A stretch of DNA of 64,000 nt, taken from contig JAGBEO010000013.1 in the NCBI GenBank assembly GCA_017936885.1, forward strand, positions 1 to 64,000, given 5' to 3'. The position numbers and the translations under genes were made by a program. Below, piece by piece: positions 1-64,000 of the stretch. The notes under the pieces are model-generated. The model saw only the letters and a list, made by a program, of their open reading frames with translations. It ran no database searches and was not told the DNA's origin. This DNA comes from Lachnospiraceae bacterium. Its GTDB lineage: Bacteria > Bacillota > Clostridia > Lachnospirales > Lachnospiraceae. How positions within the stretch are numbered: the first letter of the stretch is position 1; every line of letters begins with the position of its first letter.

Positions 1-140
1 AAAGACTGATAAACTGGGGCTTCTATGATTTAGCCACAGCCTATCAGTCTGTGCACGTCAACTATTGAAAACGCCGGATACGAGAACCGTATGTCCGGTG
101 TTGTGAGAGGACGGCGGCTAATCACCGCCTCCTACTCGAT
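1..140 (+). mobile_element. 3' end of a group II intron (domains V and VI)
   Basis: The window opens inside a group II intron. After the maturase stop comes a hairpin at about 72-104 whose arms (AACGCCGGA and TCCGGTGTT) pair with a short inner stem, the expected form of catalytic domain V with a CGC-type triad. A second hairpin at about 111-133 (GGCGG..CCGCC) with an unpaired A on its 3' side fits domain VI. The intron should end near 140, in CTACTCGAT. It lies 38 bases beyond the stop codon of the next, minus-strand, gene. The 5' part is outside the window. Class is uncertain. Confidence 0.8.
3..68 (+). CDS. Group II intron reverse transcriptase/maturase, C-terminal end (partial)
   Basis: Only the last 21 codons are present, reading RLINWGFYDLATAYQSVHVN then Y and stop. 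The pattern 'GFYDLATAYQSVH' is typical of the extreme C-terminus of bacterial intron-encoded proteins, which act as reverse transcriptase and RNA-splicing maturase. The stop falls just before domain V, where such a gene, carried in domain IV, should end. The reverse transcriptase and maturase domains lie upstream of the window, so whether the protein is intact cannot be judged. Confidence 0.75.
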   Translation, partial: RLINWGFYDLATAYQSVHVNY

Positions 141-178
141 TGATTTGTAAAAGCCGGTAAAATTTGTATCGTGTCAGT

Positions 179-1282
179 TTAATATGTTTTTGCCATCTTA
201 CCAAGAAGATATTGTGCATAACGAGAGAATAATTCACGGTCAGTCTTGCTTTCATCGGTCAACTCAAAGAAAAGCTCCTTACTCTTGTAATCCCGTTTGA
301 AGAAAGGTTCCATGAAAATATCCCATTGCGGCAGATAGGTCGCATATTTGCGGGTGTAGCAAGTGGCGGCTGTAGCCTGTTTGCGGTGTTCCTTGTCTAC
401 GAAAGATGCCACCGATTTGTGAAGCGCCACATCCTCTGTCGGCAGATAATAATAATCCTTATAATTTGAATAGAAATATTTCATTTCTTCCTCATAGATC
501 GGAACTTTCAAGATACCGTCCGATGCCTCACCGCTAAAGTAACAGCCGTTGGAAAGATTAGATATGGTAAGCGGAAGCGGCGTGGGAAGTGCCAGCTTCA
601 TTAATAATTCCTGTTTGTTATGACCGTGATAATCCATATAACGATTGGCTTGTACTTTTTTGGCCTTAATGGGACCGTTGAACAGGTCATAGAAGGCGAG
701 AAGAGGCAGAATCTGCAGCATACCTTTCATATCATCACTGTTGTGCAGTAATAAAAATTGCCGTGCTTCCTCGGAAGGCGACTTAACGTATTCGTGATAA
801 ATACTGATCAGTTCACCGCCATTATATGTGTCCTCTCTGTCAATTCCAAGCAGTTCTTCCAGTGTTTTCTGCTTACAATTCGGAGTGTGAAGAAAGAACT
901 TGTAAGGAGAAATCCGTTTGTAGATATCGATACCCGTAAAATTGTCGAAATGATAAGACAGCTTATGTTGTGCGCATTTCTGGAGAAGATAGGGCAGATC
1001 AAAATTGTTGCCGTTAAAATGAATCAAATGCGTATAGTCAGCGGAAAACGAGAAAAAATCCTCAAGCAGCGACGTTTCGTCATCATAGCTTTCCGCAAAC
1101 CACTGTCTGATATGCCAGTTCCCGGACTTGTGGTATGCGGTTCCGATCAGATAGAGTGAGGAACTTTTGGCAGTAAACCCGGTGGTTTCAATGTCTATGA
1201 AAAGAATATGGTCCAGTGGTGCGATTTTTTCTAAAGGATAAGAAATTGTGAAATTTTCCAGTGTCTGATTGATTATTTGCAT
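179..1282 (-). CDS. Ribonuclease H-like exonuclease (YprB/RNase_H_2 type)
   Basis: The 367-residue product begins with a DEDD-type 3'-5' exonuclease fold. ILFIDIETTGF near residue 30 supplies the first acidic pair (D and E), and HFNGNNFDLPYL near residue 90 the second motif with N and D. The family (YprB-like) is usually a predicted DNA or RNA exonuclease; the substrate is unknown. The C-terminal half is helical and poorly conserved. The ATG at 1282 is chosen over one eight codons upstream because AAGGAG sits 7-8 bases before it. The gene stands alone, with its 3' end beside a group II intron, and no operon partner is visible. Confidence 0.8.
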   Translation of the reverse strand: MQIINQTLENFTISYPLEKIAPLDHILFIDIETTGFTAKSSSLYLIGTAYHKSGNWHIRQWFAESYDDETSLLEDFFSFSADYTHLIHFNGNNFDLPYLLQKCAQHKLSYHFDNFTGIDIYKRISPYKFFLHTPNCKQKTLEELLGIDREDTYNGGELISIYHEYVKSPSEEARQFLLLHNSDDMKGMLQILPLLAFYDLFNGPIKAKKVQANRYMDYHGHNKQELLMKLALPTPLPLTISNLSNGCYFSGEASDGILKVPIYEEEMKYFYSNYKDYYYLPTEDVALHKSVASFVDKEHRKQATAATCYTRKYATYLPQWDIFMEPFFKRDYKSKELFFELTDESKTDRELFSRYAQYLLGKMAKTY

Positions 1283-1798
1283 GATAATTCTCCTTCCTGC
1301 GCACACCGGTGTCTTGTCCTGTCAGGACATTAGAGTTATCCGGGGTGGGCGGGTGCGTATAAGCATAATATCCCTTTGATTTTATCTGACAATTCCGTGG
1401 CGAAAAATAAATTCCGTGGCGAAAAATATTATGACTGACCTGTCATATTTTAATCATATCTTAGCATATTTTTTGAAATAGCAGTAGTTTTTTTCGTCGA
1501 AAATAATTTGTGACTTAAGTATATATTATCTTCACCGGAAGATCAAAATTGTTGATAACACTCCGTATATAAGCAATTCCCAAGAAGAATTTTACGAGAC
1601 AACACTCCGTGCAGGAAAAGAGAGAATATTGGATTATTCAGCAGGATTACTTTTAAATAAAGCGAACAGTATCTGATCGTAACAGGTTGTTATGAAATAT
1701 TTTGACATATCTATATTGGAAAATAATAGACAATTATACGTACATATGTTATATTAGTAATAATTAATTTTGTAGTACATACTAAGGAGTTCTGTTTT
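1283..1798. other. AT-rich intergenic region with a 19-bp tandem repeat
   Basis: This 500-base stretch holds no convincing gene. It carries a perfect tandem duplication of a 19-base unit (aattccgtggcgaaaaata) at 1391-1428. A TTGACA at 1702-1707 could be a -35 element for the gene at 1799, but no good -10 follows at the right distance. The base composition becomes strongly AT-rich from about 1440 and stays so through the next gene, unlike the rest of the window. Confidence 0.6.
1391..1428. repeat. Perfect tandem repeat, 2 x 19 bp
   Basis: Two identical adjacent copies of a 19-base unit starting AATTCCGTGG occupy 1391-1409 and 1410-1428, about 110 bases upstream of the exonuclease start codon. 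The core CGTGGCG with flanking A/T tracts could be a duplicated protein-binding site, or simply a replication-slippage duplication. Confidence 0.85.
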
Positions 1799-2836
1799 AT
1801 GAACCGAAGACTAAAAAAACCGTGTAAGTATACGATCTCAATTTCATCCTATATCACGGTAATCATTATATTTTTAATAAGTACATTTTGCTATTGTGCA
1901 TTAAGTATGCCAATAATAGGAAACTTCATTACAAATATACAGATTAGAAAAATAATAATAAATATTTTTTTGGTGTTGACATCGGTTACTGGAACGAACC
2001 TTCTTACCTCTCTTATTATAGAAAAGAATAGTAAAAATCAGGAATGGCAGGATATCATTTTTGAGGAAATTTTATCAAATCATACATTCTATGATTATAT
2101 GGACGCACAAACTAAAGATGCAATAAGCGCTGCTGTAAATTATAGTATAAATGAGTATAATAACACTGTTCTGCAGCATGAAATAATGCAGAGTATTATA
2201 CGAAAATTGAATTTTGAGACAGAAACATATTATTTTGATAAATGTGATTATATTGTCAACTGTGAAGTATTTGATGAATATATTAAATATGACATGAAAA
2301 GGATCACGGAGTTATATTCTTATGAAGATGAGTATACTATTTCAAAATTTAGAGTTGCAGTTGTTGCAAATTCATGTAATAATGAACATAGTATAACAGA
2401 TATTGAAATTCAGGTAAATGGGAAAACATTGTCGAAAGATGACTATATAATTGAAACAGAAAGTAGTAATAAGGAATCTGATATCGAGAGAAACGGATAT
2501 AATACTGTAAAATATATTTATTTAAAAGAACCTCTTAATTTATATTCAGAAAAAAACGGAAAGCAAAAATGTACCACAATAATATTTAGGCAGGTTGCCG
2601 AGGCATCGTTAGATGATGTAGTAAATTCATATCGGGCAAGCAAGCCGTGCAGAAATTTTTCTGTATATTTTAACTTAGAATCAAAAGATAAATACAAATT
2701 AGTTTCTAATTCATTTGGATTTATTGATTCTACAAATCCGGCTAAAGATACAGATGTAGACTATATCTCAAAAATAGAATTTAGTGATTGGGTTTTTGAG
2801 GACGATGGTGTAGTCATTACAATTGTTCCAAGATAG
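1799..2836 (+). CDS. Membrane-anchored protein of unknown function
   Basis: The 345-residue protein starts with a basic stretch followed by two hydrophobic segments (about residues 18-38 and 48-72), so it is probably anchored by two N-terminal membrane helices. The remaining 270 residues are a polar, Asn/Tyr/Glu-rich soluble domain with no motif I recognise. A ribosome binding site (AAGGAG) lies 10 bases before the ATG. The gene is far richer in A+T than its neighbours (many ata, aat, tat codons), which suggests lateral acquisition. It sits between a mobile intron remnant and the rnf operon and has no obvious partner. The reading frame looks intact. Confidence 0.7.
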   Translation: MNRRLKKPCKYTISISSYITVIIIFLISTFCYCALSMPIIGNFITNIQIRKIIINIFLVLTSVTGTNLLTSLIIEKNSKNQEWQDIIFEEILSNHTFYDYMDAQTKDAISAAVNYSINEYNNTVLQHEIMQSIIRKLNFETETYYFDKCDYIVNCEVFDEYIKYDMKRITELYSYEDEYTISKFRVAVVANSCNNEHSITDIEIQVNGKTLSKDDYIIETESSNKESDIERNGYNTVKYIYLKEPLNLYSEKNGKQKCTTIIFRQVAEASLDDVVNSYRASKPCRNFSVYFNLESKDKYKLVSNSFGFIDSTNPAKDTDVDYISKIEFSDWVFEDDGVVITIVPR

Positions 2837-2867
2837 ATCATTTTTTAGGAAAAAGGAGGACGCACAT

Positions 2868-2891
2868 ATGATTGGAGTTAATATTGCGTAA
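2868..2891 (+). other. Seven-codon reading frame behind a perfect ribosome binding site
   Basis: A textbook Shine-Dalgarno (AAGGAGGA, 2853-2860) is placed 7 bases before an ATG that opens only MIGVNIA and stop. A strong terminator follows within 20 bases. It may be a leader peptide-like ORF, or the stump of a gene whose remainder was lost. Confidence 0.4.
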
Positions 2892-2909
2892 AACAGAATT
2901 AGTAATAAG

Positions 2910-2953
2910 ACAGCGGTGACAGACCCAAAATGGTATGTCACCGTTGTTTTTGT
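2910..2953 (+). terminator. Rho-independent terminator
   Basis: A 12-bp stem (ACAGCGGTGACA with TGTCACCGTTGT, one G-U pair) and a 14-base loop run into a T-rich tail. It closes the AT-rich island and insulates it from rnf. Confidence 0.85.
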
Positions 2954-3278
2954 ATTTATTAATTATTAACAGCCAAATCAGACAGATCGGGACAGATGTC
3001 GATGGACACGGCATTCTTTTTTATTGTTGTCATATCAACTAGAGCGATATAAGAAAAATATAAAAATTTAAGAAATGTAGTTATCATATATAACTTTACA
3101 AAGTAAGATATAAAACCAAATAAAAAGATATAAGAATGTTTTTATTTTTCGAGAAAAAAGAGGTTTCATAATTCGTCGAAAAATAGTATATTTATAAGGG
3201 AAGTTATTACGAATGAGAATCAATTTCGATTTCCGTTTAGTGATCGAATAAGATAGAACGAAGAAAGAAGGGTAGAGA
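2954..3278 (+). promoter_or_regulatory. AT-rich upstream region of the rnf operon
   Basis: About 325 non-coding bases precede rnfC and must hold its promoter. TATATTTATAAG at about 3188-3199 could include a -10 element, but no clear -35 is visible. AGATATAA occurs near 3113 and 3128, and TTCGTCGAAAAA at about 3174 resembles a Spo0A box (TGTCGAA) with one mismatch in the core. No full Rex operator is visible. The ribosome binding site before rnfC is the GAAAGAAGGG stretch. Confidence 0.4.
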
Positions 3279-4595
3279 ATGGCAAAATTAACATTTAGGG
3301 GCGGTGTTCATCCTTATGATGGTAAAGAATTATCCAAGGATAAGCCTATTAAAGCAGTCTTGCCAAAAGGAGATCTTGTGTATCCGTTATCCCAGCATAT
3401 CGGGGCACCGGCGAAACCGATCGTAGAGAAGGGCGATCATGTCTTGACCGGACAGAAGATTGCAGAGGCAGGAGGGTTTGTGTCAGCGCCTATCTATGCT
3501 ACCGTATCAGGTACGGTCAAGTCGATTGAGCCGAGGCGTGTGGTTACCGGTGACAATGTGATGAGTATCATCATTGAAAATGACGGGCTTTATGAAGAGG
3601 TGGAATATCCTGATAGAAAGCCTTTGGAAGAAATGACAAGAGAGGAAATCATCGAGTGTGTTAAGGAAGCTGGTATTGTAGGTATGGGCGGTGCAGGTTT
3701 CCCGACCTTTATTAAGCTTTCTCCTAAGGAACCGGAGAAGATTGACTATGTAATTGCCAATTGTGCAGAGTGTGAGCCTTATCTGACCTCTGACTACAGA
3801 AGAATCATCGAAGAGCCTGAGAAAGTAATCGGTGGTTTGAAAGTATCCCTGCAGTTGTTTGAGAATGCAAGGGGGATTCTGGCAGTAGAAGATAATAAGC
3901 CGGACTGTATCGAGTTGTTGAAGAAACTGACGAAGGACGAACCGCGTATCAGTGTGAAAGCACTGAAAACGAAGTATCCGCAAGGAGCGGAACGTCAGAT
4001 TATCTATGCAACCACGGGAAGGGCAATCAATTCGTCCATGCTTCCGGCAGATGCAGGATGTGTAGTGAATAATGTAGACACAATAGTCGCTATTTATCAT
4101 GCGGTAATAGAAGGAAAACCGCTGATGAACCGTATCGTTACGGTGACCGGTGATGCTATCGCTGATCCACGTAACTTTATCGTAAGAATCGGTACCAATT
4201 ACCATGAACTGATCGAGGAAGCAGGCGGGTTTAAACAAGATCCGGTGAAAATCATATCCGGCGGCCCGATGATGGGATTCGGTATCTTTGATCTGGATGT
4301 GCCGACAACCAAGACGGCATCCGCGCTGTTATGTCTGACACAGGATGATGTGTCGGCCATGGAACCCAGTGCCTGTATCAATTGCGGTCGTTGTGTAGAA
4401 GTGTGTCCGGGGCGTGTGGTGCCGAGATTGTTGGCGGACTATGCTGAGCATGACGAGGAGGAAGAATTTCTGTCGCACAATGGTATGGAGTGTTGTGAGT
4501 GCGGTTGCTGCAGCTTCGTATGCCCGGCTAAGAGACCACTGACCCAGACCATTAAATCCATGCGTAAAATACAGCTTGCGAAGAAGAAAAAGTAG
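3279..4595 (+). CDS. rnfC: Rnf complex subunit C (NADH-binding)
   Basis: The 438-residue protein is the peripheral cytoplasmic subunit of the Rnf ferredoxin:NAD+ oxidoreductase, an ion-pumping respiratory complex of anaerobes. The N-terminal region starts MAKLTFRGGVHPYDGKE, typical of RnfC. GMGGAGFPTFIK near residue 136 and a following NCAECEPYL form the NAD(H)/FMN-binding SLBB-type core. Two four-cysteine motifs near the C-terminus, CINCGRCVEVCP and CCECGCCSFVCP, bind two [4Fe-4S] clusters. The length is normal for the clostridial type, which lacks the long Ala/Lys-rich tail of enterobacterial RnfC. It opens a six-gene operon in the order C-D-G-E-A-B. Confidence 0.97.
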   Translation: MAKLTFRGGVHPYDGKELSKDKPIKAVLPKGDLVYPLSQHIGAPAKPIVEKGDHVLTGQKIAEAGGFVSAPIYATVSGTVKSIEPRRVVTGDNVMSIIIENDGLYEEVEYPDRKPLEEMTREEIIECVKEAGIVGMGGAGFPTFIKLSPKEPEKIDYVIANCAECEPYLTSDYRRIIEEPEKVIGGLKVSLQLFENARGILAVEDNKPDCIELLKKLTKDEPRISVKALKTKYPQGAERQIIYATTGRAINSSMLPADAGCVVNNVDTIVAIYHAVIEGKPLMNRIVTVTGDAIADPRNFIVRIGTNYHELIEEAGGFKQDPVKIISGGPMMGFGIFDLDVPTTKTASALLCLTQDDVSAMEPSACINCGRCVEVCPGRVVPRLLADYAEHDEEEEFLSHNGMECCECGCCSFVCPAKRPLTQTIKSMRKIQLAKKKK

Positions 4596-4618
4596 GAGGA
4601 AAGGAGAACAAGACTAAG

Positions 4619-5551
4619 ATGAATGATTTAATGAAAGTTTCCTCTAATCCGCATGTCAGATCCAAGACTACTACGAGCAGTATTATGTTGTCAGTCGTGA
4701 TCGCCCTTCTTCCGACGGCAGGATTTGGTATTTATAATTTCGGATTAGATGCACTGATTCTGATTTTGGTAACCGTGGCATCGACGGTACTGACAGAATT
4801 TATTTTTGAAAAAATATGTAAGAAGAAGATAACCATCGGAGATTATTCGGCGGTGGTAACCGGTTTGCTGTTAGCGCTGAATCTTCCGGCTTCTGCACCA
4901 TGGTGGATCGGCGTAGTCGGCGGCGCGTTTGCTATTCTGGTTGTTAAGATGCTGTTTGGAGGTTTGGGACAGAATTTCATGAATCCGGCATTGGGAGCAA
5001 GATGTTTTCTGTTGATTTCCTTTACCTCTATTATGACCAATTTTGATTGTGATGCGTATACGGGAGCTACACCGCTTGCTAATCTGAAAGCAGGTGCGGA
5101 GGTGAATATCCTTGACATGGTAATCGGAAGAACCGCGGGAACGATCGGTGAGACTTCCATGATTGCTATTGTGATCGGTGCCTGTTTCCTGATCCTTTTG
5201 GGGATTATCGATCTGCGGATTCCGGGCAGCTATATCATAAGCTTTGTGATCTTCATCAGCATCTTTGGAGGACGCGGCTTTGACTGGCCGTACATATCAG
5301 CACATCTGGCAGGCGGCGGCCTGATGCTTGGCGCCTTCTTTATGGCAACGGATTATGTGACCAGACCGATTACGAAGAACGGTCAGTATTTGTTTGGTAT
5401 CCTGCTTGGTGTCCTAACAGGAATTTTCCGGATTTTCGGGCCCTCCGCAGAGGGCGTTTCCTACGCGATCATCATCGGCAACCTGTTAGTGCCGTTAATT
5501 GAGAAGATCACTCTTCCGAAAGCATTTGGTAAAGGAGGAGAGAAAGCATGA
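4619..5551 (+). CDS. rnfD: Rnf complex subunit D (membrane flavoprotein)
   Basis: The 310-residue integral membrane subunit has about nine hydrophobic helices. The motif DAYTGAT matches the flavinylation consensus Dxx(S/T)GAT and predicts covalent FMN on Thr151. The pattern 'FGGLGQNFMNPALGARCFLL' is characteristic of RnfD/NqrB. With RnfA, E and G it forms the ion-translocating membrane core. It starts 23 bases after rnfC; an alternative ATG lies four codons downstream. Its stop overlaps the rnfG start (ATGA), implying translational coupling. FMN attachment would need ApbE, encoded 4 kb downstream. Confidence 0.96.
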   Translation: MNDLMKVSSNPHVRSKTTTSSIMLSVVIALLPTAGFGIYNFGLDALILILVTVASTVLTEFIFEKICKKKITIGDYSAVVTGLLLALNLPASAPWWIGVVGGAFAILVVKMLFGGLGQNFMNPALGARCFLLISFTSIMTNFDCDAYTGATPLANLKAGAEVNILDMVIGRTAGTIGETSMIAIVIGACFLILLGIIDLRIPGSYIISFVIFISIFGGRGFDWPYISAHLAGGGLMLGAFFMATDYVTRPITKNGQYLFGILLGVLTGIFRIFGPSAEGVSYAIIIGNLLVPLIEKITLPKAFGKGGEKA

Positions 5552-6156
5552 AAGAAATGATGAAAAATACAGGTATTCTGTTAGCCATTACAATTGTTGC
5601 GGGGCTGGTGTTAGGGCTGGTTTATCAGATTACCAAAGAGCCTATTGCCGCTCAGGAAGCCAAAGCGAAGCAGGAGGCCTGTAAAGAAGTATTTGAAGAT
5701 GCCTCTTCCTTTGAAGCGGTGGAAATTGTATCGGTGGATGCGGCGGCATGGAACGATGCCGGATTTGCACAGGAGAATATTGACGAAGTGATGAGTGCTG
5801 CCGATGCTTCCGGCAATGTGCTTGGTTATGTTATTACGGTGACTACGAAGGAAGGTTATGGCGGAGATATCCAGTTCGCAATCGGTATCCGCATGGATGG
5901 TACCATGAATGGAATGTCTATTCTGTCTATTTCAGAGACAGCGGGACTGGGTATGAAAGCAGAAGAGGTATTAAAACCGCAATTTGCAGATAAGAATGTA
6001 GAGATGTTTGAGTATACGAAAAACGGTGCGACATCGGAGAACCAGATTGATGCCATATCCGGTGCAACCATCACCACAAATGCAGTGACCAATGGAGTCA
6101 ATGCAGGGCTTTACTATTTCCAGACAGAATTGAAAGGAGGTAGTGAGAATGAATAG
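5548..6156 (+). CDS. rnfG: Rnf complex subunit G (extracytoplasmic FMN subunit)
   Basis: The 202-residue protein has one N-terminal membrane helix (about residues 8-28) and an extracytoplasmic FMN-binding domain. DAISGAT at 168-174 matches the ApbE recognition consensus, so FMN should be attached covalently to Thr174. GYGGDIQFAIGI and ETAGLGMKA are conserved FMN_bind elements. The start overlaps the rnfD stop by four bases behind GGAGGAG, and the end overlaps rnfE by eight bases. Confidence 0.96.
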   Translation: MKEMMKNTGILLAITIVAGLVLGLVYQITKEPIAAQEAKAKQEACKEVFEDASSFEAVEIVSVDAAAWNDAGFAQENIDEVMSAADASGNVLGYVITVTTKEGYGGDIQFAIGIRMDGTMNGMSILSISETAGLGMKAEEVLKPQFADKNVEMFEYTKNGATSENQIDAISGATITTNAVTNGVNAGLYYFQTELKGGSENE

Positions 6157-6898
6157 TATCAAAGAACGTTTGCTCAACGGTATTGTGAAAGAGAATCCTA
6201 CCTTTGTGCTGATGCTTGGTATGTGTCCCACCCTGGCGGTTACGACTTCTGCCATTAATGGTCTTGGTATGGGACTTACCACAATGGTGGTACTGGCACT
6301 CAGTAATGTATTCATTTCCTTGCTGCGTAATATTATCCCGGATAAAGTAAGAATTCCGGCGTTTATTGTTATCATTGCATCGTTTGTAACGGTAGTGGAG
6401 CTGCTCTTGCAGGGTTTTATCCCGTTTCTGTATGATGCTCTCGGAATTTATATTCCGCTGATCGTTGTAAACTGTATCATTTTGGGGCGTGCGGAAGCAT
6501 ATGCTTATAAGAATCCGGTGATTCCGTCATTGTTTGACGGTATCGGTATGGGGCTGGGCTTTTCGGTAGCATTGACCTGTATCGGAGCAGTGAGAGAACT
6601 GCTTGGTGCCGGTGAGATATTCGGTATTCATGTCATGCCGGAAAGCTATGTACCGGTTAGTATCTTTATCATGGCTCCGGGTGCATTCTTTGTGCTGGCG
6701 CTGTTGACGGCGATCCAGAACAAAGTAAAGATAAACGGTGAGAAGAAGGGCAGGGATATGTCCAAAATCCAGTCCGGCTGCGGCAGTGACTGTATGAACT
6801 GCGCAGAGTCAGGATGCAGCCATCGCCTTGTGGATCAGAAGACGGAAAGCGTAAAGGAAGAAAACGACAAGACAAAGGAGGATAAGAACAATGATTAA
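6149..6898 (+). CDS. rnfE: Rnf complex subunit E with a cysteine-rich C-terminal tail
   Basis: The 249-residue membrane protein is homologous to RnfA. MCPTLAV and VNCIILGRAEA are the conserved segments whose cysteines, with those of RnfA, bind the [2Fe-2S] cluster inside the membrane. The ATG at 6149 is preferred to a GTG two codons upstream because AAGGAGG lies 8 bases before it. Unlike typical RnfE of about 200 residues, it continues for roughly 50 residues after the last helix and contains CGSDCMNCAESGC (cysteines near 211, 215, 218, 223), followed by a highly charged Lys/Glu/Asp tail. The tail could bind a metal or cluster on the cytoplasmic side; that is inference. The stop overlaps rnfA by eight bases. 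Confidence 0.95.
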   Translation: MNSIKERLLNGIVKENPTFVLMLGMCPTLAVTTSAINGLGMGLTTMVVLALSNVFISLLRNIIPDKVRIPAFIVIIASFVTVVELLLQGFIPFLYDALGIYIPLIVVNCIILGRAEAYAYKNPVIPSLFDGIGMGLGFSVALTCIGAVRELLGAGEIFGIHVMPESYVPVSIFIMAPGAFFVLALLTAIQNKVKINGEKKGRDMSKIQSGCGSDCMNCAESGCSHRLVDQKTESVKEENDKTKEDKNND

Positions 6899-7469
6899 AG
6901 AATTATTAGTGATTTTGATATCCTCTTCGCTTGTAAATAATGTAGTGTTAAGCCAGTTTCTGGGCTTGTGTCCGTTCCTCGGCGTATCGAAGAAGACGAA
7001 TACCGCGGCAGGCATGGGAGCAGCCGTAATCTTTGTTATTACGCTGGCATCGGCAGTGGCAGGTGTGATTTATAAATTTATTTTACAACCCTTTGACATT
7101 ACCTATTTACAGACAATTGTATTTATTCTTGTTATAGCGGCGTTGGTACAGTTTGTAGAGATGTTCCTTAAGAAGTTTATGCCCGGTCTGTATCAGGCAT
7201 TGGGTGTATATCTGCCACTGATCACCACGAACTGTGCGGTGCTTGGTGTGGCACTTACCAATGTACAGAAAAATTATGGTATTCTGGCAGGAGTAGTCAA
7301 TGGTTTTGCAACTTCGGTGGGCTTTACCATTTCCATCGTGATTCTGGCAGGTATCAGAGAGAAGATGGCACATAATGATATACCGGAATCTTTTAAGGGA
7401 ATGCCGATTGTTCTTGTTACGGCGGGGCTGATGGCGATTGCCTTCTGTGGCTTCTCCGGATTACTCTAA
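6891..7469 (+). CDS. rnfA: Rnf complex subunit A (membrane)
   Basis: The 192-residue integral membrane subunit has six predicted helices and the signature LSQFLGLCPFLGVSKK near the N-terminus and TTNCAVLGVAL in the middle. These two cysteines pair with the matching ones in RnfE to hold the intramembrane [2Fe-2S] cluster on the electron path between RnfB and the flavin subunits. A strong AAAGGAGG ribosome site inside the rnfE tail drives it, and the genes overlap by eight bases. Length is normal. Confidence 0.97.
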   Translation: MIKELLVILISSSLVNNVVLSQFLGLCPFLGVSKKTNTAAGMGAAVIFVITLASAVAGVIYKFILQPFDITYLQTIVFILVIAALVQFVEMFLKKFMPGLYQALGVYLPLITTNCAVLGVALTNVQKNYGILAGVVNGFATSVGFTISIVILAGIREKMAHNDIPESFKGMPIVLVTAGLMAIAFCGFSGLL

Positions 7470-7489
7470 ACAGGGAATGGAGGATTAGT

Positions 7490-8281
7490 ATGGATATAAC
7501 CGGAGTATTGATGGCAACGCTGATTGTGGGAGCAGTCGGATTGTTTGTAGGTCTGTTCTTAGGCATTGCCGGTATTAAGTTTAAAGTGGAAGTAGATGAG
7601 AAAGAAGAAGCGATCTTAGGAGTACTTCCCGGCAATAATTGCGGTGGCTGCGGTTATGCAGGCTGTTCCGGTCTGGCCGCTGCAATCGCTAAAGGAGAGG
7701 CACCGACGAATGCCTGTCCGGTGGGCGGCGAAGCGGTAGGTGCGCAAGTGGCACAGATCATGGGTGTTGAGGCAGGAGAAAGCAAGCACATGGTTGCTTT
7801 CGTAAAATGTCAGGGCGATAAGGAACGTACCAGAGTGGATTATGACTATTCCGGTATTGAGGACTGTCGTATGCTTTCCTTTGTTCCAAACGGCGGACCG
7901 AAATCCTGTAATGACGGCTGCCTCGGTTTCGGAAGCTGCGTGAAGGTGTGTCCTTTCGATGCCATTCATGTAGTGAACGGTGTAGCAGTAGTGGATAAGG
8001 ACGCGTGTAAAGCCTGCGGAAAATGTATTGCTGTCTGTCCTAAGAATCTGATTACCCTGATTCCGTATGATGCAAAGCATGTAGTGGCATGCAGCTCTAA
8101 AGAAAAGGGGCCGGCAACGATCAAGGCATGTGATGTGGGATGTATCGCCTGTCAGTTATGTAAGAAAAACTGTCCGGTGGATGCGGTGACCATAGAGGAT
8201 TTCCACGCAACGATTGATCAGGAGAAATGTATCGGCTGCGGTGCATGTAAAGAGAAGTGTCCTAAGAAAGCGATTATTTAG
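7490..8281 (+). CDS. rnfB: Rnf complex subunit B (ferredoxin-like electron entry)
   Basis: The 263-residue protein has one N-terminal helix (about residues 5-27), then CGGCGYAGC with a later CP, the RnfB-type cluster-binding domain. This is followed by four CxxCxxCxxxCP-like motifs: CLGFGSCVKVCP, CKACGKCIAVCP, CIACQLCKKNCP and CIGCGACKEKCP. It therefore probably holds five Fe-S clusters, more than minimal RnfB proteins, and takes electrons from reduced ferredoxin. It ends the operon, 20 bases after rnfA and just before a hairpin terminator. Confidence 0.97.
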   Translation: MDITGVLMATLIVGAVGLFVGLFLGIAGIKFKVEVDEKEEAILGVLPGNNCGGCGYAGCSGLAAAIAKGEAPTNACPVGGEAVGAQVAQIMGVEAGESKHMVAFVKCQGDKERTRVDYDYSGIEDCRMLSFVPNGGPKSCNDGCLGFGSCVKVCPFDAIHVVNGVAVVDKDACKACGKCIAVCPKNLITLIPYDAKHVVACSSKEKGPATIKACDVGCIACQLCKKNCPVDAVTIEDFHATIDQEKCIGCGACKEKCPKKAII

Positions 8282-8320
8282 TTGGGAACAGGATTGATTA
8301 CAGGTTGAATGCAGGATTAG

Positions 8321-8370
8321 ATTGCAGCGCGGACTGTATGCAGATGGCAGACAGACCGCGTTGCAATTTT
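8321..8370 (+). terminator. Probable terminator of the rnf operon
   Basis: The arms TTGCAGCGCGG and CCGCGTTGCAA (8322-8332 with 8355-8365) pair with one mismatch around a 22-base loop, and TTTTAGTC follows. It lies 40 bases after rnfB. Confidence 0.65.
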
Positions 8371-8459
8371 AGTCAGAGCCATAAATTGCCTTCGATGCAG
8401 CTTATATTTGAGGTTTTCATTCAGCACTTAAGAGAATTTAAAGCAGGAGAGGAAAGATC

Positions 8460-9488
8460 ATGATGCAGACAGTAACATTAGGAAAGACAGGTATTACGAC
8501 AAGTAAAAATGCTTTTGGGGCATTGCCGATTCAGCGGATATCGGATGAATCGGCGGTTCATCTTCTCAGAAAAGCATATGATAATGGAATGACCTTCTTT
8601 GACACCGCAAGAATGTATACAGACAGCGAGCATAAGGTGGGGCTTGCTTTTGAAGGGATGCGGGATAAGATTTTTATTGCGACTAAGACAGGGGCACAGA
8701 ATGCGGAGGCATTCTGGAAGGATTTAGAGATTAGCTTAGAGAATTTGAAAACAGATTATATTGATATCTATCAGTTCCATAATCCGGCTTTCTGTCCCAA
8801 ACCGGGAGATGAGAGCGGACTTTATGATGCTGCAGTAAAAGCAAAGGAACAAGGGAAAATCAGACACATCGGTATTACCAATCATCGTCTGGCAGTAGCG
8901 CACGATGCCATTGACAGCGGACTGTATGAGACATTACAGTTCCCGTTCTGTTATCTGGCAACAGATAAAGATATTGAACTGGTGGACAAATGCAGGATGG
9001 CTCAGATGGGATTTATTGCCATGAAAGCTTTATCCGGAGGACTGATTACGAACTCGGCGGCAGCGTATGCTTATCTGGCGCAGTATGATAATGTGCTGCC
9101 TATCTGGGGCATACAAAGAGAGTCGGAGCTGGATGAATTTTTATCTTACATGGAACAGCCGCCGATGATGACAGAAGAACTGGCGGAATTGATTGCACGT
9201 GACAGGGAGGAGCTGTTAGGGGAATTCTGCAGGGGATGCGGCTATTGTATGCCTTGTCCGGCAGGGATAGAGATCAACACCTGTGCCAGAATGTCTCTGC
9301 TGCTTCGCAGATCGCCTTCGGCAGGACATTTGAGTCCGGCAGGACAGGAAATGATGAAGAAGATCGAAAATTGTCTGCACTGCAACCGGTGTAAGAGCAA
9401 ATGTCCTTACGGGCTGGATACACCGGCACTGTTACAGAAGAATCTGGAAGATTATAAAAATGTGCTGGCAGGCAGGGTAACCGTCTGA
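8460..9488 (+). CDS. Aldo/keto reductase with C-terminal 2x[4Fe-4S] domain
   Basis: The 342-residue protein has an N-terminal aldo/keto reductase barrel: TLGKTGITTSKNAFG, FFDTARMYTDSE (catalytic Asp and Tyr), IATKTGA (Lys) and DIYQFHNP (His). After about residue 250 comes CRGCGYCMPCPAGI and then CLHCNRCKSKCPYGL, two cysteine motifs for [4Fe-4S] clusters. Such fused enzymes are common in Clostridia and are thought to be ferredoxin- or NAD(P)H-linked reductases of unknown substrate. A good AGGAGAGG ribosome site precedes a double ATG. It is separated from rnfB by a terminator, so co-transcription is unlikely. Confidence 0.9.
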   Translation: MMQTVTLGKTGITTSKNAFGALPIQRISDESAVHLLRKAYDNGMTFFDTARMYTDSEHKVGLAFEGMRDKIFIATKTGAQNAEAFWKDLEISLENLKTDYIDIYQFHNPAFCPKPGDESGLYDAAVKAKEQGKIRHIGITNHRLAVAHDAIDSGLYETLQFPFCYLATDKDIELVDKCRMAQMGFIAMKALSGGLITNSAAAYAYLAQYDNVLPIWGIQRESELDEFLSYMEQPPMMTEELAELIARDREELLGEFCRGCGYCMPCPAGIEINTCARMSLLLRRSPSAGHLSPAGQEMMKKIENCLHCNRCKSKCPYGLDTPALLQKNLEDYKNVLAGRVTV

Positions 9489-9530
9489 CAGAGAAGACAG
9501 ACCTGGAAGCAGTACGGGAACAGAATGCAT

Positions 9531-10520
9531 TTAAGTAACCGGAAAGCCGTCGGATACATAGCGCGTCCCATCCTTCAGCAGAAACATATACTCGGTATTT
9601 TCTATGGCGTCCATGAATTCCATACCTTTTTCTAATCCCAGACAGTAACAGGTTGTAGAGAGGGCATCGGCGTCCACGGAGGAAGGGCTGAGAATGGTCA
9701 CGCTGGTGATATCGTTTTCTACCGGATATCCTGTGGCTGTATCCAGAATATGATGATACAGCACATCATTTTCATAGAAATATCGCTCATATATGCCGGA
9801 TGTTACGACAGAAATATCACGGACATCGATTACAGCAGCAGTGACTCCTTCTTCTGCAAAGGCTTTCTGAATACCGACTTTAAAGGAGGAACCATCCGGT
9901 TTAGAACCAATGAGCATCACGTTGCCGCCCAGATTGATGCAGGCGCTTTGTACGCCCTGTTCCAGCAGATATTCTTTCATGCGGTCGGCAATATAACCTT
10001 TGGCGATAAAACCAAGATTGACCGCGGCTTTCGGATCGGCAAGCGTGACTGTGTTTCCGTCAATGGAAACGGTCTGATAAGAGACATGCGTCAGTGCTTC
10101 TTCAAGATCCGGTGCTTCGGGAACACAGGGGGTGTCATCAGAACCGAAATGCCACAGCTTGCTTACCGGCTGAATGGTAGGGTCAACTTTTCCGTCCGTG
10201 AGCCGGGCATAGTACAGTGCGGTTTGGAGTAAGGATACGGTGTCTTTCGATACGGTGACAGGAGCGCCGTTGCTGTGATTGATGCGCCATAGGTCAGAGC
10301 CTTCGACCGTGGCGCTTAACATATTTTCATAGGTATCAGCCAGGGCGAAACAACCGTCCAGAATAGTTGTATCCTGCGTATCATACAGAGTGATCTGAAT
10401 TACGGTATCGAAATAGAAACCGGTTTGGGTAATGGGTTCTGTATTACGTGTACATCCGGTTATACCGGTTAAGGTGCCTGCCAGTAACAGGCAAAGCAAT
10501 AAACGGATACGAAACTTCAT
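9531..10520 (-). CDS. apbE: FAD:protein FMN transferase (ApbE), lipoprotein
   Basis: The product of 329 residues has a signal peptide ending in a lipobox (LTGITGC), so it should be a lipid-anchored extracytoplasmic enzyme. It transfers FMN from FAD to a Thr in Dxx(S/T)GAT motifs, exactly those seen in RnfD and RnfG here. Family motifs include GFYFDTVIQITLYD, VDPTIQPVSKLWHFG, NLGFIAKGYIADRM and ACINLGGNVMLIG; YHHILDTATGYPV and SSVDADALSTTCY hold the metal and nucleotide site. The second ATG (10520) is chosen because GGAGG lies 7 bases before it; the first ATG is too close. It is convergent with the reductase gene. Confidence 0.95.
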   Translation of the reverse strand: MKFRIRLLLCLLLAGTLTGITGCTRNTEPITQTGFYFDTVIQITLYDTQDTTILDGCFALADTYENMLSATVEGSDLWRINHSNGAPVTVSKDTVSLLQTALYYARLTDGKVDPTIQPVSKLWHFGSDDTPCVPEAPDLEEALTHVSYQTVSIDGNTVTLADPKAAVNLGFIAKGYIADRMKEYLLEQGVQSACINLGGNVMLIGSKPDGSSFKVGIQKAFAEEGVTAAVIDVRDISVVTSGIYERYFYENDVLYHHILDTATGYPVENDITSVTILSPSSVDADALSTTCYCLGLEKGMEFMDAIENTEYMFLLKDGTRYVSDGFPVT

Positions 10521-10852
10521 TTTCATGCCTCCAATCGGTTCTCCAAATTTGCAAGTTGTGATATAATCAGTTATGTTTACATTATGCTACAGACCTTTTC
10601 AAAGGTGTTGTGATCAGATATAGTATTCTGATAAGGCTATAATAGATAAGTATAACATTTGATATGTTACATGGCAAAGCAGAATTCAACGTGTAGTCAG
10701 AGCTGCGGTTCGCACTGGATATTCAGAGACTCTGAATAACAGGATAAAACTGACATTTGGTGGAATGGTGACCAGTTGGAAGCCATGCTTAGATCACATC
10801 AGTGTCCTCTGTATGGCACGGAATCTGCAACTGGAAAGATAGAGGGTTTTGT
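10521..10852 (+). promoter_or_regulatory. Divergent intergenic region with a structured leader
   Basis: A TATAAT at 10638-10643 is a likely -10 for the downstream gene, although no good -35 is visible. The next 200 bases can form several hairpins: TGCG/CGCA around a GTT loop near 10697, ATTCAGAG/CTCTGAAT around 10719, and a two-part stem with CCAGTTG (10772-10778) pairing CAACTGG (10828-10834) and GCCAT pairing ATGGC inside it. The last stem ends only 18 bases before the GH25 start codon. It resembles no riboswitch class I know, and the region codes for nothing obvious. Confidence 0.45.
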
Positions 10853-12037
10853 ATGAAATTACCGGGAGAAGAAGAATCCGGAGGAATGGGTTTCTCCGTG
10901 ATCTATATGATTATTGGCGTGTCAGCCTTTGTTTTGATTATTTTGTTTGCTGTGTTTAGGGATAATAATCATAAGAACAGCGGAAGCGAGTATTTGCAAA
11001 AATTGCAGCAACAGCAGGAAGAAGAATCAGCTGCCGCACAACTGGAAGCGGAACAGGAGGAAGAACCGGAGCGGAAGCTCAGGGCACAAGATCTTGACTT
11101 CTGGGATATGTATCCGGTGGAAGATGGGGAAACAGCGGAGAATATGACAGAAACAGGCATCCAGTCACAGGAAGATACGAAAGAAAAATCAAACTATGCC
11201 GAGAAGGCAGAGAAAGAGCGGCAGGAACAGAAGCAGAAGGAAGAGGAAGAAGCGCTGAATGATCCTTCCACGGACGGCAAGCATACGTTAGTTACCAACA
11301 TAGACGGAACACAGGAATGGGTGCTGATGAATCCGTATCTGACCAAGAATACCTATGATTTTACGAAGATGGAAGAGAAGGCCAATCTGAAGCGTTATAT
11401 GGAAAACGGGAAGAAAACTTCCTATGTGGGTGTGGATGTTTCAAAGCACACCGGTAAGATTAATTTCACCGGTGTTAAAGCTGCAGGTGTGGACTATGTG
11501 ATGATTCGCTTAGGAAGCCGCGGATACAGTACCGGACAGATTTCTTTGGATGAAAATTTTAAGGAGAATATAGAGGGAGCTATTGCGGCGGGATTAGAGG
11601 TTGGAGTCTATTTCTATTCCCAGGCTATTACTCAGGATGAGGCAATACAGGAAGCTAATTTTGTGATCCAGAATCTGGAGCCTTATCGGACGAATGTGAA
11701 ATATCCGGTGGCTTTTGACATGGAATTTGTGTCCAATGATAAATCCAGAGTGGAAGGCTTAAGCAGAGAGGACAAAACCACTGTGACGGCAGCGTTTCTG
11801 GAAGGTGTTAAAGCAGCGGGGTATGTGCCTATGATTTATGGGGACAAAGAATGGCTGATAAAAGAAATCGACATGACGAAATTACAAAGCTATGATGTCT
11901 GGCTTTCCCAGGAAGAAGATATTCCGGACTATCCTTACCAATATACGATGTGGCAGTATTCCACAGACGGAGTATTAAATGGTATCAATGGCAGTGCGGA
12001 TCTGAATATATGTTTCGTCGGTTACTCGGAACGGTAA
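10853..12037 (+). CDS. Membrane-anchored GH25 lysozyme-like protein
   Basis: The 394-residue protein has a short cytoplasmic N-terminus, one membrane helix (about residues 12-36), a long Glu/Gln/Lys-rich probable coiled coil (to about residue 145) and a C-terminal glycoside hydrolase family 25 domain. YVGVDVSKHTGKINF carries the first catalytic Asp, PVAFDMEFV the Asp/Glu pair, and YQYTMWQYSTDG the closing strand typical of GH25 muramidases. It should cut the glycan backbone of peptidoglycan outside the membrane, held at a distance by the coiled coil. The ATG at 10853 is favoured over one 17 codons upstream since the extra residues are not signal-like and GAGG precedes it. Its end overlaps the convergent next gene by 16 bases. 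Confidence 0.88.
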   Translation: MKLPGEEESGGMGFSVIYMIIGVSAFVLIILFAVFRDNNHKNSGSEYLQKLQQQQEEESAAAQLEAEQEEEPERKLRAQDLDFWDMYPVEDGETAENMTETGIQSQEDTKEKSNYAEKAEKERQEQKQKEEEEALNDPSTDGKHTLVTNIDGTQEWVLMNPYLTKNTYDFTKMEEKANLKRYMENGKKTSYVGVDVSKHTGKINFTGVKAAGVDYVMIRLGSRGYSTGQISLDENFKENIEGAIAAGLEVGVYFYSQAITQDEAIQEANFVIQNLEPYRTNVKYPVAFDMEFVSNDKSRVEGLSREDKTTVTAAFLEGVKAAGYVPMIYGDKEWLIKEIDMTKLQSYDVWLSQEEDIPDYPYQYTMWQYSTDGVLNGINGSADLNICFVGYSER

Positions 12038-12819
12038 TCTGTCAGGTGGGATGAAACTTTAATAGAAGCGTATAAGTCGGCGTAAACGACGGGGGAGATA
12101 TCTTCCATGTAATTGGGAGTATATGCCTTGTTTACGCCGGCTTTTTTCAGAATATCAATGGCCTTATTGTAAGCGATTGCCGCTTCCACTTCGGATTGGT
12201 AAGTGCCTACGGTTACATTGCCTTTTACATGAATTTTAACCTGATACTTTGTGCTGCCTTTGTGAGTCACGGCAAAGACACCGTTATAACGGTTAATAAT
12301 TTCTATATTTTCATACCGAAAATCGTGATTGTTTCCATTAATGAAGCGATAATCCCTTCCTTCCACGGCATAGTTTTTGATGCCGTAACGGCTCATAATG
12401 TTGATCTGCATACCATAGTCAGCTACAAAATAATGATTGCCTCTATGGGAAATCTTACGGGAAGAATAGTAGAATAAATCCTCCGTATCAAAGATAAAAA
12501 AATCCGTTGGAGAAAAATAATAGTAAAAAAATTTGGGACGTATATAGATCGGTGTGGCGAAATAAATGCCGTTATCCCTGAAATTGAGAAGACAGACCCA
12601 TTTATCGAAAGAGAGAAGAGAATCCGGCTGATACTGATTCAGGGTAATGGAGGAATCCTGCAGTAAGGCGGAGGCAGACAGATAGACCTGATGCGCATCC
12701 GATGCTGCCGAATAACTGCCGAGGCTGATATGTTTATTGCGATAAGTTAATGAGGCGCGGTAATAGGTACTTCCGTCTTTGCGCTTTGACGTATAAACAC
12801 CCGCTAACTGCTGTTTCAT
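12022..12819 (-). CDS. AP2-domain protein with a degenerate HNH-like core
   Basis: The 265-residue protein has an AP2-like DNA-binding repeat at each end. The N-terminal one is GVYTSKRKDGSTYYRASL..ISLGSYSAASDAHQVY and the C-terminal one is GVFAVTHKGSTKYQVKIH..VTVGTYQSEVEAAIAYNKA. Between them, RDYRFINGNNHDFRYENIEI matches the second half of HNH nuclease motifs (usually NHIDGNxxNNRxENLE), but the catalytic His position is Phe. AP2-HNH proteins are usually homing endonucleases; this may be a nuclease-dead, regulatory derivative. GGAGG lies 9 bases before the ATG at 12819. No intron or intein host is nearby. Function unknown. Confidence 0.7.
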   Translation of the reverse strand: MKQQLAGVYTSKRKDGSTYYRASLTYRNKHISLGSYSAASDAHQVYLSASALLQDSSITLNQYQPDSLLSFDKWVCLLNFRDNGIYFATPIYIRPKFFYYYFSPTDFFIFDTEDLFYYSSRKISHRGNHYFVADYGMQINIMSRYGIKNYAVEGRDYRFINGNNHDFRYENIEIINRYNGVFAVTHKGSTKYQVKIHVKGNVTVGTYQSEVEAAIAYNKAIDILKKAGVNKAYTPNYMEDISPVVYADLYASIKVSSHLTDYRSE

Positions 12820-13018
12820 GAATGGCAACCTCCTTTTATATGATTGTACCATTTTTGAGAAAAAAAACAAATTCAGAAATATTTTTCCTGTTTCCTGTAT
12901 AAACTATAACCATGAATAGATTTTCTGACAAGGTGTATGAAAGGCACGGAGAATCTGTAATTTCATGAGAAGGAATATTGAAACAGTATTCCTTGTATGA
13001 TGCAGGAATGGAGGAAAG

Positions 13019-13639
13019 ATGTACAAGAAATATATAACCGGGTTTTTGCTGGCAAGCATGACAATCATCTCGTCATGGGTCTGTGCCAGAGAACTCAAGA
13101 TTAACCGGATTGCGGCCAAGCCCGCTTTTCAGATGGAATATCTGAATGAAACGATGGAAGAAGACAAACAAAGCTTCGTGGAGATGGTTGCCTGTGTGTC
13201 TTCCGGACAGAGAGTTGTAGATTACGAGGTACTGGAGAAGACGATTCAGTATCAATTGTCGGACAAGGATTATGAAGCACTTGTAAGAATCGTAGAGGCA
13301 GAGGCAGGAGGGGAGGACCAGAATGGAAAACTTCTTGTTGCCAATGTAGTGTTAAACAGAGTTAACAGCAGCAAGTTCCCTGATACTGTTTGGGACGTGG
13401 TTATGCAGAAAGAACAGGGAATTGCGCAGTTTTCACCTACGGTGGATGGGAGATACCAGAGCGTAAGTGTAAGTGAGGATACGATAGCGGCGGTGGAACG
13501 TGCATTATACGGAGAAGATATTTCTCAGGGGGCACTGTATTTCTGTGCCAGAGAAAAAGCGGATTCAGACAATTTAAAGTGGTTTGACCGAAAGCTGACT
13601 AAATTGTTTGCCTATGGAAATCATGAGTTTTTTCTATAG
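13019..13639 (+). CDS. SleB/CwlJ-type cell wall hydrolase
   Basis: The 206-residue protein starts with a signal peptide or membrane anchor (about residues 6-22) and ends with a Hydrolase_2 domain. LVRIVEAEAGGEDQNGKLLV holds the catalytic Glu, followed by NVVLNRV, SPTVDGRY, AVERALYGED and ALYFCARE. These are hallmarks of the spore cortex-lytic SleB/CwlJ family, which cleaves peptidoglycan. It lacks the peptidoglycan-binding repeats of true SleB, so it may act in vegetative wall turnover instead. GGAGG lies 5 bases before the ATG. It is monocistronic. Confidence 0.85.
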   Translation: MYKKYITGFLLASMTIISSWVCARELKINRIAAKPAFQMEYLNETMEEDKQSFVEMVACVSSGQRVVDYEVLEKTIQYQLSDKDYEALVRIVEAEAGGEDQNGKLLVANVVLNRVNSSKFPDTVWDVVMQKEQGIAQFSPTVDGRYQSVSVSEDTIAAVERALYGEDISQGALYFCAREKADSDNLKWFDRKLTKLFAYGNHEFFL

Positions 13640-13680
13640 CGATTACGTATGATTTTATTATAACGGATGTTGACGTTATG

Positions 13681-13709
13681 TTGCGAAACAGAGGATTGTG
13701 TGATATAAT
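13681..13709 (+). promoter_or_regulatory. Sigma-A promoter of thrC
   Basis: TTGCGA (13681-13686) and a perfect TATAAT (13704-13709) are separated by 17 bases, 57 bases before the thrC start codon. Confidence 0.75.
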
Positions 13710-13765
13710 GCTAGCTATTATGGTAGTTATTATACAAGAATGTACGAAAGGCATGGTTTTATAAG

Positions 13766-15259
13766 ATGGAAGTATTATACAGCAGTACAAGAAATGGTGA
13801 CAAGAAGGTCACGGCATCTCAGGCTATCTTACAGGGATTATCTGAAGACGGCGGTTTGTTCGTGCCGGATCATATTCCTGTTTTGGAGTGTTCGATGAAG
13901 GAGCTTGCCGGTAAGACTTATCAGGAGATCGCTTATCAGGTGATGAAGCTTTTCCTCACGGATTTTACAGAGGAAGAATTGAAGAATTGTATTAATCGGG
14001 CATATGATTCCAAGTTTGATACAGAAGTGATCGCACCGCTTGTAGAGGCAGAAGGTACATATTATCTGGAGTTATTTCACGGGGCAACCATTGCCTTTAA
14101 AGATATGGCATTGTCTATTCTGCCGCATTTGATGATTACCTCAGCGAAGAAAAATCATGTGGAAAATGAGATAGTGATTCTCACGGCTACTTCCGGAGAT
14201 ACCGGCAAGGCAGCGCTGGCAGGCTTTGCAGGGGTAGAGGGTACTAAGATTATCGTATTTTATCCGAAGAACGGTGTCAGCCCGATTCAGGAGAAACAGA
14301 TGGTAACGCAGAAGGGGGATAATACCTTTGTGGTGGGGATTCACGGTAACTTTGATGATGCCCAGACAGGGGTTAAGCAGCTCTTTAATGACAGAGAACT
14401 GGCACAGGAGATGGCGGATGCGGGACTGCAGTTTTCTTCCGCTAATTCCATTAATATCGGCCGTCTCGTTCCGCAGGTAGTGTACTATGTATATGCTTAT
14501 GCGAAGCTGTTGGAAGAAGGTAAAGTAGCAGACGGAGAGAAGATCAATGTTGTTGTTCCTACCGGTAATTTCGGTAATATTCTGGCAGCATTCTATGCGA
14601 AAAATATGGGAGTACCGATTAATAAGCTGATCTGTGCATCCAATGAAAATAAAGTATTGTATGATTTCTTCGTGTCAGGCAAATATGACCGCAACAGAGA
14701 ATTTATGCTGACAAGCTCTCCCTCCATGGATATTTTAATTTCCAGTAACTTAGAGCGTCTGATTTACCGTATTGCAGATAATGATGCCGGGAAAAACAGT
14801 GAGTTTATGACAGCATTGTCCCAGAACGGAAGTTATCAGATTACGGAAGAGATGCAAGATAAGCTGGGTGATTTCTATGGAAATTATGCCAGTGAGAAGG
14901 AGACGGCAGACAGAATTAAAGATATGTATGAGAATACCGGATATGTGCTGGATACCCACACTGCGGTAGCAAGTGCCGTATATCAGAAATACGTGGCAGA
15001 TACTAAGGATACCACCAAAACCGTGATTGCATCTACAGCCAGTCCGTTTAAATTTACGAGAAGCGTTATGAATGCAATTGATCCCAAATATAACGAGATG
15101 TCCGATTTTGAATTAGTGGACGAGTTATCCAAGATCGGTAATGTAGATGTTCCGAATGCAATTGAGGAGATCAGAACGGCTCCGGTTATTCATGACAACG
15201 TGTGTGATAAGGCAGAAATGAAAGCGGTTGTAAAGCGTTTTCTGGGCATACACGCATAG
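13766..15259 (+). CDS. thrC: Threonine synthase
   Basis: The 497-residue PLP enzyme converts O-phospho-L-homoserine to threonine and phosphate. The N-terminus (YSSTRNGDKKVTASQAILQG, DGGLFVPD) is typical of the long, yeast/E. coli-like threonine synthase subfamily. FHGATIAFKDMALSIL carries the PLP-binding Lys. TATSGDTGKAALAGF and VPTGNFGNILAAFYAK are phosphate- and cofactor-binding loops. Length is usual. A ribosome site (GAAAGG) is weak and 12 bases away. The receiver-domain gene starts two bases after its stop, suggesting co-transcription. Confidence 0.96.
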   Translation: MEVLYSSTRNGDKKVTASQAILQGLSEDGGLFVPDHIPVLECSMKELAGKTYQEIAYQVMKLFLTDFTEEELKNCINRAYDSKFDTEVIAPLVEAEGTYYLELFHGATIAFKDMALSILPHLMITSAKKNHVENEIVILTATSGDTGKAALAGFAGVEGTKIIVFYPKNGVSPIQEKQMVTQKGDNTFVVGIHGNFDDAQTGVKQLFNDRELAQEMADAGLQFSSANSINIGRLVPQVVYYVYAYAKLLEEGKVADGEKINVVVPTGNFGNILAAFYAKNMGVPINKLICASNENKVLYDFFVSGKYDRNREFMLTSSPSMDILISSNLERLIYRIADNDAGKNSEFMTALSQNGSYQITEEMQDKLGDFYGNYASEKETADRIKDMYENTGYVLDTHTAVASAVYQKYVADTKDTTKTVIASTASPFKFTRSVMNAIDPKYNEMSDFELVDELSKIGNVDVPNAIEEIRTAPVIHDNVCDKAEMKAVVKRFLGIHA

Positions 15260-15261
15260 TT

Positions 15262-15630
15262 ATGAAACATATTCTGGTGATAGATGATGTGTCCACGAAC
15301 TTAAAATGCGTTGGTATGATTTTACGAAATCAATATCAGGTAACTATGTTAAAATCAGGTGAAGAAGCTTTGAATTATCTTAATTCACATATTCCCGACC
15401 TGATTCTGTTGGACATTCGTATGCAGGGAATGAACGGCTATGAGGTAATGGAACATTTGAAGCGGAGTCCTGCTACCGCGCAAATCCCTGTGATATTGAT
15501 TACTGCAGATTCGGCGAAAGAGAGCAAAGAGAAAGGAATCGCCCTTGGCGCGGCAGATTTTATCGGCAAGCCTTTCGAACCGCAGCTTTTACTGGACCGG
15601 ATTGAGGCAGTTTGGAAAGAAGAGGAATAA
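15262..15630 (+). CDS. Stand-alone response-regulator receiver domain
   Basis: The 122-residue protein is a single CheY-like receiver. HILVIDDVSTN supplies the acidic pocket (Asp8, Asp9), LILLDIRMQGMNGYE the phospho-acceptor Asp51, ILITADS the Thr81, and FIGKPFEP the Lys103. There is no output domain and no histidine kinase nearby. It starts two bases after thrC with no ribosome site of its own that stands out, so it depends on thrC transcription. Single receivers can act as phosphate sinks or by protein contact; its partner cannot be seen here. Confidence 0.88.
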   Translation: MKHILVIDDVSTNLKCVGMILRNQYQVTMLKSGEEALNYLNSHIPDLILLDIRMQGMNGYEVMEHLKRSPATAQIPVILITADSAKESKEKGIALGAADFIGKPFEPQLLLDRIEAVWKEEE

Positions 15631-15635
15631 GCAGA

Positions 15636-16004
15636 ATGGGAATGAGCGGATTTATAGATCTTCTGTTTTTGGGAAGCGGTGTATACTTAATCTATACGGC
15701 GTGTATGGCGAAGAAGAACGGAACGATCGCTGCCAATGTTATGTTGGATAAAAATGCTGACGAGAAGAGCATTAAGGACAGAACCGGTTATATTGAGTAT
15801 ATGTACAAGAAAATTATAATCGCAGGTGCGCTGATTATAATTGCCGGTATTGTCAATCTTGTGAATGATTATTATATTTCCTCTATTGCGCTTAACTGGG
15901 TCGGAATCATAATGATTCTGGTGGCGATTGTCGTATATGCGGTTGCTTATAAGAACGGGCGGAAACAGTATATGGAGATACAGAAGAAAGGCAGCAAGAA
16001 ATAG
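15636..16004 (+). CDS. Small membrane protein of unknown function
   Basis: The 122-residue protein has three hydrophobic segments (about residues 5-22, 58-78 and 86-106) and a basic C-terminus (KKGSKK). I recognise no family motif. The ATG at 15636 follows the receiver stop by five bases; an in-frame upstream start would overlap the receiver gene. It is the third gene of a probable thrC-receiver-membrane protein operon and ends before a bidirectional terminator. Confidence 0.65.
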   Translation: MGMSGFIDLLFLGSGVYLIYTACMAKKNGTIAANVMLDKNADEKSIKDRTGYIEYMYKKIIIAGALIIIAGIVNLVNDYYISSIALNWVGIIMILVAIVVYAVAYKNGRKQYMEIQKKGSKK

Positions 16005-16069
16005 AAAGTAAGAAGAAAGAGAAGGCTCTAAAAGGCGGCCGATAAGAAGAAATAAAAATCGGGTAAACG

Positions 16070-16097
16070 AAAAAGAGATGCTTAGGCATCTCTTTTT
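16070..16097. terminator. Bidirectional terminator between convergent genes
   Basis: AAAAAGAGATGC pairs perfectly with GCATCTCTTTTT around a TTAG loop. T-runs flank both sides, so it works on both strands. The loop contains the gltA stop codon, so the terminator is built into the end of that gene. Confidence 0.9.
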
Positions 16098-17452
16098 GAT
16101 ATACTGATATAATCTCTGTCAGTGCAGATTGTCTTGTAAGCCGGTCTGATAATTTTGCCGTTATTGGCAAGTTCTTCCATGCGGTGAGCGCTCCAGCCGA
16201 CGATTCTGGCAATTGCGAAGATCGGGGTGTAAAGTTCTATCGGCAGATTTAACATGTCATATACGAAACCGGAATAGAAGTCTACGTTGATGTTAACGCC
16301 TTTGTAGATCGGACGTTCCTTGGAAATAATCTGGGGAGCAAGCCTTTCTACCATAGAGTACAGTGCAAATTCATCATGCAGGCCTTTCTCTTCGGAAAGC
16401 TTTTCTACGAAAGATTTGAAGATTACGGCACGGGGATCTGATTTGGAATAAACGGCATGTCCTACACCGTAGATCAGTCCGGCATGATCGAAAGCATCTT
16501 TGTGCAGCAGGCGTGTAAGATAATCAGCGACCTGGCCTTCGTTTGTCCAGTCGGAAACTTCCCGTTTCATTTCATCAAACATTTTAACCACTTTAATGTT
16601 GGCACCGCCATGACGAGGCCCTTTCAGAGAACCTATGGCTGCTGCGATGACAGAATAAGTGTCTGTCAGGGAGGATGTAACGACATGAGTGGTGAAACTG
16701 GAATTGTTACCGCCGCCATGCTCCATATGTAAGATAAGTGCAATATCCAGTATCTTAGCCTCAAGCGGTGTATATTTGCTGTCCGGCCGCAGGATATGCA
16801 GGATATTTTCGGCATTGGACAGTTCCGGCTTAGGCTGATGGATATACAGGCTTTCACCGTTATGATAGTGGCTGTATGCCTGATAGCCGTAGATGGACAG
16901 CATCGGGAAGAGTGCAATTAACTGCAGACACTGACGCAGTACATTCGGCAGGGAAGTGTCATCTGCCCTGTCGTCATAGGAGTAGAGGGTAAGCACACTT
17001 CTGGCTAACGTGTTCATCATATCATTGCTGGGAGCTTTCATGATGATGTCGCGTACGAAGCTGGTGGGAAGAGAACGGTAGCTGTTTAACAGTTGCGTAA
17101 AACTGTCCAGCTCTTCACGGTTTGGCAGTTTGTCAAACAGAAGAAGATAGGTTACTTCCTCGAAGCCGAAACGGTTTTCTCCCGCAAAGCCTTCTACTAA
17201 ATCTTTTACATTGTAACCACGGTAAAAAAGCTGTCCGTGGGTAGGAATCTGTACACCGTCCACAATCTTACTGGCACGTACATCGGAGATGTTGGTAAGA
17301 CCGGCTAAAACTCCCTTGCCGTTTAAGTCACGGAGTCCCCGTTTTACATCATACTTTGTAAATAAATCGGTATCTATAATGCCGGCACGTTCGCTCATAC
17401 CGGCAAGACGTACAATTTCAGGTGTAACTTCAGAAAAACTGTTTTGTTCCAT
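16082..17452 (-). CDS. gltA: Citrate synthase (Si-type fold)
   Basis: The 456-residue protein condenses oxaloacetate and acetyl-CoA to citrate. YRGYNVKDLVEG near residue 85 is a typical N-terminal segment. MEHGGGNNSSFTTHVV carries the first active-site His, LKGPRHGGAN the second His, and GVGHAVYSKSDPRA the third His-containing substrate loop; an Arg-rich C-terminal segment (GWSAHRMEEL) completes the site. Length is in range. AAAGGAGG lies 9 bases before the ATG. It is divergent from pckA. It probably feeds 2-oxoglutarate synthesis together with icd at 53.7 kb; a 2-methylcitrate role is less likely because no prp genes are near. Confidence 0.94.
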   Translation of the reverse strand: MEQNSFSEVTPEIVRLAGMSERAGIIDTDLFTKYDVKRGLRDLNGKGVLAGLTNISDVRASKIVDGVQIPTHGQLFYRGYNVKDLVEGFAGENRFGFEEVTYLLLFDKLPNREELDSFTQLLNSYRSLPTSFVRDIIMKAPSNDMMNTLARSVLTLYSYDDRADDTSLPNVLRQCLQLIALFPMLSIYGYQAYSHYHNGESLYIHQPKPELSNAENILHILRPDSKYTPLEAKILDIALILHMEHGGGNNSSFTTHVVTSSLTDTYSVIAAAIGSLKGPRHGGANIKVVKMFDEMKREVSDWTNEGQVADYLTRLLHKDAFDHAGLIYGVGHAVYSKSDPRAVIFKSFVEKLSEEKGLHDEFALYSMVERLAPQIISKERPIYKGVNINVDFYSGFVYDMLNLPIELYTPIFAIARIVGWSAHRMEELANNGKIIRPAYKTICTDRDYISISKRDA

Positions 17453-17803
17453 GATGAGTACCTCCTTTCGTCATCAAAATTCTTCCACAATTTCTTCACA
17501 ATTATTATTATCATACCATGAAAAAAATGTAAGAAACAAGTGAAAAGGGGAATTTAACAAATAATTAACAATATTCACAAAATTTTCAGATATCTTTTGG
17601 ACGGGCATTCTTAGGCGAAAATATTTCAAAATGGAGAATATGAGGAAAAATCGCGGTTATAATTACCATTTCAATATTGACTTTTAAAGACTCGTTTGAG
17701 ATAATATAGGCGATGTGTAGGCGAGTGCCGCACATGATAAGGATGTAGCGGAGAGTCTTTAGATTTTCCGTTAAACAATACAATTTTAAGGAGGAAACAT
17801 AAT
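17453..17803. promoter_or_regulatory. Divergent gltA/pckA control region
   Basis: For pckA, TTGACT (17677-17682) and GATAAT (17700-17705) are spaced 17 bases. On the minus strand a TATGATAAT near 17505-17515 is a likely -10 for gltA. Just upstream of it, TTAACAA is repeated directly at 17554-17560 and 17565-17571; the half-site matches Rex (TTAACAA), but the two copies are direct rather than inverted. TGTGTAGGC and GCCGCACA (17714-17734) form a small hairpin early in the pckA leader. AAGGAGG lies 8 bases before the pckA ATG. Confidence 0.5.
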
Positions 17804-19510
17804 ATGGCAACAAAAGCGTATTATCCAATTTCCGAAATTGGTGCTGGTAAAGTCGGTTTTTCTAAAACCCGTTCTATCATTGAAGCAGCTTTTTACGGAA
17901 ACAACGTAGTAAAAGTAAACACATTGAGAGAAGCTTATGAATTAGCTAAGAATTCTCCGGGTACTGTTGTAACAGATATGCCGATCAAAGATGGTGAGAC
18001 ATTCGGTCTTCCTGCTGATGCTAAGGTTCTGTTGTTCAACGATGGTGCAGTAACAGGCCGTTACGCAGCAGCTCGTCGTATCAAAGGCGAACCTGGTGTT
18101 GATTCTGTTAAACTTGATAAAGTTGTTATGGATGCTATCTATGAGACACGTTGGAAAACAATGTATCATGCAGAGTGTTTTGTAGGTCTTGATCCTGAAT
18201 TCATGGTTAAGGCACACCTTCTGATTCCGGAAGGAGAAGAGAACTTACTGTACAACTGGATGATCAACTTCCAGTATATGTCTGACGAGTACGTTAAGAT
18301 GTACAAGAATTCCAAGATGATTGCAGACGGTAATGAGCCTGATATCTATATCTTCTCTGATCCTCAGTGGGCTCCTCACGAGGCTCCTGATGTGGATTAC
18401 AGCTGCTTAAGCGATCCTCTGACACTTTGCTACTTCGATACGAACGAGAACTGTGCAGCTATCCTTGGTATGAAGTACTTCGGTGAGCATAAGAAAGGTA
18501 CTCTGACAATGGCTTGGGCGCTTGCTAACAGAAACGGCTATGCTTCCTGCCACGGCGGTCAGAAAGAGTATACATTAGCAGACGGTTCCAAGTTCGTTGC
18601 ATCCGTATACGGTTTGTCAGGATCTGGTAAGTCTACATTGACACATGCTAAGCATGACAACAAATATCCTGCAATCAAGGTTCTTCATGATGATGCTTTC
18701 ATCATCAATACAGATACCTGTGCTTCCATCGCATTGGAGCCTACTTACTTCGATAAGACAGCAGATTACCCGACAGGATGTCCTGATAACGAGTATTTGT
18801 TATCTGCTCAGAACTGCTCTTGTACAATGGATTCCGAGGGCAAGATTCAGTTAGTAACAGAGGATATCAGAAATGGTAACGGACGTGCTATTAAGTCCAA
18901 ATTATGGTCTCCTAACCGTGTAGATAAGATTGACGCTCCTGTAAACGCAATCTTCTGGATTATGAAAGATCCTACCATTCCTCCGATTGTGAAACTGAAA
19001 GGTGCTGCTCTTGCATCTGTTATGGGTGCTACACTTGCTACTAAGACATCTACAGCAGAGCGTGTTGCTGCTGGTACAGACTTAAATGCAATCCGTATCG
19101 TTCCTTATGCTAACCCGTTCAGAACATATCCTCTGGTTAACGACTATGAGAAGTTCAAGAAGTTAGTAGAAGAGAAGAACGTAGCTTGCTACATTGTTAA
19201 CACAGGTGACTTCATGGGTCACAAGTGCCAGAAAGAAGATACTCTTGGTATCTTAGAGACAATCGTAGAAGGCCAGGCTAAATTCGAGCAGTGGGGACCT
19301 TTCGAAGATATCGAGATCATGAATGACTGGTTCGGCAAGACAGGTGATTTCACACCTGATCTTAACGATGCTGATTACAAGGCTCAGTTAAAGGCTGCTT
19401 TACAGACTCGTGTAGATGCAGTTAAGGGCTTTGCTGAGAAGAAGGAAGGCTATGATAAGCTTCCTGATGAAGCATTAGCAGCATTAGAGAAACTTGTGAA
19501 TGCACTCTAA
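17804..19510 (+). CDS. pckA: Phosphoenolpyruvate carboxykinase (ATP)
   Basis: The 568-residue enzyme interconverts oxaloacetate + ATP with phosphoenolpyruvate + CO2 + ADP; in fermenting anaerobes it often runs toward oxaloacetate. YGLSGSGKSTLTHAKHDN is the kinase-1a P-loop, LHDDAFII the kinase-2 metal site, and NGRAIKSKLWSPNR a substrate-binding segment. It is slightly longer than the usual 530-540 residues. Codon use is biased to few codons (many gct, gtt, ctt, tct), unlike its neighbours, a sign of very high expression. It has its own promoter and two closely spaced terminator-like hairpins after the stop. Confidence 0.95.
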   Translation: MATKAYYPISEIGAGKVGFSKTRSIIEAAFYGNNVVKVNTLREAYELAKNSPGTVVTDMPIKDGETFGLPADAKVLLFNDGAVTGRYAAARRIKGEPGVDSVKLDKVVMDAIYETRWKTMYHAECFVGLDPEFMVKAHLLIPEGEENLLYNWMINFQYMSDEYVKMYKNSKMIADGNEPDIYIFSDPQWAPHEAPDVDYSCLSDPLTLCYFDTNENCAAILGMKYFGEHKKGTLTMAWALANRNGYASCHGGQKEYTLADGSKFVASVYGLSGSGKSTLTHAKHDNKYPAIKVLHDDAFIINTDTCASIALEPTYFDKTADYPTGCPDNEYLLSAQNCSCTMDSEGKIQLVTEDIRNGNGRAIKSKLWSPNRVDKIDAPVNAIFWIMKDPTIPPIVKLKGAALASVMGATLATKTSTAERVAAGTDLNAIRIVPYANPFRTYPLVNDYEKFKKLVEEKNVACYIVNTGDFMGHKCQKEDTLGILETIVEGQAKFEQWGPFEDIEIMNDWFGKTGDFTPDLNDADYKAQLKAALQTRVDAVKGFAEKKEGYDKLPDEALAALEKLVNAL

Positions 19511-19514
19511 GATG

Positions 19515-19583
19515 GAATGCTTAAGCATTTTTTCAAAAGGATAAGTAATGACAGGGCATGTGGAAACACATGCCTTGTTTTGT
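19515..19583 (+). terminator. Tandem terminators after pckA
   Basis: First, AATGCTTAAGCATT with a T-run (19516-19533). Second, a stronger hairpin, ACAGGGCATGTG pairing CACATGCCTTGT around GAAA (19551-19578), followed by TTTTG. Confidence 0.85.
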
Positions 19584-19601
19584 CTGTTAATAGTGTACGA
19601 T

Positions 19602-19643
19602 GTCGGAAGAGCGCCCAAGTGCCTGTTGTTGGCATTTTGCGTG
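19602..19643 (+). repeat. Dispersed hairpin element, copy A
   Basis: This 42-base stretch matches 57082-57124 at 34 of 43 aligned positions, including GTCGGA, AGCGCC, TGCCTG, TTGGCA and GTG blocks. Each copy can form a hairpin centred on TGCC/GGCA with CGC/GYG at the base. It lies between the pckA terminators and the 6S-like RNA promoter. Confidence 0.6.
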
Positions 19644-19688
19644 AACAGTAACATGGAATTCACAAAGAAAACAACCTTAAAAATCCAG

Positions 19689-19717
19689 TTGTAATATGAT
19701 AAGAACTCGGTTATAAT
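19689..19717 (+). promoter_or_regulatory. Sigma-A promoter of the 6S-like RNA
   Basis: TTGTAA (19689-19694), 17-base spacer and perfect TATAAT (19712-19717). Transcription should begin near 19724. Confidence 0.75.
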
Positions 19718-19724
19718 AGAACTA

Positions 19725-19920
19725 ACCTGAAATGTGCGATAAAGTCTTGTTATTTTGAACCTACAGATACTTTAAACGGGATTCCTATATCGTCATGCGG
19801 ATGTCAAGCCTCCAGCCGGTTGGCTTTATGCAGTGGAAGGCAGAAGTGTGATTGCGGTTACCCACCTAGCTTAGCTAGGAGTCAAAATACAAGATCCGGC
19901 ATTTTGGGGATAATACCAAA
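19725..19920 (+). ncRNA. ssrS: Probable 6S RNA
   Basis: A non-coding transcript of about 200 bases sits between its own promoter and terminator. The 5' TATTTTGA (19751-19758) pairs with TCAAAATA (19882-19889), and ACCTA with TAGG just inside, giving a closing stem followed by a long, interrupted rod with a large bulge and a terminal hairpin (GCCTCC/GGAAGGC). This elongated stem-bulge-stem form, and the order of segments such as AAACGGGATTCCTA, GTGGAAGGCAGA and TTACCCACCTAG, agree with my recollection of clostridial 6S RNA, which binds the sigma-A RNA polymerase holoenzyme by mimicking an open promoter. I could not run a covariance model. No protein-coding frame fits. Confidence 0.7.
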
Positions 19921-19921
19921 G

Positions 19922-19955
19922 AAAAAGCAGTCGTTTGATACGGCTGCTTTTTCTT
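19922..19955 (+). terminator. Terminator of the 6S-like RNA
   Basis: AAAAAGCAG (19922-19930) pairs with CTGCTTTTT (19944-19952), and the T-run continues past the stem. Confidence 0.85.
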
Positions 19956-20129
19956 ATGTGAGGAAAATGAGGTTTAAATTGATAAACTGTAACCGGAAAT
20001 ATATAATATTTCTCTGCTGCAGCGCATAGGAATAGAAAGAACTATCATGGCATAATATCAAATTTATTATGTGCCAGGGCTATAGATGTCCGAATGATAG
20101 AGATGTTGTAAGCAGAGAGAGGCATATTC

Positions 20130-22442
20130 ATGAAGTATGATTCGAAATTACTGATCAAATTATCCCTGATTTTCTTCGGCATATTATTTCTGGTCTGCAT
20201 ATGGCTTGGAAGAGGGCAGGGGGATAGAATTATACCGGAAGGAGAGAAAATAACCGTAGAAGATGTACAGATTTTATTGGATGCTTTGGGGATTGATGCA
20301 GACCTTGCACAGAAGCAGGGTATGCGGAATGCAGGGGATGTGGATTATGCAAATAATTCTGCAAATTCCGCCAATACACAGAATTTAACCTATGCACAAT
20401 ACATAGCAATCTATGATCGGATAGATGGCGCATCCCTTGGAATTTCCGATTATGCGGATGAATATGAAGAAGATTATGAAATGTTAAAGTCTGACTGGTA
20501 TGCAGCATATCGCCTTATGTTAGCCTATTTTGACAAGGAATCGTCCATTTGGGAGACTACGGTTTTTGTATTGAAAATAGATGCCGACAGGAAGGAAGCA
20601 TATACGGAGAATCGTTCCATGCAAGGGGCATATCAATATTGTTCCGCTGCATTTGAGAAGAATGAATTTCAGGAGATGAAAGTGTATGTGCAGGGCGATA
20701 AGCTTCTGACGATTATAGAAGTGCTTCCGGAGGAACATTACCTGGGAAATGTATGGGTTATGGAATCAACGAATGGTGTGCTGGAATGCTTCTACAGGCA
20801 AGTTTGTTTTACAGTATCTTTATCATCAGATGCAAAGAAAAAACAGATACCTGAGCGGGAAAAAATAGCAGATATGACATTTTGCAAGGGGGAAGTTATA
20901 AAGGCAAAGGAAAAAAACGATAAAGTGCATGGAAAACTGCTGCGGATTGGAGAAGGTGAAATAGAAATAGAAGGCTGCGGCGTTTACAAGATTGCGGATG
21001 AACTGGAAATTTATAAACTGTATGGAAGTCTGGAAACGCTGACCAAAAATGATTTGAAGATAGGCTATGAGGATACGGATTTCGTTATTTCAAAGGATAA
21101 AGTCTGTGCCTGTCTGGTATCTAAAGATGAGACGGCAGACACAATCCGCGTTTTGCTGAAAAATACGGCAAAGAACAGCAATTATCATGAAGAAGCAGAG
21201 CTGGTGGTAGATGGTCAGACGATACGGATCAGGGATAAAGATCTGGAGATCGGAGAACGTAAAATCTACAAAAGCGCCAATTTGACAGACAAGGTACAAT
21301 TAAAGCTTTCCGGTATTGAGAAAGAGGATAATGCGTACCGCGGAAGCATAGAGTGTTATCGGACCGGTGCCGGGATGGTGCTAATCAATGAACTGCCTTT
21401 AGAGGAATATCTATATGCAGTCGTACCCAGTGAGATGCCCGCATCCTATCCGTTGGAAGCCTTAAAGGCACAGGCGGTTTGTGCCAGAACTTATGGGTAT
21501 CGCTATATCCTGCACGCGGGTGTGCCGGAGCTGGGAGCACACGTGGATGATACGACGGCTTATCAGGTGTATCATAACTGCGGTGAGAATTCGGCGACCA
21601 CACAGGCAGTCAAGGAGACAGACGGCATTATGCTGACTTATCAGGGAGAACCGGCAGAGAATTATTATTATTCTACTTCCTGCGGTGTGGGGACAGATAC
21701 AAATATCTGGAAAGCAGGAGGAGACAGTGATACTTCGTATATGCAGGCAGCAAGACTGACACATGGCATGACGGAGAGTACGGAAGATGCAGGTGCAGAT
21801 ACGACGATGGAAGAAACAGAAATATCAGCAGATAAACTGCAGGAGGAAGATACATTTCGCAGTTTTATTACTTCCGTTGGGGAAGAGGATTTGGAGAAAA
21901 ATGAGCCATGGTATCGCTGGACTTATCAGGTGGATGAGATTGATACGGATGCGATGCTGAGACGAATACAGGAGAGATATCAGGCGGCACCGGAATCTGT
22001 GTTGACAAAAGCGGGGGAGGACTATTATGCGGCAGAACCTATCGAAGAACTGGGAGAGATTGAAGAGATTACTGTTGCGAAGAGAGGCTACGGCGGTGTG
22101 GCGGATGAGTTATTGATCATTGCAGGAAGAAAAACTTATAAAATCGTTGCAGAATACAATATTCGGTACATACTCTGTGACAGGGTAAGTGAAGTGATAC
22201 GACAGGACGGTACGGTTACGATACCTAAATCATTGCTTCCCAGCGGCTTTTTTGTGATAGAAACTGGAAAAAGTGATGGGAATGTGTTAGGATATACGTT
22301 AATTGGCGGGGGCTACGGACATGGAGTGGGCATGTCGCAGAACGGAGCCAGAGCACTCGGAAAAGACGGTGCGACTTACGCGCAGATTTTGAATCTCTTT
22401 TTTCCGGGATGCGGGTTAAACGAGATAAAGACGGTTCAGTAA
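20130..22442 (+). CDS. SpoIID/LytB-domain cell-wall protein
   Basis: The 770-residue protein has an N-terminal membrane helix (about residues 9-27), an acidic region of no known fold (30-400) and a C-terminal SpoIID domain. LPLEEYLYAVVPSEMPASYP with EALKAQAVCARTYG is the start of the SpoIID catalytic region (Glu in SEMP). DDTTAYQVYHNC and GGGYGHGVGMSQNGARALG near the end complete it. The family members are lytic transglycosylases acting on peptidoglycan, in SpoIID during engulfment. True SpoIID is about 340 residues, so this is an extended paralogue with an insertion inside the domain (about residues 540-630). AGAGAGG lies 8 bases before the ATG. Confidence 0.85.
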   Translation: MKYDSKLLIKLSLIFFGILFLVCIWLGRGQGDRIIPEGEKITVEDVQILLDALGIDADLAQKQGMRNAGDVDYANNSANSANTQNLTYAQYIAIYDRIDGASLGISDYADEYEEDYEMLKSDWYAAYRLMLAYFDKESSIWETTVFVLKIDADRKEAYTENRSMQGAYQYCSAAFEKNEFQEMKVYVQGDKLLTIIEVLPEEHYLGNVWVMESTNGVLECFYRQVCFTVSLSSDAKKKQIPEREKIADMTFCKGEVIKAKEKNDKVHGKLLRIGEGEIEIEGCGVYKIADELEIYKLYGSLETLTKNDLKIGYEDTDFVISKDKVCACLVSKDETADTIRVLLKNTAKNSNYHEEAELVVDGQTIRIRDKDLEIGERKIYKSANLTDKVQLKLSGIEKEDNAYRGSIECYRTGAGMVLINELPLEEYLYAVVPSEMPASYPLEALKAQAVCARTYGYRYILHAGVPELGAHVDDTTAYQVYHNCGENSATTQAVKETDGIMLTYQGEPAENYYYSTSCGVGTDTNIWKAGGDSDTSYMQAARLTHGMTESTEDAGADTTMEETEISADKLQEEDTFRSFITSVGEEDLEKNEPWYRWTYQVDEIDTDAMLRRIQERYQAAPESVLTKAGEDYYAAEPIEELGEIEEITVAKRGYGGVADELLIIAGRKTYKIVAEYNIRYILCDRVSEVIRQDGTVTIPKSLLPSGFFVIETGKSDGNVLGYTLIGGGYGHGVGMSQNGARALGKDGATYAQILNLFFPGCGLNEIKTVQ

Positions 22443-22454
22443 ATCAGGTGAGTT

Positions 22455-23312
22455 ATGAGAAATGTTTATAGATTATATTATATAGCCAGAGATTTCGGAT
22501 GGCAGATGTCTAAGAAGAATATCAGTTCTTATGCGGCGAGTATGGCGTTCTTTCTTTTTTTGTCTATGTTTCCGCTTCTGATGGCTTTGTGCGCGATTCT
22601 GCCTTATACAACGTTGACAGAAGATAATTTGATTAGTGCAATCACCCGCTTTACACCCAATGCCATGGACAATATGGTAGTGAGTGTAGTATCGGATGTA
22701 TACGCAAAGTCGGCGGGGACGATTACGATATTTGCTATTGTAGCGATTTGGTCGGCTGCCAAAGCGATGTTAGCCATGATTCGCGGATTAAATGCCGTTT
22801 ATGATTTTGAGGAGAGACGTAACTATTTCGTGCTACGCTGCATTGCATGTATTTATACAGTGATTATGTTAATTGCCATGGTGCTTGCATTGTTTGTTAT
22901 GGTGTTTGGTAATGTGATTGTAGATATTCTGCTGACTGATATACCGCCACTGCATCTTCTGGTACAGTTTGTCATGCATTTCAGGTTCCTGCTTTCCTGG
23001 GCGGTCTTAACTTTGGCATTCGGATTGATTTATGCATATATTCCGAGCAGTAAACTGCGCTTTAAGACACAGATCCCCGGTGCGGCTTTTTCAGCTATCA
23101 TATGGAGTGGGGCTTCTTTTGCATTTTCCGTATATGTGGATCATTTCAGCGGATTTGGTACCTACGGCAGCTTGACGACGGTAGTGATTATGATGTTATG
23201 GTTTTATCTGCTGATGTATATTCTGCTAATCGGAGCGCACATTAACCGATATTTCGGGCCGGTGTATAAATTCCTGTTCGGATGGCTTGACAAGTCGAGG
23301 AAAAATCACTAA
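22455..23312 (+). CDS. YihY/BrkB family membrane protein
   Basis: The 285-residue protein has about six membrane helices. The family signature is visible: SSYAASMAFFLFLSMFPLLM near the N-terminus, IWSAAKAMLAMIRGLNAVYD in the middle and FGTYGSLTTVVIMMLWFYLL near the end. The family was once called ribonuclease BN; its function is not established, with transport or envelope roles suggested. It starts 13 bases after the SpoIID-like gene and is probably co-transcribed with it. It ends shortly before the pheS leader. Confidence 0.88.
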   Translation: MRNVYRLYYIARDFGWQMSKKNISSYAASMAFFLFLSMFPLLMALCAILPYTTLTEDNLISAITRFTPNAMDNMVVSVVSDVYAKSAGTITIFAIVAIWSAAKAMLAMIRGLNAVYDFEERRNYFVLRCIACIYTVIMLIAMVLALFVMVFGNVIVDILLTDIPPLHLLVQFVMHFRFLLSWAVLTLAFGLIYAYIPSSKLRFKTQIPGAAFSAIIWSGASFAFSVYVDHFSGFGTYGSLTTVVIMMLWFYLLMYILLIGAHINRYFGPVYKFLFGWLDKSRKNH

Positions 23313-23329
23313 AATGACAGATAGGTTAA

Positions 23330-23646
23330 TAAGAAAAGGCTATGAAGGTGTCAGTAGGAAATTATTTTCCGACAGAGAGAGGGAATCACCGGCTGTAAGT
23401 TCCCTTCGGTTCAGATAATGTTTCGAATTTCCCACCGGAGCTGCCTGAAGGAACAAGTCTTATGCGGATTATAGGAAAGGGCATAGATGGCTTCAGTAAT
23501 TCAGGACGTTTGGCACGTTACGCTAAATGAAGTGTCTGTTGATTGGTACGCTGCAGTGACAGGATAGGGCGACAGGGTCAACAGGAATCTGGGTGGTACC
23601 GCGGATATAGTTCGTCCCATGTGTTTGATGCACATGGGATTTTTTT
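23330..23646 (+). promoter_or_regulatory. T-box leader of pheST
   Basis: The conserved T-box GGGTGGTACCGCGG is at 23591-23604. A strong terminator stem follows (CCCATGTG with CACATGGG, then a T7 run, 23615-23646) that can compete with an antiterminator made by the T-box. The region from about 23365 (AGAGAGGGAATCACCGGCTG) has the Stem I features. A TTC triplet at 23422-23424 may be the phenylalanine specifier, but this needs folding. Uncharged tRNA-Phe would allow read-through into pheS. Confidence 0.92.
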
Positions 23647-23673
23647 AATAATGAGAAAGAAAGGATAAGAGTA

Positions 23674-24738
23674 ATGAAAGAAAAGATTCAAAAGCTCACA
23701 GAACAATTTGGAGAAGACCTTTCTAAAGTAATTGATTTAACGGCTTTAGAAACATTACGTCTTGACTATATGGGCAAGAAGGGTCAGATCGCGGATTTAA
23801 TGAAAGAACTTGGCAAAATTCCCGTTGAACAGAAAAAAGATGCGGGTCAGATGATCAATACTTTTAAGCAGCAGGTAATTTCCCGGTTTGAAAGTAAGAA
23901 GGAAGAACTGGTTCGCATGGAAGAAGAGCGTATGATCAATGCGGCAGAATCCTATGACGAGTCGCTTCCTACGGACAATCCATGCGGTTCCTATCATCCG
24001 ATTACCCTGGTACAGCGCGAATTGGAAGATATATTCGAGTCCATGGGATTTGATGTGGAAGATTATAATGAAATTGTTGATGATTATCACTGCTTCGAGG
24101 CATTAAATATTCCGAAATTTCATCCGGCAAGAGATATGCAGGATACCTATTATTTATCTACGAAGAACCAGTTATTAAAGAGCCATACTTCCGCGGCACA
24201 GAATGCGATCATGATGAAATACGGCAAGGCATTAAAAGAGAACAACCGTCCGATCAGAGCGGTATTTCCGGGCAGATGTTTCCGTAATGAGGCCATTGAT
24301 GCCTGTCATGAGAATACCTTTTTCCAGATGGAAGGCATCATGATCGATAAGGATATTTCTATCTCCAACCTGATTTATTTTATGAAGACTATGTTGTCCG
24401 AAGTATTTGAAAGGGATGTGACCGTAAGACTGCGACCGGGTTTCTTCCCTTTTGTGGAGCCGGGCTTTGAGCTGGATATCCAGTGTCTGATCTGCGGCGG
24501 TGCCGGCTGCCCTTCCTGTAAAAACTCCGGATGGCTTGAACTCTGCCCTTGCGGTATGATTCATCCGAATGTATTAAAGTATGGCGGTATCAATACGGAA
24601 GAAGAGCCGGACAAGTATACAGGCTTTGCCTTCGGTCTTGGACTGACCCGTCTTGCCATGATGAAGTACGGCGTAAAAGATATTCGTGTATTCAACGAAG
24701 GGGATTTAAATGCATTATCCCAGTTTGTGAGCAAATAG
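23674..24738 (+). CDS. pheS: Phenylalanine-tRNA ligase alpha subunit
   Basis: The 354-residue catalytic subunit charges tRNA-Phe as an alpha2beta2 enzyme with PheT. An N-terminal coiled coil (residues 1-85) is followed by the class II core. HTSAAQNAIMM, GRCFRNEAIDACHENTFFQMEG (motif 2) and a C-terminal GFAFGLGLTRLAMMKYG (motif 3) are clear. Four cysteines in CLICGGAGCPSCKNSGW suggest an extra zinc-like site, common in Firmicute PheS. It follows the T-box and is 12 bases from pheT. Confidence 0.97.
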   Translation: MKEKIQKLTEQFGEDLSKVIDLTALETLRLDYMGKKGQIADLMKELGKIPVEQKKDAGQMINTFKQQVISRFESKKEELVRMEEERMINAAESYDESLPTDNPCGSYHPITLVQRELEDIFESMGFDVEDYNEIVDDYHCFEALNIPKFHPARDMQDTYYLSTKNQLLKSHTSAAQNAIMMKYGKALKENNRPIRAVFPGRCFRNEAIDACHENTFFQMEGIMIDKDISISNLIYFMKTMLSEVFERDVTVRLRPGFFPFVEPGFELDIQCLICGGAGCPSCKNSGWLELCPCGMIHPNVLKYGGINTEEEPDKYTGFAFGLGLTRLAMMKYGVKDIRVFNEGDLNALSQFVSK

Positions 24739-24750
24739 GAGGTAGGAAAC

Positions 24751-27108
24751 GTGTTCGTATCAATGAATTGGATCAAAGATTTCGTAGACTTAGAAGGTCA
24801 GGATCTTGAAAAATTAATACACAGATTTACATTATCCACAGCAGAAGTGGAAGGAATAGAATATAAGGGAAAAGATATTAAGGATGTGGTTGTCGGTGAA
24901 ATTCTTTCCTGTGAAGACCATCCCGATTCCGATCATCTGCATCTTCTGAAGGTAGATGCGGGAGATGCGGTTTATGACGTTGTCTGCGGGGCGCCGAATG
25001 CAAGAGCGGGCATTAAGACTGCTTTTTGTAAAGTGGGCGGAAGAGTCGGTGAAATCAAAATCAAACCGGCTAAGCTTCGTGGTCAGGTTTCTAACGGTAT
25101 GTGCTGTTCCGCCAAAGAGTTAGGCATTTCCGATGACCATTCGGGCATTATGGAACTGGATCAGGCATTGGCAAACGGAACCGATATAAAAGAACTTTTC
25201 CCGATTGAGGATGTTATTTTTGAAGTCGATAACAAGTCTTTGACTAACAGACCTGACTTATGGGGACACTATGGTATGGCCCGTGAATTTGCTGCTTTAA
25301 CCGGTCAGCAGATGAAACCGCTTGCCATCATGGAGAATCCCTATCAGGGAGAGGCTAAAGTTGCCGTTGAACTTAAGAACAAGCTGGCCTACCGTTATAC
25401 CAGTGTGCGCATCGAACATGTGACCAAAAAGGTAAGTCCTATGGAGATGCAGATTCGTCTGTACTATTGCGGAACGAGAGCTATCAATCTGCTTGCGGAT
25501 CTGACCAACTACATCATGCTGGAATTAGGACAGCCGACCCATGCTTTTGACGGTAATAAGATCGGTAAGATTGTTGTGGATACACCGAAAGAGGATATGA
25601 AGTTTACCACCCTGGATGGCGTGGAACGTGATATTACTACCGATACCCTGATGATTTATGATGACGAAACGCCGGTAGCTATTGCGGGAATTATGGGCGG
25701 ACTGGACAGTGAAATCGTGGACGATACGGATTCGGTTGTATTGGAATCGGCCAACTTTGATGCCGTCAGCATCAGAAAGTCCGCAGCAAGAATGGCACAT
25801 CGTACCGATGCCTCCGCACGATATGAGAAGACGCTTGATCCGGAAATGACAATGTTAGCAGTGAAGCGTTTTATGAAACTGCTTAAGGATATTGATCCTG
25901 ACTGCGAATGTGCAAGTCAGATTACCGATGTTTATCAGTATCAATATCCGGAAATCGAAATCAGTTTCGATAAACCGTTTGTAGACAGATATACGGGAAT
26001 TGATATTTCCTACGAGCGCATCAAAACTACGTTAGAGCAGCTTGGTTTTGCTACAACACAGGATGGTGAGAATTTTGTGTCGAAGGTTCCAAGCTGGAGA
26101 GCAACGAAGGATGTCAGCATGAAGGCGGACATTATCGAAGAGATTACCCGTATTTACGGATATGATAATTTTGAGATTAAGACAACCTTATCTCCGCTGC
26201 TTCCTGCCAAGACTACAGAGCGCAGAAAAGAAGAGAACCAGATTAAAGATCTGCTGGTTAAGACATATGCCATGAATGAGGTGCATACAAGAGTATGGTG
26301 TGATCCCGATGCGCTCAAAAATCTGGGGCTTGCGCCGGAAGAAAATGTGCGAATTCTGGGGAATGCGGATGATAACGGTATTCTCAGGACTTCTTTGTTC
26401 CAGAGCTTTTTACCGGTTGTATATAACAACCGCAATTATAAGCCGTCTTTCGGTGTTTTCGAAATCGGCAGAACTGTTCTTGGCGAGAAGGAAGACGGAG
26501 CCGCGGATGAACATCGTATGCTTGGCATTGCAATGTACAGTAAGGAGACAACAGAGAAGACGCTGTATATCAGTGCGGTACAGCTTGTCAACACCATTGT
26601 CAGCCAGTTAAAGCATAAAAAGGCAGAGTATGTCAAGATCGAAGCAGAACATGTATGGCAGCATCCGAAGAACACATCCGCGATTATGGTGGACGGCAAG
26701 AGAATCGGTGTGCTGAACACACTGCATCCGAAGACCCTGTCAAAGATTGCCAAGAATGCTTATGTTGTATGTGTAGAGATTGATATGGATGAGCTGCTTG
26801 CGGTAGAAGCAGCCGGACTTGAGTTTGCGGAGCCTTCCAGATTCCCCAGCGTGGAATATGACCTTTCCCTCTTAATGCCGGAAGGAGCCAGATTTGATAC
26901 GATTTCTACATGCTGGAAGAAATTAAAGATTAAAGAATTACGGGAAGTTTCTGTGATCGATATCTATGATGCACAAGGTGTTAAGAGTATTACCGTAAGA
27001 TTCTCTTTTGGATTAGACGACAGAACCCTGACCGGAGAAGAAGTGCAGAGCCATATTGATAAGATTCTGGCAAATCTGGAAACCATCGGGGTGAAGATGA
27101 AGCTGTAA
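24751..27108 (+). CDS. pheT: Phenylalanine-tRNA ligase beta subunit
   Basis: The 785-residue beta subunit provides tRNA binding and editing. It starts at GTG (MFVSMNWIKDFVDL), 8 bases after GGAGG. The order is a tRNA-binding OB fold (EGIEYKGKDIKDVVVGEIL, HPDSDHLHLLKVD), B3/B4 editing domain (LTNRPDLWGHYGMAREFA, YNGTRAINLLADLTNY-like segment), B5 domain, catalytic-like domain and the ferredoxin-fold anticodon-binding domain at the end (SRFPSVEYDLSLLMPE, VRFSFGLDDRTLTGEEV). Length is usual. Confidence 0.97.
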   Translation: MFVSMNWIKDFVDLEGQDLEKLIHRFTLSTAEVEGIEYKGKDIKDVVVGEILSCEDHPDSDHLHLLKVDAGDAVYDVVCGAPNARAGIKTAFCKVGGRVGEIKIKPAKLRGQVSNGMCCSAKELGISDDHSGIMELDQALANGTDIKELFPIEDVIFEVDNKSLTNRPDLWGHYGMAREFAALTGQQMKPLAIMENPYQGEAKVAVELKNKLAYRYTSVRIEHVTKKVSPMEMQIRLYYCGTRAINLLADLTNYIMLELGQPTHAFDGNKIGKIVVDTPKEDMKFTTLDGVERDITTDTLMIYDDETPVAIAGIMGGLDSEIVDDTDSVVLESANFDAVSIRKSAARMAHRTDASARYEKTLDPEMTMLAVKRFMKLLKDIDPDCECASQITDVYQYQYPEIEISFDKPFVDRYTGIDISYERIKTTLEQLGFATTQDGENFVSKVPSWRATKDVSMKADIIEEITRIYGYDNFEIKTTLSPLLPAKTTERRKEENQIKDLLVKTYAMNEVHTRVWCDPDALKNLGLAPEENVRILGNADDNGILRTSLFQSFLPVVYNNRNYKPSFGVFEIGRTVLGEKEDGAADEHRMLGIAMYSKETTEKTLYISAVQLVNTIVSQLKHKKAEYVKIEAEHVWQHPKNTSAIMVDGKRIGVLNTLHPKTLSKIAKNAYVVCVEIDMDELLAVEAAGLEFAEPSRFPSVEYDLSLLMPEGARFDTISTCWKKLKIKELREVSVIDIYDAQGVKSITVRFSFGLDDRTLTGEEVQSHIDKILANLETIGVKMKL

Positions 27109-27155
27109 TCGATGAAGTGACAGAAGCAGGAAGTTAAGAAAGGAAGGGCATCAGG

Positions 27156-28643
27156 ATGGAGCATAATAATACATGGGAAACCTACAGCACAAAGCAGCTG
27201 GAAGAAGTGGATGCTTTCGCGAAAGAGTATATGGCATTCTTAAACAACGGTAAAACCGAGCGGGAATGCATCGACCAGATCGTAAATACGATCGAGGATG
27301 CCGGATATCAGGAGCTTGAAGCGCTGATTAAGGCAGATAAGAAGCTGAAAGCCGGAGACAAGGTGTACTCCGTATGGATGAATAAATCCATCGTCATGTT
27401 CCGGATCGGTAAGAAGAGCATGACAGAGGGAATCAATATTTTAGGAGCACATATTGATTCCCCGCGTCTGGATATCAAGCAGAATCCTCTCTATGAGGAC
27501 GGCGGCTTCGCCTATCTGGACACCCACTATTACGGCGGCGTGAAGAAATACCAGTGGGTTACCATTCCTTTGGCGATTCATGGCGTGGTCGTGAAGAAGG
27601 ATGGCACTACGGTAGAAATCAATGTGGGCGAGAGTGAAGATGATCCGGTATTTTTCATATCTGATCTGCTGATTCACCTGGCACAGGAACAGTTGGAGAA
27701 GAAAGCGAATAAAGTCATCGAGGGTGAGGCATTGGATATCATCATCGGCAACAAACCGCTTGTGATCAATCAGGAGGAGCTGTCAGAGGAAGCAGATCAA
27801 GAAGAGAAGAAAGCGGACGGCTGTGAATCGAAAGCAGAGAACCAAAAGGACGGTAAAGAAGTGGCAAAAGCAGAGAAGGATGCCGTGAAAAAGGGTATTC
27901 TGGATATTCTGCAAAAGGCTTATGATATTGAGGAAGAAGATTTTATCTCTGCCGAGTTGGAAGTTGTTCCGGCCGGGAAGGCAAGAGAAGCCGGATTTGA
28001 CAGAAGTATGATCTTAGCTTACGGTCAGGACGACAGAGTGTGTGCTTTCTCTTCCTTAAAAGCGATGTTAGAGATCGGAGAGACTGACAGAACAGCCTGC
28101 TGTATTCTTGTAGATAAAGAGGAAGTGGGAAGCGTAGGCGCAACCGGTATGCAGTCGAAGTTTTTCGAAAATGCAGTGGCAGAGGTTATGAATCTGATCG
28201 GAGAGTACAGTGAATTAAATGTGCGCAGATGCCTTGCACATTCCTGTATGCTGTCCTCCGATGTAAGCAGTGCCTTTGATCCGTCTTATGCAGGCAGCTT
28301 TGATAAGAAAAATGTAGCCTATCTGGGCGGTGGTATGGTATTTAACAAATTTACCGGTTCCCGCGGCAAGTCCGGTTCCAATGATGCCAATGCAGAGTAT
28401 CTGGGGCATATCCGGGCTATCTTTGAGAAAGAAAAGGTGAATTTCCAGACTGCGGAACTGGGCAAGGTGGATTTAGGCGGCGGCGGTACGATTGCCTATA
28501 TTCTTGCGCTGTATGGCATGAACGTCATTGACAGCGGTGTGGCGGTTTTAAATATGCATGCACCCTGGGAAGCAACCAGCAAAGCGGATGTCTATGAGAC
28601 GAAACGCGGCTATGTGGCATTTTTAAATCATGCGGATCTGTAA
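27156..28643 (+). CDS. apeB: M18 family aspartyl aminopeptidase
   Basis: The 495-residue metallopeptidase removes N-terminal, often acidic, residues from peptides in the cytoplasm. LGAHIDSPRLD has the first zinc His and DTHYYGGVKKYQW the following loop. VDKEEVGSVGATG carries the catalytic Glu pair, SSDVSSAFDP an Asp ligand and LNMHAPWE the last His ligand. Residues about 208-250 form a Lys/Glu-rich insertion (EEADQEEKKADG..KDGKEVAKAEKDAV) of low complexity that would loop out of the core. GGAAGGG precedes the ATG. It lies between pheT and queA on the same strand with short gaps. Confidence 0.9.
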   Translation: MEHNNTWETYSTKQLEEVDAFAKEYMAFLNNGKTERECIDQIVNTIEDAGYQELEALIKADKKLKAGDKVYSVWMNKSIVMFRIGKKSMTEGINILGAHIDSPRLDIKQNPLYEDGGFAYLDTHYYGGVKKYQWVTIPLAIHGVVVKKDGTTVEINVGESEDDPVFFISDLLIHLAQEQLEKKANKVIEGEALDIIIGNKPLVINQEELSEEADQEEKKADGCESKAENQKDGKEVAKAEKDAVKKGILDILQKAYDIEEEDFISAELEVVPAGKAREAGFDRSMILAYGQDDRVCAFSSLKAMLEIGETDRTACCILVDKEEVGSVGATGMQSKFFENAVAEVMNLIGEYSELNVRRCLAHSCMLSSDVSSAFDPSYAGSFDKKNVAYLGGGMVFNKFTGSRGKSGSNDANAEYLGHIRAIFEKEKVNFQTAELGKVDLGGGGTIAYILALYGMNVIDSGVAVLNMHAPWEATSKADVYETKRGYVAFLNHADL

Positions 28644-28667
28644 AAGTATAAAAAGAAAGATAGACTT

Positions 28668-29726
28668 ATGAAAGAATTAAAAAAATCAGATTTTTATTTT
28701 GATTTGCCGGAGGAACTTATCGCACAGGACCCGCTGGAGGATCGTTCCGGTTCAAGGCTTCTGATGCTTGATAAAAATTCCGGCAGAACAGAACATCATA
28801 TTTTCAGAGACATTATCGATTACTTAAGACCAGGCGATTGTCTGGTCTTAAATAACACAAGAGTTCTTCCGGCAAGGCTTATGGGAGTCAAAGAAGATAC
28901 AGGAGCCTCTATAGAAGTACTGTTGTTAAAGCGCAGGGAAAATGATATTTGGGAAACCCTTGTAAAACCCGGAAAAAAGGCAAGACCGGGTACAAGGATC
29001 GTGTTTGGTGGCGGCAGCCTGAAAGCGGAAGTGCTGGATGTGGTAGAGGAAGGCAACCGCTTGATTCAGTTTACCTATGAAGGAATCTTCGAGGAAGTAT
29101 TGGACAGGCTCGGAGAAATGCCGCTGCCTCCTTACATAACCCATAAACTGCAGGATAAAAACCGCTATCAGACAGTGTATGCCAAGTACGACGGCTCTGC
29201 TGCGGCTCCCACGGCGGGACTGCATTTTACCCAGGATCTGCTTGCACGGATAGCGGATAAAGGGATAGATATTGCCTATGTCACTTTACATGTGGGTTTG
29301 GGAACGTTCCGTCCCGTGAAGGCGGACAATATTCTGGAGCATCATATGCATTCCGAGTATTATCAGGTGACAGAGGAAGCCGCAGAGAAAATAAACCGCG
29401 CCAAGGCAAGCGGAAACCGTGTGATCTGTGTAGGAACTACGAGCTGCCGTACCGTGGAAAGTGCGGCGGGGGAAGACGGTATAGTGGAAGCTGGCTGCGA
29501 TAATACGGAAATTTTTATTTATCCGGGTTATCGGTTTAAGGTATTAGACTGCCTGATTACGAACTTCCATTTGCCGGAATCAACCCTTGTGATGTTAGTT
29601 TCCGCTCTGGCAGGCAGGGATCATGTACTGGCTGCTTATGAGGAAGCGATTAGAGAAAAATACCGTTTCTTTAGTTTCGGAGATGCTATGTTCGTGACAG
29701 ATTCCTTTACAAAAGAGGACAAATAA
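28668..29726 (+). CDS. queA: tRNA preQ1(34) S-adenosylmethionine ribosyltransferase-isomerase
   Basis: The 352-residue enzyme transfers and isomerises the ribosyl part of S-adenosylmethionine onto preQ1 in tRNA, giving epoxyqueuosine. [18 protein letters not shown] at the start, [40 protein letters not shown] and [19 protein letters not shown] are the family's conserved segments. Length is standard. It starts 25 bases after apeB. No tgt or other queuosine gene is in the window downstream. Confidence 0.97.
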
Positions 29727-29834
29727 GGTAGGATAGTGCATAGAAAGTAAGCAGCGGCCGGAAGAGAATGCTGTGGGTAGGATACACTGTCCGGCACGAT
29801 GCGAAATAGGGATGATTAGGAAAAGAGTAGTGGA

Positions 29835-30332
29835 ATGGAACATAAGAAACATAAAAATATAGGGCTTGAAATTGTTGTCATTGTGGCATCTGTTTTAGGT
29901 CTTATGTTGTTATTGTATTTTGTGATGATTGTATCGTTTCAAAGCGGTGATACGTCCAACAATGTGACGATGAGACTTTCATACCAGATCGCACAGCGTA
30001 TTTTTGAACATCCGACGCAGGATCAGATTAAAACGACCAGCTTGATGATCCGGTATGGAGCACATCTGGGCTTGTTTTTCGTGGTGGGGCTTGTGACCAC
30101 CTTTGTCAGTATGGTGATTTTCAGGAGATACTTTAGAATTCTTGGCGTGATCGCAGCCGGTGCGGTTTGTTATGTGCTTGCATATTATACGGAGTATTAT
30201 AAGCAATTCGTGGAGGGCAGACATTTTCAACTGTCGGATGCAACATTGAACTGGTATGGGAGTCTGGCGGGAATTCTTTGTATGGTCGGGTCTTATTTCC
30301 TGAACCGGCTGCTGGTGAAGCTGTCATCCTAG
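29835..30332 (+). CDS. VanZ-like membrane protein
   Basis: The 165-residue protein has four membrane helices. SFQSGDTSN after the first helix and RYGAHLGLFFVVGLV, then TEYYKQFVEGRHFQLSDATLN before the last helix, follow the VanZ family pattern (F-S-Q, K/R-x-x-H, D/E-x-x-Q, R-x-x-x-x-D). VanZ proteins give low teicoplanin resistance in some strains, but most chromosomal members have unknown envelope roles. No vancomycin operon genes are near. It ends just before a bidirectional terminator. Confidence 0.85.
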   Translation: MEHKKHKNIGLEIVVIVASVLGLMLLLYFVMIVSFQSGDTSNNVTMRLSYQIAQRIFEHPTQDQIKTTSLMIRYGAHLGLFFVVGLVTTFVSMVIFRRYFRILGVIAAGAVCYVLAYYTEYYKQFVEGRHFQLSDATLNWYGSLAGILCMVGSYFLNRLLVKLSS

Positions 30333-30375
30333 AGTCAGATATAGAGTCTCAAGAATATAGAATGTCAAAAAGAAA

Positions 30376-30460
30376 GCCTTGTCAGTTAACTGATTTCATT
30401 TCTGTGACGGAGCGTGAATGCGGATGTCATCAGGATAGTAAACTGACAAGGCATATTTTT
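30376..30460. terminator. Long-loop bidirectional terminator
   Basis: GCCTTGTCAGTT (30376-30387) pairs perfectly with AACTGACAAGGC (30441-30452), and the 53-base loop holds further stems (CTGAT/ATCAG, TGAC/GTCA). T-runs on both strands let it serve the VanZ-like gene and convergent aroA. Confidence 0.8.
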
Positions 30461-30502
30461 GTATCGTGTGGATACTTTTAATGTTATATTTTATTGCCGG
30501 GA

Positions 30503-31777
30503 TCAGCGGGTTAATTTGGCCAGATCCTCATAGAAATTCGGATAACTGATGGTAACAACATCGCTGCCTTTGATTGTAGTCTCGCCCGCTGCAACAAGAG
30601 AAGCGATAGCGAAGCTCATGGCGATCCGGTGATCCATATGGGAATCTACCACAGTGCCGTGAAGAGGCTTTCCACCGTTTATAATCATGCCGTCATCGGT
30701 ACCGGTAATATCACATCCCATTGCACTTAAGTGTTCTACCATCACGTCAATTCGGTTGGATTCCTTAACCTTTAACTCAGCAGCATCTTTGATAATAGTG
30801 GTACCTTCCGCACAGGCAGCCATAATATTGATGATTGGCAGTTCGTCAATCAGAGTAGGGATAATGTCGCCTTCGATCGTAATACCATGCAGGGCACTGT
30901 GCTTTACAAGCAAATCGGCAGTCGGTTCTCCTGCATTATTTTCATTGAGAAAAGTGATATCGCCGCCCATGGCCTGAGCAACTTTTATAATACCATTACG
31001 GGTTTTATTGATCCCTACGTTGTGGATGTAAACTTCAGCGCCCGGCACCAACAGTCCGGCAGCAATAAAGTAAGCAGCGGAAGAAATATCGCCGGGAACA
31101 TTGACTTTCTGTCCTTTTAAGACAGGCTCCGGCTGTATGATGGCAGTTTTATTTTCTGTACGGATATCTGCACCGAAATATTTCAGCATAATCTCGGAAT
31201 GATTGCGGCTGACGGTCGGTTCCGTTACCCTCGTCTCGCCGTCAGCATAGAGTCCTGCCAGCAGAATAGAAGATTTCACCTGCGCAGATGCCACCTTGGA
31301 ATGATAGTGGATACCGTGCAAAGGTGCACCCACGATACGCAAGGGTGCACAGTCGTTGCCGTTTACACTGGTAATATTGGCGCCCATCATGGATAAGGGT
31401 TCTATGATACGGCGCATGGGTCTTTTTTGGATAGAGGCATCTCCTGTGAGAGTGGTTTCAAAATTCTGGGCTGCCAGAATACCGGAAATCAGACGGGTAG
31501 TAGTGCCGCTGTTGCCTGCATCCAATATACAGGAAGGTGCCTGCAGACCGTGAAGCCCTTTGCCGTGAATCAGAATATGATCCGGTGTGTTTTCGATTTC
31601 AATCCCCATCTTACGGAAACAGTCTATCGTGGAAAGACAGTCCGCCCCTTGCAGGAAATTCGTAACTTCTGTTGTGCCTTCTGCCAAAGAACCGAACATC
31701 ACGGCTCTGTGGGAAATGGATTTATCGCCGGGAATGGTAACTTCCCCTTTTAAATATTTCGCTTTTTGAAAAATCAT
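30503..31777 (-). CDS. aroA: 3-phosphoshikimate 1-carboxyvinyltransferase (EPSP synthase)
   Basis: The 424-residue enzyme joins phosphoenolpyruvate to shikimate-3-phosphate in the aromatic amino acid pathway. PGDKSISHRAVMFGSLAEG (Lys/Ser/Arg binding), LDAGNSGTTTRLISGILA, GDASIQKRPMRRIIEPL and VKESNRIDVMVEHL with a final DHRIAMSFAIASL are family signatures. NSGTTTR with Thr/Thr/Thr after Gly, rather than NAGTAMRP, is common in the class II type. It is the second gene of a minus-strand pair with tyrA. Confidence 0.97.
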   Translation of the reverse strand: MIFQKAKYLKGEVTIPGDKSISHRAVMFGSLAEGTTEVTNFLQGADCLSTIDCFRKMGIEIENTPDHILIHGKGLHGLQAPSCILDAGNSGTTTRLISGILAAQNFETTLTGDASIQKRPMRRIIEPLSMMGANITSVNGNDCAPLRIVGAPLHGIHYHSKVASAQVKSSILLAGLYADGETRVTEPTVSRNHSEIMLKYFGADIRTENKTAIIQPEPVLKGQKVNVPGDISSAAYFIAAGLLVPGAEVYIHNVGINKTRNGIIKVAQAMGGDITFLNENNAGEPTADLLVKHSALHGITIEGDIIPTLIDELPIINIMAACAEGTTIIKDAAELKVKESNRIDVMVEHLSAMGCDITGTDDGMIINGGKPLHGTVVDSHMDHRIAMSFAIASLVAAGETTIKGSDVVTISYPNFYEDLAKLTR

Positions 31778-31881
31778 AATATACTCCTCTGATGTGCTTT
31801 GGTTGATTGGTTTCTGTTTCCTTTTACTACATTATACAGTGATAGTTGTATGGTTTAGACGTTGTATGATTTCGTGACGGT

Positions 31882-32979
31882 CTATCTGGTATGAATACCG
31901 TATCTATTATTCTGCAGAATCAATGTGGCGGCATTCAATGCATCTTTCGTATAGAATTCGATACGCAGTGCACCTTCGGCAAGTTCTCTGTTGTGATTGA
32001 TGCCGATATTTTTAATGCTCACATCGTGTCCCGCAAGCAGGGTAGCGATAGTCGCGATAGAACCCGGTTTATCTGCAATGTCAACGGTCAGTACATGTTC
32101 CGCCTTGATCGGCCCGCTGGATGCATTGGTAAAGGATTCCCGATAGCTTCTGGCTTGAGCGAAGAAGTCATAAATGGCATCTGTCAGGTGCTCATCGATG
32201 CAGGCGGCAATTTCGTTCAAATCGTCTATGTAATCCCTTAACAGTTGGGATATATTTTCCGTGTTCGTCAGGCAGATTTGCTGCCACATCGTCGGTGAAG
32301 AAGAAGCAATTCTCGTAATATCTTTAAATCCTCCGGCAGCGATCATTTTCATAACTCCTTCTTTGGAATCAGATTTTTTCACCAGATTGACTAAGGATGC
32401 CGCGATGACATGAGGCAGATGGGAGATGGCGGCAGTTACGTAGTCATGTTCTGCATAAGTTAAGATTAACGGAATTGCACCTATAGAACCGACTAAAGTC
32501 TGGTAGGCGGATATTTTTTCCTGGGCAACGCTATCGGAAGGGGTCAGAATATAATAGGCATTTTCCAGAAGGGATGCCTTGGAGTTCTGATAACCGAACC
32601 GTTCGGAACCTGCCATGGGATGCCCGCCGATAAACTGCTTCTTTAAGCCCAGTGATTCAATGTGCTTATGAATCCCTGTCTTAACGCTTCCGACATCCGT
32701 CAGAATGGTATTTTCAGATAAATATTGCTTTAACAGGAGCAGGTTTTCATCATTATGGGATACCGGAGCGCATAAGAATATATAATCACAGCAGTGAAAA
32801 GTATCATCAATGGCTGTACAGATCTGATCAATGACCTTTTCCTCCAGGGAGAGGTTTAAAGATGCCGTATTGATGTCATATGCAATTAAATGTGCATCGG
32901 GAATGTTAGTGCGAATTGCTTTGGCGATGGAACCGCCGATTAGTCCAAGACCGATAAAACCACAGGTAAGAGTACTCAT
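31882..32979 (-). CDS. tyrA: Prephenate dehydrogenase with ACT domain
   Basis: The 365-residue NAD-dependent enzyme makes 4-hydroxyphenylpyruvate for tyrosine. The Rossmann motif GFIGLGLIGGSIAKAI is at the N-terminus, followed by FLCAPVSHN, LTDVGSVKTGIHKHIE, FIGGHPMAGSE and SHLPHVIAASLV. A C-terminal ACT domain (from about residue 290, HVLTVDIADKPGSIATIATL) suggests allosteric control by an amino acid, likely tyrosine. It precedes aroA by about 100 bases on the minus strand. Confidence 0.95.
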   Translation of the reverse strand: MSTLTCGFIGLGLIGGSIAKAIRTNIPDAHLIAYDINTASLNLSLEEKVIDQICTAIDDTFHCCDYIFLCAPVSHNDENLLLLKQYLSENTILTDVGSVKTGIHKHIESLGLKKQFIGGHPMAGSERFGYQNSKASLLENAYYILTPSDSVAQEKISAYQTLVGSIGAIPLILTYAEHDYVTAAISHLPHVIAASLVNLVKKSDSKEGVMKMIAAGGFKDITRIASSSPTMWQQICLTNTENISQLLRDYIDDLNEIAACIDEHLTDAIYDFFAQARSYRESFTNASSGPIKAEHVLTVDIADKPGSIATIATLLAGHDVSIKNIGINHNRELAEGALRIEFYTKDALNAATLILQNNRYGIHTR

Positions 32980-33178
32980 AATAATACCATGCCCTTCTTA
33001 AGCCTGCCTCTTTAGCGTCAGCAGACTATCTTAATTTTTGTATTTAATATAGCATTTTGGAAAGGGAAAAGCAAGAATACACGGTCATGTATGGGCGGAA
33101 GTGTGGTGGAAACGTCGTGACAATTCAGCCGTAAAGTCAGCAGATTATGATAAATGTGTGCAAAATGCATAATAGATA

Positions 33179-33207
33179 TTGAAATTGATAATAAAATTTA
33201 GTAAAAT
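33179..33207 (+). promoter_or_regulatory. Sigma-A promoter of the EF-G-like gene
   Basis: TTGAAA (33179-33184) and TAAAAT (33202-33207) are separated by 17 bases, 87 bases before the start codon, in an AT-rich region. Confidence 0.65.
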
Positions 33208-33293
33208 ATATTTACAATTTGTGTTTTGGAAATGAAAAGATCGAATATTCCGCCAAAACGACAGAGAATAACAGAATTGGAGGGTTACACGAT

Positions 33294-35387
33294 ATGAATG
33301 TTTACACAACGGATAAGATTCGTAATGTGGTTTTACTGGGACACGGGGGCTGCGGTAAGACCAGTTTGGCAGAAGCGATGGCATACCTGTCCGGTGTCAC
33401 GTCCAGAATGGGGAAAGTGAGCGACGGCAATACGGTCAGTGATTTCGGTAAAGAAGAGCAGAAACGCCAGATATCCATTACTACATCTGTTATTCCGATC
33501 GAATGGGGAGATGTGAAGATTAATGTGTTAGATACGCCGGGGTTCTTTGACTTCGTAGGAGAAGTGGAAGAGGCAGTCAGTGCGGCAGATGCTGCGATTA
33601 TTGTGGTATCCGGTAAAGCTGGCATGGAAGTGGGTACTGAGAAGGCATGGGAAATTTGTGATAAATACAAGCTGCCGAGATTTGTATTCGTAACGGATAT
33701 GGATATTGACAATGCTTCCTACAGACAGGTAGTGGAACAGATGACAGAGAAATACGGTAAGAAGATGGCACCGTTCCACTTACAGATCCGTGAAAATGAA
33801 AAGTTTGTCGGATACATTAATGTAATTACGGAACAGGCATATCGCTGGGAAGGCAAGGAAGTCGTAGAGTGTGAGATGCCGGAATACAGTAAGGCAAATC
33901 TGCAGATCTGCCGTGATACCCTGATGGAAGCAGTAGCTGAGACAAGCGAAGATTTCATGGAGCGGTATTTTAGCGGTGATACCTTCTCGGAAGCAGAGAT
34001 CAGAGCGGCGCTTCGTACCCATGTGATAGACGGAAGCATCGTACCGATGTCTATGGGTTCCAGTGTATTGTGTCAGGGTATTTATACGCTGTTGGATGAT
34101 ATCGTGAAATATATGCCGAGTCCGGAGAACAGAGAACTTGCGGGAATCGATCTTAAGAGCAATGAGATTTTCGAGGCCAATTATGATTTCTCCAAAACGA
34201 AATCCGCATATATTTTTAAGACCATCGTAGATCCTTTTATCGGCAAGTATTCCTTGATTAAGGTGTGCTCCGGCGTCTTTAAGAGCGGAGATACCATCTA
34301 TAATGATGAGAAAGAAGTAGAAGAAAAGATTAACAAGCTCTATGTATTACAGGGCAATAAGCCTATCGAGATCAGTGAGCTGCATGCCGGAGACATCGGT
34401 GCCATTGCAAAACTGACGGCGGCAAGAACCGGCAACACGTTGTCCACGAAAGCAAGAATCATACGCTATGGCAAGACAGAAATCTCCACACCGTATACAT
34501 ATAAGAGATATAAGGCAAAGAATAAGGGAGATGAGGATAAAATATCGCAGGCACTGCAGAAGATGAAGCATGAGGATCAGACCTTGTGGGTAGTCAATGA
34601 TGCAGAGAATAAACAGTCTCTGCTGTATGGTATGGGAGATCTGCATCTGGAAGTGATTGCCAGCCGCCTGCTGAATGAATACAAAGTGGAGATCGAATTA
34701 TCCGATCCGAAGATTGCTTATCGGGAGACTATTCGGAAGAAATCGGACGTGGAGTACAAGTATAAGAAACAGTCCGGCGGACACGGACAATACGGACATG
34801 TCAAGATGCGTTTTGAGGCATCCGGTGATTTGGAGGTGCCATATGTATTTGAACAGGAAGTAGTAGGCGGTGCGGTGCCGAAGAACTTCTTCCCGGCAGT
34901 GGAAAAAGGTCTGCAGGAATCTGTCGTAAGCGGTCCTCTGGCAGCTTATCCGGTGGTGGGTGTAAAAGCGGTTCTCTATGATGGTTCCTATCATCCGGTA
35001 GATTCTTCCGAGATGGCATTTAAGATGGCAACGATTCAGGCATTTAAGAAGGGAATTATGGAAGCACAGCCTGTACTGCTTGAGCCGATTGCAACTTTAC
35101 AGGTGACCGCACCGGATTCCTATACCGGAGATATTATGGGAGACCTGAATAAGAGAAGAGGGCGCGTGCTTGGCATGAATCCGGCAGGAGACGGCAAGAC
35201 AGTGATCGAAGCGGATATTCCGGTAGCATGTTTAAAGGGTTACTGTACGGATCTTCGGGCCATGACCGGCGGACGCGGCACTTATCGGTATGAGTTTGCC
35301 AGATATGAACAGGCACCGGGCGATGTGCAGGAGAAAGAAGTAGCGGCGAGAGCAGGCAAGGTAGCAGAATCGAACGCAGATGCATAG
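33294..35387 (+). CDS. Elongation factor G-like translational GTPase
   Basis: The 697-residue protein has the full EF-G layout: GTPase domain with P-loop GHGGCGKTSLAEA, switch I ISITTSV, G3 DTPGFFDF and a G4 variant (TDMD in place of NKxD); domain II; domain III; domain IV (GGHGQYGHVKMRFEA) and domain V (DYMGDLNKRRG-like). EF-G proper usually has AHVDAGKTT, TITSA and NKMD, so this is the divergent paralogue (FusA2-type) whose precise role is unsettled. The ATG at 33294 follows GGAGGG by 9 bases. It stands alone rather than with ribosomal protein genes, supporting paralogue status. Confidence 0.88.
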   Translation: MNVYTTDKIRNVVLLGHGGCGKTSLAEAMAYLSGVTSRMGKVSDGNTVSDFGKEEQKRQISITTSVIPIEWGDVKINVLDTPGFFDFVGEVEEAVSAADAAIIVVSGKAGMEVGTEKAWEICDKYKLPRFVFVTDMDIDNASYRQVVEQMTEKYGKKMAPFHLQIRENEKFVGYINVITEQAYRWEGKEVVECEMPEYSKANLQICRDTLMEAVAETSEDFMERYFSGDTFSEAEIRAALRTHVIDGSIVPMSMGSSVLCQGIYTLLDDIVKYMPSPENRELAGIDLKSNEIFEANYDFSKTKSAYIFKTIVDPFIGKYSLIKVCSGVFKSGDTIYNDEKEVEEKINKLYVLQGNKPIEISELHAGDIGAIAKLTAARTGNTLSTKARIIRYGKTEISTPYTYKRYKAKNKGDEDKISQALQKMKHEDQTLWVVNDAENKQSLLYGMGDLHLEVIASRLLNEYKVEIELSDPKIAYRETIRKKSDVEYKYKKQSGGHGQYGHVKMRFEASGDLEVPYVFEQEVVGGAVPKNFFPAVEKGLQESVVSGPLAAYPVVGVKAVLYDGSYHPVDSSEMAFKMATIQAFKKGIMEAQPVLLEPIATLQVTAPDSYTGDIMGDLNKRRGRVLGMNPAGDGKTVIEADIPVACLKGYCTDLRAMTGGRGTYRYEFARYEQAPGDVQEKEVAARAGKVAESNADA

Positions 35388-35541
35388 TGTGTAACGATTA
35401 GCTATCATCCAATATATTTGTGTAATCGGGGTAAAATAGAGAGGAAATGCAACGGACGGTAGTATTTGCCGAACCTTTTGAGCAAGTGCAGGAAGGGGAG
35501 GCAGGGCTATCGTCCTGTTGTATGTAACAAATAGAAAAAGG

Positions 35542-35569
35542 TTGACAAATCCGAGAAGTATAATAAAAT
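35542..35569 (+). promoter_or_regulatory. Sigma-A promoter of leuS
   Basis: A perfect TTGACA (35542-35547) and TAAAAT (35564-35569) are spaced 16 bases, about 85 bases before leuS. No T-box sequence is seen between them. Confidence 0.7.
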
Positions 35570-35654
35570 TAGAAGAGTGTGAGAACATACAGAAAATATG
35601 TAATTTATCGGGCACAGACAAGGTGCTTCGTAACAGAAAGGCATGGTCATAGAA

Positions 35655-38063
35655 ATGGCAGAAGTTTACAATCACAGAGAAGTGGAAGAAAAATGGCAGA
35701 AGGTGTGGGATGACGAGAAGGCGTTTAAAACCTCCGACGATTATTCCAAGCCGAAATATTATGCTTTAGTAGAGTTCCCGTATCCGTCAGGACAGGGACT
35801 TCACGTAGGTCATCCGAGACCGTATACAGCACTTGATATTGTAGCCAGAAAGAGAAGAATGCAGGGATATAATGTCCTGTATCCGATGGGATGGGATGCG
35901 TTCGGACTTCCGACAGAGAATTATGCAATTAAGAATCATATTCATCCGAAGATTGTAACAGAGAATAATGTGGTACGTTTTAAGAATCAGTTACATTCAC
36001 TCGGTTATTCTTTTGATTGGGACAGAGAGATCAATACGACTGATCCCAATTATTATAAATGGACACAGTGGATTTTCCTGAAATTATTCAAAGCAGGCCT
36101 TGCCTATAAATCAGAGATGCCTATCAACTGGTGTACTTCCTGTAAGGTCGGTCTTGCCAACGAGGAAGTAGTAAATGGTGTCTGCGAGCGCTGCGGTTCT
36201 GAGGTAGTGCGTAAGGTTAAGAGCCAGTGGATGCTTAAAATCACAGAGTATGCGGACAAACTGATTCAGGGTCTGGATACTGTGGATTATGTAGAGAAGG
36301 TGAAAGTGTCCCAGAAGAACTGGATCGGTAAATCTACCGGTGCCGAGGTAGACTTTTCCATCAAAGATAAAGAAGATAAGCTTCGTATTTATACCACCAG
36401 ATGTGATACTTTATTCGGTGTCACCTATATGGTAGTATCTCCGGAGCATCCGATTATTGATAAATATCAGGCAGAATTAAAGAATTGGGATGAAATCACG
36501 GCTTATCGTGAGCAGGCAGCCAGAAAGTCTGACTTCGAGCGTGCGGAGCTTGCCAAGGATAAGACAGGTGTGAAGATTGACGGTATGACGGCGATTAATC
36601 CGGTTAACGGCAAAGAGATTCCGATCTTTATATCTGACTATGTACTGATGAGTTATGGTACAGGTGCTATTATGGCAGTACCGGCACATGATGAGCGAGA
36701 CTGGGATTTCGCCAAGAAATTTAATCTGCCGATTATTGAGGTGGTAGCAGGCGGCAAGAACGTACAGGAAGAGGTATATACGGACGTGGCTACCGGAACG
36801 CTTGTAAATTCCGGGTTCTTAGACGGAATGAATGTGGCTGATGCGAAGAAGAAAATGATTGAGTTCTTAGAGGAGAAGGGCATCGGAACTGCTAAGACTA
36901 ACTTCAAATTAAGAGACTGGGTATTCTCCAGACAGCGTTATTGGGGTGAGCCTATTCCGATTGTACATTGTGAGAAATGCGGTTATGTACCGATTGACGA
37001 GAGCGAACTTCCGCTGGAACTGCCGGAAGTAGAGAGTTATATGCCTACTGATAACGGCGAGTCACCGATAGCATTAATGACTGATTGGGTCAATGCCACG
37101 TGTCCTTGCTGCGGAGGTCCGGCGAAGAGAGAAACAGATACTATGCCGCAGTGGGCTGGTTCATCCTGGTATTTCTTAAGATATACAGATCCGACCAATA
37201 CGGAAGCTCTGGCAAGCAAGGAAGCCTTAGAGTACTGGATGCCGGTTGACTGGTACAACGGTGGTATGGAGCATACTACACTGCATCTGTTATACTCCAG
37301 GTTCTGGCATAAGTTCTTATATGACCAGAAGGTTGTGCCTTGTCCGGAACCGTATGCGAAGAGAACTTCTCACGGTATGATTCTTGGTTCTAACGGCGAG
37401 AAGATGAGTAAGTCCAGAGGTAATGTGGTTAACCCGGATGATATTGTAAGAGATTACGGTGCGGATACGCTTCGTACTTATGAGATGTTTATCGGTGCAT
37501 TTGATTTATCTGCTTCCTGGTCTGAGGATGGTGTGAAAGGCTGCCGCCGTTTCCTGGAAAGAGTATGGAAACTGCAGGATATCATGACAGACGGGGATGA
37601 CTATTCTAAAGATTTAGAGATTAAGATGCATCAGACCATCAAGAAAGTAAGCTATGACTTTGAGAATCTGAAATATAATACGGCAATTGCCGCTATGATG
37701 GCACTGATCAATGAATTCTACAAGAAGAATGCGGTGACGAAGGGTGAGTTTAAGACTCTCCTTACCCTGTTAAATCCGGTAGCACCTCATATTACAGAGG
37801 AACTTTGGCAGGCAGTCGGATTCGAAGGCAGAGTATATCAGACCACATGGCCTGAGTATGATGAAGCTAAGACTGTAGAGTCTGTGGTAGAAATCGCCGT
37901 TCAGATTAACGGTAAGACTAAGGCAACACTGAATATCGGTAAGGATGATCCGAAGGATGAGGTAATTGCTAAGGCGAAAGAAGTGATTGCGGATAAACTG
38001 ACAGGAACGATTGTGAAAGAAATTTATGTTCCCGGCAGAATCGTGAATATTGTGCAGAAGTAA
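35655..38063 (+). CDS. leuS: Leucine-tRNA ligase
   Basis: The 802-residue class I synthetase has the HIGH-like motif [19 protein letters not shown], a zinc-type cysteine region ([21 protein letters not shown]), the CP1 editing domain ([26 protein letters not shown]), the leucine-specific [14 protein letters not shown] segment and KMSKSRGNV as KMSKS. The C-terminal anticodon-binding domain is complete ([19 protein letters not shown]). Translation probably starts at the ATG at 35655 ([15 protein letters not shown]); an in-frame ATG at 35643 is possible but its AAAGG is one base away. Confidence 0.97.
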
Positions 38064-38089
38064 AAAAAGAATCAGGGATTCTCTGACAG

Positions 38090-38166
38090 ATTCCTCCAAA
38101 AGACGGTTTCACATGGAAGGCGGCTAAAGGGCGCTTGACAGGTGGAAGGTCCTTTGGAGGAATTTT
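38090..38166. terminator. Long-stem hairpin between convergent genes
   Basis: A 15-base arm (38090-38104) pairs with 38149-38163 with one mismatch, around a 44-base loop, followed by TTTTG on the plus strand. It probably ends both leuS and the minus-strand cluster. Confidence 0.7.
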
Positions 38167-38214
38167 GTCTGGATATGCATATCAGTATCGTAACTGCATA
38201 GAAAGAACTGCAGA

Positions 38215-38481
38215 TTATTTACGGCGCATCTTCATTAGTTTATCTATTTTAGCCAGTTCTTCCGGTGTGGAATAACTGCGGATGACATTTACAATAGTTT
38301 CAATTTCCTCATCATTGAAAGAAATATGGTTGTCCGCGCCTTTTTTGGCAACAGACATCAGAAAAGGCAGCATTTGCTCTTTGGACAGGGACTGACTCTC
38401 GAAAACCAGTGCCTGTAGAAATTCCAGCTTGGCTTTATCGATATTTGCGACGGCGGGGTCGCTCATCCAGTTATTGGTCAT
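38215..38481 (-). CDS. Small helical protein of unknown function
   Basis: The 88-residue soluble protein has no cysteine, signal peptide or membrane helix, and ends in basic KLMKMRRK. I recognise no family. AAAGGAG precedes its ATG by 5-7 bases. It is last in a three-gene minus-strand cluster (39469 to 38215), 41 bases after its neighbour. The segment SKEQMLPFLMSVAKKG suggests a compact helical bundle. Confidence 0.6.
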   Translation of the reverse strand: MTNNWMSDPAVANIDKAKLEFLQALVFESQSLSKEQMLPFLMSVAKKGADNHISFNDEEIETIVNVIRSYSTPEELAKIDKLMKMRRK

Positions 38482-38522
38482 AGGATACTCCTTTATATGT
38501 TTTTATAGTCTGATTTATGGTT

Positions 38523-39125
38523 TCAGGTGTTTGGTTCTTCCGGTGTCATGGGCGTGTTTTGAAACATTTCATACATGGTTTTTTGCTCCGGTGTAAGCAT
38601 GTTCATCAACATATCCATCATGGAGGGCTGGGGAGCCGTTTGGTCTGTCCCGGCATCTGAAGATGCAGAATCACTGCCGAAGGGAAAAGACTCGGACATG
38701 TTAGGGAAAATTTCCTGCATGGCAGCCATAGTCTGGGACATTTCCTGAACCGTTTCCATCGTTTGAAGTATGTTTTGAAATTGTTCTAACTGTTTGATCT
38801 CTTCCGGGGAAGAGTATAGGCATAATTCCTGACACAGCTTGCGTAAATCCGGAGTTTTCGAGGTTGGAATGGAACAGCCGCATATCTGGAACGGATGTTT
38901 TCGTACGTGATTCATCGTATATTGCAGTTCCATATACTTGATGTAGACAGCCAGATGCTTTTGCATAGAAGAATCTATGTAGGGGAGAAGCACTTTTAGT
39001 TTCTGGATCTGATTGGTAGTGTATAAGGCATCAAATGCCATAACGCTTGCTGCGTCCTCATTTTTGTGTTCCATAGGATAAAGCCTTTCTGATGCCTGTA
39101 TTCTCTCTTGAATAGTATATGCCAC
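38523..39125 (-). CDS. Met/Gln-rich protein of unknown function
   Basis: The 200-residue soluble protein has a helical N-terminal half (IQKLKVLLPYIDSSMQKHLA) and a C-terminal half very rich in Met and Gln, with short TMETVQEMSQTMAAMQE and MMDMLMNMLTPEQKTMYEMF segments. No catalytic motif is visible. The composition and location next to a Cys/Gly-rich peptide gene resemble spore-coat-type clusters, but that is only inference. A weak AGAAAGG ribosome site precedes its start. Middle gene of three. Confidence 0.6.
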   Translation of the reverse strand: MAYTIQERIQASERLYPMEHKNEDAASVMAFDALYTTNQIQKLKVLLPYIDSSMQKHLAVYIKYMELQYTMNHVRKHPFQICGCSIPTSKTPDLRKLCQELCLYSSPEEIKQLEQFQNILQTMETVQEMSQTMAAMQEIFPNMSESFPFGSDSASSDAGTDQTAPQPSMMDMLMNMLTPEQKTMYEMFQNTPMTPEEPNT

Positions 39126-39217
39126 ATGAGAGAAAAATAGGCTCTAAATAGAGCTAGAGCCTATTTTCCAGATGTGAAATATAGATGTGATCCTAAACGG
39201 TATGATGGAAGGAAGTA

Positions 39218-39469
39218 CTAGCAGTTACCGCAGCAGGATAAGAGGATCAGAATCCAGATCCAGGAACAGCAGTTGTTGTCATTGCCGTTGTTGAAAAAGC
39301 CAAAGCCATTGCCGCATCCGCAGCCATCATTATTGTTGCCGCATCCACAGCAGGATAAAAGGATCAGAATCCAAATCCAGGAGCCGCATCCGCCGTTAAA
39401 AAAGCCGCAGCCGCAATTATTATTATTGTTGTTGTTACATCCGCAGTGAGTTGCTGTTAAATCACTCAT
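39218..39469 (-). CDS. Duplicated Cys/Gly/Asn-rich small protein
   Basis: The 83-residue protein is two copies of one unit. Each has a Gly/Asn/Cys-rich part (CGCGFFNGGCG and CGCGNGFGFFNNGN) followed by SWIWILILLSCCG. The DNA copies (39233-39265 and 39352-39384) are nearly identical, so the duplication is recent or kept by conversion. The hydrophobic SWIWILILL segments and paired cysteines recall small spore-associated YjcZ-type peptides, but no exact family can be named. GGAGG lies 9 bases before the ATG. Confidence 0.65.
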   Translation of the reverse strand: MSDLTATHCGCNNNNNNNCGCGFFNGGCGSWIWILILLSCCGCGNNNDGCGCGNGFGFFNNGNDNNCCSWIWILILLSCCGNC

Positions 39470-39576
39470 GTTTGTGCCTCCAAATGTTGTTTATGGTATA
39501 TCTTATGTGAAAGGCGGGTATGTGTTACTGACGAAATAAAAAAATTGCTGCGGGACTTTAATGGATAACAAAATAC

Positions 39577-39604
39577 TTGCACAAATTTGAAGATATAGTA
39601 AAAT
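39577..39604 (+). promoter_or_regulatory. Promoter of the sortase gene
   Basis: TTGCAC (39577-39582), 16-base spacer, TAAAAT (39599-39604). The surrounding 41 bases are strikingly like those upstream of the large surface protein gene at 41456-41483, including 14 identical bases upstream to and through the -35. Confidence 0.75.
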
Positions 39605-39675
39605 ATTGCTGTGTGCTATCCGGTCAGGGAAATTTGCCGGAAGTATATAGTATCAGATAAAGGAGAGATCCCAGA

Positions 39676-40872
39676 ATGGCGGGATTTGAGGTTGCAGGCA
39701 GAAAGTTTCGTACAGAGTCGGATTACAAAGCCGCATTGCGTGATCAGGCTAAGATAGAAGAGATTAAGTCTAAAGTCAATATGCAGCAGCCGGGAGAAGT
39801 GATTACGCTGTATGCGGATATGCAGATGGGCAAGTATCGCTTTGAAACAACGGTCGGCAATGACTTTGATGACGAAATCTATGAATTGGCACAGAAGTAT
39901 AAGAGCCAGGGTTATAATAAAGACAGCAGAATTTCTTCAAACAGAAGGAAGAAAACCGCGAAAAAGCATAAAGAAGTCTCTCAGAAGAATTCCGGAAAGC
40001 AGACAAAAAGCAGTATGACAAAAGAAATCTCTCTGGATGATTATGATGAGGATATGCGGAAGGAAATTATTGCAGAATTAAAAAAGAGAGATAAACGCCG
40101 CAGGCTTACAGTGGTATTGTGTTCGATTACAGCAGCTGTTTGTTTTGGATATTTCGGAATCTATTATTACTTCTCTGACAGAACGCAGATGGATTACGAG
40201 AATCTGGCAGAATTGAAAGGCAATACTACTTTGTCAGGGGGAAATTTGCCGGGCATGACAATCCATTATACGGAAGATGAAGAGATAGAACTGACGGTTT
40301 TGGAAGAATATCAGACTTTATATAATAAGAATAAGAAATTAATCGGATGGCTTAAGATTGATGATACCAATATAGATTATCCCGTCATGCAGACATCGAA
40401 TAATGAATATTATCTGGATCACAATTACAATCAGGAATATGACAAGAACGGAAGCCTGTTCATGGATAAGGATTGTGATGTGGTGCATAGGAATACAAAT
40501 CTGATTATATATGGACATCATATGAAATCGGGTAAGATGTTTGGTAATTTGAATAAGTACAGCAGTGAAGAGTATTGTAAAAACCATTCGACGATTCAAT
40601 TTGATACCATATATGAAAAAGGAACCTATGAGGTTATGTATGTGTTCCGTTCCAGGATCTATAATGAGGACGAGGTCGTGTTTAAGTATTATCAGTTCTT
40701 TGACGCCGCTTCTGAGAAGGAATTTGAATCTAATATGCAGGAGATGGCGGCATTGTCCTTGTATGACACCGGCGTGACCGCAAGCTATGGAGATGAGCTG
40801 CTGACTTTGTCTACGTGTGATAATTCAGAGCAGGACGGAAGGTTTGTGGTGGTTGCTAAGCGGGTTGAGTAG
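39676..40872 (+). CDS. Class B sortase with cytoplasmic N-terminal extension
   Basis: The 398-residue transpeptidase attaches surface proteins to the cell wall. Residues about 144-166 form a membrane helix. The C-terminal domain is class B: IGWLKIDDTNIDYPVMQ, YLDHNYN, GSLFMDKDC, then His281 in IIYGHHMKSGKMF, Cys381 in LLTLSTCDN and Arg389. The first 143 residues precede the helix and so should be in the cytoplasm. They contain a mixed alpha/beta part (FEVAGRKFRTESDYKAAL) and a Lys/Arg-rich linker, an addition not found in short SrtB proteins. The two large surface proteins downstream carry matching sorting signals and are probable substrates. Confidence 0.9.
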   Translation: MAGFEVAGRKFRTESDYKAALRDQAKIEEIKSKVNMQQPGEVITLYADMQMGKYRFETTVGNDFDDEIYELAQKYKSQGYNKDSRISSNRRKKTAKKHKEVSQKNSGKQTKSSMTKEISLDDYDEDMRKEIIAELKKRDKRRRLTVVLCSITAAVCFGYFGIYYYFSDRTQMDYENLAELKGNTTLSGGNLPGMTIHYTEDEEIELTVLEEYQTLYNKNKKLIGWLKIDDTNIDYPVMQTSNNEYYLDHNYNQEYDKNGSLFMDKDCDVVHRNTNLIIYGHHMKSGKMFGNLNKYSSEEYCKNHSTIQFDTIYEKGTYEVMYVFRSRIYNEDEVVFKYYQFFDAASEKEFESNMQEMAALSLYDTGVTASYGDELLTLSTCDNSEQDGRFVVVAKRVE

Positions 40873-40890
40873 TAATAGTATAATTTTATA

Positions 40891-40918
40891 TTGACATCTT
40901 TGGAACATCTGTTATAAT
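40891..40918 (+). promoter_or_regulatory. Sigma-A promoter before a structured RNA candidate
   Basis: Perfect TTGACA (40891-40896) and TATAAT (40913-40918) are separated by 16 bases. Transcription would begin at about 40925, where the structured element begins. Confidence 0.75.
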
Positions 40919-40923
40919 TTGAC

Positions 40924-41018
40924 TAAGCAATGAAATTCTAACGGAAAAACGTTCCAAACTCTAAATTTCTTTAAAGTACTGAAAATCGGTACTTTATCTG
41001 TTTTAGAATCCTTGCTTA
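40924..41018 (+). ncRNA. Candidate structured RNA with a three-way junction
   Basis: TAAGCAA (40924-40930) pairs perfectly with TTGCTTA (41012-41018). Inside, across a small internal loop, ATTCTAA (40935-40941) pairs with TTAGAAT (41003-41009). Two hairpins lie between: GGAA/TTCC (40943-40955) and TAAAGTAC/GTACTTTA (40972-40996, 9-base loop). All stems are perfect. It lies right after a strong promoter and before a decayed gene. It has no T-tract after it, so it is not a simple terminator. It matches no class I know. Predicted by eye only. Confidence 0.5.
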
Positions 41019-41137
41019 AAACTCATAAAACAGAAGGCGGGGATGAATGCAGACTTTCATTATGGCGTGTGTAAATCTTTGCCGCCATACATGGAAGGAG
41101 AAAAACAAGGTGAAAAGTCTTGTGTTATCAGGAATGA

Positions 41138-41362
41138 GTCCGAGAATGTATTGATCAGGATATTTTGAGAGAGTTTCTGAAAATGGATCGAAGGGATGAG
41201 GTTGCCGCTGGAAAAGAAGAAGGAAAAGAAGAAGAGCATGCTAAAATGGTAATTGAAATGGTAAATTCGGCGATGGAAAATTTTCAAGTGGATTTGGAGA
41301 CTGCATGCAAAGGTTTGAGTATTACGGTAGAAGAATACCAAGCTGCAAAGGAGAAACAATAG
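41138..41362 (+). pseudogene. Remnant of an Rpn-family (PD-(D/E)XK) recombination-promoting nuclease
   Basis: The open frame follows a stop at 41135 and reads VRECIDQDILREFLKMDRRD, then EVAAGKEEGKEEEHAKM and an ITVEEYQAAKEKQ-type end. The combination 'ECI(x)3ILREFL' followed by a Lys/Glu-Gly repeat tail is the C-terminal end of Rpn-like putative transposases that are frequent in Lachnospiraceae. The nuclease domain, normally about 200 residues upstream, is missing; stops occur in all frames. A translated 65-residue fragment from TTG at 41165 is possible but unlikely. A strong terminator follows. Confidence 0.6.
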
Positions 41363-41372
41363 TTCAAAGATT

Positions 41373-41415
41373 AAAAGCCGGTGAGTCGCTTAGAAAGAGA
41401 GACTTACCGGCTTTT
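41373..41415 (+). terminator. Strong Rho-independent terminator
   Basis: AAAAGCCGGTGAGTC pairs with GACTTACCGGCTTTT over 15 bp (one G-U pair) around a 13-base loop. Confidence 0.92.
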
Positions 41416-41455
41416 TGCAGCCTGTTCCGGTGCAAGTTTCCCACCCACAAAATAC

Positions 41456-41483
41456 TTGCATAAATCTTGGTATATGATAAAAT
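41456..41483 (+). promoter_or_regulatory. Promoter of the large surface protein gene
   Basis: TTGCAT (41456-41461), 16-base spacer, TAAAAT (41478-41483). It is nearly a copy of the sortase promoter, with a shared ACAAAATACTTGCA block. A leader of about 235 bases separates it from the start codon; I see no known riboswitch in it. Confidence 0.75.
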
Positions 41484-41728
41484 AGTGATGTATGTAAAAC
41501 AAAATATCATGGGCGTATTGTGATGGAAAAACTAATCAAATCATAGTACGTTGCCGATACATATATATAAATATTTTGTCATAGAGACGGACTCACTATT
41601 TTAGAATGTTTCAGAAATTGTAATAAAATATAGGGGTGTGCCGGCTTTAGCTGTGCACTGAAATTGAAGCAGTCGTATGCAGATATTTACGTATAGACAG
41701 AATTACCCAGGGGAGTAAGGAGAGCGCA

Positions 41729-44700
41729 ATGTCTAAGAAAACACCAGCAAAGAAAACAAGAAGATTGAAGAGAAGCATAAGACGGAGTCTTGCGGCAGTA
41801 TTGATGATTACGGCGATTGCTGTCGCAGCTGTGCCGGTGCCGGAGAATGCGGCTGCACCGGATGCAGATACAGATGCCAGTGGTGCAGACACCGGATATA
41901 AAGAAGTTGTGAGCAGTACTATTACATATGAACCAGCTACCAACATTATCTACTCGCTGGATATATTTGAAGGCGGATTGTATTGGCAATATAAAATTGA
42001 CAAAGATAGAAATAAGGTAATACAGTATAACATTGAATACCCTTCGCCTTCTTTGACATTGAATGAGAATGCACCCACAAATTATACTTATGTTAAAAAG
42101 CAAACATTTGATGATTTTGTTAATAACACAAAATATGAATTATCTTTAAGTACCTATAATACAGCTGACAAAAGAACAGCAAAAAAATTTTTTGAAACGT
42201 ACTTTTCTAACGATCAGGAGTATATATCATTTAAGGAAAAATTGAAAAATTATGACAGTTTATCCGAGGATATCACAATAGAAAGAGGCGTTGCTAATTT
42301 AAGTGATACTGATCGGCGAAAATATTACTGTAATTTAAATCCGCTTATGGTGGATCATATTCTGGTTCCGATTAGAAATGAAATTACAGATACAGAAGTT
42401 TTAGGGCAGATTGATGATACTCCTGTTGGAACTATCAATACTGCAGAGTTGATTTATATTCCTCAGTATATTGGTGAAGATAGTCTGGATATGACAACGC
42501 ATGATGCAAAAGGATATCTCCTTTCTTCCAGCCAGTTACAGTACGAAAGTACACAGAAAATCAAACATGTTGGAAATTATGCTTTTGCAGGAGCGGGATT
42601 ATTGCAGTCTATTGATCTGCCGAAGACATTAAGCTCAATAGGTACAGGCGCGTTTATGAACTGCTCCTATTTGCAGTCAGTAAATATTCCGTTTCTTACC
42701 GAGGTTTCTGCTGGTGCGTTCAAGAACTGTGCCAGCCTTACAATAGTGAACTGGTGGACAACAGGGGAAGATGGAAGAAGTTCAGGATTGGTGACGATTG
42801 GGGCAGAAGCCTTTTATGGAACCGGTATTCGGGAAAATGAGAGTGGAACAGGCGTGTTGAAATTCCCGATTGGAATAACAGAAATAGGGGATGCCGCTTT
42901 TTACGGATGCGGTGCAACGAATATTGAATTTGATTCCGGACAATCGACAACAACACAGCAGGTGACTATAAATAAGTATGCATTTTATGATAACACTTAC
43001 TTAACGAAGGTATCCTTTAATGATAAAAATGTTAAAGGATTTAGCGATTATTGCTTTGCGGTAGGAGTATCTAAAAATTCGATGACGGAATTTACTTTCC
43101 CGAATTCGTCCTTTACCACAGGAAAAGGAATACTTGCAAACCGGACAGCGTTAACCAAGCTAACCGTTCCTGAAAATGTGGGTAACCTTGCAGGAGATAT
43201 TCTGACAGGGTGTACGAATCTTGGCGTGGCAGAGTTCTTAGGTGTAGACACAACATATGAACCGGATTTGTTTAATGATGTTACAAATGAAGAGTTTTAT
43301 GTTACCGGATATGCTACGATGAATACTGCGGATAAAAAGGATGATGTATCTAATGCAAGTAATCCGAGAAAGTCAACGTGGGATGCTGAGAAAACAGCAG
43401 CAGATCAGTATATTCCATACAAATATACGTTAAACGGAAAAGACTATTATGAAATCTGCAGCGGTGAAGGCTATCTGGAGAGTATTGAAATTAATAAAGA
43501 TGGCAAGGGAACACTGACATCTGTTGATTTAAAGGATGGAGTTGTAATTAAAAATGGTGAATTGGTGATCCCGGATAAAGTGGGAAGTACTGAAGTAACC
43601 AAAATAGCTTCGGATTGCTTTAAAGGGAAAGACAAAATAGCTGGCAGTGTCAGATATCTTACCATTGGAAATTATATTACGGATATTGAAGATTCTGTAT
43701 TTAAGTCATGGTCGGTATTGGAAGAGGTTGATATAGGAAAGTCCATCCAAACTATTGGAAAAGAAGCATTTGCTGATTGTGAAAATCTTACGGATGTGAC
43801 ATTTGCTACGCCTGACAATTATGAGACACTTAAGGCTATCGGAGCAGATGCTTTTGCTACAAATTCTGGTAAATTGACGCTTCACGGTGACTTGGTAGAT
43901 GGATATGCACCTTTTGAATATGCGGTAAATCCTAATAACTATGTAAATGGTAAGGCGCTTACTTCTGGTAATGTCAATAAATATAGAATTCTTTATCAGA
44001 GCCGATGGGATAGTCCTTCGTCTAAACATATGTCGGTTATATATGGGGAATATGACGATGGAAAAGGTTATGTGACTTTAGTGGATTATCCTCTATATAA
44101 AGATTTCTATGGTGGTGTTGATGGAACGAATTTGAGTATGGATCTTCAGGAACATAATGCCGATATGGAGAAGCAGTTTTACAATGCTTTTGGTAATTAT
44201 TTGTATCCAACCGAAGAAGATACCTATCTTGAAAAGAAGGTTAAGTTTGCGAAAGCATATGGAGAGGCCACTAATGATGCTGACATAAATGCTTTGTATA
44301 ACTCGGAACTTTACGGACCGTGGATCAATCCATCTTTCTGTAGCAACTATGAAAAATGGGCTGCTCAAGAATGGGTAGATAAGTATGATTCGGCAGATTC
44401 TATGGGTGTCGGAGTTTTGGACTGGTTGTTTCAGCCTATGACGGTCAAAGCAGCAAATGGACCAAAGCCTTACTTTGAGAAACATCCTTATAATTTCTTG
44501 GAAAATTACTTGAAAGCTGATGGAGATCGCTCCTTAATTACAGTTGAGTATATAGATGGCTGGACATTTGATGAAGAAGCGATGATGAAAGCTGTCGAGG
44601 AAATTGTAATTCCGGCAGGCATTGATTCTATTGATATTAAGAGCTATTATGATGCAAAGAACTCTGGCGCTACGAATATTGCCAGCAATAGCGCTAATTA

Positions 44701-47224
44701 CATACTGTATTTTGGAAAGAGCAGTGACACCAACAGAGAGGGAATCTTTGTATATAATGTGGACGATGAAGAAGCCGGTCTTTTCAGAGGGAAGATTGAC
44801 GATGGTTATTCTGAAAACGATAAGCCGATAGATTATGGTGAACATAAGACAGGAAATGACCGAATCAAGATCGTGGACATGGGCCAGTCTAATGTTGCCT
44901 ATATACCGGATTATGCTTTTGAAGACTGTCAGTTGTTGGAGAGCGTAGCTATTCCTGCAAGCTGTACGGCAACTGGAGCGTTACCGTTCAAAGGATGCGG
45001 AGAACTGGCAATACTTACAAGTAACAGTGAATATGTTCCTGCTAAGAACGGTATCCTTTATCAGAGGAAAGATGATGCCAGCTATGAATTAGTAGAGTGT
45101 ATTTTAGGAAAAGGCATTAATGGTGAAGATGGTACGATCAATGCAGCCAATGATGATCCGTACATCAGCATGGTTAGCAGCATTGGAGAAAGTGCATTTG
45201 AAGATTGCAGCGGAATTACTTATGTAGATTTAACAAGTATTGATAATGGTGCTTCTATTAATAAACTGAAGTTTATTCCAGATTATTGTTTTAAGAATTG
45301 TGATAATTTGAGAAAAGTATATCTGCCGCTGACAACGAACGATATAGGGCAAGAAGCTTTTGCTAATATCAGAGAAGAGTACTATTATGGGCTTAACAGC
45401 GATACACCGAGATTGGAGATTACGATCAAAGGTTCAGAAGTTAACATTTCGGAAACTGCTTTTGATCCGAAGAAGGATACAAGTGTAAATCCGAATGAAA
45501 GTACCATAAATATGGTAACTATATGGACCTATGAGGATACCGCAGCAGAGCGATATGTATTAGAACAGCGAAAACTGGGTTATGATATCAGACTTGGAGA
45601 TGATAATACAAAGTATCTTGCTCAGACGATAAGGGTTAACTTTTGGGATTATGATGGAACAGCTTTGTGTGATCCCGTTTATCTTGGAGAAAATGAAGAC
45701 CGCATCAATGAAGAAGATATTCCGGAAGCAGTTGTGGCAAAGGTTACGGAAGCTAAACATAGACCAGGATATAAGTTTAAAGGTTGGCTGAGTACCGATG
45801 GGCAGGCTCTTGGAAAGAAAATTGAAACAGATGAGATTACCTATATTGCTCAGTATGAGTCGGATGGTACTTTAGTAAACGGAAAGTATGAAATTTGTTT
45901 CGTAGATGGAATAGATGGCAGTTCATTGTATGGAGCAGGGGCTACGAAGGTTGGTTCGAGATGGGTATATTATATTGAACCGTTGCCGTCTGATTCTAAG
46001 GAAACGTTAAATTTTGATTATTTATTCAAAACTTCAGACGGAGAGATTGAAGCTCCTACAGAAAAAACACATGACGGCTATGAATTCGTACAGTGGAATG
46101 CAAATGCAAATGCCTGGACAACGGCAACTGAAATTAACTCCAGTATGACGATTATTTCATTGTATAAGCAAACTATAACGAATACCAGTGGTAACACCAC
46201 AAATACCAGTGGTAATACCACAAATTCTTCTAATGGAACAACGAATAATACAAGCAAGAACAGCAGTAGTTCCAAAAACAGCAGTTCGACCTCCAGCAGT
46301 AATACCAGCAGTTCCAGTAACAGCTCCAGTACCTCCGGTTCTGGTTCCACGGCGGGAGTTTACACAGTATTAGTAGAGAATGGAAGCGGAAGCGGAAGCT
46401 ATACAGCAGGAAGTACCGTTATTATTGCCGCTAATACTCCGGCTGAGGGTATGGTATTCAGCAAATGGACGACAGAATCTAATGGTGTAAATTTAGCGAG
46501 TGTGAGCTTACCGGCGACAACCTTTGTCATGCCGGCGAATAACGTAACAGTTACAGCCAATTATGTAGCAGGCAGCGCCAATACTCCGGCTGCTACCGGC
46601 ACAAACGGAACAGGCAACGGCGGCTCCACCACCGGAAACAACGGCAACACAACAGTGGATATCACCAAGCCCGGTATCTCTAACAAAGACTTGGCAACTG
46701 CAAATGTGAGCGGTTCCACAGATAACTTTATTGTAAAGATTTCCGAGACTGACGAGGCGACACAGGCAGTTGCCGCAGCGCTCACCAATAAGTACGGCAG
46801 TCTGGATAACATTCTTTACTATGCGATGGATATCACTTTGTGGGATTCCACCGGAACATATCAGCTCACGGGCAGTCAGGTTGAGGGACTTTCTGTAGAT
46901 ATTACGATACCGATTCCGGATGCATTAGTGGCTTACGGCGGTAATAATATGGCGGGAGCGGTTGTAAACGGCAATCAGTTAGAGAACTTGAACGAGAACT
47001 TTACAACGATTAACGGTGTTCCGTGTATCCGTTTCACAGCGACTCATTTCTCACCGTATACGATCTACGTAGATACGGGTAACCTGACAGAGGGTATGTT
47101 GGACGTAACACCGAAGACCGGTGATCCGATTCATCCGAAGTGGTTCTTATCGCTTGGTCTTGCCTGCTTATCCATCGTCTTATTCATGAAGAAAGACAAG
47201 AAAGTAAAGGCGAAAACAAAATAA
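41729..47224 (+). CDS. Giant BspA-like LRR cell-wall surface protein
   Basis: This 1831-residue protein has a signal peptide (basic RRLKRSIRRSLAAVLMITAIA). BspA-type LRR_5 repeats lie at about 270-450, 630-720 and 1060-1260, e.g. LQSIDLPKTLSSIGTGAFMN and LEEVDIGKSIQTIGKEAFA. Two Listeria-Bacteroides (Flg_new)-type repeats follow near 1290 and 1390, then a Ser/Thr/Asn linker, a repeat ending VMPANNVTVTANY, and a module ending RFTATHFSPYTIYVDTG. The C-terminus is a sorting signal: PKTGDPIHPKWF (from 1795), a hydrophobic helix and a Lys-rich tail. It is probably anchored by the nearby class B sortase and binds host or glycan ligands. AAGGAG precedes the ATG. Confidence 0.9.
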   Translation: MSKKTPAKKTRRLKRSIRRSLAAVLMITAIAVAAVPVPENAAAPDADTDASGADTGYKEVVSSTITYEPATNIIYSLDIFEGGLYWQYKIDKDRNKVIQYNIEYPSPSLTLNENAPTNYTYVKKQTFDDFVNNTKYELSLSTYNTADKRTAKKFFETYFSNDQEYISFKEKLKNYDSLSEDITIERGVANLSDTDRRKYYCNLNPLMVDHILVPIRNEITDTEVLGQIDDTPVGTINTAELIYIPQYIGEDSLDMTTHDAKGYLLSSSQLQYESTQKIKHVGNYAFAGAGLLQSIDLPKTLSSIGTGAFMNCSYLQSVNIPFLTEVSAGAFKNCASLTIVNWWTTGEDGRSSGLVTIGAEAFYGTGIRENESGTGVLKFPIGITEIGDAAFYGCGATNIEFDSGQSTTTQQVTINKYAFYDNTYLTKVSFNDKNVKGFSDYCFAVGVSKNSMTEFTFPNSSFTTGKGILANRTALTKLTVPENVGNLAGDILTGCTNLGVAEFLGVDTTYEPDLFNDVTNEEFYVTGYATMNTADKKDDVSNASNPRKSTWDAEKTAADQYIPYKYTLNGKDYYEICSGEGYLESIEINKDGKGTLTSVDLKDGVVIKNGELVIPDKVGSTEVTKIASDCFKGKDKIAGSVRYLTIGNYITDIEDSVFKSWSVLEEVDIGKSIQTIGKEAFADCENLTDVTFATPDNYETLKAIGADAFATNSGKLTLHGDLVDGYAPFEYAVNPNNYVNGKALTSGNVNKYRILYQSRWDSPSSKHMSVIYGEYDDGKGYVTLVDYPLYKDFYGGVDGTNLSMDLQEHNADMEKQFYNAFGNYLYPTEEDTYLEKKVKFAKAYGEATNDADINALYNSELYGPWINPSFCSNYEKWAAQEWVDKYDSADSMGVGVLDWLFQPMTVKAANGPKPYFEKHPYNFLENYLKADGDRSLITVEYIDGWTFDEEAMMKAVEEIVIPAGIDSIDIKSYYDAKNSGATNIASNSANYILYFGKSSDTNREGIFVYNVDDEEAGLFRGKIDDGYSENDKPIDYGEHKTGNDRIKIVDMGQSNVAYIPDYAFEDCQLLESVAIPASCTATGALPFKGCGELAILTSNSEYVPAKNGILYQRKDDASYELVECILGKGINGEDGTINAANDDPYISMVSSIGESAFEDCSGITYVDLTSIDNGASINKLKFIPDYCFKNCDNLRKVYLPLTTNDIGQEAFANIREEYYYGLNSDTPRLEITIKGSEVNISETAFDPKKDTSVNPNESTINMVTIWTYEDTAAERYVLEQRKLGYDIRLGDDNTKYLAQTIRVNFWDYDGTALCDPVYLGENEDRINEEDIPEAVVAKVTEAKHRPGYKFKGWLSTDGQALGKKIETDEITYIAQYESDGTLVNGKYEICFVDGIDGSSLYGAGATKVGSRWVYYIEPLPSDSKETLNFDYLFKTSDGEIEAPTEKTHDGYEFVQWNANANAWTTATEINSSMTIISLYKQTITNTSGNTTNTSGNTTNSSNGTTNNTSKNSSSSKNSSSTSSSNTSSSSNSSSTSGSGSTAGVYTVLVENGSGSGSYTAGSTVIIAANTPAEGMVFSKWTTESNGVNLASVSLPATTFVMPANNVTVTANYVAGSANTPAATGTNGTGNGGSTTGNNGNTTVDITKPGISNKDLATANVSGSTDNFIVKISETDEATQAVAAALTNKYGSLDNILYYAMDITLWDSTGTYQLTGSQVEGLSVDITIPIPDALVAYGGNNMAGAVVNGNQLENLNENFTTINGVPCIRFTATHFSPYTIYVDTGNLTEGMLDVTPKTGDPIHPKWFLSLGLACLSIVLFMKKDKKVKAKTK

Positions 47225-47229
47225 TGATG

Positions 47230-47274
47230 TAACGGTTCGGTTTACGATACTAAAGATCGGACATCGAACCGTTA
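47230..47274 (+). terminator. Hairpin between the two surface protein genes
   Basis: TAACGGTTCG pairs with CGAACCGTTA over 10 bp around a 25-base loop. No T-run follows, so it may attenuate or stabilise the transcript rather than end it. The second gene follows by 24 bases and has no clear promoter. Confidence 0.4.
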
Positions 47275-47298
47275 TACGATAACTCCAGGGAGAATCCT

Positions 47299-50154
47299 AT
47301 GGGAAGAAACGTAAGAAATCTGATTGGCGCACTGCTCTTGGTATCAGCCATTGTAGTGACACAGATTCCGGTATCAGATGTGGAAGCGGTAGAAACCTCT
47401 TCTGCATCTGATTTTAAAATGAGCGGAACTACATTAGTGAAATATAACGGCACGGCTGAGGACGTGTCTATTTCTAATTATGTAGAAAAGATAGAGGCGG
47501 ATGCTTTCGCAGGTAATGATTCTGTGAAGCATGTTACGATAGGTGATGCGGTGGAAGTGATCGGTGCCGGTGCCTTTTCCGAGTGCTCTAATCTTGAGAG
47601 TGTAACCATTCCCGATTCCGTGGAGCGCATAGATAATGCTGCCTTCAGCGGCTGTCCGCGATTGTCGAAGGTGACCATCGGAACGGGGCTTTCGGAGCTT
47701 GGAAACGGTGCTTTTGCAGGATGCTATAGTCTGGCTAAGATAGATATAGACAGCAGTAATCCTAAGTTTAACTGTGATGACGGTGCAGTCTATAATAAAG
47801 GATCGAATGGCAGAAGCATTTTATATCAGGTACTGGCAGGCAGAAAGGATGATACCTACACGATGCCTTCCACGGTTAAGCAGATCAAGCCTTATGCCTT
47901 TTGGGGAGACTATAATCTGGAGAATGTTTCGGTCAGCAGCAATGTCAAAGAAATCCCCGGCTATGCATTTTCCAATTGTAAGAATCTGAAAGAAGTTAAC
48001 ATTCCTTATTCAGTCAATTCTATTGATATGAAGGCTTTCGAGGATTGCGTGAGACTGCGTGAGATTATGATTCCGCCGTCTGTTAATTCTATACATGCTA
48101 CGGCATTTGACGGCTGTACGAAGTTAAAGATTGATGCAGAAGCAGGTTCTACGGCGAAGACGTATGCAGAAAGCCTGATTTTGGAGGATTTCGAGGTGTC
48201 TGAGCATGAAGATGCACCGATTCCTTCTGATGGTGATAAGAGCAGTGTATCCGGTAATGACAGTGATGGACAGGAGCAGATAGCTGCACCTGTAGACTAT
48301 TACCATGAAGTATCTCATATGAATGCCATGGAGGAAGAAGAGAACTCTTCTGTGAAAGGCAAGACAAGGATCATCGGACAGGAAGCTTATGTGATCGTAG
48401 ATAATGCGGAGGCTACCGTCAATGTGGGCGGTACAGGAGCTACATTAGGCGGAAGTTCCGAGGTGGAAATAGAACAGAATAAAGATACTGTACCGGGACT
48501 GGCAGGGTCAGAAGATGCCAAAGGCGGTTCGTTCCCGAAATATTCGGTGATAAATAATACAGTGATTGCCGCACAGGCATATTACAGAGATGAAATGACC
48601 GGCTATACGATACCGGAAGAGGTTGGGAGAATAGGCGAATTTGCTTTTGCCAGATCCCATCTGCAGTCTGTTAGAATTCCCGATGGCGTAGAAGAAATCG
48701 GATATGCGGCTTTTTACCATTGTGACAGTTTGACTGATGTAGTCATTCCTCAGAGTGTGCAGAATATTGAGGTGGCCGCCTTTGCGAAAACCCCGTGGCT
48801 TACTGAATGGGAGCAGAACGGTAACGGTGATTTCCTGATTGTGGGAGACGGTATTTTATTGGATTATCGTGGGGAAGGCAGTGTTGTTGACATCCCTGAC
48901 AGGGTAAAGCAGATCGGTGCGGAAGCTTTTAAAGAGTGTGACAGCATAACAAGGGTACAGATTCCTGATAGTGTGGAAATTATCGGAGAGGCTGCCTTTG
49001 CGGGCTGTAAGAACCTGACTTCGGTAGAGGGCGGAGATTATGTCAGAGAGATCAGAGACAGAGCCTTTGCGGGCTGCCCTATCACTACGGTCAGAATTCC
49101 GGCTTCTGTGGAGAAGATTGGTCTTCGGGCCTTTGACAGCACGGATTCCGGTAAAGCAGCGGATAGCAGTGTGATTGTTTTGGAAGGAGATACGCTTCCG
49201 AAGCTTTCCTATGAGACAGGTGCAACGAAGTTATATCGTGATGCGTATCGCGATTTGGCATTCAAAGGGAATACTGTAGCGGTGGTACCGGAGAATGTTG
49301 CAGATCTGTCAGATACGGTACTGGCTGCTGATCAGGCAGGTTTTAACGGTGTCATCTGTAAAATAACCAAGGAAGCTGCAGACGGCGAGGATGGAATCTT
49401 GCAGATTGTCGGACGGCAGGGGGTAGGCGCAAGCCCTGCGGCAGGTGATGCTTATCAGATCGATGGTAAGACGTATCTGTTGGAAGAAGGGGAAGAGAAG
49501 CTTGCCAATGCTGATTGGCGGAAGCAATCGGATGAAACCGATATTGCTGTGGAGGTGAACAGTTATTCGATTCCGCAGGATGGTATTCTCAGTGCTGTTA
49601 TGGAAGACAATGACGGAGCTTATTTAATTCATATCGAAGACAGTGAGGATGCCAAAGCAGAAATCGGCGATGTATATAAGAAGATATACGGTAATAAATT
49701 ACCACATAATTTATGTGCTTATGAAATTACCATGACGGAACAGAATACGGGAATTCCCATTACAGGTTTGGGAAAACGGAGTGTGGAAGTGACGATACCG
49801 ATGCCAAACGGTATCAGGGAAGATAATCTCCATGTAGTATGTCTGGATGCAGACGGACAGTTGGAAGAAGTGGAGAGCAGTATCGTATCTGTGGACGGAA
49901 TGGATGCGCTTAGATTTACGGCGAAGCATTTTTCATCATACGGTATTTATAATTTTGGTTCTGGCAGTAATATGGTGGTAGCAGATGTTGAGGAAGGGCA
50001 GGCAGTATTTGCTTCTCTTGGTAATAAGGATAATTCTCCCGATACCGGTGATCATAGTATTCATCCGAAGTGGTTTTTCGGAGCGGGTCTTTTCTTTGCT
50101 TCGATGGCGGTGTTTTTCTATCGCGGCGGCAGACGTAAGAGAAGAAGTGCCTGA
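47299..50154 (+). CDS. BspA-like LRR cell-wall surface protein
   Basis: The 951-residue protein has a signal peptide (LIGALLLVSAIVVTQIPVS), LRR_5 repeats at about 50-290 (LESVTIPDSVERIDNAAFSG, LKEVNIPYSVNSIDMKAFED) and again at 410-620, an Asp/Glu/Ser-rich linker between them (about 300-400), and the same C-terminal module as the preceding protein (VEVTIPMPNG, RFTAKHFSSYGIYNFG). It ends with PDTGDHSIHPKWF (from residue 914), a hydrophobic helix and RGGRRKRRSA. The sorting motif and IHPKWF block match the first protein, so both should be sorted by the same enzyme. Probably co-transcribed with it. Confidence 0.9.
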   Translation: MGRNVRNLIGALLLVSAIVVTQIPVSDVEAVETSSASDFKMSGTTLVKYNGTAEDVSISNYVEKIEADAFAGNDSVKHVTIGDAVEVIGAGAFSECSNLESVTIPDSVERIDNAAFSGCPRLSKVTIGTGLSELGNGAFAGCYSLAKIDIDSSNPKFNCDDGAVYNKGSNGRSILYQVLAGRKDDTYTMPSTVKQIKPYAFWGDYNLENVSVSSNVKEIPGYAFSNCKNLKEVNIPYSVNSIDMKAFEDCVRLREIMIPPSVNSIHATAFDGCTKLKIDAEAGSTAKTYAESLILEDFEVSEHEDAPIPSDGDKSSVSGNDSDGQEQIAAPVDYYHEVSHMNAMEEEENSSVKGKTRIIGQEAYVIVDNAEATVNVGGTGATLGGSSEVEIEQNKDTVPGLAGSEDAKGGSFPKYSVINNTVIAAQAYYRDEMTGYTIPEEVGRIGEFAFARSHLQSVRIPDGVEEIGYAAFYHCDSLTDVVIPQSVQNIEVAAFAKTPWLTEWEQNGNGDFLIVGDGILLDYRGEGSVVDIPDRVKQIGAEAFKECDSITRVQIPDSVEIIGEAAFAGCKNLTSVEGGDYVREIRDRAFAGCPITTVRIPASVEKIGLRAFDSTDSGKAADSSVIVLEGDTLPKLSYETGATKLYRDAYRDLAFKGNTVAVVPENVADLSDTVLAADQAGFNGVICKITKEAADGEDGILQIVGRQGVGASPAAGDAYQIDGKTYLLEEGEEKLANADWRKQSDETDIAVEVNSYSIPQDGILSAVMEDNDGAYLIHIEDSEDAKAEIGDVYKKIYGNKLPHNLCAYEITMTEQNTGIPITGLGKRSVEVTIPMPNGIREDNLHVVCLDADGQLEEVESSIVSVDGMDALRFTAKHFSSYGIYNFGSGSNMVVADVEEGQAVFASLGNKDNSPDTGDHSIHPKWFFGAGLFFASMAVFFYRGGRRKRRSA

Positions 50155-50261
50155 AATAAATCAATGATATTTCTTGTCAACAAAAAATGTTATATTGAAA
50201 CATGAAGGATGTACCGAATCGGATTATAGAATGTTATGATGTGTAAGATATAGAACATAAG

Positions 50262-50301
50262 AAAACTCTCGGCATAGAATATATCTAAAGCCGGGAGTTT
50301 T
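50262..50301 (+). terminator. Terminator of the surface protein operon
   Basis: AAAACTCTCGGC pairs with GCCGGGAGTTTT (12 bp, one U-G pair) around a 16-base loop. It ends the surface protein genes before the subtilase gene. Confidence 0.75.
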
Positions 50302-50356
50302 ATAGTATAGGGCTTACGTTGGGAAGCGTGTTAGTCTTATATTGGGAGAAAATACT

Positions 50357-51277
50357 GTGAATCGTGTAAGAAAGCAGATTGGGTGCAGCGACTTAATACA
50401 GAACGAAATCATGACGGGGGAAATCACGGTTGCGGTATTGGACACGGGCATAGGGAATCATCCGGATTTTGAAAACAGAATTATTGGTTTTGCAGATTTC
50501 GTGAACGGAAGACAGGGCATCTATGATGACAGCGGACATGGGACTCACGTGGCAGGCTGCATCGGCGGATGTGGGCGTGCTTCCAACGGCTTGTATAAAG
50601 GGATTGCACCGATGTGCAGGCTGTGTGTAGGCAAGGTTTTGGATTACAAAGGCGAAGGCAGTATAGAGAGTATGTATCGGGCACTGTTGTGGGTTCTGCA
50701 AAACCGTCTCCGGTATCAGATCCGGGTATTAAATATTTCAGTCGGAATCGGACAGGACGGGGCACAGGAACGTATGGAGGAATTGATTGATTTATTAGAT
50801 TCCGTATGGGAGCAGGGGATTGTGGTAGTATGCGCCGCAGGCAATAACGGGCCGGAGGAAGGAACCATATCACCCTTAGGAAGCAGCCGCAGAGTCATTA
50901 CGGTGGGATGCCATGAAGGCGGATATTTTGGTGCGCGCACGGATCTGTGTGAAAACTATTCCGGCAGGGGAAGCCAGGATATGTTATATAGAAAGCCTGA
51001 CGTGGTTGCACCGGGGACAGATGTAGTATCCTGCAATGTCAAATGCCGGAGAGGAAACAGGGGAGAGTATCGTAACGCATATGCCAGAAAGAGCGGCACT
51101 TCTATGGCAACACCGATTGTATCCGGGGCGGCGGCTCTTTATCTGCAGAAATATCCTTATATGAACAATGATCAGGTTAAGAGAAACATGATATATAGTG
51201 CCAGGGATATGGGTGATTCGTGGAACAAGCAGGGATGGGGTATGATTGATATAGAAAAAATGTGCGGTTCATGTTGA
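50357..51277 (+). CDS. Subtilisin-like serine protease (S8)
   Basis: The 306-residue protease has the catalytic triad: Asp in ITVAVLDTGIGNHPDF, His in DDSGHGTHVAGCIGG and Ser in RKSGTSMATPIVSGAAALYL; the oxyanion Asn is in VCAAGNNGPEE. It has no signal peptide or propeptide, so it is probably an intracellular or spore-related subtilase, or leaves the cell by another route. GTG at 50357 is chosen because GGGAGA lies 7 bases before it; an upstream TTG has none. It follows the surface protein genes after a terminator. Confidence 0.88.
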   Translation: MNRVRKQIGCSDLIQNEIMTGEITVAVLDTGIGNHPDFENRIIGFADFVNGRQGIYDDSGHGTHVAGCIGGCGRASNGLYKGIAPMCRLCVGKVLDYKGEGSIESMYRALLWVLQNRLRYQIRVLNISVGIGQDGAQERMEELIDLLDSVWEQGIVVVCAAGNNGPEEGTISPLGSSRRVITVGCHEGGYFGARTDLCENYSGRGSQDMLYRKPDVVAPGTDVVSCNVKCRRGNRGEYRNAYARKSGTSMATPIVSGAAALYLQKYPYMNNDQVKRNMIYSARDMGDSWNKQGWGMIDIEKMCGSC

Positions 51278-51302
51278 CATAACCGGGATGATTGTATACA
51301 AT
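51274..51302 (+). promoter_or_regulatory. Sigma-A promoter of the synthase-like gene
   Basis: TTGACA (51274-51279) and TACAAT (51297-51302) are spaced 17 bases. The -35 overlaps the stop codon of the upstream protease gene. Confidence 0.7.
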
Positions 51303-51397
51303 TATACGAGGCGAACAAATATGTTTCAGCAGAAGGATTCGCTGTGAGGAGTATTAAGGCAGGAAGCCTTATTATGAAAAGGAAAGGGTGTGTGTTA

Positions 51398-52828
51398 ATG
51401 ATGTATGATGAAGAAAGAACCTTTATGAATCGTCCGGTTACCATGAATGAACATAATAATCTTCTGGAGATAGAAGAGCATATGTATATTCTGGATGATG
51501 TCAAGAAACCCAATGTATTTAGAAATATGTTTCCCTATTCCGAGATACCGAAGATACCGTTTAACGATAGAACCGTACCTCACAATATGCCCAGGGATAT
51601 CTGGATTACAGATACTACTTTCCGTGACGGACAGCAGTCCAGGGCACCCTACACCACAGAGCAGATTGTCACAATCTATGATTATTTACATAAACTGGGC
51701 GGTCCAAACGGCATGATCCGCGCCAGTGAATTTTTCCTGTACAGTAAGAAGGATAGAGATGCAGTTTATAAGTGTATGGAGCGCGGATATCAGTTCCCGG
51801 AGGTTACCAGTTGGATTCGTGCCAGCAAGGATGACTTTAAGCTTGTGAAGGAAATCGGCATGAAAGAGACCGGTATTTTGGTAAGCTGTTCTGATTATCA
51901 TATCTTCCTGAAGCTTAAGATGACCAGAAGGCAGGCCATGGATCACTATTTAAGCGTGATTCGCGACTGCTTAGAGGAAGGAATCAGCCCAAGATGTCAT
52001 CTGGAGGATATTACAAGAGCCGATATTTACGGCTATGTGGTGCCTTTCTGTATGGAACTGATGAAACTGATGGAGGAATATAAGATTCCGATTAAAGTGC
52101 GCGCCTGCGATACCATGGGATATGGTGTCAATTATCCCGGTGCTGTTATTCCGCGAAGCGTACAGGGTATCATTTATGCGATTCACACCCATGCGGGTGT
52201 GCCTCATAGCCTGATTGAGTGGCACGGACACAACGATTTCTACAAAGCGGTATCGAATTCCACTACAGCTTGGATTTACGGCTGTTCCGGTATCAATACA
52301 TCACTTTTTGGTATCGGTGAGAGAACCGGTAATACACCGCTTGAAGCGATGGTATTTGAGTATGCACAGCTTAAAGGTGATTTGAACGGTATGGATACTA
52401 CGGTGATCACAGAGCTTGCCGAGTATTATGAGAAAGAGATCGGTTACGAGATCCCGCCGAGAACCCCTTTTGTAGGGAAGAACTTCAATGTGACAAGAGC
52501 GGGCATTCATGCGGACGGCTTGTTAAAGAATGAGGAAATCTACAATATTTTCGATACAGAGAAATTCTTAAACAGACCGGTATTGTGTGCGGTATCGAAT
52601 ACCTCCGGACTTGCCGGAATCGCACATTGGATCAATACCTATTATCGTCTGAAAGAGGACGAGCAGTTAGATAAGAGCTGTGATCTGGTGAGAGCATTGA
52701 AGGTATGGGTAGATGAAGAGTATGCAGCCGGTCGAGTTACGGTGCTTACGGATGAGGAGCTTGTGACACAGATTGTTAAGACTTGTGAAGAACTTAAGCT
52801 TCCTGTGCCTGGCAGTTCCCAAAGCTGA
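51398..52828 (+). CDS. Homocitrate/isopropylmalate synthase-family enzyme (possible Re-citrate synthase)
   Basis: The 476-residue protein is a DRE-TIM barrel Claisen condensing enzyme. IWITDTTFRDGQQSRAPYT carries the Arg-Asp of the active site, and EWHGHNDFYKAVSN the metal-binding HxH; HLEDITRADIYG and RACDTMGYGV are further barrel-loop motifs, and NTSLFGIGERTGNTPLEAMV a substrate loop. It lacks the C-terminal leucine regulatory domain of LeuA. No leu or lys genes are near; a regulator and icd follow instead, which favours citrate formation by the Re-type enzyme known from Clostridium kluyveri. Homocitrate or citramalate synthesis is the alternative. ATGs at 51374 and 51344 are other possible starts. 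Confidence 0.75.
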   Translation: MMYDEERTFMNRPVTMNEHNNLLEIEEHMYILDDVKKPNVFRNMFPYSEIPKIPFNDRTVPHNMPRDIWITDTTFRDGQQSRAPYTTEQIVTIYDYLHKLGGPNGMIRASEFFLYSKKDRDAVYKCMERGYQFPEVTSWIRASKDDFKLVKEIGMKETGILVSCSDYHIFLKLKMTRRQAMDHYLSVIRDCLEEGISPRCHLEDITRADIYGYVVPFCMELMKLMEEYKIPIKVRACDTMGYGVNYPGAVIPRSVQGIIYAIHTHAGVPHSLIEWHGHNDFYKAVSNSTTAWIYGCSGINTSLFGIGERTGNTPLEAMVFEYAQLKGDLNGMDTTVITELAEYYEKEIGYEIPPRTPFVGKNFNVTRAGIHADGLLKNEEIYNIFDTEKFLNRPVLCAVSNTSGLAGIAHWINTYYRLKEDEQLDKSCDLVRALKVWVDEEYAAGRVTVLTDEELVTQIVKTCEELKLPVPGSSQS

Positions 52829-52963
52829 TGAATATTTTGCGGTTCACAACGAATTCACCGGTCTTTTGACAGAAACCGACTTAAGTGTGAAGCGTAACGG
52901 AAAGAGCGTCTATGCCTGAGAAAATATGGGAAGGGTATAGATAAGAAGGAGTATTAGATAAAA

Positions 52964-53671
52964 ATGGCTAATTATGATATCAAACATGATGTAAATGATA
53001 AGTATTCCCTGCGCGGGCGTGTGTTCCAGAAGCTTCGTGAGGATATCTTAAGCGGCAAGTATAAGGAGCATGAAGAATTAAAGGAAGTGGCAATCGGGGA
53101 AGAATTAGGCGTCAGCCGTACGCCGGTCAGAGAGGCATTCCGTCAGCTTGAACTGGAAGGTCTGATTCAGATTGTGCCGAATAAAGGCGCCTATGTCACC
53201 AGCATTACGGCCAAAGACGTGAAGGACATCTATATGATACGATCTTTGCTGGAAGGACTTTGTGCAAGGCTTGCCACGGAAAAGATCACCAAGGAACAGA
53301 TGGAAGAGATGGAGGAGAATATCTATCTGGCTGAGTTTCACGCACAGAAGGGACACATGGATCAGATGGCAGAACTGGATAATCGTTTCCACGATATTCT
53401 CTATGAAGCATGTGATTCTAAGATGTTGGAACATGCTTTAAAGGACTATCATCAGTATGTACTCCGTGTACGTCAGAAGACCCTTGCGAACAATACAAGA
53501 GGGCGGGCTTCCAATGATGAGCACAGACAGATTATGGAGGCGATCAAAGCAGGGGATGCGGCTAAGGCTGAAAAACTTGCAAACCAGCATATGATCAATG
53601 CCTATGACAATATGCTCAAGAACGGGTTAAAGGAAATATACGGAGAAGAGAACGTAGAAGAAATCAAATAA
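52964..53671 (+). CDS. GntR/FadR-family transcriptional regulator
   Basis: The 235-residue protein has an N-terminal winged helix-turn-helix (SLRGRVFQKLREDILSGKY, EELGVSRTPVREAFRQLELE, IVPNKGAYV) and a C-terminal all-helical FCD ligand-binding domain (IYMIRSLLEGLCARLA, DNRFHDILYEACDSKML, DEHRQIMEAIKAGD with the metal-binding His/Asp set). FCD regulators usually sense small carboxylic acids such as citrate, lactate or fumarate. Its place between the synthase-like gene and icd suggests control of this set. Start codon ATG, with AAGGAG 14 bases upstream. Confidence 0.92.
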   Translation: MANYDIKHDVNDKYSLRGRVFQKLREDILSGKYKEHEELKEVAIGEELGVSRTPVREAFRQLELEGLIQIVPNKGAYVTSITAKDVKDIYMIRSLLEGLCARLATEKITKEQMEEMEENIYLAEFHAQKGHMDQMAELDNRFHDILYEACDSKMLEHALKDYHQYVLRVRQKTLANNTRGRASNDEHRQIMEAIKAGDAAKAEKLANQHMINAYDNMLKNGLKEIYGEENVEEIK

Positions 53672-53698
53672 AATAAAACCGAAAGGCGGGTACCGATT

Positions 53699-54904
53699 AT
53701 GGACAAAATTACAATGACAACACCTCTCGTGGAGATGGACGGAGATGAGATGACCAGAATCCTCTGGAAGATGATTAAGGATGAGCTATTGCTTCCTTAT
53801 ATTGATCTTAAGACAGAGTATTACGATTTAGGTTTGGAATATCGTAATGAGACGAATGATCAGGTTACCATCGATTCCGCGGAGGCAACCAAGAAATACG
53901 GTGTGGCTGTAAAATGTGCAACAATCACTCCCAACGCTGCCAGAATGACAGAGTATAACCTGAAAGAAATGTGGAAGAGCCCCAACGGTACCATTCGTGC
54001 GGCTTTGGACGGAACTGTATTCCGCGCCCCTATTATTGTAAAAGGCATAGAGCCTTGTGTGAAGAACTGGGAGAAGCCGATCACTCTGGCGCGTCATGCC
54101 TATGGCGATGTCTATAAGAATACGGAAATTAAAGTACCGGGTCCCGGCAAGGCAGAATTGGTATTTACAGCGGAGGATGGCACGGAGATTCGTGAAACCA
54201 TTCACAACTTTACCGGATCAGGCATTATTCAGGGTATCCACAACACAGATAAATCGATTACAAGCTTTGCGAAGGCCTGCTTTAACTACGCATTAGATAC
54301 GAAGCAGGATCTCTGGTTTGCGACCAAAGATACCATTTCCAAGAAGTATGATCATAACTTCAAGGATATTTTCCAGGAGATTTATGACGCAGAGTATAAG
54401 GAGAAATTCGAGGCGGCAGGCATTGAATATTTCTACACGCTGATCGATGATGCGGTAGCCCGTGTTATGAAAGCCAAGGGCGGGTTTATCTGGGCTTGTA
54501 AGAATTATGACGGCGATGTGATGAGCGATATGGTATCCTCGGCTTTCGGTTCCCTTGCCATGATGACTTCCGTACTCGTATCTCCAAGCGGCGTCTATGA
54601 GTATGAGGCGGCACACGGTACGGTGCAGAGACATTACTATAAGCATCTGAAAGGAGAGGAGACCTCTACCAACTCTGTTGCAACTATTTTTGCATGGACA
54701 GGGGCGCTCAGAAAGCGCGGTGAGCTAGACGGCAATAAAGCGCTGATGGCATTTGCGGATAAACTGGAGAAAGCAACCATCAAGACGATTGAAGACGGTA
54801 AGATGACCAAGGATTTGGCATTAATCACTTCCTTCAAAGACGTAACCGTACTCAACAGTGAAGGCTTCATTAAGGCGATCAGAGAGACTTTTGAGGCAAT
54901 GTAA
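53699..54904 (+). CDS. icd: Isocitrate dehydrogenase (NADP+), eukaryotic-like subfamily
   Basis: The 401-residue enzyme decarboxylates isocitrate to 2-oxoglutarate with NADP+. [19 protein letters not shown] at the start, [33 protein letters not shown] (substrate Arg/Ser-type loop) and [22 protein letters not shown] (metal Asp ligands) and [12 protein letters not shown] are signatures of subfamily II, close to mitochondrial/cytosolic IDH. Length is usual. It starts 27 bases after the regulator behind GAAAGG. With a citrate synthase it forms the oxidative branch that supplies glutamate carbon; aconitase is not in the window. Confidence 0.96.
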
Positions 54905-54917
54905 AAGGTACATATTA

Positions 54918-54990
54918 TAAAAGGGGCTGTGGGCGTGAATATGATATGTGATATGAAACATACATTTGGCGCTCATCAGTCCCTTTCGTA
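54918..54990 (+). terminator. Weak terminator-like hairpin after icd
   Basis: AAAGGGGCTG and CAGTCCCTTT form an imperfect outer stem around a large loop. The T-run is only three bases, so it may be a processed end rather than a real terminator. Confidence 0.35.
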
Positions 54991-55033
54991 ATGTAACAGA
55001 GTTTATGAAATGAAACGGTGTGATTACACCGCT

Positions 55034-56995
55034 TTATTCGGACAGTGTCTCCCATGTTTCGTATAATGCGGAAAGCTCCGTGTCATTTTCCGTCTTTTCT
55101 TTACTTAGCTCCTGTAGTTTCGCCACATTGGTACATACGTCGGGAGATGCCATCTGTTCCTCGATTTCAGTATTGCGTGTTTCCAACTGCTCAATTCGTT
55201 CTTCGCATTTGCGCAGATCATTTTCCTTCTTGCGCTGTGCAGCCTGCAATTCCTTCTGGGTCTTCCAGTCCAGCTTGCTTTCGGATGACGTATTGGATGC
55301 ATCGGAAGCACCGGCAGTAGAAGACGAACCAGCCGGATTCAATGTTAGTGCAGAACCGATTTTCTGCGAGGCACTTAGCAAGGCAAGCTGTTCATCCTTT
55401 TTCTCCAGATAATATTCATAATTGCCCAGATAATTGGTCAGTACTTTTTGATTCAGGTCAAGTATTCTGGTAGCCGTCTTATTGATAAAATAACGGTCAT
55501 GGGATACATACAGCACCGTGCCCGTATAAGCATTGATCGCATCCTCTAATATTTCCTTGGATATAATGTCCAGATGGTTAGTGGGCTCGTCCAGGATCAG
55601 AAAGTTTGCCTCTGAGAGCATCAGCTTCGCTAAAGAAACGCGTCCCCGTTCACCGCCGCTTAAGGATTTCACGGTTTTGAATACATCATCCCCTGTAAAA
55701 AGAAATGCGGCTAAGGTATTGCGGATCTCTGTGTTGGTCAGGGCTGGGTAGTCATCGGAGATTTCTTCAAATAAAGTTTTATCCATATGCAGCACATGGT
55801 GTTCCTGATCGTAGTAGCCGATCTGTACGTTGGCACCAAGGCGGATGGAGCCGCAGTCAGCAGTCAGCAGTTCGTTGATTATCTTTAGGATAGTGGTCTT
55901 ACCTGTTCCGTTATCGCCGATGATCGCCACGTGTTCTCCCTTTTTGATATCAAAATTAAGGTTCTCAAACAGCGTAAGAGGGCCAAAGGACTTGGAGAGA
56001 TTCTCTACATGGAGGACATCATTGCCGCTGATGCGTTTCGGCTCCAGCTTAAGATGCATATCGGCACGGACTTCTACAGGTTTCTCCAACACTTCTATTT
56101 TGTCAAGCATTTTCTCACGGCTTTCCGCACGTTTGATGGACTTCTCACGGTTGAAGGATTTTAATTTTTCGATGACTTCTTCCTGATGCCTGATTTCAGC
56201 CTGCTGTTTCATGTAGGCATTGTATTCTGCCACACGCAAGATTTCTTTCTTGGCGGCATAGTCAGAGTAATTGCCTGTAAAAACGGTGGCTTTCGTATGA
56301 TCAATCTCGATAATCTTGTTGGCGATCCGGTCTAAGAAATAACGGTCGTGGGATACGATAATTACCGCGCCCTTATAATTTAGCAGATAAGTTTCCAGCC
56401 ATGTGATAGAAGACATATCCAGGTGGTTAGTCGGCTCATCCAGGATAATCAGATTCGGTTTCAGCAAAAGAAGTTTACCTAATGCCACACGGGTTTTCTG
56501 ACCGCCGGAGAGGGTAGAGACGGATTTGGTGAATTCTTCTTCGGTAAAGCCAAGACCCTTTAAAACGCCTGTCAATTCGCTTTTATAAGCGTAGCCGTTA
56601 GCTGCTTCAAAAGCATGGGTCAGATTGGCATACGTATTCATCAACTGTTCCAGTTTTTCCTCAGAAGCGGTTTTCATCTGTAATTCAATAGAATGCATCT
56701 TCTGCTGCATATCAAGGATATCCTGTTTGACAGAGAGAAGCTCATCGTAGATGGTATTCTCGCCGGATACTGCTTCATGCTGGGACAGATAGCCGATGGT
56801 TTTATCCTTGGAGAGCGTGACGATGCCCTCATCAGTAGTAAGCTCGCCCATAATAATGCGAAGCAGAGTAGTTTTGCCGGCACCGTTGATACCGACAATA
56901 GCTGCCTTATCGTAATCTTCAATATGGAAGGATACGTTTTTCAGAATAGGTACTTCATTAAAAGATTTATGTATGTTACTAACGGAAAGTATCAT
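55034..56995 (-). CDS. ABC-F family ATPase
   Basis: The 653-residue soluble protein has two ABC domains without membrane segments. Walker A motifs are GINGAGKTTLLR and GDNGTGKTTILK; signature motifs LSGGQKTRVALGKL and LSGGERGRVSLAKL; Walker B sites LIILDEPTNHLDM and FLILDEPTNHLDI. An inter-domain linker (about 245-310) is rich in Lys/Arg/Glu. A C-terminal extension with a predicted coiled coil (from about 575, KKENDLRKCEERIEQLETRN) follows. ABC-F proteins bind the ribosomal E site as translation factors or antibiotic-protection factors; the resistance kind cannot be told from the sequence. It is convergent with icd. Confidence 0.93.
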   Translation of the reverse strand: MILSVSNIHKSFNEVPILKNVSFHIEDYDKAAIVGINGAGKTTLLRIIMGELTTDEGIVTLSKDKTIGYLSQHEAVSGENTIYDELLSVKQDILDMQQKMHSIELQMKTASEEKLEQLMNTYANLTHAFEAANGYAYKSELTGVLKGLGFTEEEFTKSVSTLSGGQKTRVALGKLLLLKPNLIILDEPTNHLDMSSITWLETYLLNYKGAVIIVSHDRYFLDRIANKIIEIDHTKATVFTGNYSDYAAKKEILRVAEYNAYMKQQAEIRHQEEVIEKLKSFNREKSIKRAESREKMLDKIEVLEKPVEVRADMHLKLEPKRISGNDVLHVENLSKSFGPLTLFENLNFDIKKGEHVAIIGDNGTGKTTILKIINELLTADCGSIRLGANVQIGYYDQEHHVLHMDKTLFEEISDDYPALTNTEIRNTLAAFLFTGDDVFKTVKSLSGGERGRVSLAKLMLSEANFLILDEPTNHLDIISKEILEDAINAYTGTVLYVSHDRYFINKTATRILDLNQKVLTNYLGNYEYYLEKKDEQLALLSASQKIGSALTLNPAGSSSTAGASDASNTSSESKLDWKTQKELQAAQRKKENDLRKCEERIEQLETRNTEIEEQMASPDVCTNVAKLQELSKEKTENDTELSALYETWETLSE

Positions 56996-57081
56996 TGCCT
57001 GTTACCAAACCTTTCGTTTTATAGCTGTTATGGATGTTAATCAATTGCTGTTCAGACCGCATCTTGCACTTGCTGCATGCT

Positions 57082-57124
57082 GTCGGAGCCAGCGCCAAAA
57101 TGCCTGCTTTTGGCACTTTGTGTG
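57082..57124 (+). repeat. Dispersed hairpin element, copy B
   Basis: This is the partner of 19602-19643 (34 of 43 aligned positions agree). Here GCCAAAA and TTTTGGC form a perfect 7-bp arm around TGCCTGC. It lies 52 bases upstream of the rex -35 element. Confidence 0.6.
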
Positions 57125-57175
57125 CATCGGCTGTTACAGTTCAGTTTACAAGTCGAAGCGGCAACTGTCAATTCA

Positions 57176-57204
57176 TTGACATATTTTTAACAGAGTTGTA
57201 TACT
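57176..57204 (+). promoter_or_regulatory. Sigma-A promoter of rex
   Basis: Perfect TTGACA (57176-57181) and TATACT (57199-57204) are spaced 17 bases. The spacer contains TTTTTAACAGAG, only one half of a Rex-like operator (TTAACA), so autoregulation is uncertain. Confidence 0.8.
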
Positions 57205-57270
57205 AAGAACAAGTGTACACATGTGCGACAGCTTACGGACAGACGAAAACATAATTGGGGAGGCAGCGGC

Positions 57271-57909
57271 GTGGAAGAAAAAGAGATTTCGCAGGCTGTG
57301 ATTGGCCGTTTGCCCAGATATTTCAGATATCTTGGGGAACTTAAAGATGAGGGGATAGAGAGAGTTTCTTCGCAGGAACTCAGTGATATTATGCAGGTAA
57401 CCGCGTCACAGATCAGACAGGATCTGAATAATTTCGGCGGATTCGGACAGCAGGGATATGGCTATAACGTAGGACATTTATATGAAGAAATCGGTAAGAT
57501 ATTGGGACTGGATCAAGAACATAATCTTATCATTGTCGGTGCGGGGCATTTGGGACAGGCATTGTTCAACTACATGAATTTTGAGCGCAGAGGTTTTATT
57601 TTCAGAGGAATTTTTGATAATAATCCGGACATTCACGGAAAGCAGATTCGCGGCATTACAGTACGACCTATGCAGGAGATGGAACAGTTTGTTAAGGAGA
57701 ACAATATCGATATTGCAGTACTGACTATCCCTAAGACCAGTGCCGTGGAAGTGGCAGAACAGCTTGTCCATTACGGTATTAAAGGTATTTGGAACTTTGC
57801 GCATGTAGATTTACATGTTCCGAAGGGCATACAGGTAGAAAATGTACATTTATCGGACAGTCTGATGAAATTGTCCTACAATTTATCTTCTCATAATACG
57901 GAGAAATAG
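57271..57909 (+). CDS. rex: Redox-sensing transcriptional repressor Rex
   Basis: The 212-residue repressor senses the NADH/NAD+ ratio. An N-terminal winged helix domain (RLPRYFRYLGELKDEGIERV, SSQELSDIMQVTASQIRQDL, NNFGGFGQQGYGYNV) is followed by a Rossmann domain with LIIVGAGHLGQALFNYM as NAD-binding loop and a C-terminal domain-swap helix. Rex in Clostridia controls fermentation and energy genes, and the rnf, gltA and pckA loci in the same window are plausible targets. GTG at 57271 is chosen because GGGGAGG lies 7 bases before it; the frame is open further upstream but only over non-conserved sequence. Confidence 0.95.
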   Translation: MEEKEISQAVIGRLPRYFRYLGELKDEGIERVSSQELSDIMQVTASQIRQDLNNFGGFGQQGYGYNVGHLYEEIGKILGLDQEHNLIIVGAGHLGQALFNYMNFERRGFIFRGIFDNNPDIHGKQIRGITVRPMQEMEQFVKENNIDIAVLTIPKTSAVEVAEQLVHYGIKGIWNFAHVDLHVPKGIQVENVHLSDSLMKLSYNLSSHNTEK

Positions 57910-57971
57910 GCGGTTATTCTATATACGATGACAGCGTCAGGCGGTTATACGTAAGAAAGGTATTGATATCT

Positions 57972-58664
57972 ATGTCGAGAACGGATGAAGTGTTTCAACC
58001 GGCACTGATAGGCAAAAAAATTCCTATTTTAACATTAGATCATAAATGGCATCAACTCTTTACACAGGCAGAATATTCTCCCGAAATCAAGAGTATGGAG
58101 AAGGAGTTAAACATCCTGCTTAAGCGTCAGGGTAAGGTTAATACAGAGAGCAAGGAAATCAAGAAGCTGAAGAAAAAGCTGATGGACGAAATTGTGATTC
58201 TTGCTGATGAGATGGGGGATCACCCTACCAAGAAGCAGGAAAAGGATATGGCAGACCATAAGCGTCTGATCAATGAGTGTAATGAGAAAATGGAAGAGTA
58301 CGAGGAAGAGATGGTGGAGCTTCCAAGGCAGATTAACCAGCTTAATAATAAGCTGATGCTTATTACGATGGAAGTATGCTATAAGAAACTGCAGCAAAAC
58401 ACGGAAGAATTGGAGACCATCGAGGAATGGATCGGCAATATACGCCGTGAATTGAAGAAAAAGGTGATCCGTAAACAGGAAAAGGAAGCGATGAATCATC
58501 AACTGTATTCTTATATGCATGATATTTTCGGAGCGGATGTGATAGAGTTATTTGATATGAAATATAATCCGGAAGAAAAATACAAGAATAAGGCTGCTTC
58601 GACAGATAAAAAGACGGAGACGGCAGAGCAGCAGGAAGACAACGAGGATGCGTCGAAATCATGA
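57972..58664 (+). CDS. Coiled-coil protein of unknown function
   Basis: The 230-residue protein starts with a conserved-looking ALIGKKIPILTLDHKWHQLF segment and then is mostly long charged helices (about residues 40-180) with heptad patterns (KELNILLKRQGKV, MEEYEEEMVELPRQINQLNN). A disordered acidic tail ends the protein. No enzyme motif is visible. ATG at 57972 is chosen with AAAGG 11 bases upstream. It follows rex by 62 bases and may be in its operon. Confidence 0.65.
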   Translation: MSRTDEVFQPALIGKKIPILTLDHKWHQLFTQAEYSPEIKSMEKELNILLKRQGKVNTESKEIKKLKKKLMDEIVILADEMGDHPTKKQEKDMADHKRLINECNEKMEEYEEEMVELPRQINQLNNKLMLITMEVCYKKLQQNTEELETIEEWIGNIRRELKKKVIRKQEKEAMNHQLYSYMHDIFGADVIELFDMKYNPEEKYKNKAASTDKKTETAEQQEDNEDASKS

Positions 58665-58796
58665 GATTTTGGCGCTCTTTTCTATGAGTAGAAGATAGAA
58701 GTTGTTCAGAAAATTCCGGCAGAAAGTGATACAGTGTGAATGGAAACATGATTTGCATACAGGATAGTTGCAGACGTGCAAGAATGGGGGAGCTAT

Positions 58797-60386
58797 ATGA
58801 AGCAATATCTGGTAATGGCTTCTGAGATGAAGCGGTACGATACGAATACGATAGAACAGATAGGGATTTTGTCCCTTGTGCTGATGGAGCGTGCAGCGCT
58901 TGTGACGGTGGAAGAATTACAGAGAATATACGGTGAGCGGAGGGCTAGAGTGTTAGTCGTGGCGGGATGCGGCAACAATGGCGGAGACGGATTCGCGATA
59001 GGACGACTGCTTATGCTGCAGGGATATTGTGTGGAGTTTGTTCTGATCGGTGAGCGCGCAAGATGCAGCCGGGAGACGGCTGCGCAGATAGAGATTCTGT
59101 CAAAATATGGGATGTCTGTGAAGGACGCAATAGACGGTGCTGAATATGATATAGTAATCGATGCCTTATTCGGAATCGGTTTATCGAGAGAAGTGACAGG
59201 ACTTTATGCTGAAACCATTGAAAGAATAAACCGGATGGAAAGCTTCGTGTGCAGTGTGGATATTCCTTCGGGCGTCTGTGCTGATGACGGCAGTATACTG
59301 GGATGTGCCGTCAGGGCAGATATGACAGTAACTTATGGATTTTATAAATTGGGACAAATGTTGTATGACGGCGCTGTCTATTGCGGCAGGGTTATCTGTC
59401 GGGAGATGGGCATTAATGACAAGAGCTTTTTAGGGGATGTGCCCGGATGGTACACTCTGCGGGAAGAAACAGGTGAGACACTGCTTCCGGGTCGTGATGC
59501 TTGCGGCAATAAGGGTACCTTCGGCAAAGTGCTTGTGATTGCAGGAAGCAGTCAGGTCTGCGGTGCTGCGGTGCTGGCGGCAGAGAGCGCATTCCGGATG
59601 GGAGCAGGGATGATTAAGACGGTAACTGCCGAGGAGAATCGGAACATATTATTACAGGCGGTGCCGGAAAGCATGATTTTGACCTATGATGATCCGGGAA
59701 ACGGAACAGAAAATGGAATAGGAAAGGAAACAGATGACGAAATACAAAGGGATGCGGAGTTTGAGGCCGCACTGTCAGAAGCTTTTGACTGGGCGGATGT
59801 GATCCTGATCGGGCCGGGGATCGGTGTCGGAAGGCAGGCGGAGATGTTACTTGGGAAATGTCTGACTGAAAGCAAACTTCCTATGGTGATTGATGCCGAC
59901 GGATTAAATCTGATTGCAGAGAAACCATATTTGCAGGAATTACTTGAAAGGGCAGGCACAGGCGGAAGAACGATTGTTCTGACACCCCATCTGGGAGAGT
60001 TCGCCAGATTGTACGGATGCACTGTCAGACAGGTAAAAGATCATATGCTGCAGTATCCTATGGAATTAGCCAAACGTATGCAGGCTGTTGTCGTATGTAA
60101 AGATGCAAGAACCGTGGTAACGGCGCCCGGAGCGAAGGCGCATTATCTGAATACTACAGGCAATGACGGGATGGCAACGGCAGGAAGCGGCGATGTGCTT
60201 GCCGGAATGATCGCGGGACTTCTGGCACAGAATATGAGCGGTATGGAGGCTGCGGTCTGCGGCGTGTATCTGCATGGTGCGGCAGGAGATCTGGCCGCGC
60301 AGAAGAAAACACGGCGTTCTATGATGGCAACGGATATCATAGAACAGATAAGTCATGTGATGGAGAAGAGGGCAAAAGAATGTTAG
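58797..60386 (+). CDS. nnr: Bifunctional NAD(P)H-hydrate epimerase/dehydratase
   Basis: The 529-residue enzyme repairs damaged (hydrated) NAD(P)H. The N-terminal YjeF_N epimerase domain (residues 1-210) has VVAGCGNNGGDGFAIGR and VIDALFGIGLSREVTG. The C-terminal ADP/ATP-dependent dehydratase domain has GTFGKVLVIAGSSQVCGAAV, GPGIGVGRQAEML, VIDADGLNLIA, LTPHLGEFARLYG and GNDGMATAGSGDVLAG. The ATG at 58797 lies just after GGGGGAG. It overlaps alr by seven bases. Repair of NADH fits the redox theme of rex nearby. Confidence 0.95.
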   Translation: MKQYLVMASEMKRYDTNTIEQIGILSLVLMERAALVTVEELQRIYGERRARVLVVAGCGNNGGDGFAIGRLLMLQGYCVEFVLIGERARCSRETAAQIEILSKYGMSVKDAIDGAEYDIVIDALFGIGLSREVTGLYAETIERINRMESFVCSVDIPSGVCADDGSILGCAVRADMTVTYGFYKLGQMLYDGAVYCGRVICREMGINDKSFLGDVPGWYTLREETGETLLPGRDACGNKGTFGKVLVIAGSSQVCGAAVLAAESAFRMGAGMIKTVTAEENRNILLQAVPESMILTYDDPGNGTENGIGKETDDEIQRDAEFEAALSEAFDWADVILIGPGIGVGRQAEMLLGKCLTESKLPMVIDADGLNLIAEKPYLQELLERAGTGGRTIVLTPHLGEFARLYGCTVRQVKDHMLQYPMELAKRMQAVVVCKDARTVVTAPGAKAHYLNTTGNDGMATAGSGDVLAGMIAGLLAQNMSGMEAAVCGVYLHGAAGDLAAQKKTRRSMMATDIIEQISHVMEKRAKEC

Positions 60387-61561
60387 AGAAATATCAGAGA
60401 GTTTATGCACAAGTGGATTTGGATGCTATTCATTATAATATGGAGCAGATGCATGCCAATCTGGCTCCGGGTACGAAGATGATCGGCGTGATTAAGACGG
60501 ACGGCTACGGACATGGCGCGGTGCCCATAGGACGAGAACTGGAACAGATTGACTATGTGTTTGGCTATGCGGTGGCGACTGTGGAAGAAGCACTTATTCT
60601 GCGCCATGCAGGACTGGAAAAACCGATACTGATCTTAGGCTATACGTTCCCGTACTGTTATGAGGATCTGATCCGGTATGATATCAGACCCGCTGTGTTC
60701 CGCAAAGATAGTATTGACGAGCTTGCCGCCTGTGCGGAGAAGCTTCATAAAGCTGCCAAAGTGCATGTCAAAGTAGATACGGGTATGACCAGAGTAGGCA
60801 TCAGACCGGATGAGAGCGGTCTTCGGTTTATGGAGAAAGTGCTTCATACGGAGGGGATTGAACTGGAAGGGATGTTCACCCATTTCGCGAGAGCGGATGA
60901 GACAGATAAGACTTCGGCAAGAAAACAGCTTACAAGGTTTCAGCATTTTATAAAGCTGACTGAGGATACCTTAGGGGTTCGGATACCGGTGAAGCATTGT
61001 TCGAACAGCGCCGGAATTGTGGAACTGCCGGAGGCCAATATGGATGTGGTCAGAGCGGGCATTACTTTATATGGCTTGTGGCCGTCGGAGGAAGTGTCAA
61101 GAGATATCCTGTCCCTGCGTCCCGTGTTGTCGCTTAAGAGCCATATCGTTTATTGCAAAGAAGTGGATGAGAATGTGGCGATCAGTTACGGCGGCACTTA
61201 TGTGACCCCTAAGAAGATGCGTGTGGCAACCATTCCGGTAGGTTATGGTGACGGCTATCCCAGAGGCTTATCTAATAAAGGATATGTTCTTATACGGGGA
61301 AAGAAAGCGCCTATTTTAGGAAGAGTCTGTATGGATCAGTTTATGGTCAGCCTGGAAGATATACCGGAAGCGGCAGAGGGAGATGAGGTGACACTCATCG
61401 GTGCCGATGGAATAGAGCAGATTACGATGGAAGAATTAGGAGCGCTGTCCGGCAGATTTAATTATGAACTTGCCTGTGATCTGGGCAAGAGGATTCCGCG
61501 GGTCTTTGTGAAGGGCGGCGAGATTGCGGCTGTCAAAGACTATTACGAAGACTATCAATAA
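60380..61561 (+). CDS. alr: Alanine racemase
   Basis: The 393-residue PLP enzyme makes D-alanine for peptidoglycan. VQVDLDAIHYNM-like start (AQVDLDAIHYNMEQ), GVIKTDGYGHGAVPIG with the PLP Lys, VHVKVDTGMTRVGIR, HCSNSAGIVEL and VPVGYGDGYPRGLSN-like segment (IPVGYGDGYPRG) are all present, and the catalytic Tyr region (ISYGGTYVTP) is intact. Length is usual. The start overlaps the nnr stop, so the two are translationally coupled. mazF follows at 171 bases, as in Bacillus. Confidence 0.97.
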   Translation: MLEKYQRVYAQVDLDAIHYNMEQMHANLAPGTKMIGVIKTDGYGHGAVPIGRELEQIDYVFGYAVATVEEALILRHAGLEKPILILGYTFPYCYEDLIRYDIRPAVFRKDSIDELAACAEKLHKAAKVHVKVDTGMTRVGIRPDESGLRFMEKVLHTEGIELEGMFTHFARADETDKTSARKQLTRFQHFIKLTEDTLGVRIPVKHCSNSAGIVELPEANMDVVRAGITLYGLWPSEEVSRDILSLRPVLSLKSHIVYCKEVDENVAISYGGTYVTPKKMRVATIPVGYGDGYPRGLSNKGYVLIRGKKAPILGRVCMDQFMVSLEDIPEAAEGDEVTLIGADGIEQITMEELGALSGRFNYELACDLGKRIPRVFVKGGEIAAVKDYYEDYQ

Positions 61562-61669
61562 GAAGACTGCGTATCAACCGCTCTGTATTCATAAGAAAAC
61601 AGATTGTCCTATGGAATAAATTATCATGTATACCTTTGGAGAAACTGGCAATACTATTGCTGGAAACTT

Positions 61670-61696
61670 ATATGTCTGGCGGTTTGGCAGACATAT
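61670..61696 (+). promoter_or_regulatory. Perfect inverted repeat upstream of mazF
   Basis: ATATGTCTG (61670-61678) and CAGACATAT (61688-61696) form a perfect 9-bp stem with a 9-base loop, ending 36 bases before the toxin start codon. No T-run follows, so it is probably an operator or an RNA hairpin, not a terminator. Confidence 0.65.
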
Positions 61697-61732
61697 GGAA
61701 ATTGCTAGAATGATTGAAGGAAGTGTGTGGTA

Positions 61733-62074
61733 ATGAAAAGAGGAGATATCTATTATGCGGATTTGCGGCCGGTGATCGGTTCTGAACAGGGAGGCGTAAG
61801 ACCGGTATTGATTATACAGAACGATGTGGGTAATAAACATAGTCCGACCGTGATCTGTGCGGCGATCACCTCTAAAATGAACAAGGCAAAGCTGCCTACG
61901 CATATTGAATTGAATGCCAGCAAATATGATATGGTTAAGGATTCGGTCATTTTGTTAGAGCAGCTTAGAACGATTGATAAGAAGCGGTTAAAGGACAGAG
62001 TCTGTCATTTGGATCAGGATATTATGCAAGCGGTGAATGAAGGGTTAATGGTCAGCCTGGAACTTCATACATAA
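61733..62074 (+). CDS. mazF: MazF/PemK-type endoribonuclease toxin
   Basis: The 113-residue protein is a sequence-specific mRNA interferase. [46 protein letters not shown] and a final [18 protein letters not shown] are signatures, with the catalytic Arg and Thr in [14 protein letters not shown]. No MazE-type antitoxin ORF can be found in the 170 bases upstream; only a 35-codon frame without ribosome site ends at its ATG. In Bacillus subtilis the antitoxin lies between alr and the toxin, so its absence here is notable. AAGGAAG lies 9 bases before the ATG. Confidence 0.93.
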
Positions 62075-62117
62075 GGTGACCGGCATTTGACACGCATTCC
62101 ATTACTTGCTATATTAG

Positions 62118-62180
62118 TCTGAAAGAAGTTTTCAGACTCTGAAAGAAACTTTCAGACTCTGCAAGAATGATTTTTTCAGA
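62118..62180 (+). repeat. Tandem 20-bp self-complementary repeats
   Basis: Two near-identical 20-base units (TCTGAAAGAAGTTTTCAGAC and TCTGAAAGAAACTTTCAGAC) and a weaker third copy (62158-62180) stand in tandem. Each has CTGAAAG/CTTTCAG-type arms able to form a hairpin. They lie between mazF and the CNNM gene. Confidence 0.75.
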
Positions 62181-62222
62181 TGCAGCAGCGATTCATTTAC
62201 TAAGAGAGGAAAGGGATTATAT

Positions 62223-63647
62223 ATGGACGACGGTGGCGCGAGTAGCAGTAGTATCATAGGCTTTATTGTTTTGCTTATTCTTGAGATGATATTTTACGGG
62301 TTCAGTTCGGCGATGCAGAACCGAAAAGGAATAGAAGTAGAAGAGAATGACAAAGAGGAAACAGAACAGACCGGAAAGCAGAGAAGAAAACAGGAACGGC
62401 TGAATTATATGACGGAAAATCATGCTAAGTATGCAAATGCAGTACAGCTTGGTGTGGTGACGATCAATCTTATCCTGGGCGCATTGATTCTGTACCGCAG
62501 CAACAGTTATTTCAGTTACATGACGTACCGCATGGCGGTAAATCATATTGCGGGACTGGTTGACTGGCATGTTCAGTTGATTGCGGCAGTGACCGCGGTT
62601 ATTGTAACGATCTTCTTATTGTACATAGTTATGACGTTCGGTGTGTTAGTACCTAAGAAAGCAGCAGCCAGATATCCGGATAAATGGATTAACGGTCTGA
62701 TTAATCCGGTATATTTCTATGTGCGGCTGGTTTCTCCCTTTACGGGGCTTGTTTATATCACATCTAAGATGATCCTGCACTTGCTCGGAATCCGCAATGC
62801 GGACGATCAGGAGGATGTGACGGAAGAGGAAATTCTTTCTATGGTCAATGTGGGTCATGAACAGGGAATTTTGGAAGCCAGTGAAGCGGAAATGATAAAC
62901 AATATCTTTGAATACGGTGATAAAGAGGCCAAAGATATCATGATCAACCGTAATAATCTGGTAGCGATTGACTGTACCATGACGTTACAGGAAGCTGCTG
63001 CTTTTATTGTGGAAGCACATAACAGCCGGTTTCCGGTTTATGACGGAACGATAGATCATATCGTAGGCATACTGCATCTTAAGGACGTTATGCGTATGCA
63101 GATGAATGAAAGGATGAAAAACAGACCCATCGGCAAGATCAAAGGTCTCCTGAGGGAACCCAGATTCATCACGGAAAAGCGTAAAATCGATGATCTGTTT
63201 AAGATGATGCAGACAGAGAAGATCCAGATGGTCATCGTGATTGATGAGTACGGACAGACAGCGGGACTGGTAGCACTGGAAGATATCTTAGAGGAAATCG
63301 TTGGCAATATACAGGATGAGTATGACGAGGAATCCATCTATATCAGGGAAAGCGGTCTGGATGAGTATGTGATTCAGGGAATGATGCCCCTTGAGGAGCT
63401 TGGGAAAAAGCTTGCGATCAGTTTTGAGGAAGAAATTTTTGATACCGTCAATGGATTCGTGATTTCCAGACTGGAGCATATACCGGAAGAGGACGAGGAA
63501 TTTGAATTTGAGTATGAGGGATATTTGTTCCGTATTCTGGAAGTAAAAGACAGAATGATTCAGTCTGTTGCGGCCAAAAAGATCGTAGAGCAGCCTGAGA
63601 TAACCGAAAAGAATGGAAATACGGTTGAAGAAGAACCTCAAAAATGA
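62223..63647 (+). CDS. CNNM/CorC-family (HlyC-type) membrane protein
   Basis: The 474-residue protein has an N-terminal membrane domain (four hydrophobic segments, residues 8-190), then a CBS pair (GHEQGILEASEAEMINNIFEYGD, VAIDCTMTLQEAAAFIVEAHNSRFPVYD, VVIDEYGQTAGLVALEDILEEIVG) and a C-terminal CorC_HlyC domain (YVIQGMMPLEELG, GFVISRLEHIPEE). The family is thought to take part in Mg2+/Co2+ efflux; the name hemolysin is historical. GAGAGGAAAGGG precedes the ATG by seven bases. An inserted Lys/Arg/Glu linker is seen near residues 40-65. Confidence 0.9.
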   Translation: MDDGGASSSSIIGFIVLLILEMIFYGFSSAMQNRKGIEVEENDKEETEQTGKQRRKQERLNYMTENHAKYANAVQLGVVTINLILGALILYRSNSYFSYMTYRMAVNHIAGLVDWHVQLIAAVTAVIVTIFLLYIVMTFGVLVPKKAAARYPDKWINGLINPVYFYVRLVSPFTGLVYITSKMILHLLGIRNADDQEDVTEEEILSMVNVGHEQGILEASEAEMINNIFEYGDKEAKDIMINRNNLVAIDCTMTLQEAAAFIVEAHNSRFPVYDGTIDHIVGILHLKDVMRMQMNERMKNRPIGKIKGLLREPRFITEKRKIDDLFKMMQTEKIQMVIVIDEYGQTAGLVALEDILEEIVGNIQDEYDEESIYIRESGLDEYVIQGMMPLEELGKKLAISFEEEIFDTVNGFVISRLEHIPEEDEEFEFEYEGYLFRILEVKDRMIQSVAAKKIVEQPEITEKNGNTVEEEPQK

Positions 63648-63693
63648 TAATATATATATTTAGAGAAAAATAGGAACAAAGGAGACAGGAATT

Positions 63694-64000
63694 ATGTCAG
63701 GACATTCAAAATTTGCAAATATTAAGCATAAGAAAGAGAAAAACGATGCCGCAAAAGGCAAGATTTTTACAATTATCGGAAGAGAAATTGCGGTAGCTGT
63801 TAAAGAAGGCGGACCAGACCCTGCCAATAATTTTAAGCTGGCACAGGTTATCGCCAAGGCGAAAGCCAATAATATGCCCAATGACACCATTGACAGAGGA
63901 ATTAAGAAGGCTGCCGGTGAGGGCGGTAATGTAAACTATAAATATGTGACCTACGAAGGATACGGGCCAAACGGTATCGCAATCATTGTAGATGCGCTGA
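63694..64000 (+). CDS. YebC/PmpR-family protein (partial, 5' end)
   Basis: The first 102 codons are present. [20 protein letters not shown] is the family start (usually MAGHSKWANIKHRK). It continues [39 protein letters not shown] and [12 protein letters not shown] into [16 protein letters not shown]. Members act as transcription regulators or as ribosome-associated factors that ease stalls at polyproline. AAAGGAG lies 9 bases before the ATG. The gene runs off the window at 64000. Confidence 0.93.

Follow-up and report, generated by a model that had tools for sequence, protein, structure and literature searches.

When several sortases coexist in one gut Firmicute and their pentapeptides are nearly identical, how does each of them find its substrates? 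The question is raised by a 64,000 nt stretch of DNA from Lachnospiraceae bacterium (GCA_017936885.1, contig JAGBEO010000013.1, positions 1 to 64,000, forward strand), referred to here as the window. It carries a gene cluster of this gut bacterium that encodes a surface-anchoring enzyme and two surface proteins, in whose tails the cutting motif is followed by an unusual block that is conserved. The three ORFs (sortase, surface protein A and surface protein B) had been described in a sequence-only reading of this DNA and were found at the same positions.

The sortase

The 398 aa product of the first gene (39676..40872, + strand) had been read as a class B sortase, and its score against TIGR03064 (161 bits, above the curated cut-off of 153.75) identifies it as one. 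Its closest PDB relatives are sortase B proteins (best: 2oqw, E-value: 1e-37). When the AlphaFold model, which is moderate overall (pLDDT 79.6, pTM 0.55), was compared with structures using Foldseek, the best 19 rows were all SrtB (top E-value: 3e-18, TMt 0.72-0.86), and the modelled fold is that of SrtB. The presumed catalytic residues His281 (40516..40518, +), Cys381 of TLSTC (40816..40818, +) and Arg389 (40840..40842, +) do not vary in either of two alignments (20 and 45 sequences). At E ≤ 1e-20, matches to this sortase number up to at least six per genome (the best six candidates being scored in each).

The N-terminal cytoplasmic region (residues 1-80; 39676..39915, +) belongs to no Pfam family, a search with residues 1-145 having given no match over the cut-off. 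It appears as a domain only in the aligned AlphaFold model, where 45 sequences gave pLDDT values of 81-97 per 10-residue block. Folded alone and without an alignment, the region gave a poor model (pLDDT 57.9, pTM 0.36) of different topology, with a pair of strands where the aligned model shows a helix; because of this poor and discordant result, we do not claim a fold for it. The region was matched once per genome in 23 of the 41 genomes searched, these being 23 of the 25 from the genus, and all matches sit in frames of 390-434 aa.

The surface proteins and their tails

Protein A (41729..47224, +; 1831 aa) contains LRR_5 (BspA-type) and InlB-B-like repeats (Pfam LRR_5, E-value: 3e-52; Flg_new_2, E-value: 9e-12) and protein B (47299..50154, +; 951 aa) contains LRR_5 repeats (E-value: 3e-90). 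Judged by eye, both N-termini are signal-peptide-like. The anatomy of the two tails can be read directly: translation of 47108..47146 (+) gives TPKTGD-P-IHPKWF (TPKTGDPIHPKWF) for A, and translation of 50035..50076 (+) gives SPDTGD-HS-IHPKWF (SPDTGDHSIHPKWF) for B. This bears out the earlier statements that PxTGD is followed, one or two residues on, by IHPKWF in both proteins and that the Leu of LPXTG is absent. After the block, each tail has a hydrophobic stretch and then a basic end. A profile built from the tails of these loci matched the A tail, which is a member of the profile, with an E-value of 1.8e-22 and the B tail, which is not, with an E-value of 3.8e-13.

Against LPXTG_anchor (TIGR01167), tail A scored 15.1 bits, below the cut-off of 15.9, and tail B gave no match. 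A whole-genome search with Gram_pos_anchor (PF00746) gave no match over the cut-off, and no Pfam or NCBIfam model matched the tail of this surface-anchoring system over cut-off. Compared with the (S/P)PxTG substrates of clostridial class B sortases, B (SPDTGD) fits and A (TPKTGD) has T for S/P, and both have the hydrophobic helix and basic end. The block and motif strings were absent from the open-access literature searched, and topic searches of open-access papers gave no paper on the locus among the matches listed.

Co-occurrence of tail and sortase

A genome-wide search for the signal, as the earlier reading had proposed, found the exact IHPKWF pattern at only two places in the window's own genome, the tails of A and B; ten further matches with two mismatches included no such tail. 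Among 299 genomes of the family, the exact pattern was present in 31 and a reversed-pattern control in one, which rules out a chance origin. Thirty-five of the 36 exact matches are tails of the A/B type, in 30 genomes. The lone match in genome G296 does not correspond to a protein tail and was set aside as a chance match.

The pairing of tail and sortase across genomes is likewise observed directly. All 30 genomes with a genuine exact tail have a sortase match of >245 bits (on the same contig in 27). Bits alone do not draw a sharp clade edge, the scores around it being 247 and then 234. At E < 1e-9, the tail profile matched in 40 of the 299 family genomes, all 40 with the sortase. One of these, G208, was considered as a case of a tail without a sortase and rejected: its sortase is a fragment (100.8 bits) that runs off the start of the contig. 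In the reverse direction, 39 of the 40 genomes with a sortase of >245 bits carry the tail; the exception, G137, is an 81% complete genome with its sortase on a 4.5 kb contig. Tail and sortase co-occur across many genera. Outside the family, the tail profile at E ≤ 1e-4 found no match in approximately 281 genomes that belong to other families in the class.

In a sample of the genus, the tail was found in 60/60 genomes and the sortase (E ≤ 1e-65) in 57/60. The remaining three (G592, G602 and G646) gave no sortase match, but in each of them a contig end lies close to the tail (about 1.3 kb upstream of A in G592, within another ORF) and they consequently neither support nor refute the pairing. A tail in a genome lacking the sortase, the observation that would have counted against the earlier reading, was thus not established in any genome. 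Of 70 named loci with >9 kb downstream, four showed no complete block tail: L117, L136 and L149 have neither A nor B within 10 kb, and in L181 a large ORF leaves the contig. The 80 named loci are not counted as independent since they overlap the 299-genome sample (e.g. L162 and G274:C71 have contigs of equal length) and include many near relatives of the window, and the re-finding of these loci's own tails is by construction, as the profile was built from them.

The co-occurrence suggests that the enzyme may read more than the usual five-letter motif. The locus had been proposed to be a dedicated system reading an extended signal; the co-occurrence in 40/40 genomes upholds the dedicated part, and extended reading by the sortase is plausible. 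On balance, we consider it rather probable that the locus is a module built around a dedicated class B sortase, with PxTGD and a membrane-proximal block together defining the substrates. The tail would then be a composite of PxTGD, a spacer of 0-2 residues, a block of the form hydrophobic-x-P-[KR]-[WY]-[FL] (here IHPKWF) and a membrane helix, and substrate choice would be set by this composite. The Lys-Trp-Phe end of the block would set the tail at the membrane surface, keeping the motif at the right height. The block would also let the sortase subfamily separate its partners from other PxTGD proteins, the top of the helix probably contributing. We infer that the sortase cuts tails A and B, as well as the position of the cut and the reading of the block by this enzyme.

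Conservation and spacing of the block

Such a pattern might instead arise by shared descent only, with A and B forming one LRR family inherited vertically beside the sortase in a slow-evolving locus, and the block having no special role. LRR_5 repeats are common to A and B, and leuS is found upstream of the locus in 39/63 named and 2/4 family loci with room for it. A mobile origin of the locus was considered and rejected, which fits vertical inheritance: neither of two tail patterns matched in viral contigs, and plasmids yielded no near sortase match (at E ≤ 1e-30, three records with sortase relatives, 44-48% identical over less than half of the query). Shared descent does explain part of the conservation: the LRR proteins A and B are related to each other, and the position of their locus is often retained.

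As the whole explanation, however, it is improbable given the 38 A tails that were selected by P-x-T-(G/A)-(D/E). In these, the block residues K and W are present in 38, F in 37, P in 36 and I and H in 31 each, while the Gly of the sorting motif is present in 32 (Ala in six) and Lys at the x position in 29; P-K-W-F thus outlasts the motif Gly. The block codons show synonymous variation despite the fixed residues, several nearby helix positions vary freely, and the sortase tree has long terminal branches (a median of 0.46 changes per column). The P2' Asp occurs in 37/38 A tails (D or E being a selection criterion). The earlier description of the block as conserved therefore holds for A; conservation is uneven between the proteins, since only 13 of 18 PxTG-bearing B tails in the family sample keep the P[KR][WY] core.

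B homologues were sorted by a homology test. Counts of lrrB from the survey of neighbouring genes are left aside because A and B cross-match each other. In family loci, 14/32 B homologues lack PxTG, and seven of those 14 lack any membrane tail. The core is kept in 13/18 B proteins with PxTG versus 1/7 with a membrane tail and no PxTG (Fisher p = 0.021, kinship ignored), so that block and PxTG tend to vanish together in B. A link between a TAD motif in A and a PxTG-less B (Fisher p = 0.0065) is not claimed because there are few independent pairs, four on all branches and two on supported ones; the TGD/TAD labels require six changes on the best sortase tree.

The spacer from TGD to the block is 0-2 residues overall (one residue in 34/35 family A tails, one or two in B), so that A and B cannot both place the block in a single register of the catalytic groove. 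This spacing and the five of 18 PxTG-bearing B tails without the core argue against a reading done strictly at the active site. Extended reading is favoured by a block held more tightly than the motif Gly, by the linked loss in B and by sister sortases with other blocks.

The block could also be a membrane-interface feature only, its Lys-Trp-Phe starting the stop-transfer helix and fixing the height of PxTGD while the sortase reads PxTGD alone. It does sit directly before the membrane helix, the variable spacer is tolerated, and among 13 PxTG-less B tails with a membrane helix, Trp lies near the helix start in nine (read from the tails). We nevertheless regard this as rather unlikely for four reasons. 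First, only one of those 13 tails (G241) retains the P-K-W core. Second, an interface would not seem to require as much conservation as I-H-P shows. Third, [KR][WYF] after the motif was found in 0/30 generic LPXTG tails of the family. These tails were taken one per genome from 73 genomes with a TIGR01167 match, and 28 of them begin LPxTG (25 of these LPxTGG), which makes them a control for LPXTG tails and not for all PxTGD tails. Fourth, sister sortases have block types of their own.

That the block serves another step, such as translocon retention or a separate membrane protease, with the sortase incidental, is very improbable. Its spacing is not fixed and a subtilase gene lies downstream in 41/68 named loci with room, but the gene is found in just 14/31 family loci with room, its ORF has no evident signal peptide at the start (by eye), and co-occurrence with the sortase is complete where testable.

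Sister sortases and tandem modules

In the sortase tree, 37 clade members form one branch (SH-aLRT 93); tails were assigned for 36 of them, 33 with PKWF and three with KW variants. Three of the 40 clade genomes (G060, G128 and G277) are absent from the tree, and its 32 other sortases were chosen by score and tail matches, not at random. An adjacent branch of ten sortases (SH-aLRT 100) has IDPRYF-like tails in seven and DPKFM, NPVFF and SFHIIF in one each. In L169, L181 and L184, a second, tandem sortase adjoins an LRR-like protein whose C-terminal tail reads TPKTGD-x-(V/L/M)(Q/E)YR; the two tails of L184 both open with TPKTGDP and then diverge. In G251, a second, distant sortase lies beside a VPKTGGP-IHPKWA tail, and the block is hence not strictly exclusive to one clade.

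These pairs lead to a broader and more tentative idea, possible though rather unlikely: Lachnospiraceae class B sortases would share a PxTG/A-D motif and be kept apart by a membrane address, with choice made at or in the membrane and not by the groove alone. The membrane helix of the substrate would form this address jointly with the block (IHPKWF, IDPRYF or (L/M/V)(Q/E)YR), and the sortase would recognize the address partly via its own membrane helix (residues 144-166; 40105..40173, +). In that helix, Y159 is present in 35/37 and Y163 in 36/37 clade members; at the Y163 position, the three commonest residues of the sister sortases (which make up 8/10 rows) do not include Tyr, and Tyr occurs in 11/22 other sortases. 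A conserved face of the substrate helix was not upheld beyond the A tails and is a lead only: in the 38 A tails p was 0.018 at the best angle of 90-110 degrees and 0.07 at 100 degrees, compared with 0.44 at the best angle for 65 near relatives and 0.34 for 13 B tails. For the sortase helix, p was 0.05-0.10.

Comparison with known systems

In PEP-CTERM/exosortase and GlyGly-CTERM/rhombosortase, as here, co-occurrence links a C-terminal signal to a dedicated enzyme. Exosortase and rhombosortase are unrelated to the present enzyme, an ordinary class B sortase, and unlike those systems the genus genomes have just two to four tail-profile matches each, usually two.

Some class B sortases are already known to depend on residues beyond the pentapeptide. 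A mutant of Streptococcus parasanguinis AbpA (signal LPKTS-AVK) without AVK alone is reported to have lost amylase binding, a measure of surface display (PMC4974636). There, too, a class B sortase gene is beside a dedicated surface protein, a single adhesin, whose post-motif residues matter; AbpA has no hydrophobic helix and ends in AVK (PMC4974636), whereas the block here is longer and each tail has a complete helix and a charged end. NCBIfam model NF040525 ('LPKTxAVK-specific') represents the SrtB-AbpA type, judging by its name; the window sortase scored 53.2 bits against it, below the cut-off of 200, and is not assigned to the LPKTxAVK type.

Bacillus anthracis SrtB (NPKTG-DE) includes the nearest solved structures (2oqw and 1rz2). 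For full activity it needs, in addition to NPKTG, Asp at P5 and P2' and Glu at P3' (PMC11987632); the P2' Asp is also kept in the present A tails. The B. anthracis motif begins with N, in contrast to T or S (once N) here, and the present conserved block is farther out, adjoining the membrane at about P4'-P9'. Clostridioides difficile SrtB is also a clostridial class B enzyme with non-Leu PxTG motifs, some of them PxTGD, but it is one sortase with scattered substrates, and the three tails compared (e.g. SPKTGDNTNLYG) have no IHPKWF-like block (PMC4155245).

Implications

The tail profile provides a marker for this surface-anchoring system. Tandem sortase-substrate pairs in which PKTGD is shared but the following blocks differ constitute a natural experiment on whether sortases read past the pentapeptide, and whether they do so at the membrane.

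Sortase and surface protein module

The window, which is contig 16 of a draft genome of 3.57 Mb, encodes a 398-aa class B sortase (39676-40872) and, downstream of it, two large LRR_5 proteins with signal peptide-like starts: protein A (1831 aa, 41729-47224) and protein B (951 aa, 47299-50154). On translation, A ends in TPKTGD-P-IHPKWF and B in SPDTGD-HS-IHPKWF; in both, a hydrophobic helix and then a basic end come next. The sequence-only reading had described these tails and positions exactly, as judged from the translations and ORF coordinates. Immediately 3' of B is a gene for a subtilase-family protease (PF00082, 50342-51277); a subtilase gene lies downstream in 41/68 named loci (sortase loci from titled genomes) and 14/31 family loci with room for one. 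The minus strand close to the 5' end of the sortase gene carries an upstream 83-aa ORF (39218-39469) of Gly/Cys/Asn-rich near-repeats with two hydrophobic stretches.

Within its own genome, the exact IHPKWF DNA pattern was found only at the ends of A and B, and ten matches with two mismatches were rejected as such tails. Searches of this genome with PF00746 (nothing over the cut-off) and TIGR01167 (nothing at E ≤ 1e-2, i.e. 0.01) were negative, and a profile built from A- and B-type tails found A and B only; all three models may miss other kinds of tail. In a family sample of 299 genomes from 298 genera, exact IHPKWF was present in 31 genomes (36 matches), while the reversed control pattern was present in one. 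All but one of the matches (35/36) were the ends of A or B proteins; the other, in genome G296, was rejected as an internal run within an unrelated frame.

Pairing of the tail with a sortase clade

Co-occurrence supports the dedicated system that had been suggested; that it reads an extended signal is plausible. When the 299 genomes were searched with the sortase, 40 scored above 245 bits and the next match, in G251, scored 234 bits. The clade edge is blurred by bits, but in the tree the lowest two tested (G079 and G233) fall within the clade, and the sortase with 234 bits falls outside. The 40 include every one of the 30 genomes whose IHPKWF tails are genuine; sortase and tail share a contig in 27 of the 30 and lie on separate contigs in G060, G128 and G277. 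The chance of 30/30 falling within 41/299 is approximately 2e-32, assuming independent genomes, which they are not quite. The tail profile, built from 43 tails and thus re-finding many of them by construction, matched 40 family genomes at E < 1e-9, among which G208, G147, G079, G045 and G233 supplied new tails. Of these genomes 39 are sortase genomes, and the fortieth, G208, has a sortase fragment cut by the contig start, so that the sortase accompanies the tail in 40/40 profile-tail as well as 30/30 exact-tail genomes. The sole sortase genome with no tail, G137, is 81% complete, with a contig of 4.5 kb.

Within the genus, the tail was found in 60/60 genomes and the sortase (E ≤ 1e-65) in 57/60; in the other three (G592, G602 and G646) the tail is close to a contig end. 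At class level, a tail match at E ≤ 1e-4 was present in 2/291 genomes, each a member of this family; about 281 of the 291 lie outside the family, as reckoned from 10 family genomes in a 22-row table that seems to be ordered by kinship. The best 80 named loci are mostly titled as Lachnospiraceae MAGs, which is the basis for taking the family to be Lachnospiraceae. They overlap the 299-genome set and are near the window's genus, adding depth rather than independence: the block tail is present in 66/70 with more than 9 kb downstream. The four exceptions are L117, L136 and L149, which have neither A nor B within 10 kb, and L181, whose contig ends inside a large ORF. Six closely related loci (L123, L124, L125, L128, L129 and L320) carry additional DNA between sortase and A, which starts approximately 2-4 kb past the sortase; in L320 the contig does not reach the sortase, and the ORF upstream of A appears to resemble Rpn-type nuclease/transposase genes.

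Control tails and related sortases

Among 30 generic family tails (loci returned for TIGR01167), [KR][WYF] follows the motif in none, and there is one W. In a tree of 69 sortases, the 37 clade sortases form one branch (SH-aLRT 93): 33 with PKWF tails, three with KW variants and one from G137, the genome in which no tail was found. An adjacent branch of ten sortases has support of 100, and the node joining it to the clade 86. Partners of these ten have tails of a similar form, IDPRYF-like in seven cases (L253-L258 and L261: four DPRYF and one each of DTRYF, DPRYL and DPRLI), all 7/7 with PxTAD replacing PxTGD; the others have DPKFM, NPVFF and SFHIIF. The more distant G251 sortase (L202) adjoins a protein with a VPKTGGP-IHPKWA tail. 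Nine partners were scanned with Pfam (the ten sister loci minus L256 and L261, plus L202): eight are LRR_5 proteins, and that of L258 (742 aa) matched no family at E ≤ 0.01.

Upstream of the IHPKWF module, L169, L181 and L184 carry a second sortase, whose neighbouring protein has the C-terminal tail TPKTGD-(P/A)-(V/L/M)(Q/E)YR and appears B-like by eye; in L184, two tails share a TPKTGDP start and then diverge. Such tails also occur at the start of L177 and L187, the second sortase being seen in the former three loci only. Many of the neighbourhoods inspected for other sortases had no nearby PxTG tail, including those of L197 and L198, the two other sortases of the window's own genome. This genome also has two lipoprotein-like, sortase-fold proteins (L004 and L005) below the Pfam cut-off, without the usual TLSTC catalytic motif.

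Conservation of the block

In 38 A tails of family genomes, chosen by length and P-x-T-(G/A)-(D/E), the block residues are K in 38, W in 38, F in 37, P in 36, I in 31 and H in 31. In the motif, where P and T are fixed by selection of the tails, D is present in 37, G in 32 (Ala in 6) and Lys at x in 29. One further A tail, partial, reads FTQTKWL (G045). The block is more tightly kept in A tails than the residue following the expected cut site, because K and W are found in 38/38 versus G in 32/38, the block codons vary synonymously, and TGD/TAD labels (sister loci included) require six changes on the best sortase tree, 22/66 of whose inner branches are weakly supported.

The proposed conservation of the block thus holds in A but is uneven in B, where P[KR][WY] is kept in 13/18 PxTG-bearing tails. 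Among family B homologues with a membrane tail but lacking PxTG, 1/7 has it (Fisher p 0.021, uncorrected for kinship; the comparison leaves out seven more homologues that lack both features). Of 13 PxTG-less membrane tails from all sets, nine retain a Trp by the helix start and one a full P-K-W. This pattern is the best sign that I-H-P-K would be part of sorting; the Trp may be part of membrane function.

Sortase structure and proposed mechanism

An AlphaFold model of the sortase made with 45 sequences (pLDDT 79.6, pTM 0.55) has a catalytic part resembling SrtB of B. anthracis, S. aureus, C. perfringens and C. difficile. The cytoplasmic N-terminal region (residues 1-80, 39676-39915) is predicted confidently in the aligned model, but folded alone it gives a poor and different one, and a Pfam scan of it found no family. 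It occurs once per genome in 23/41 genomes searched, all 23 being genus members, and is missing from some clade sortases. Tyr 159 and Tyr 163, in the sortase's own helix, are nearly invariant within the clade; Tyr 163 is also in 11/22 other sortases.

In S. parasanguinis, where SrtB is paired with AbpA, a mutant lacking the final AVK lost amylase binding (PMC4974636), and the full activity of B. anthracis SrtB depends on P5 Asp, P2' Asp and P3' Glu (PMC11987632). Both SrtB enzymes are class B sortases needing residues past the pentapeptide. For C. difficile SrtB, three motifs were reported, without the data being shown, to be cleaved at least two-fold better when two native residues followed them (PMC4155245). 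In C. difficile, a helix and charged tail keep the substrate at the membrane (PMC5569036). Because class B sortases of this sort are in print, the kind of system is already known; we found no description of this sortase clade, its IHPKWF tail or the sister blocks in the open-access papers searched.

Sortase substrates are exported by a signal peptide and halted in the membrane by a helix and charged end; the sortase, itself membrane-bound, then cleaves after Thr and joins the protein to peptidoglycan. A and B would likewise be exported, held in the membrane and, after cleavage at Thr, attached to peptidoglycan. The spacer between motif and block varies from 0 to 2 residues, which disfavours a catalytic groove with a fixed extension. 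A conserved helix face in A is suggestive only (p 0.018 at the best angle, 0.07 at 100 degrees), and the same test was negative in B and in near relatives. Given this, the variable spacer, the position of the block at the tail's entry into the membrane and the Tyr pair in the clade sortase helix, we favour a composite sorting signal including the membrane-proximal block, whose contribution we infer. On a bolder reading, recognition may take place at the level of the membrane.
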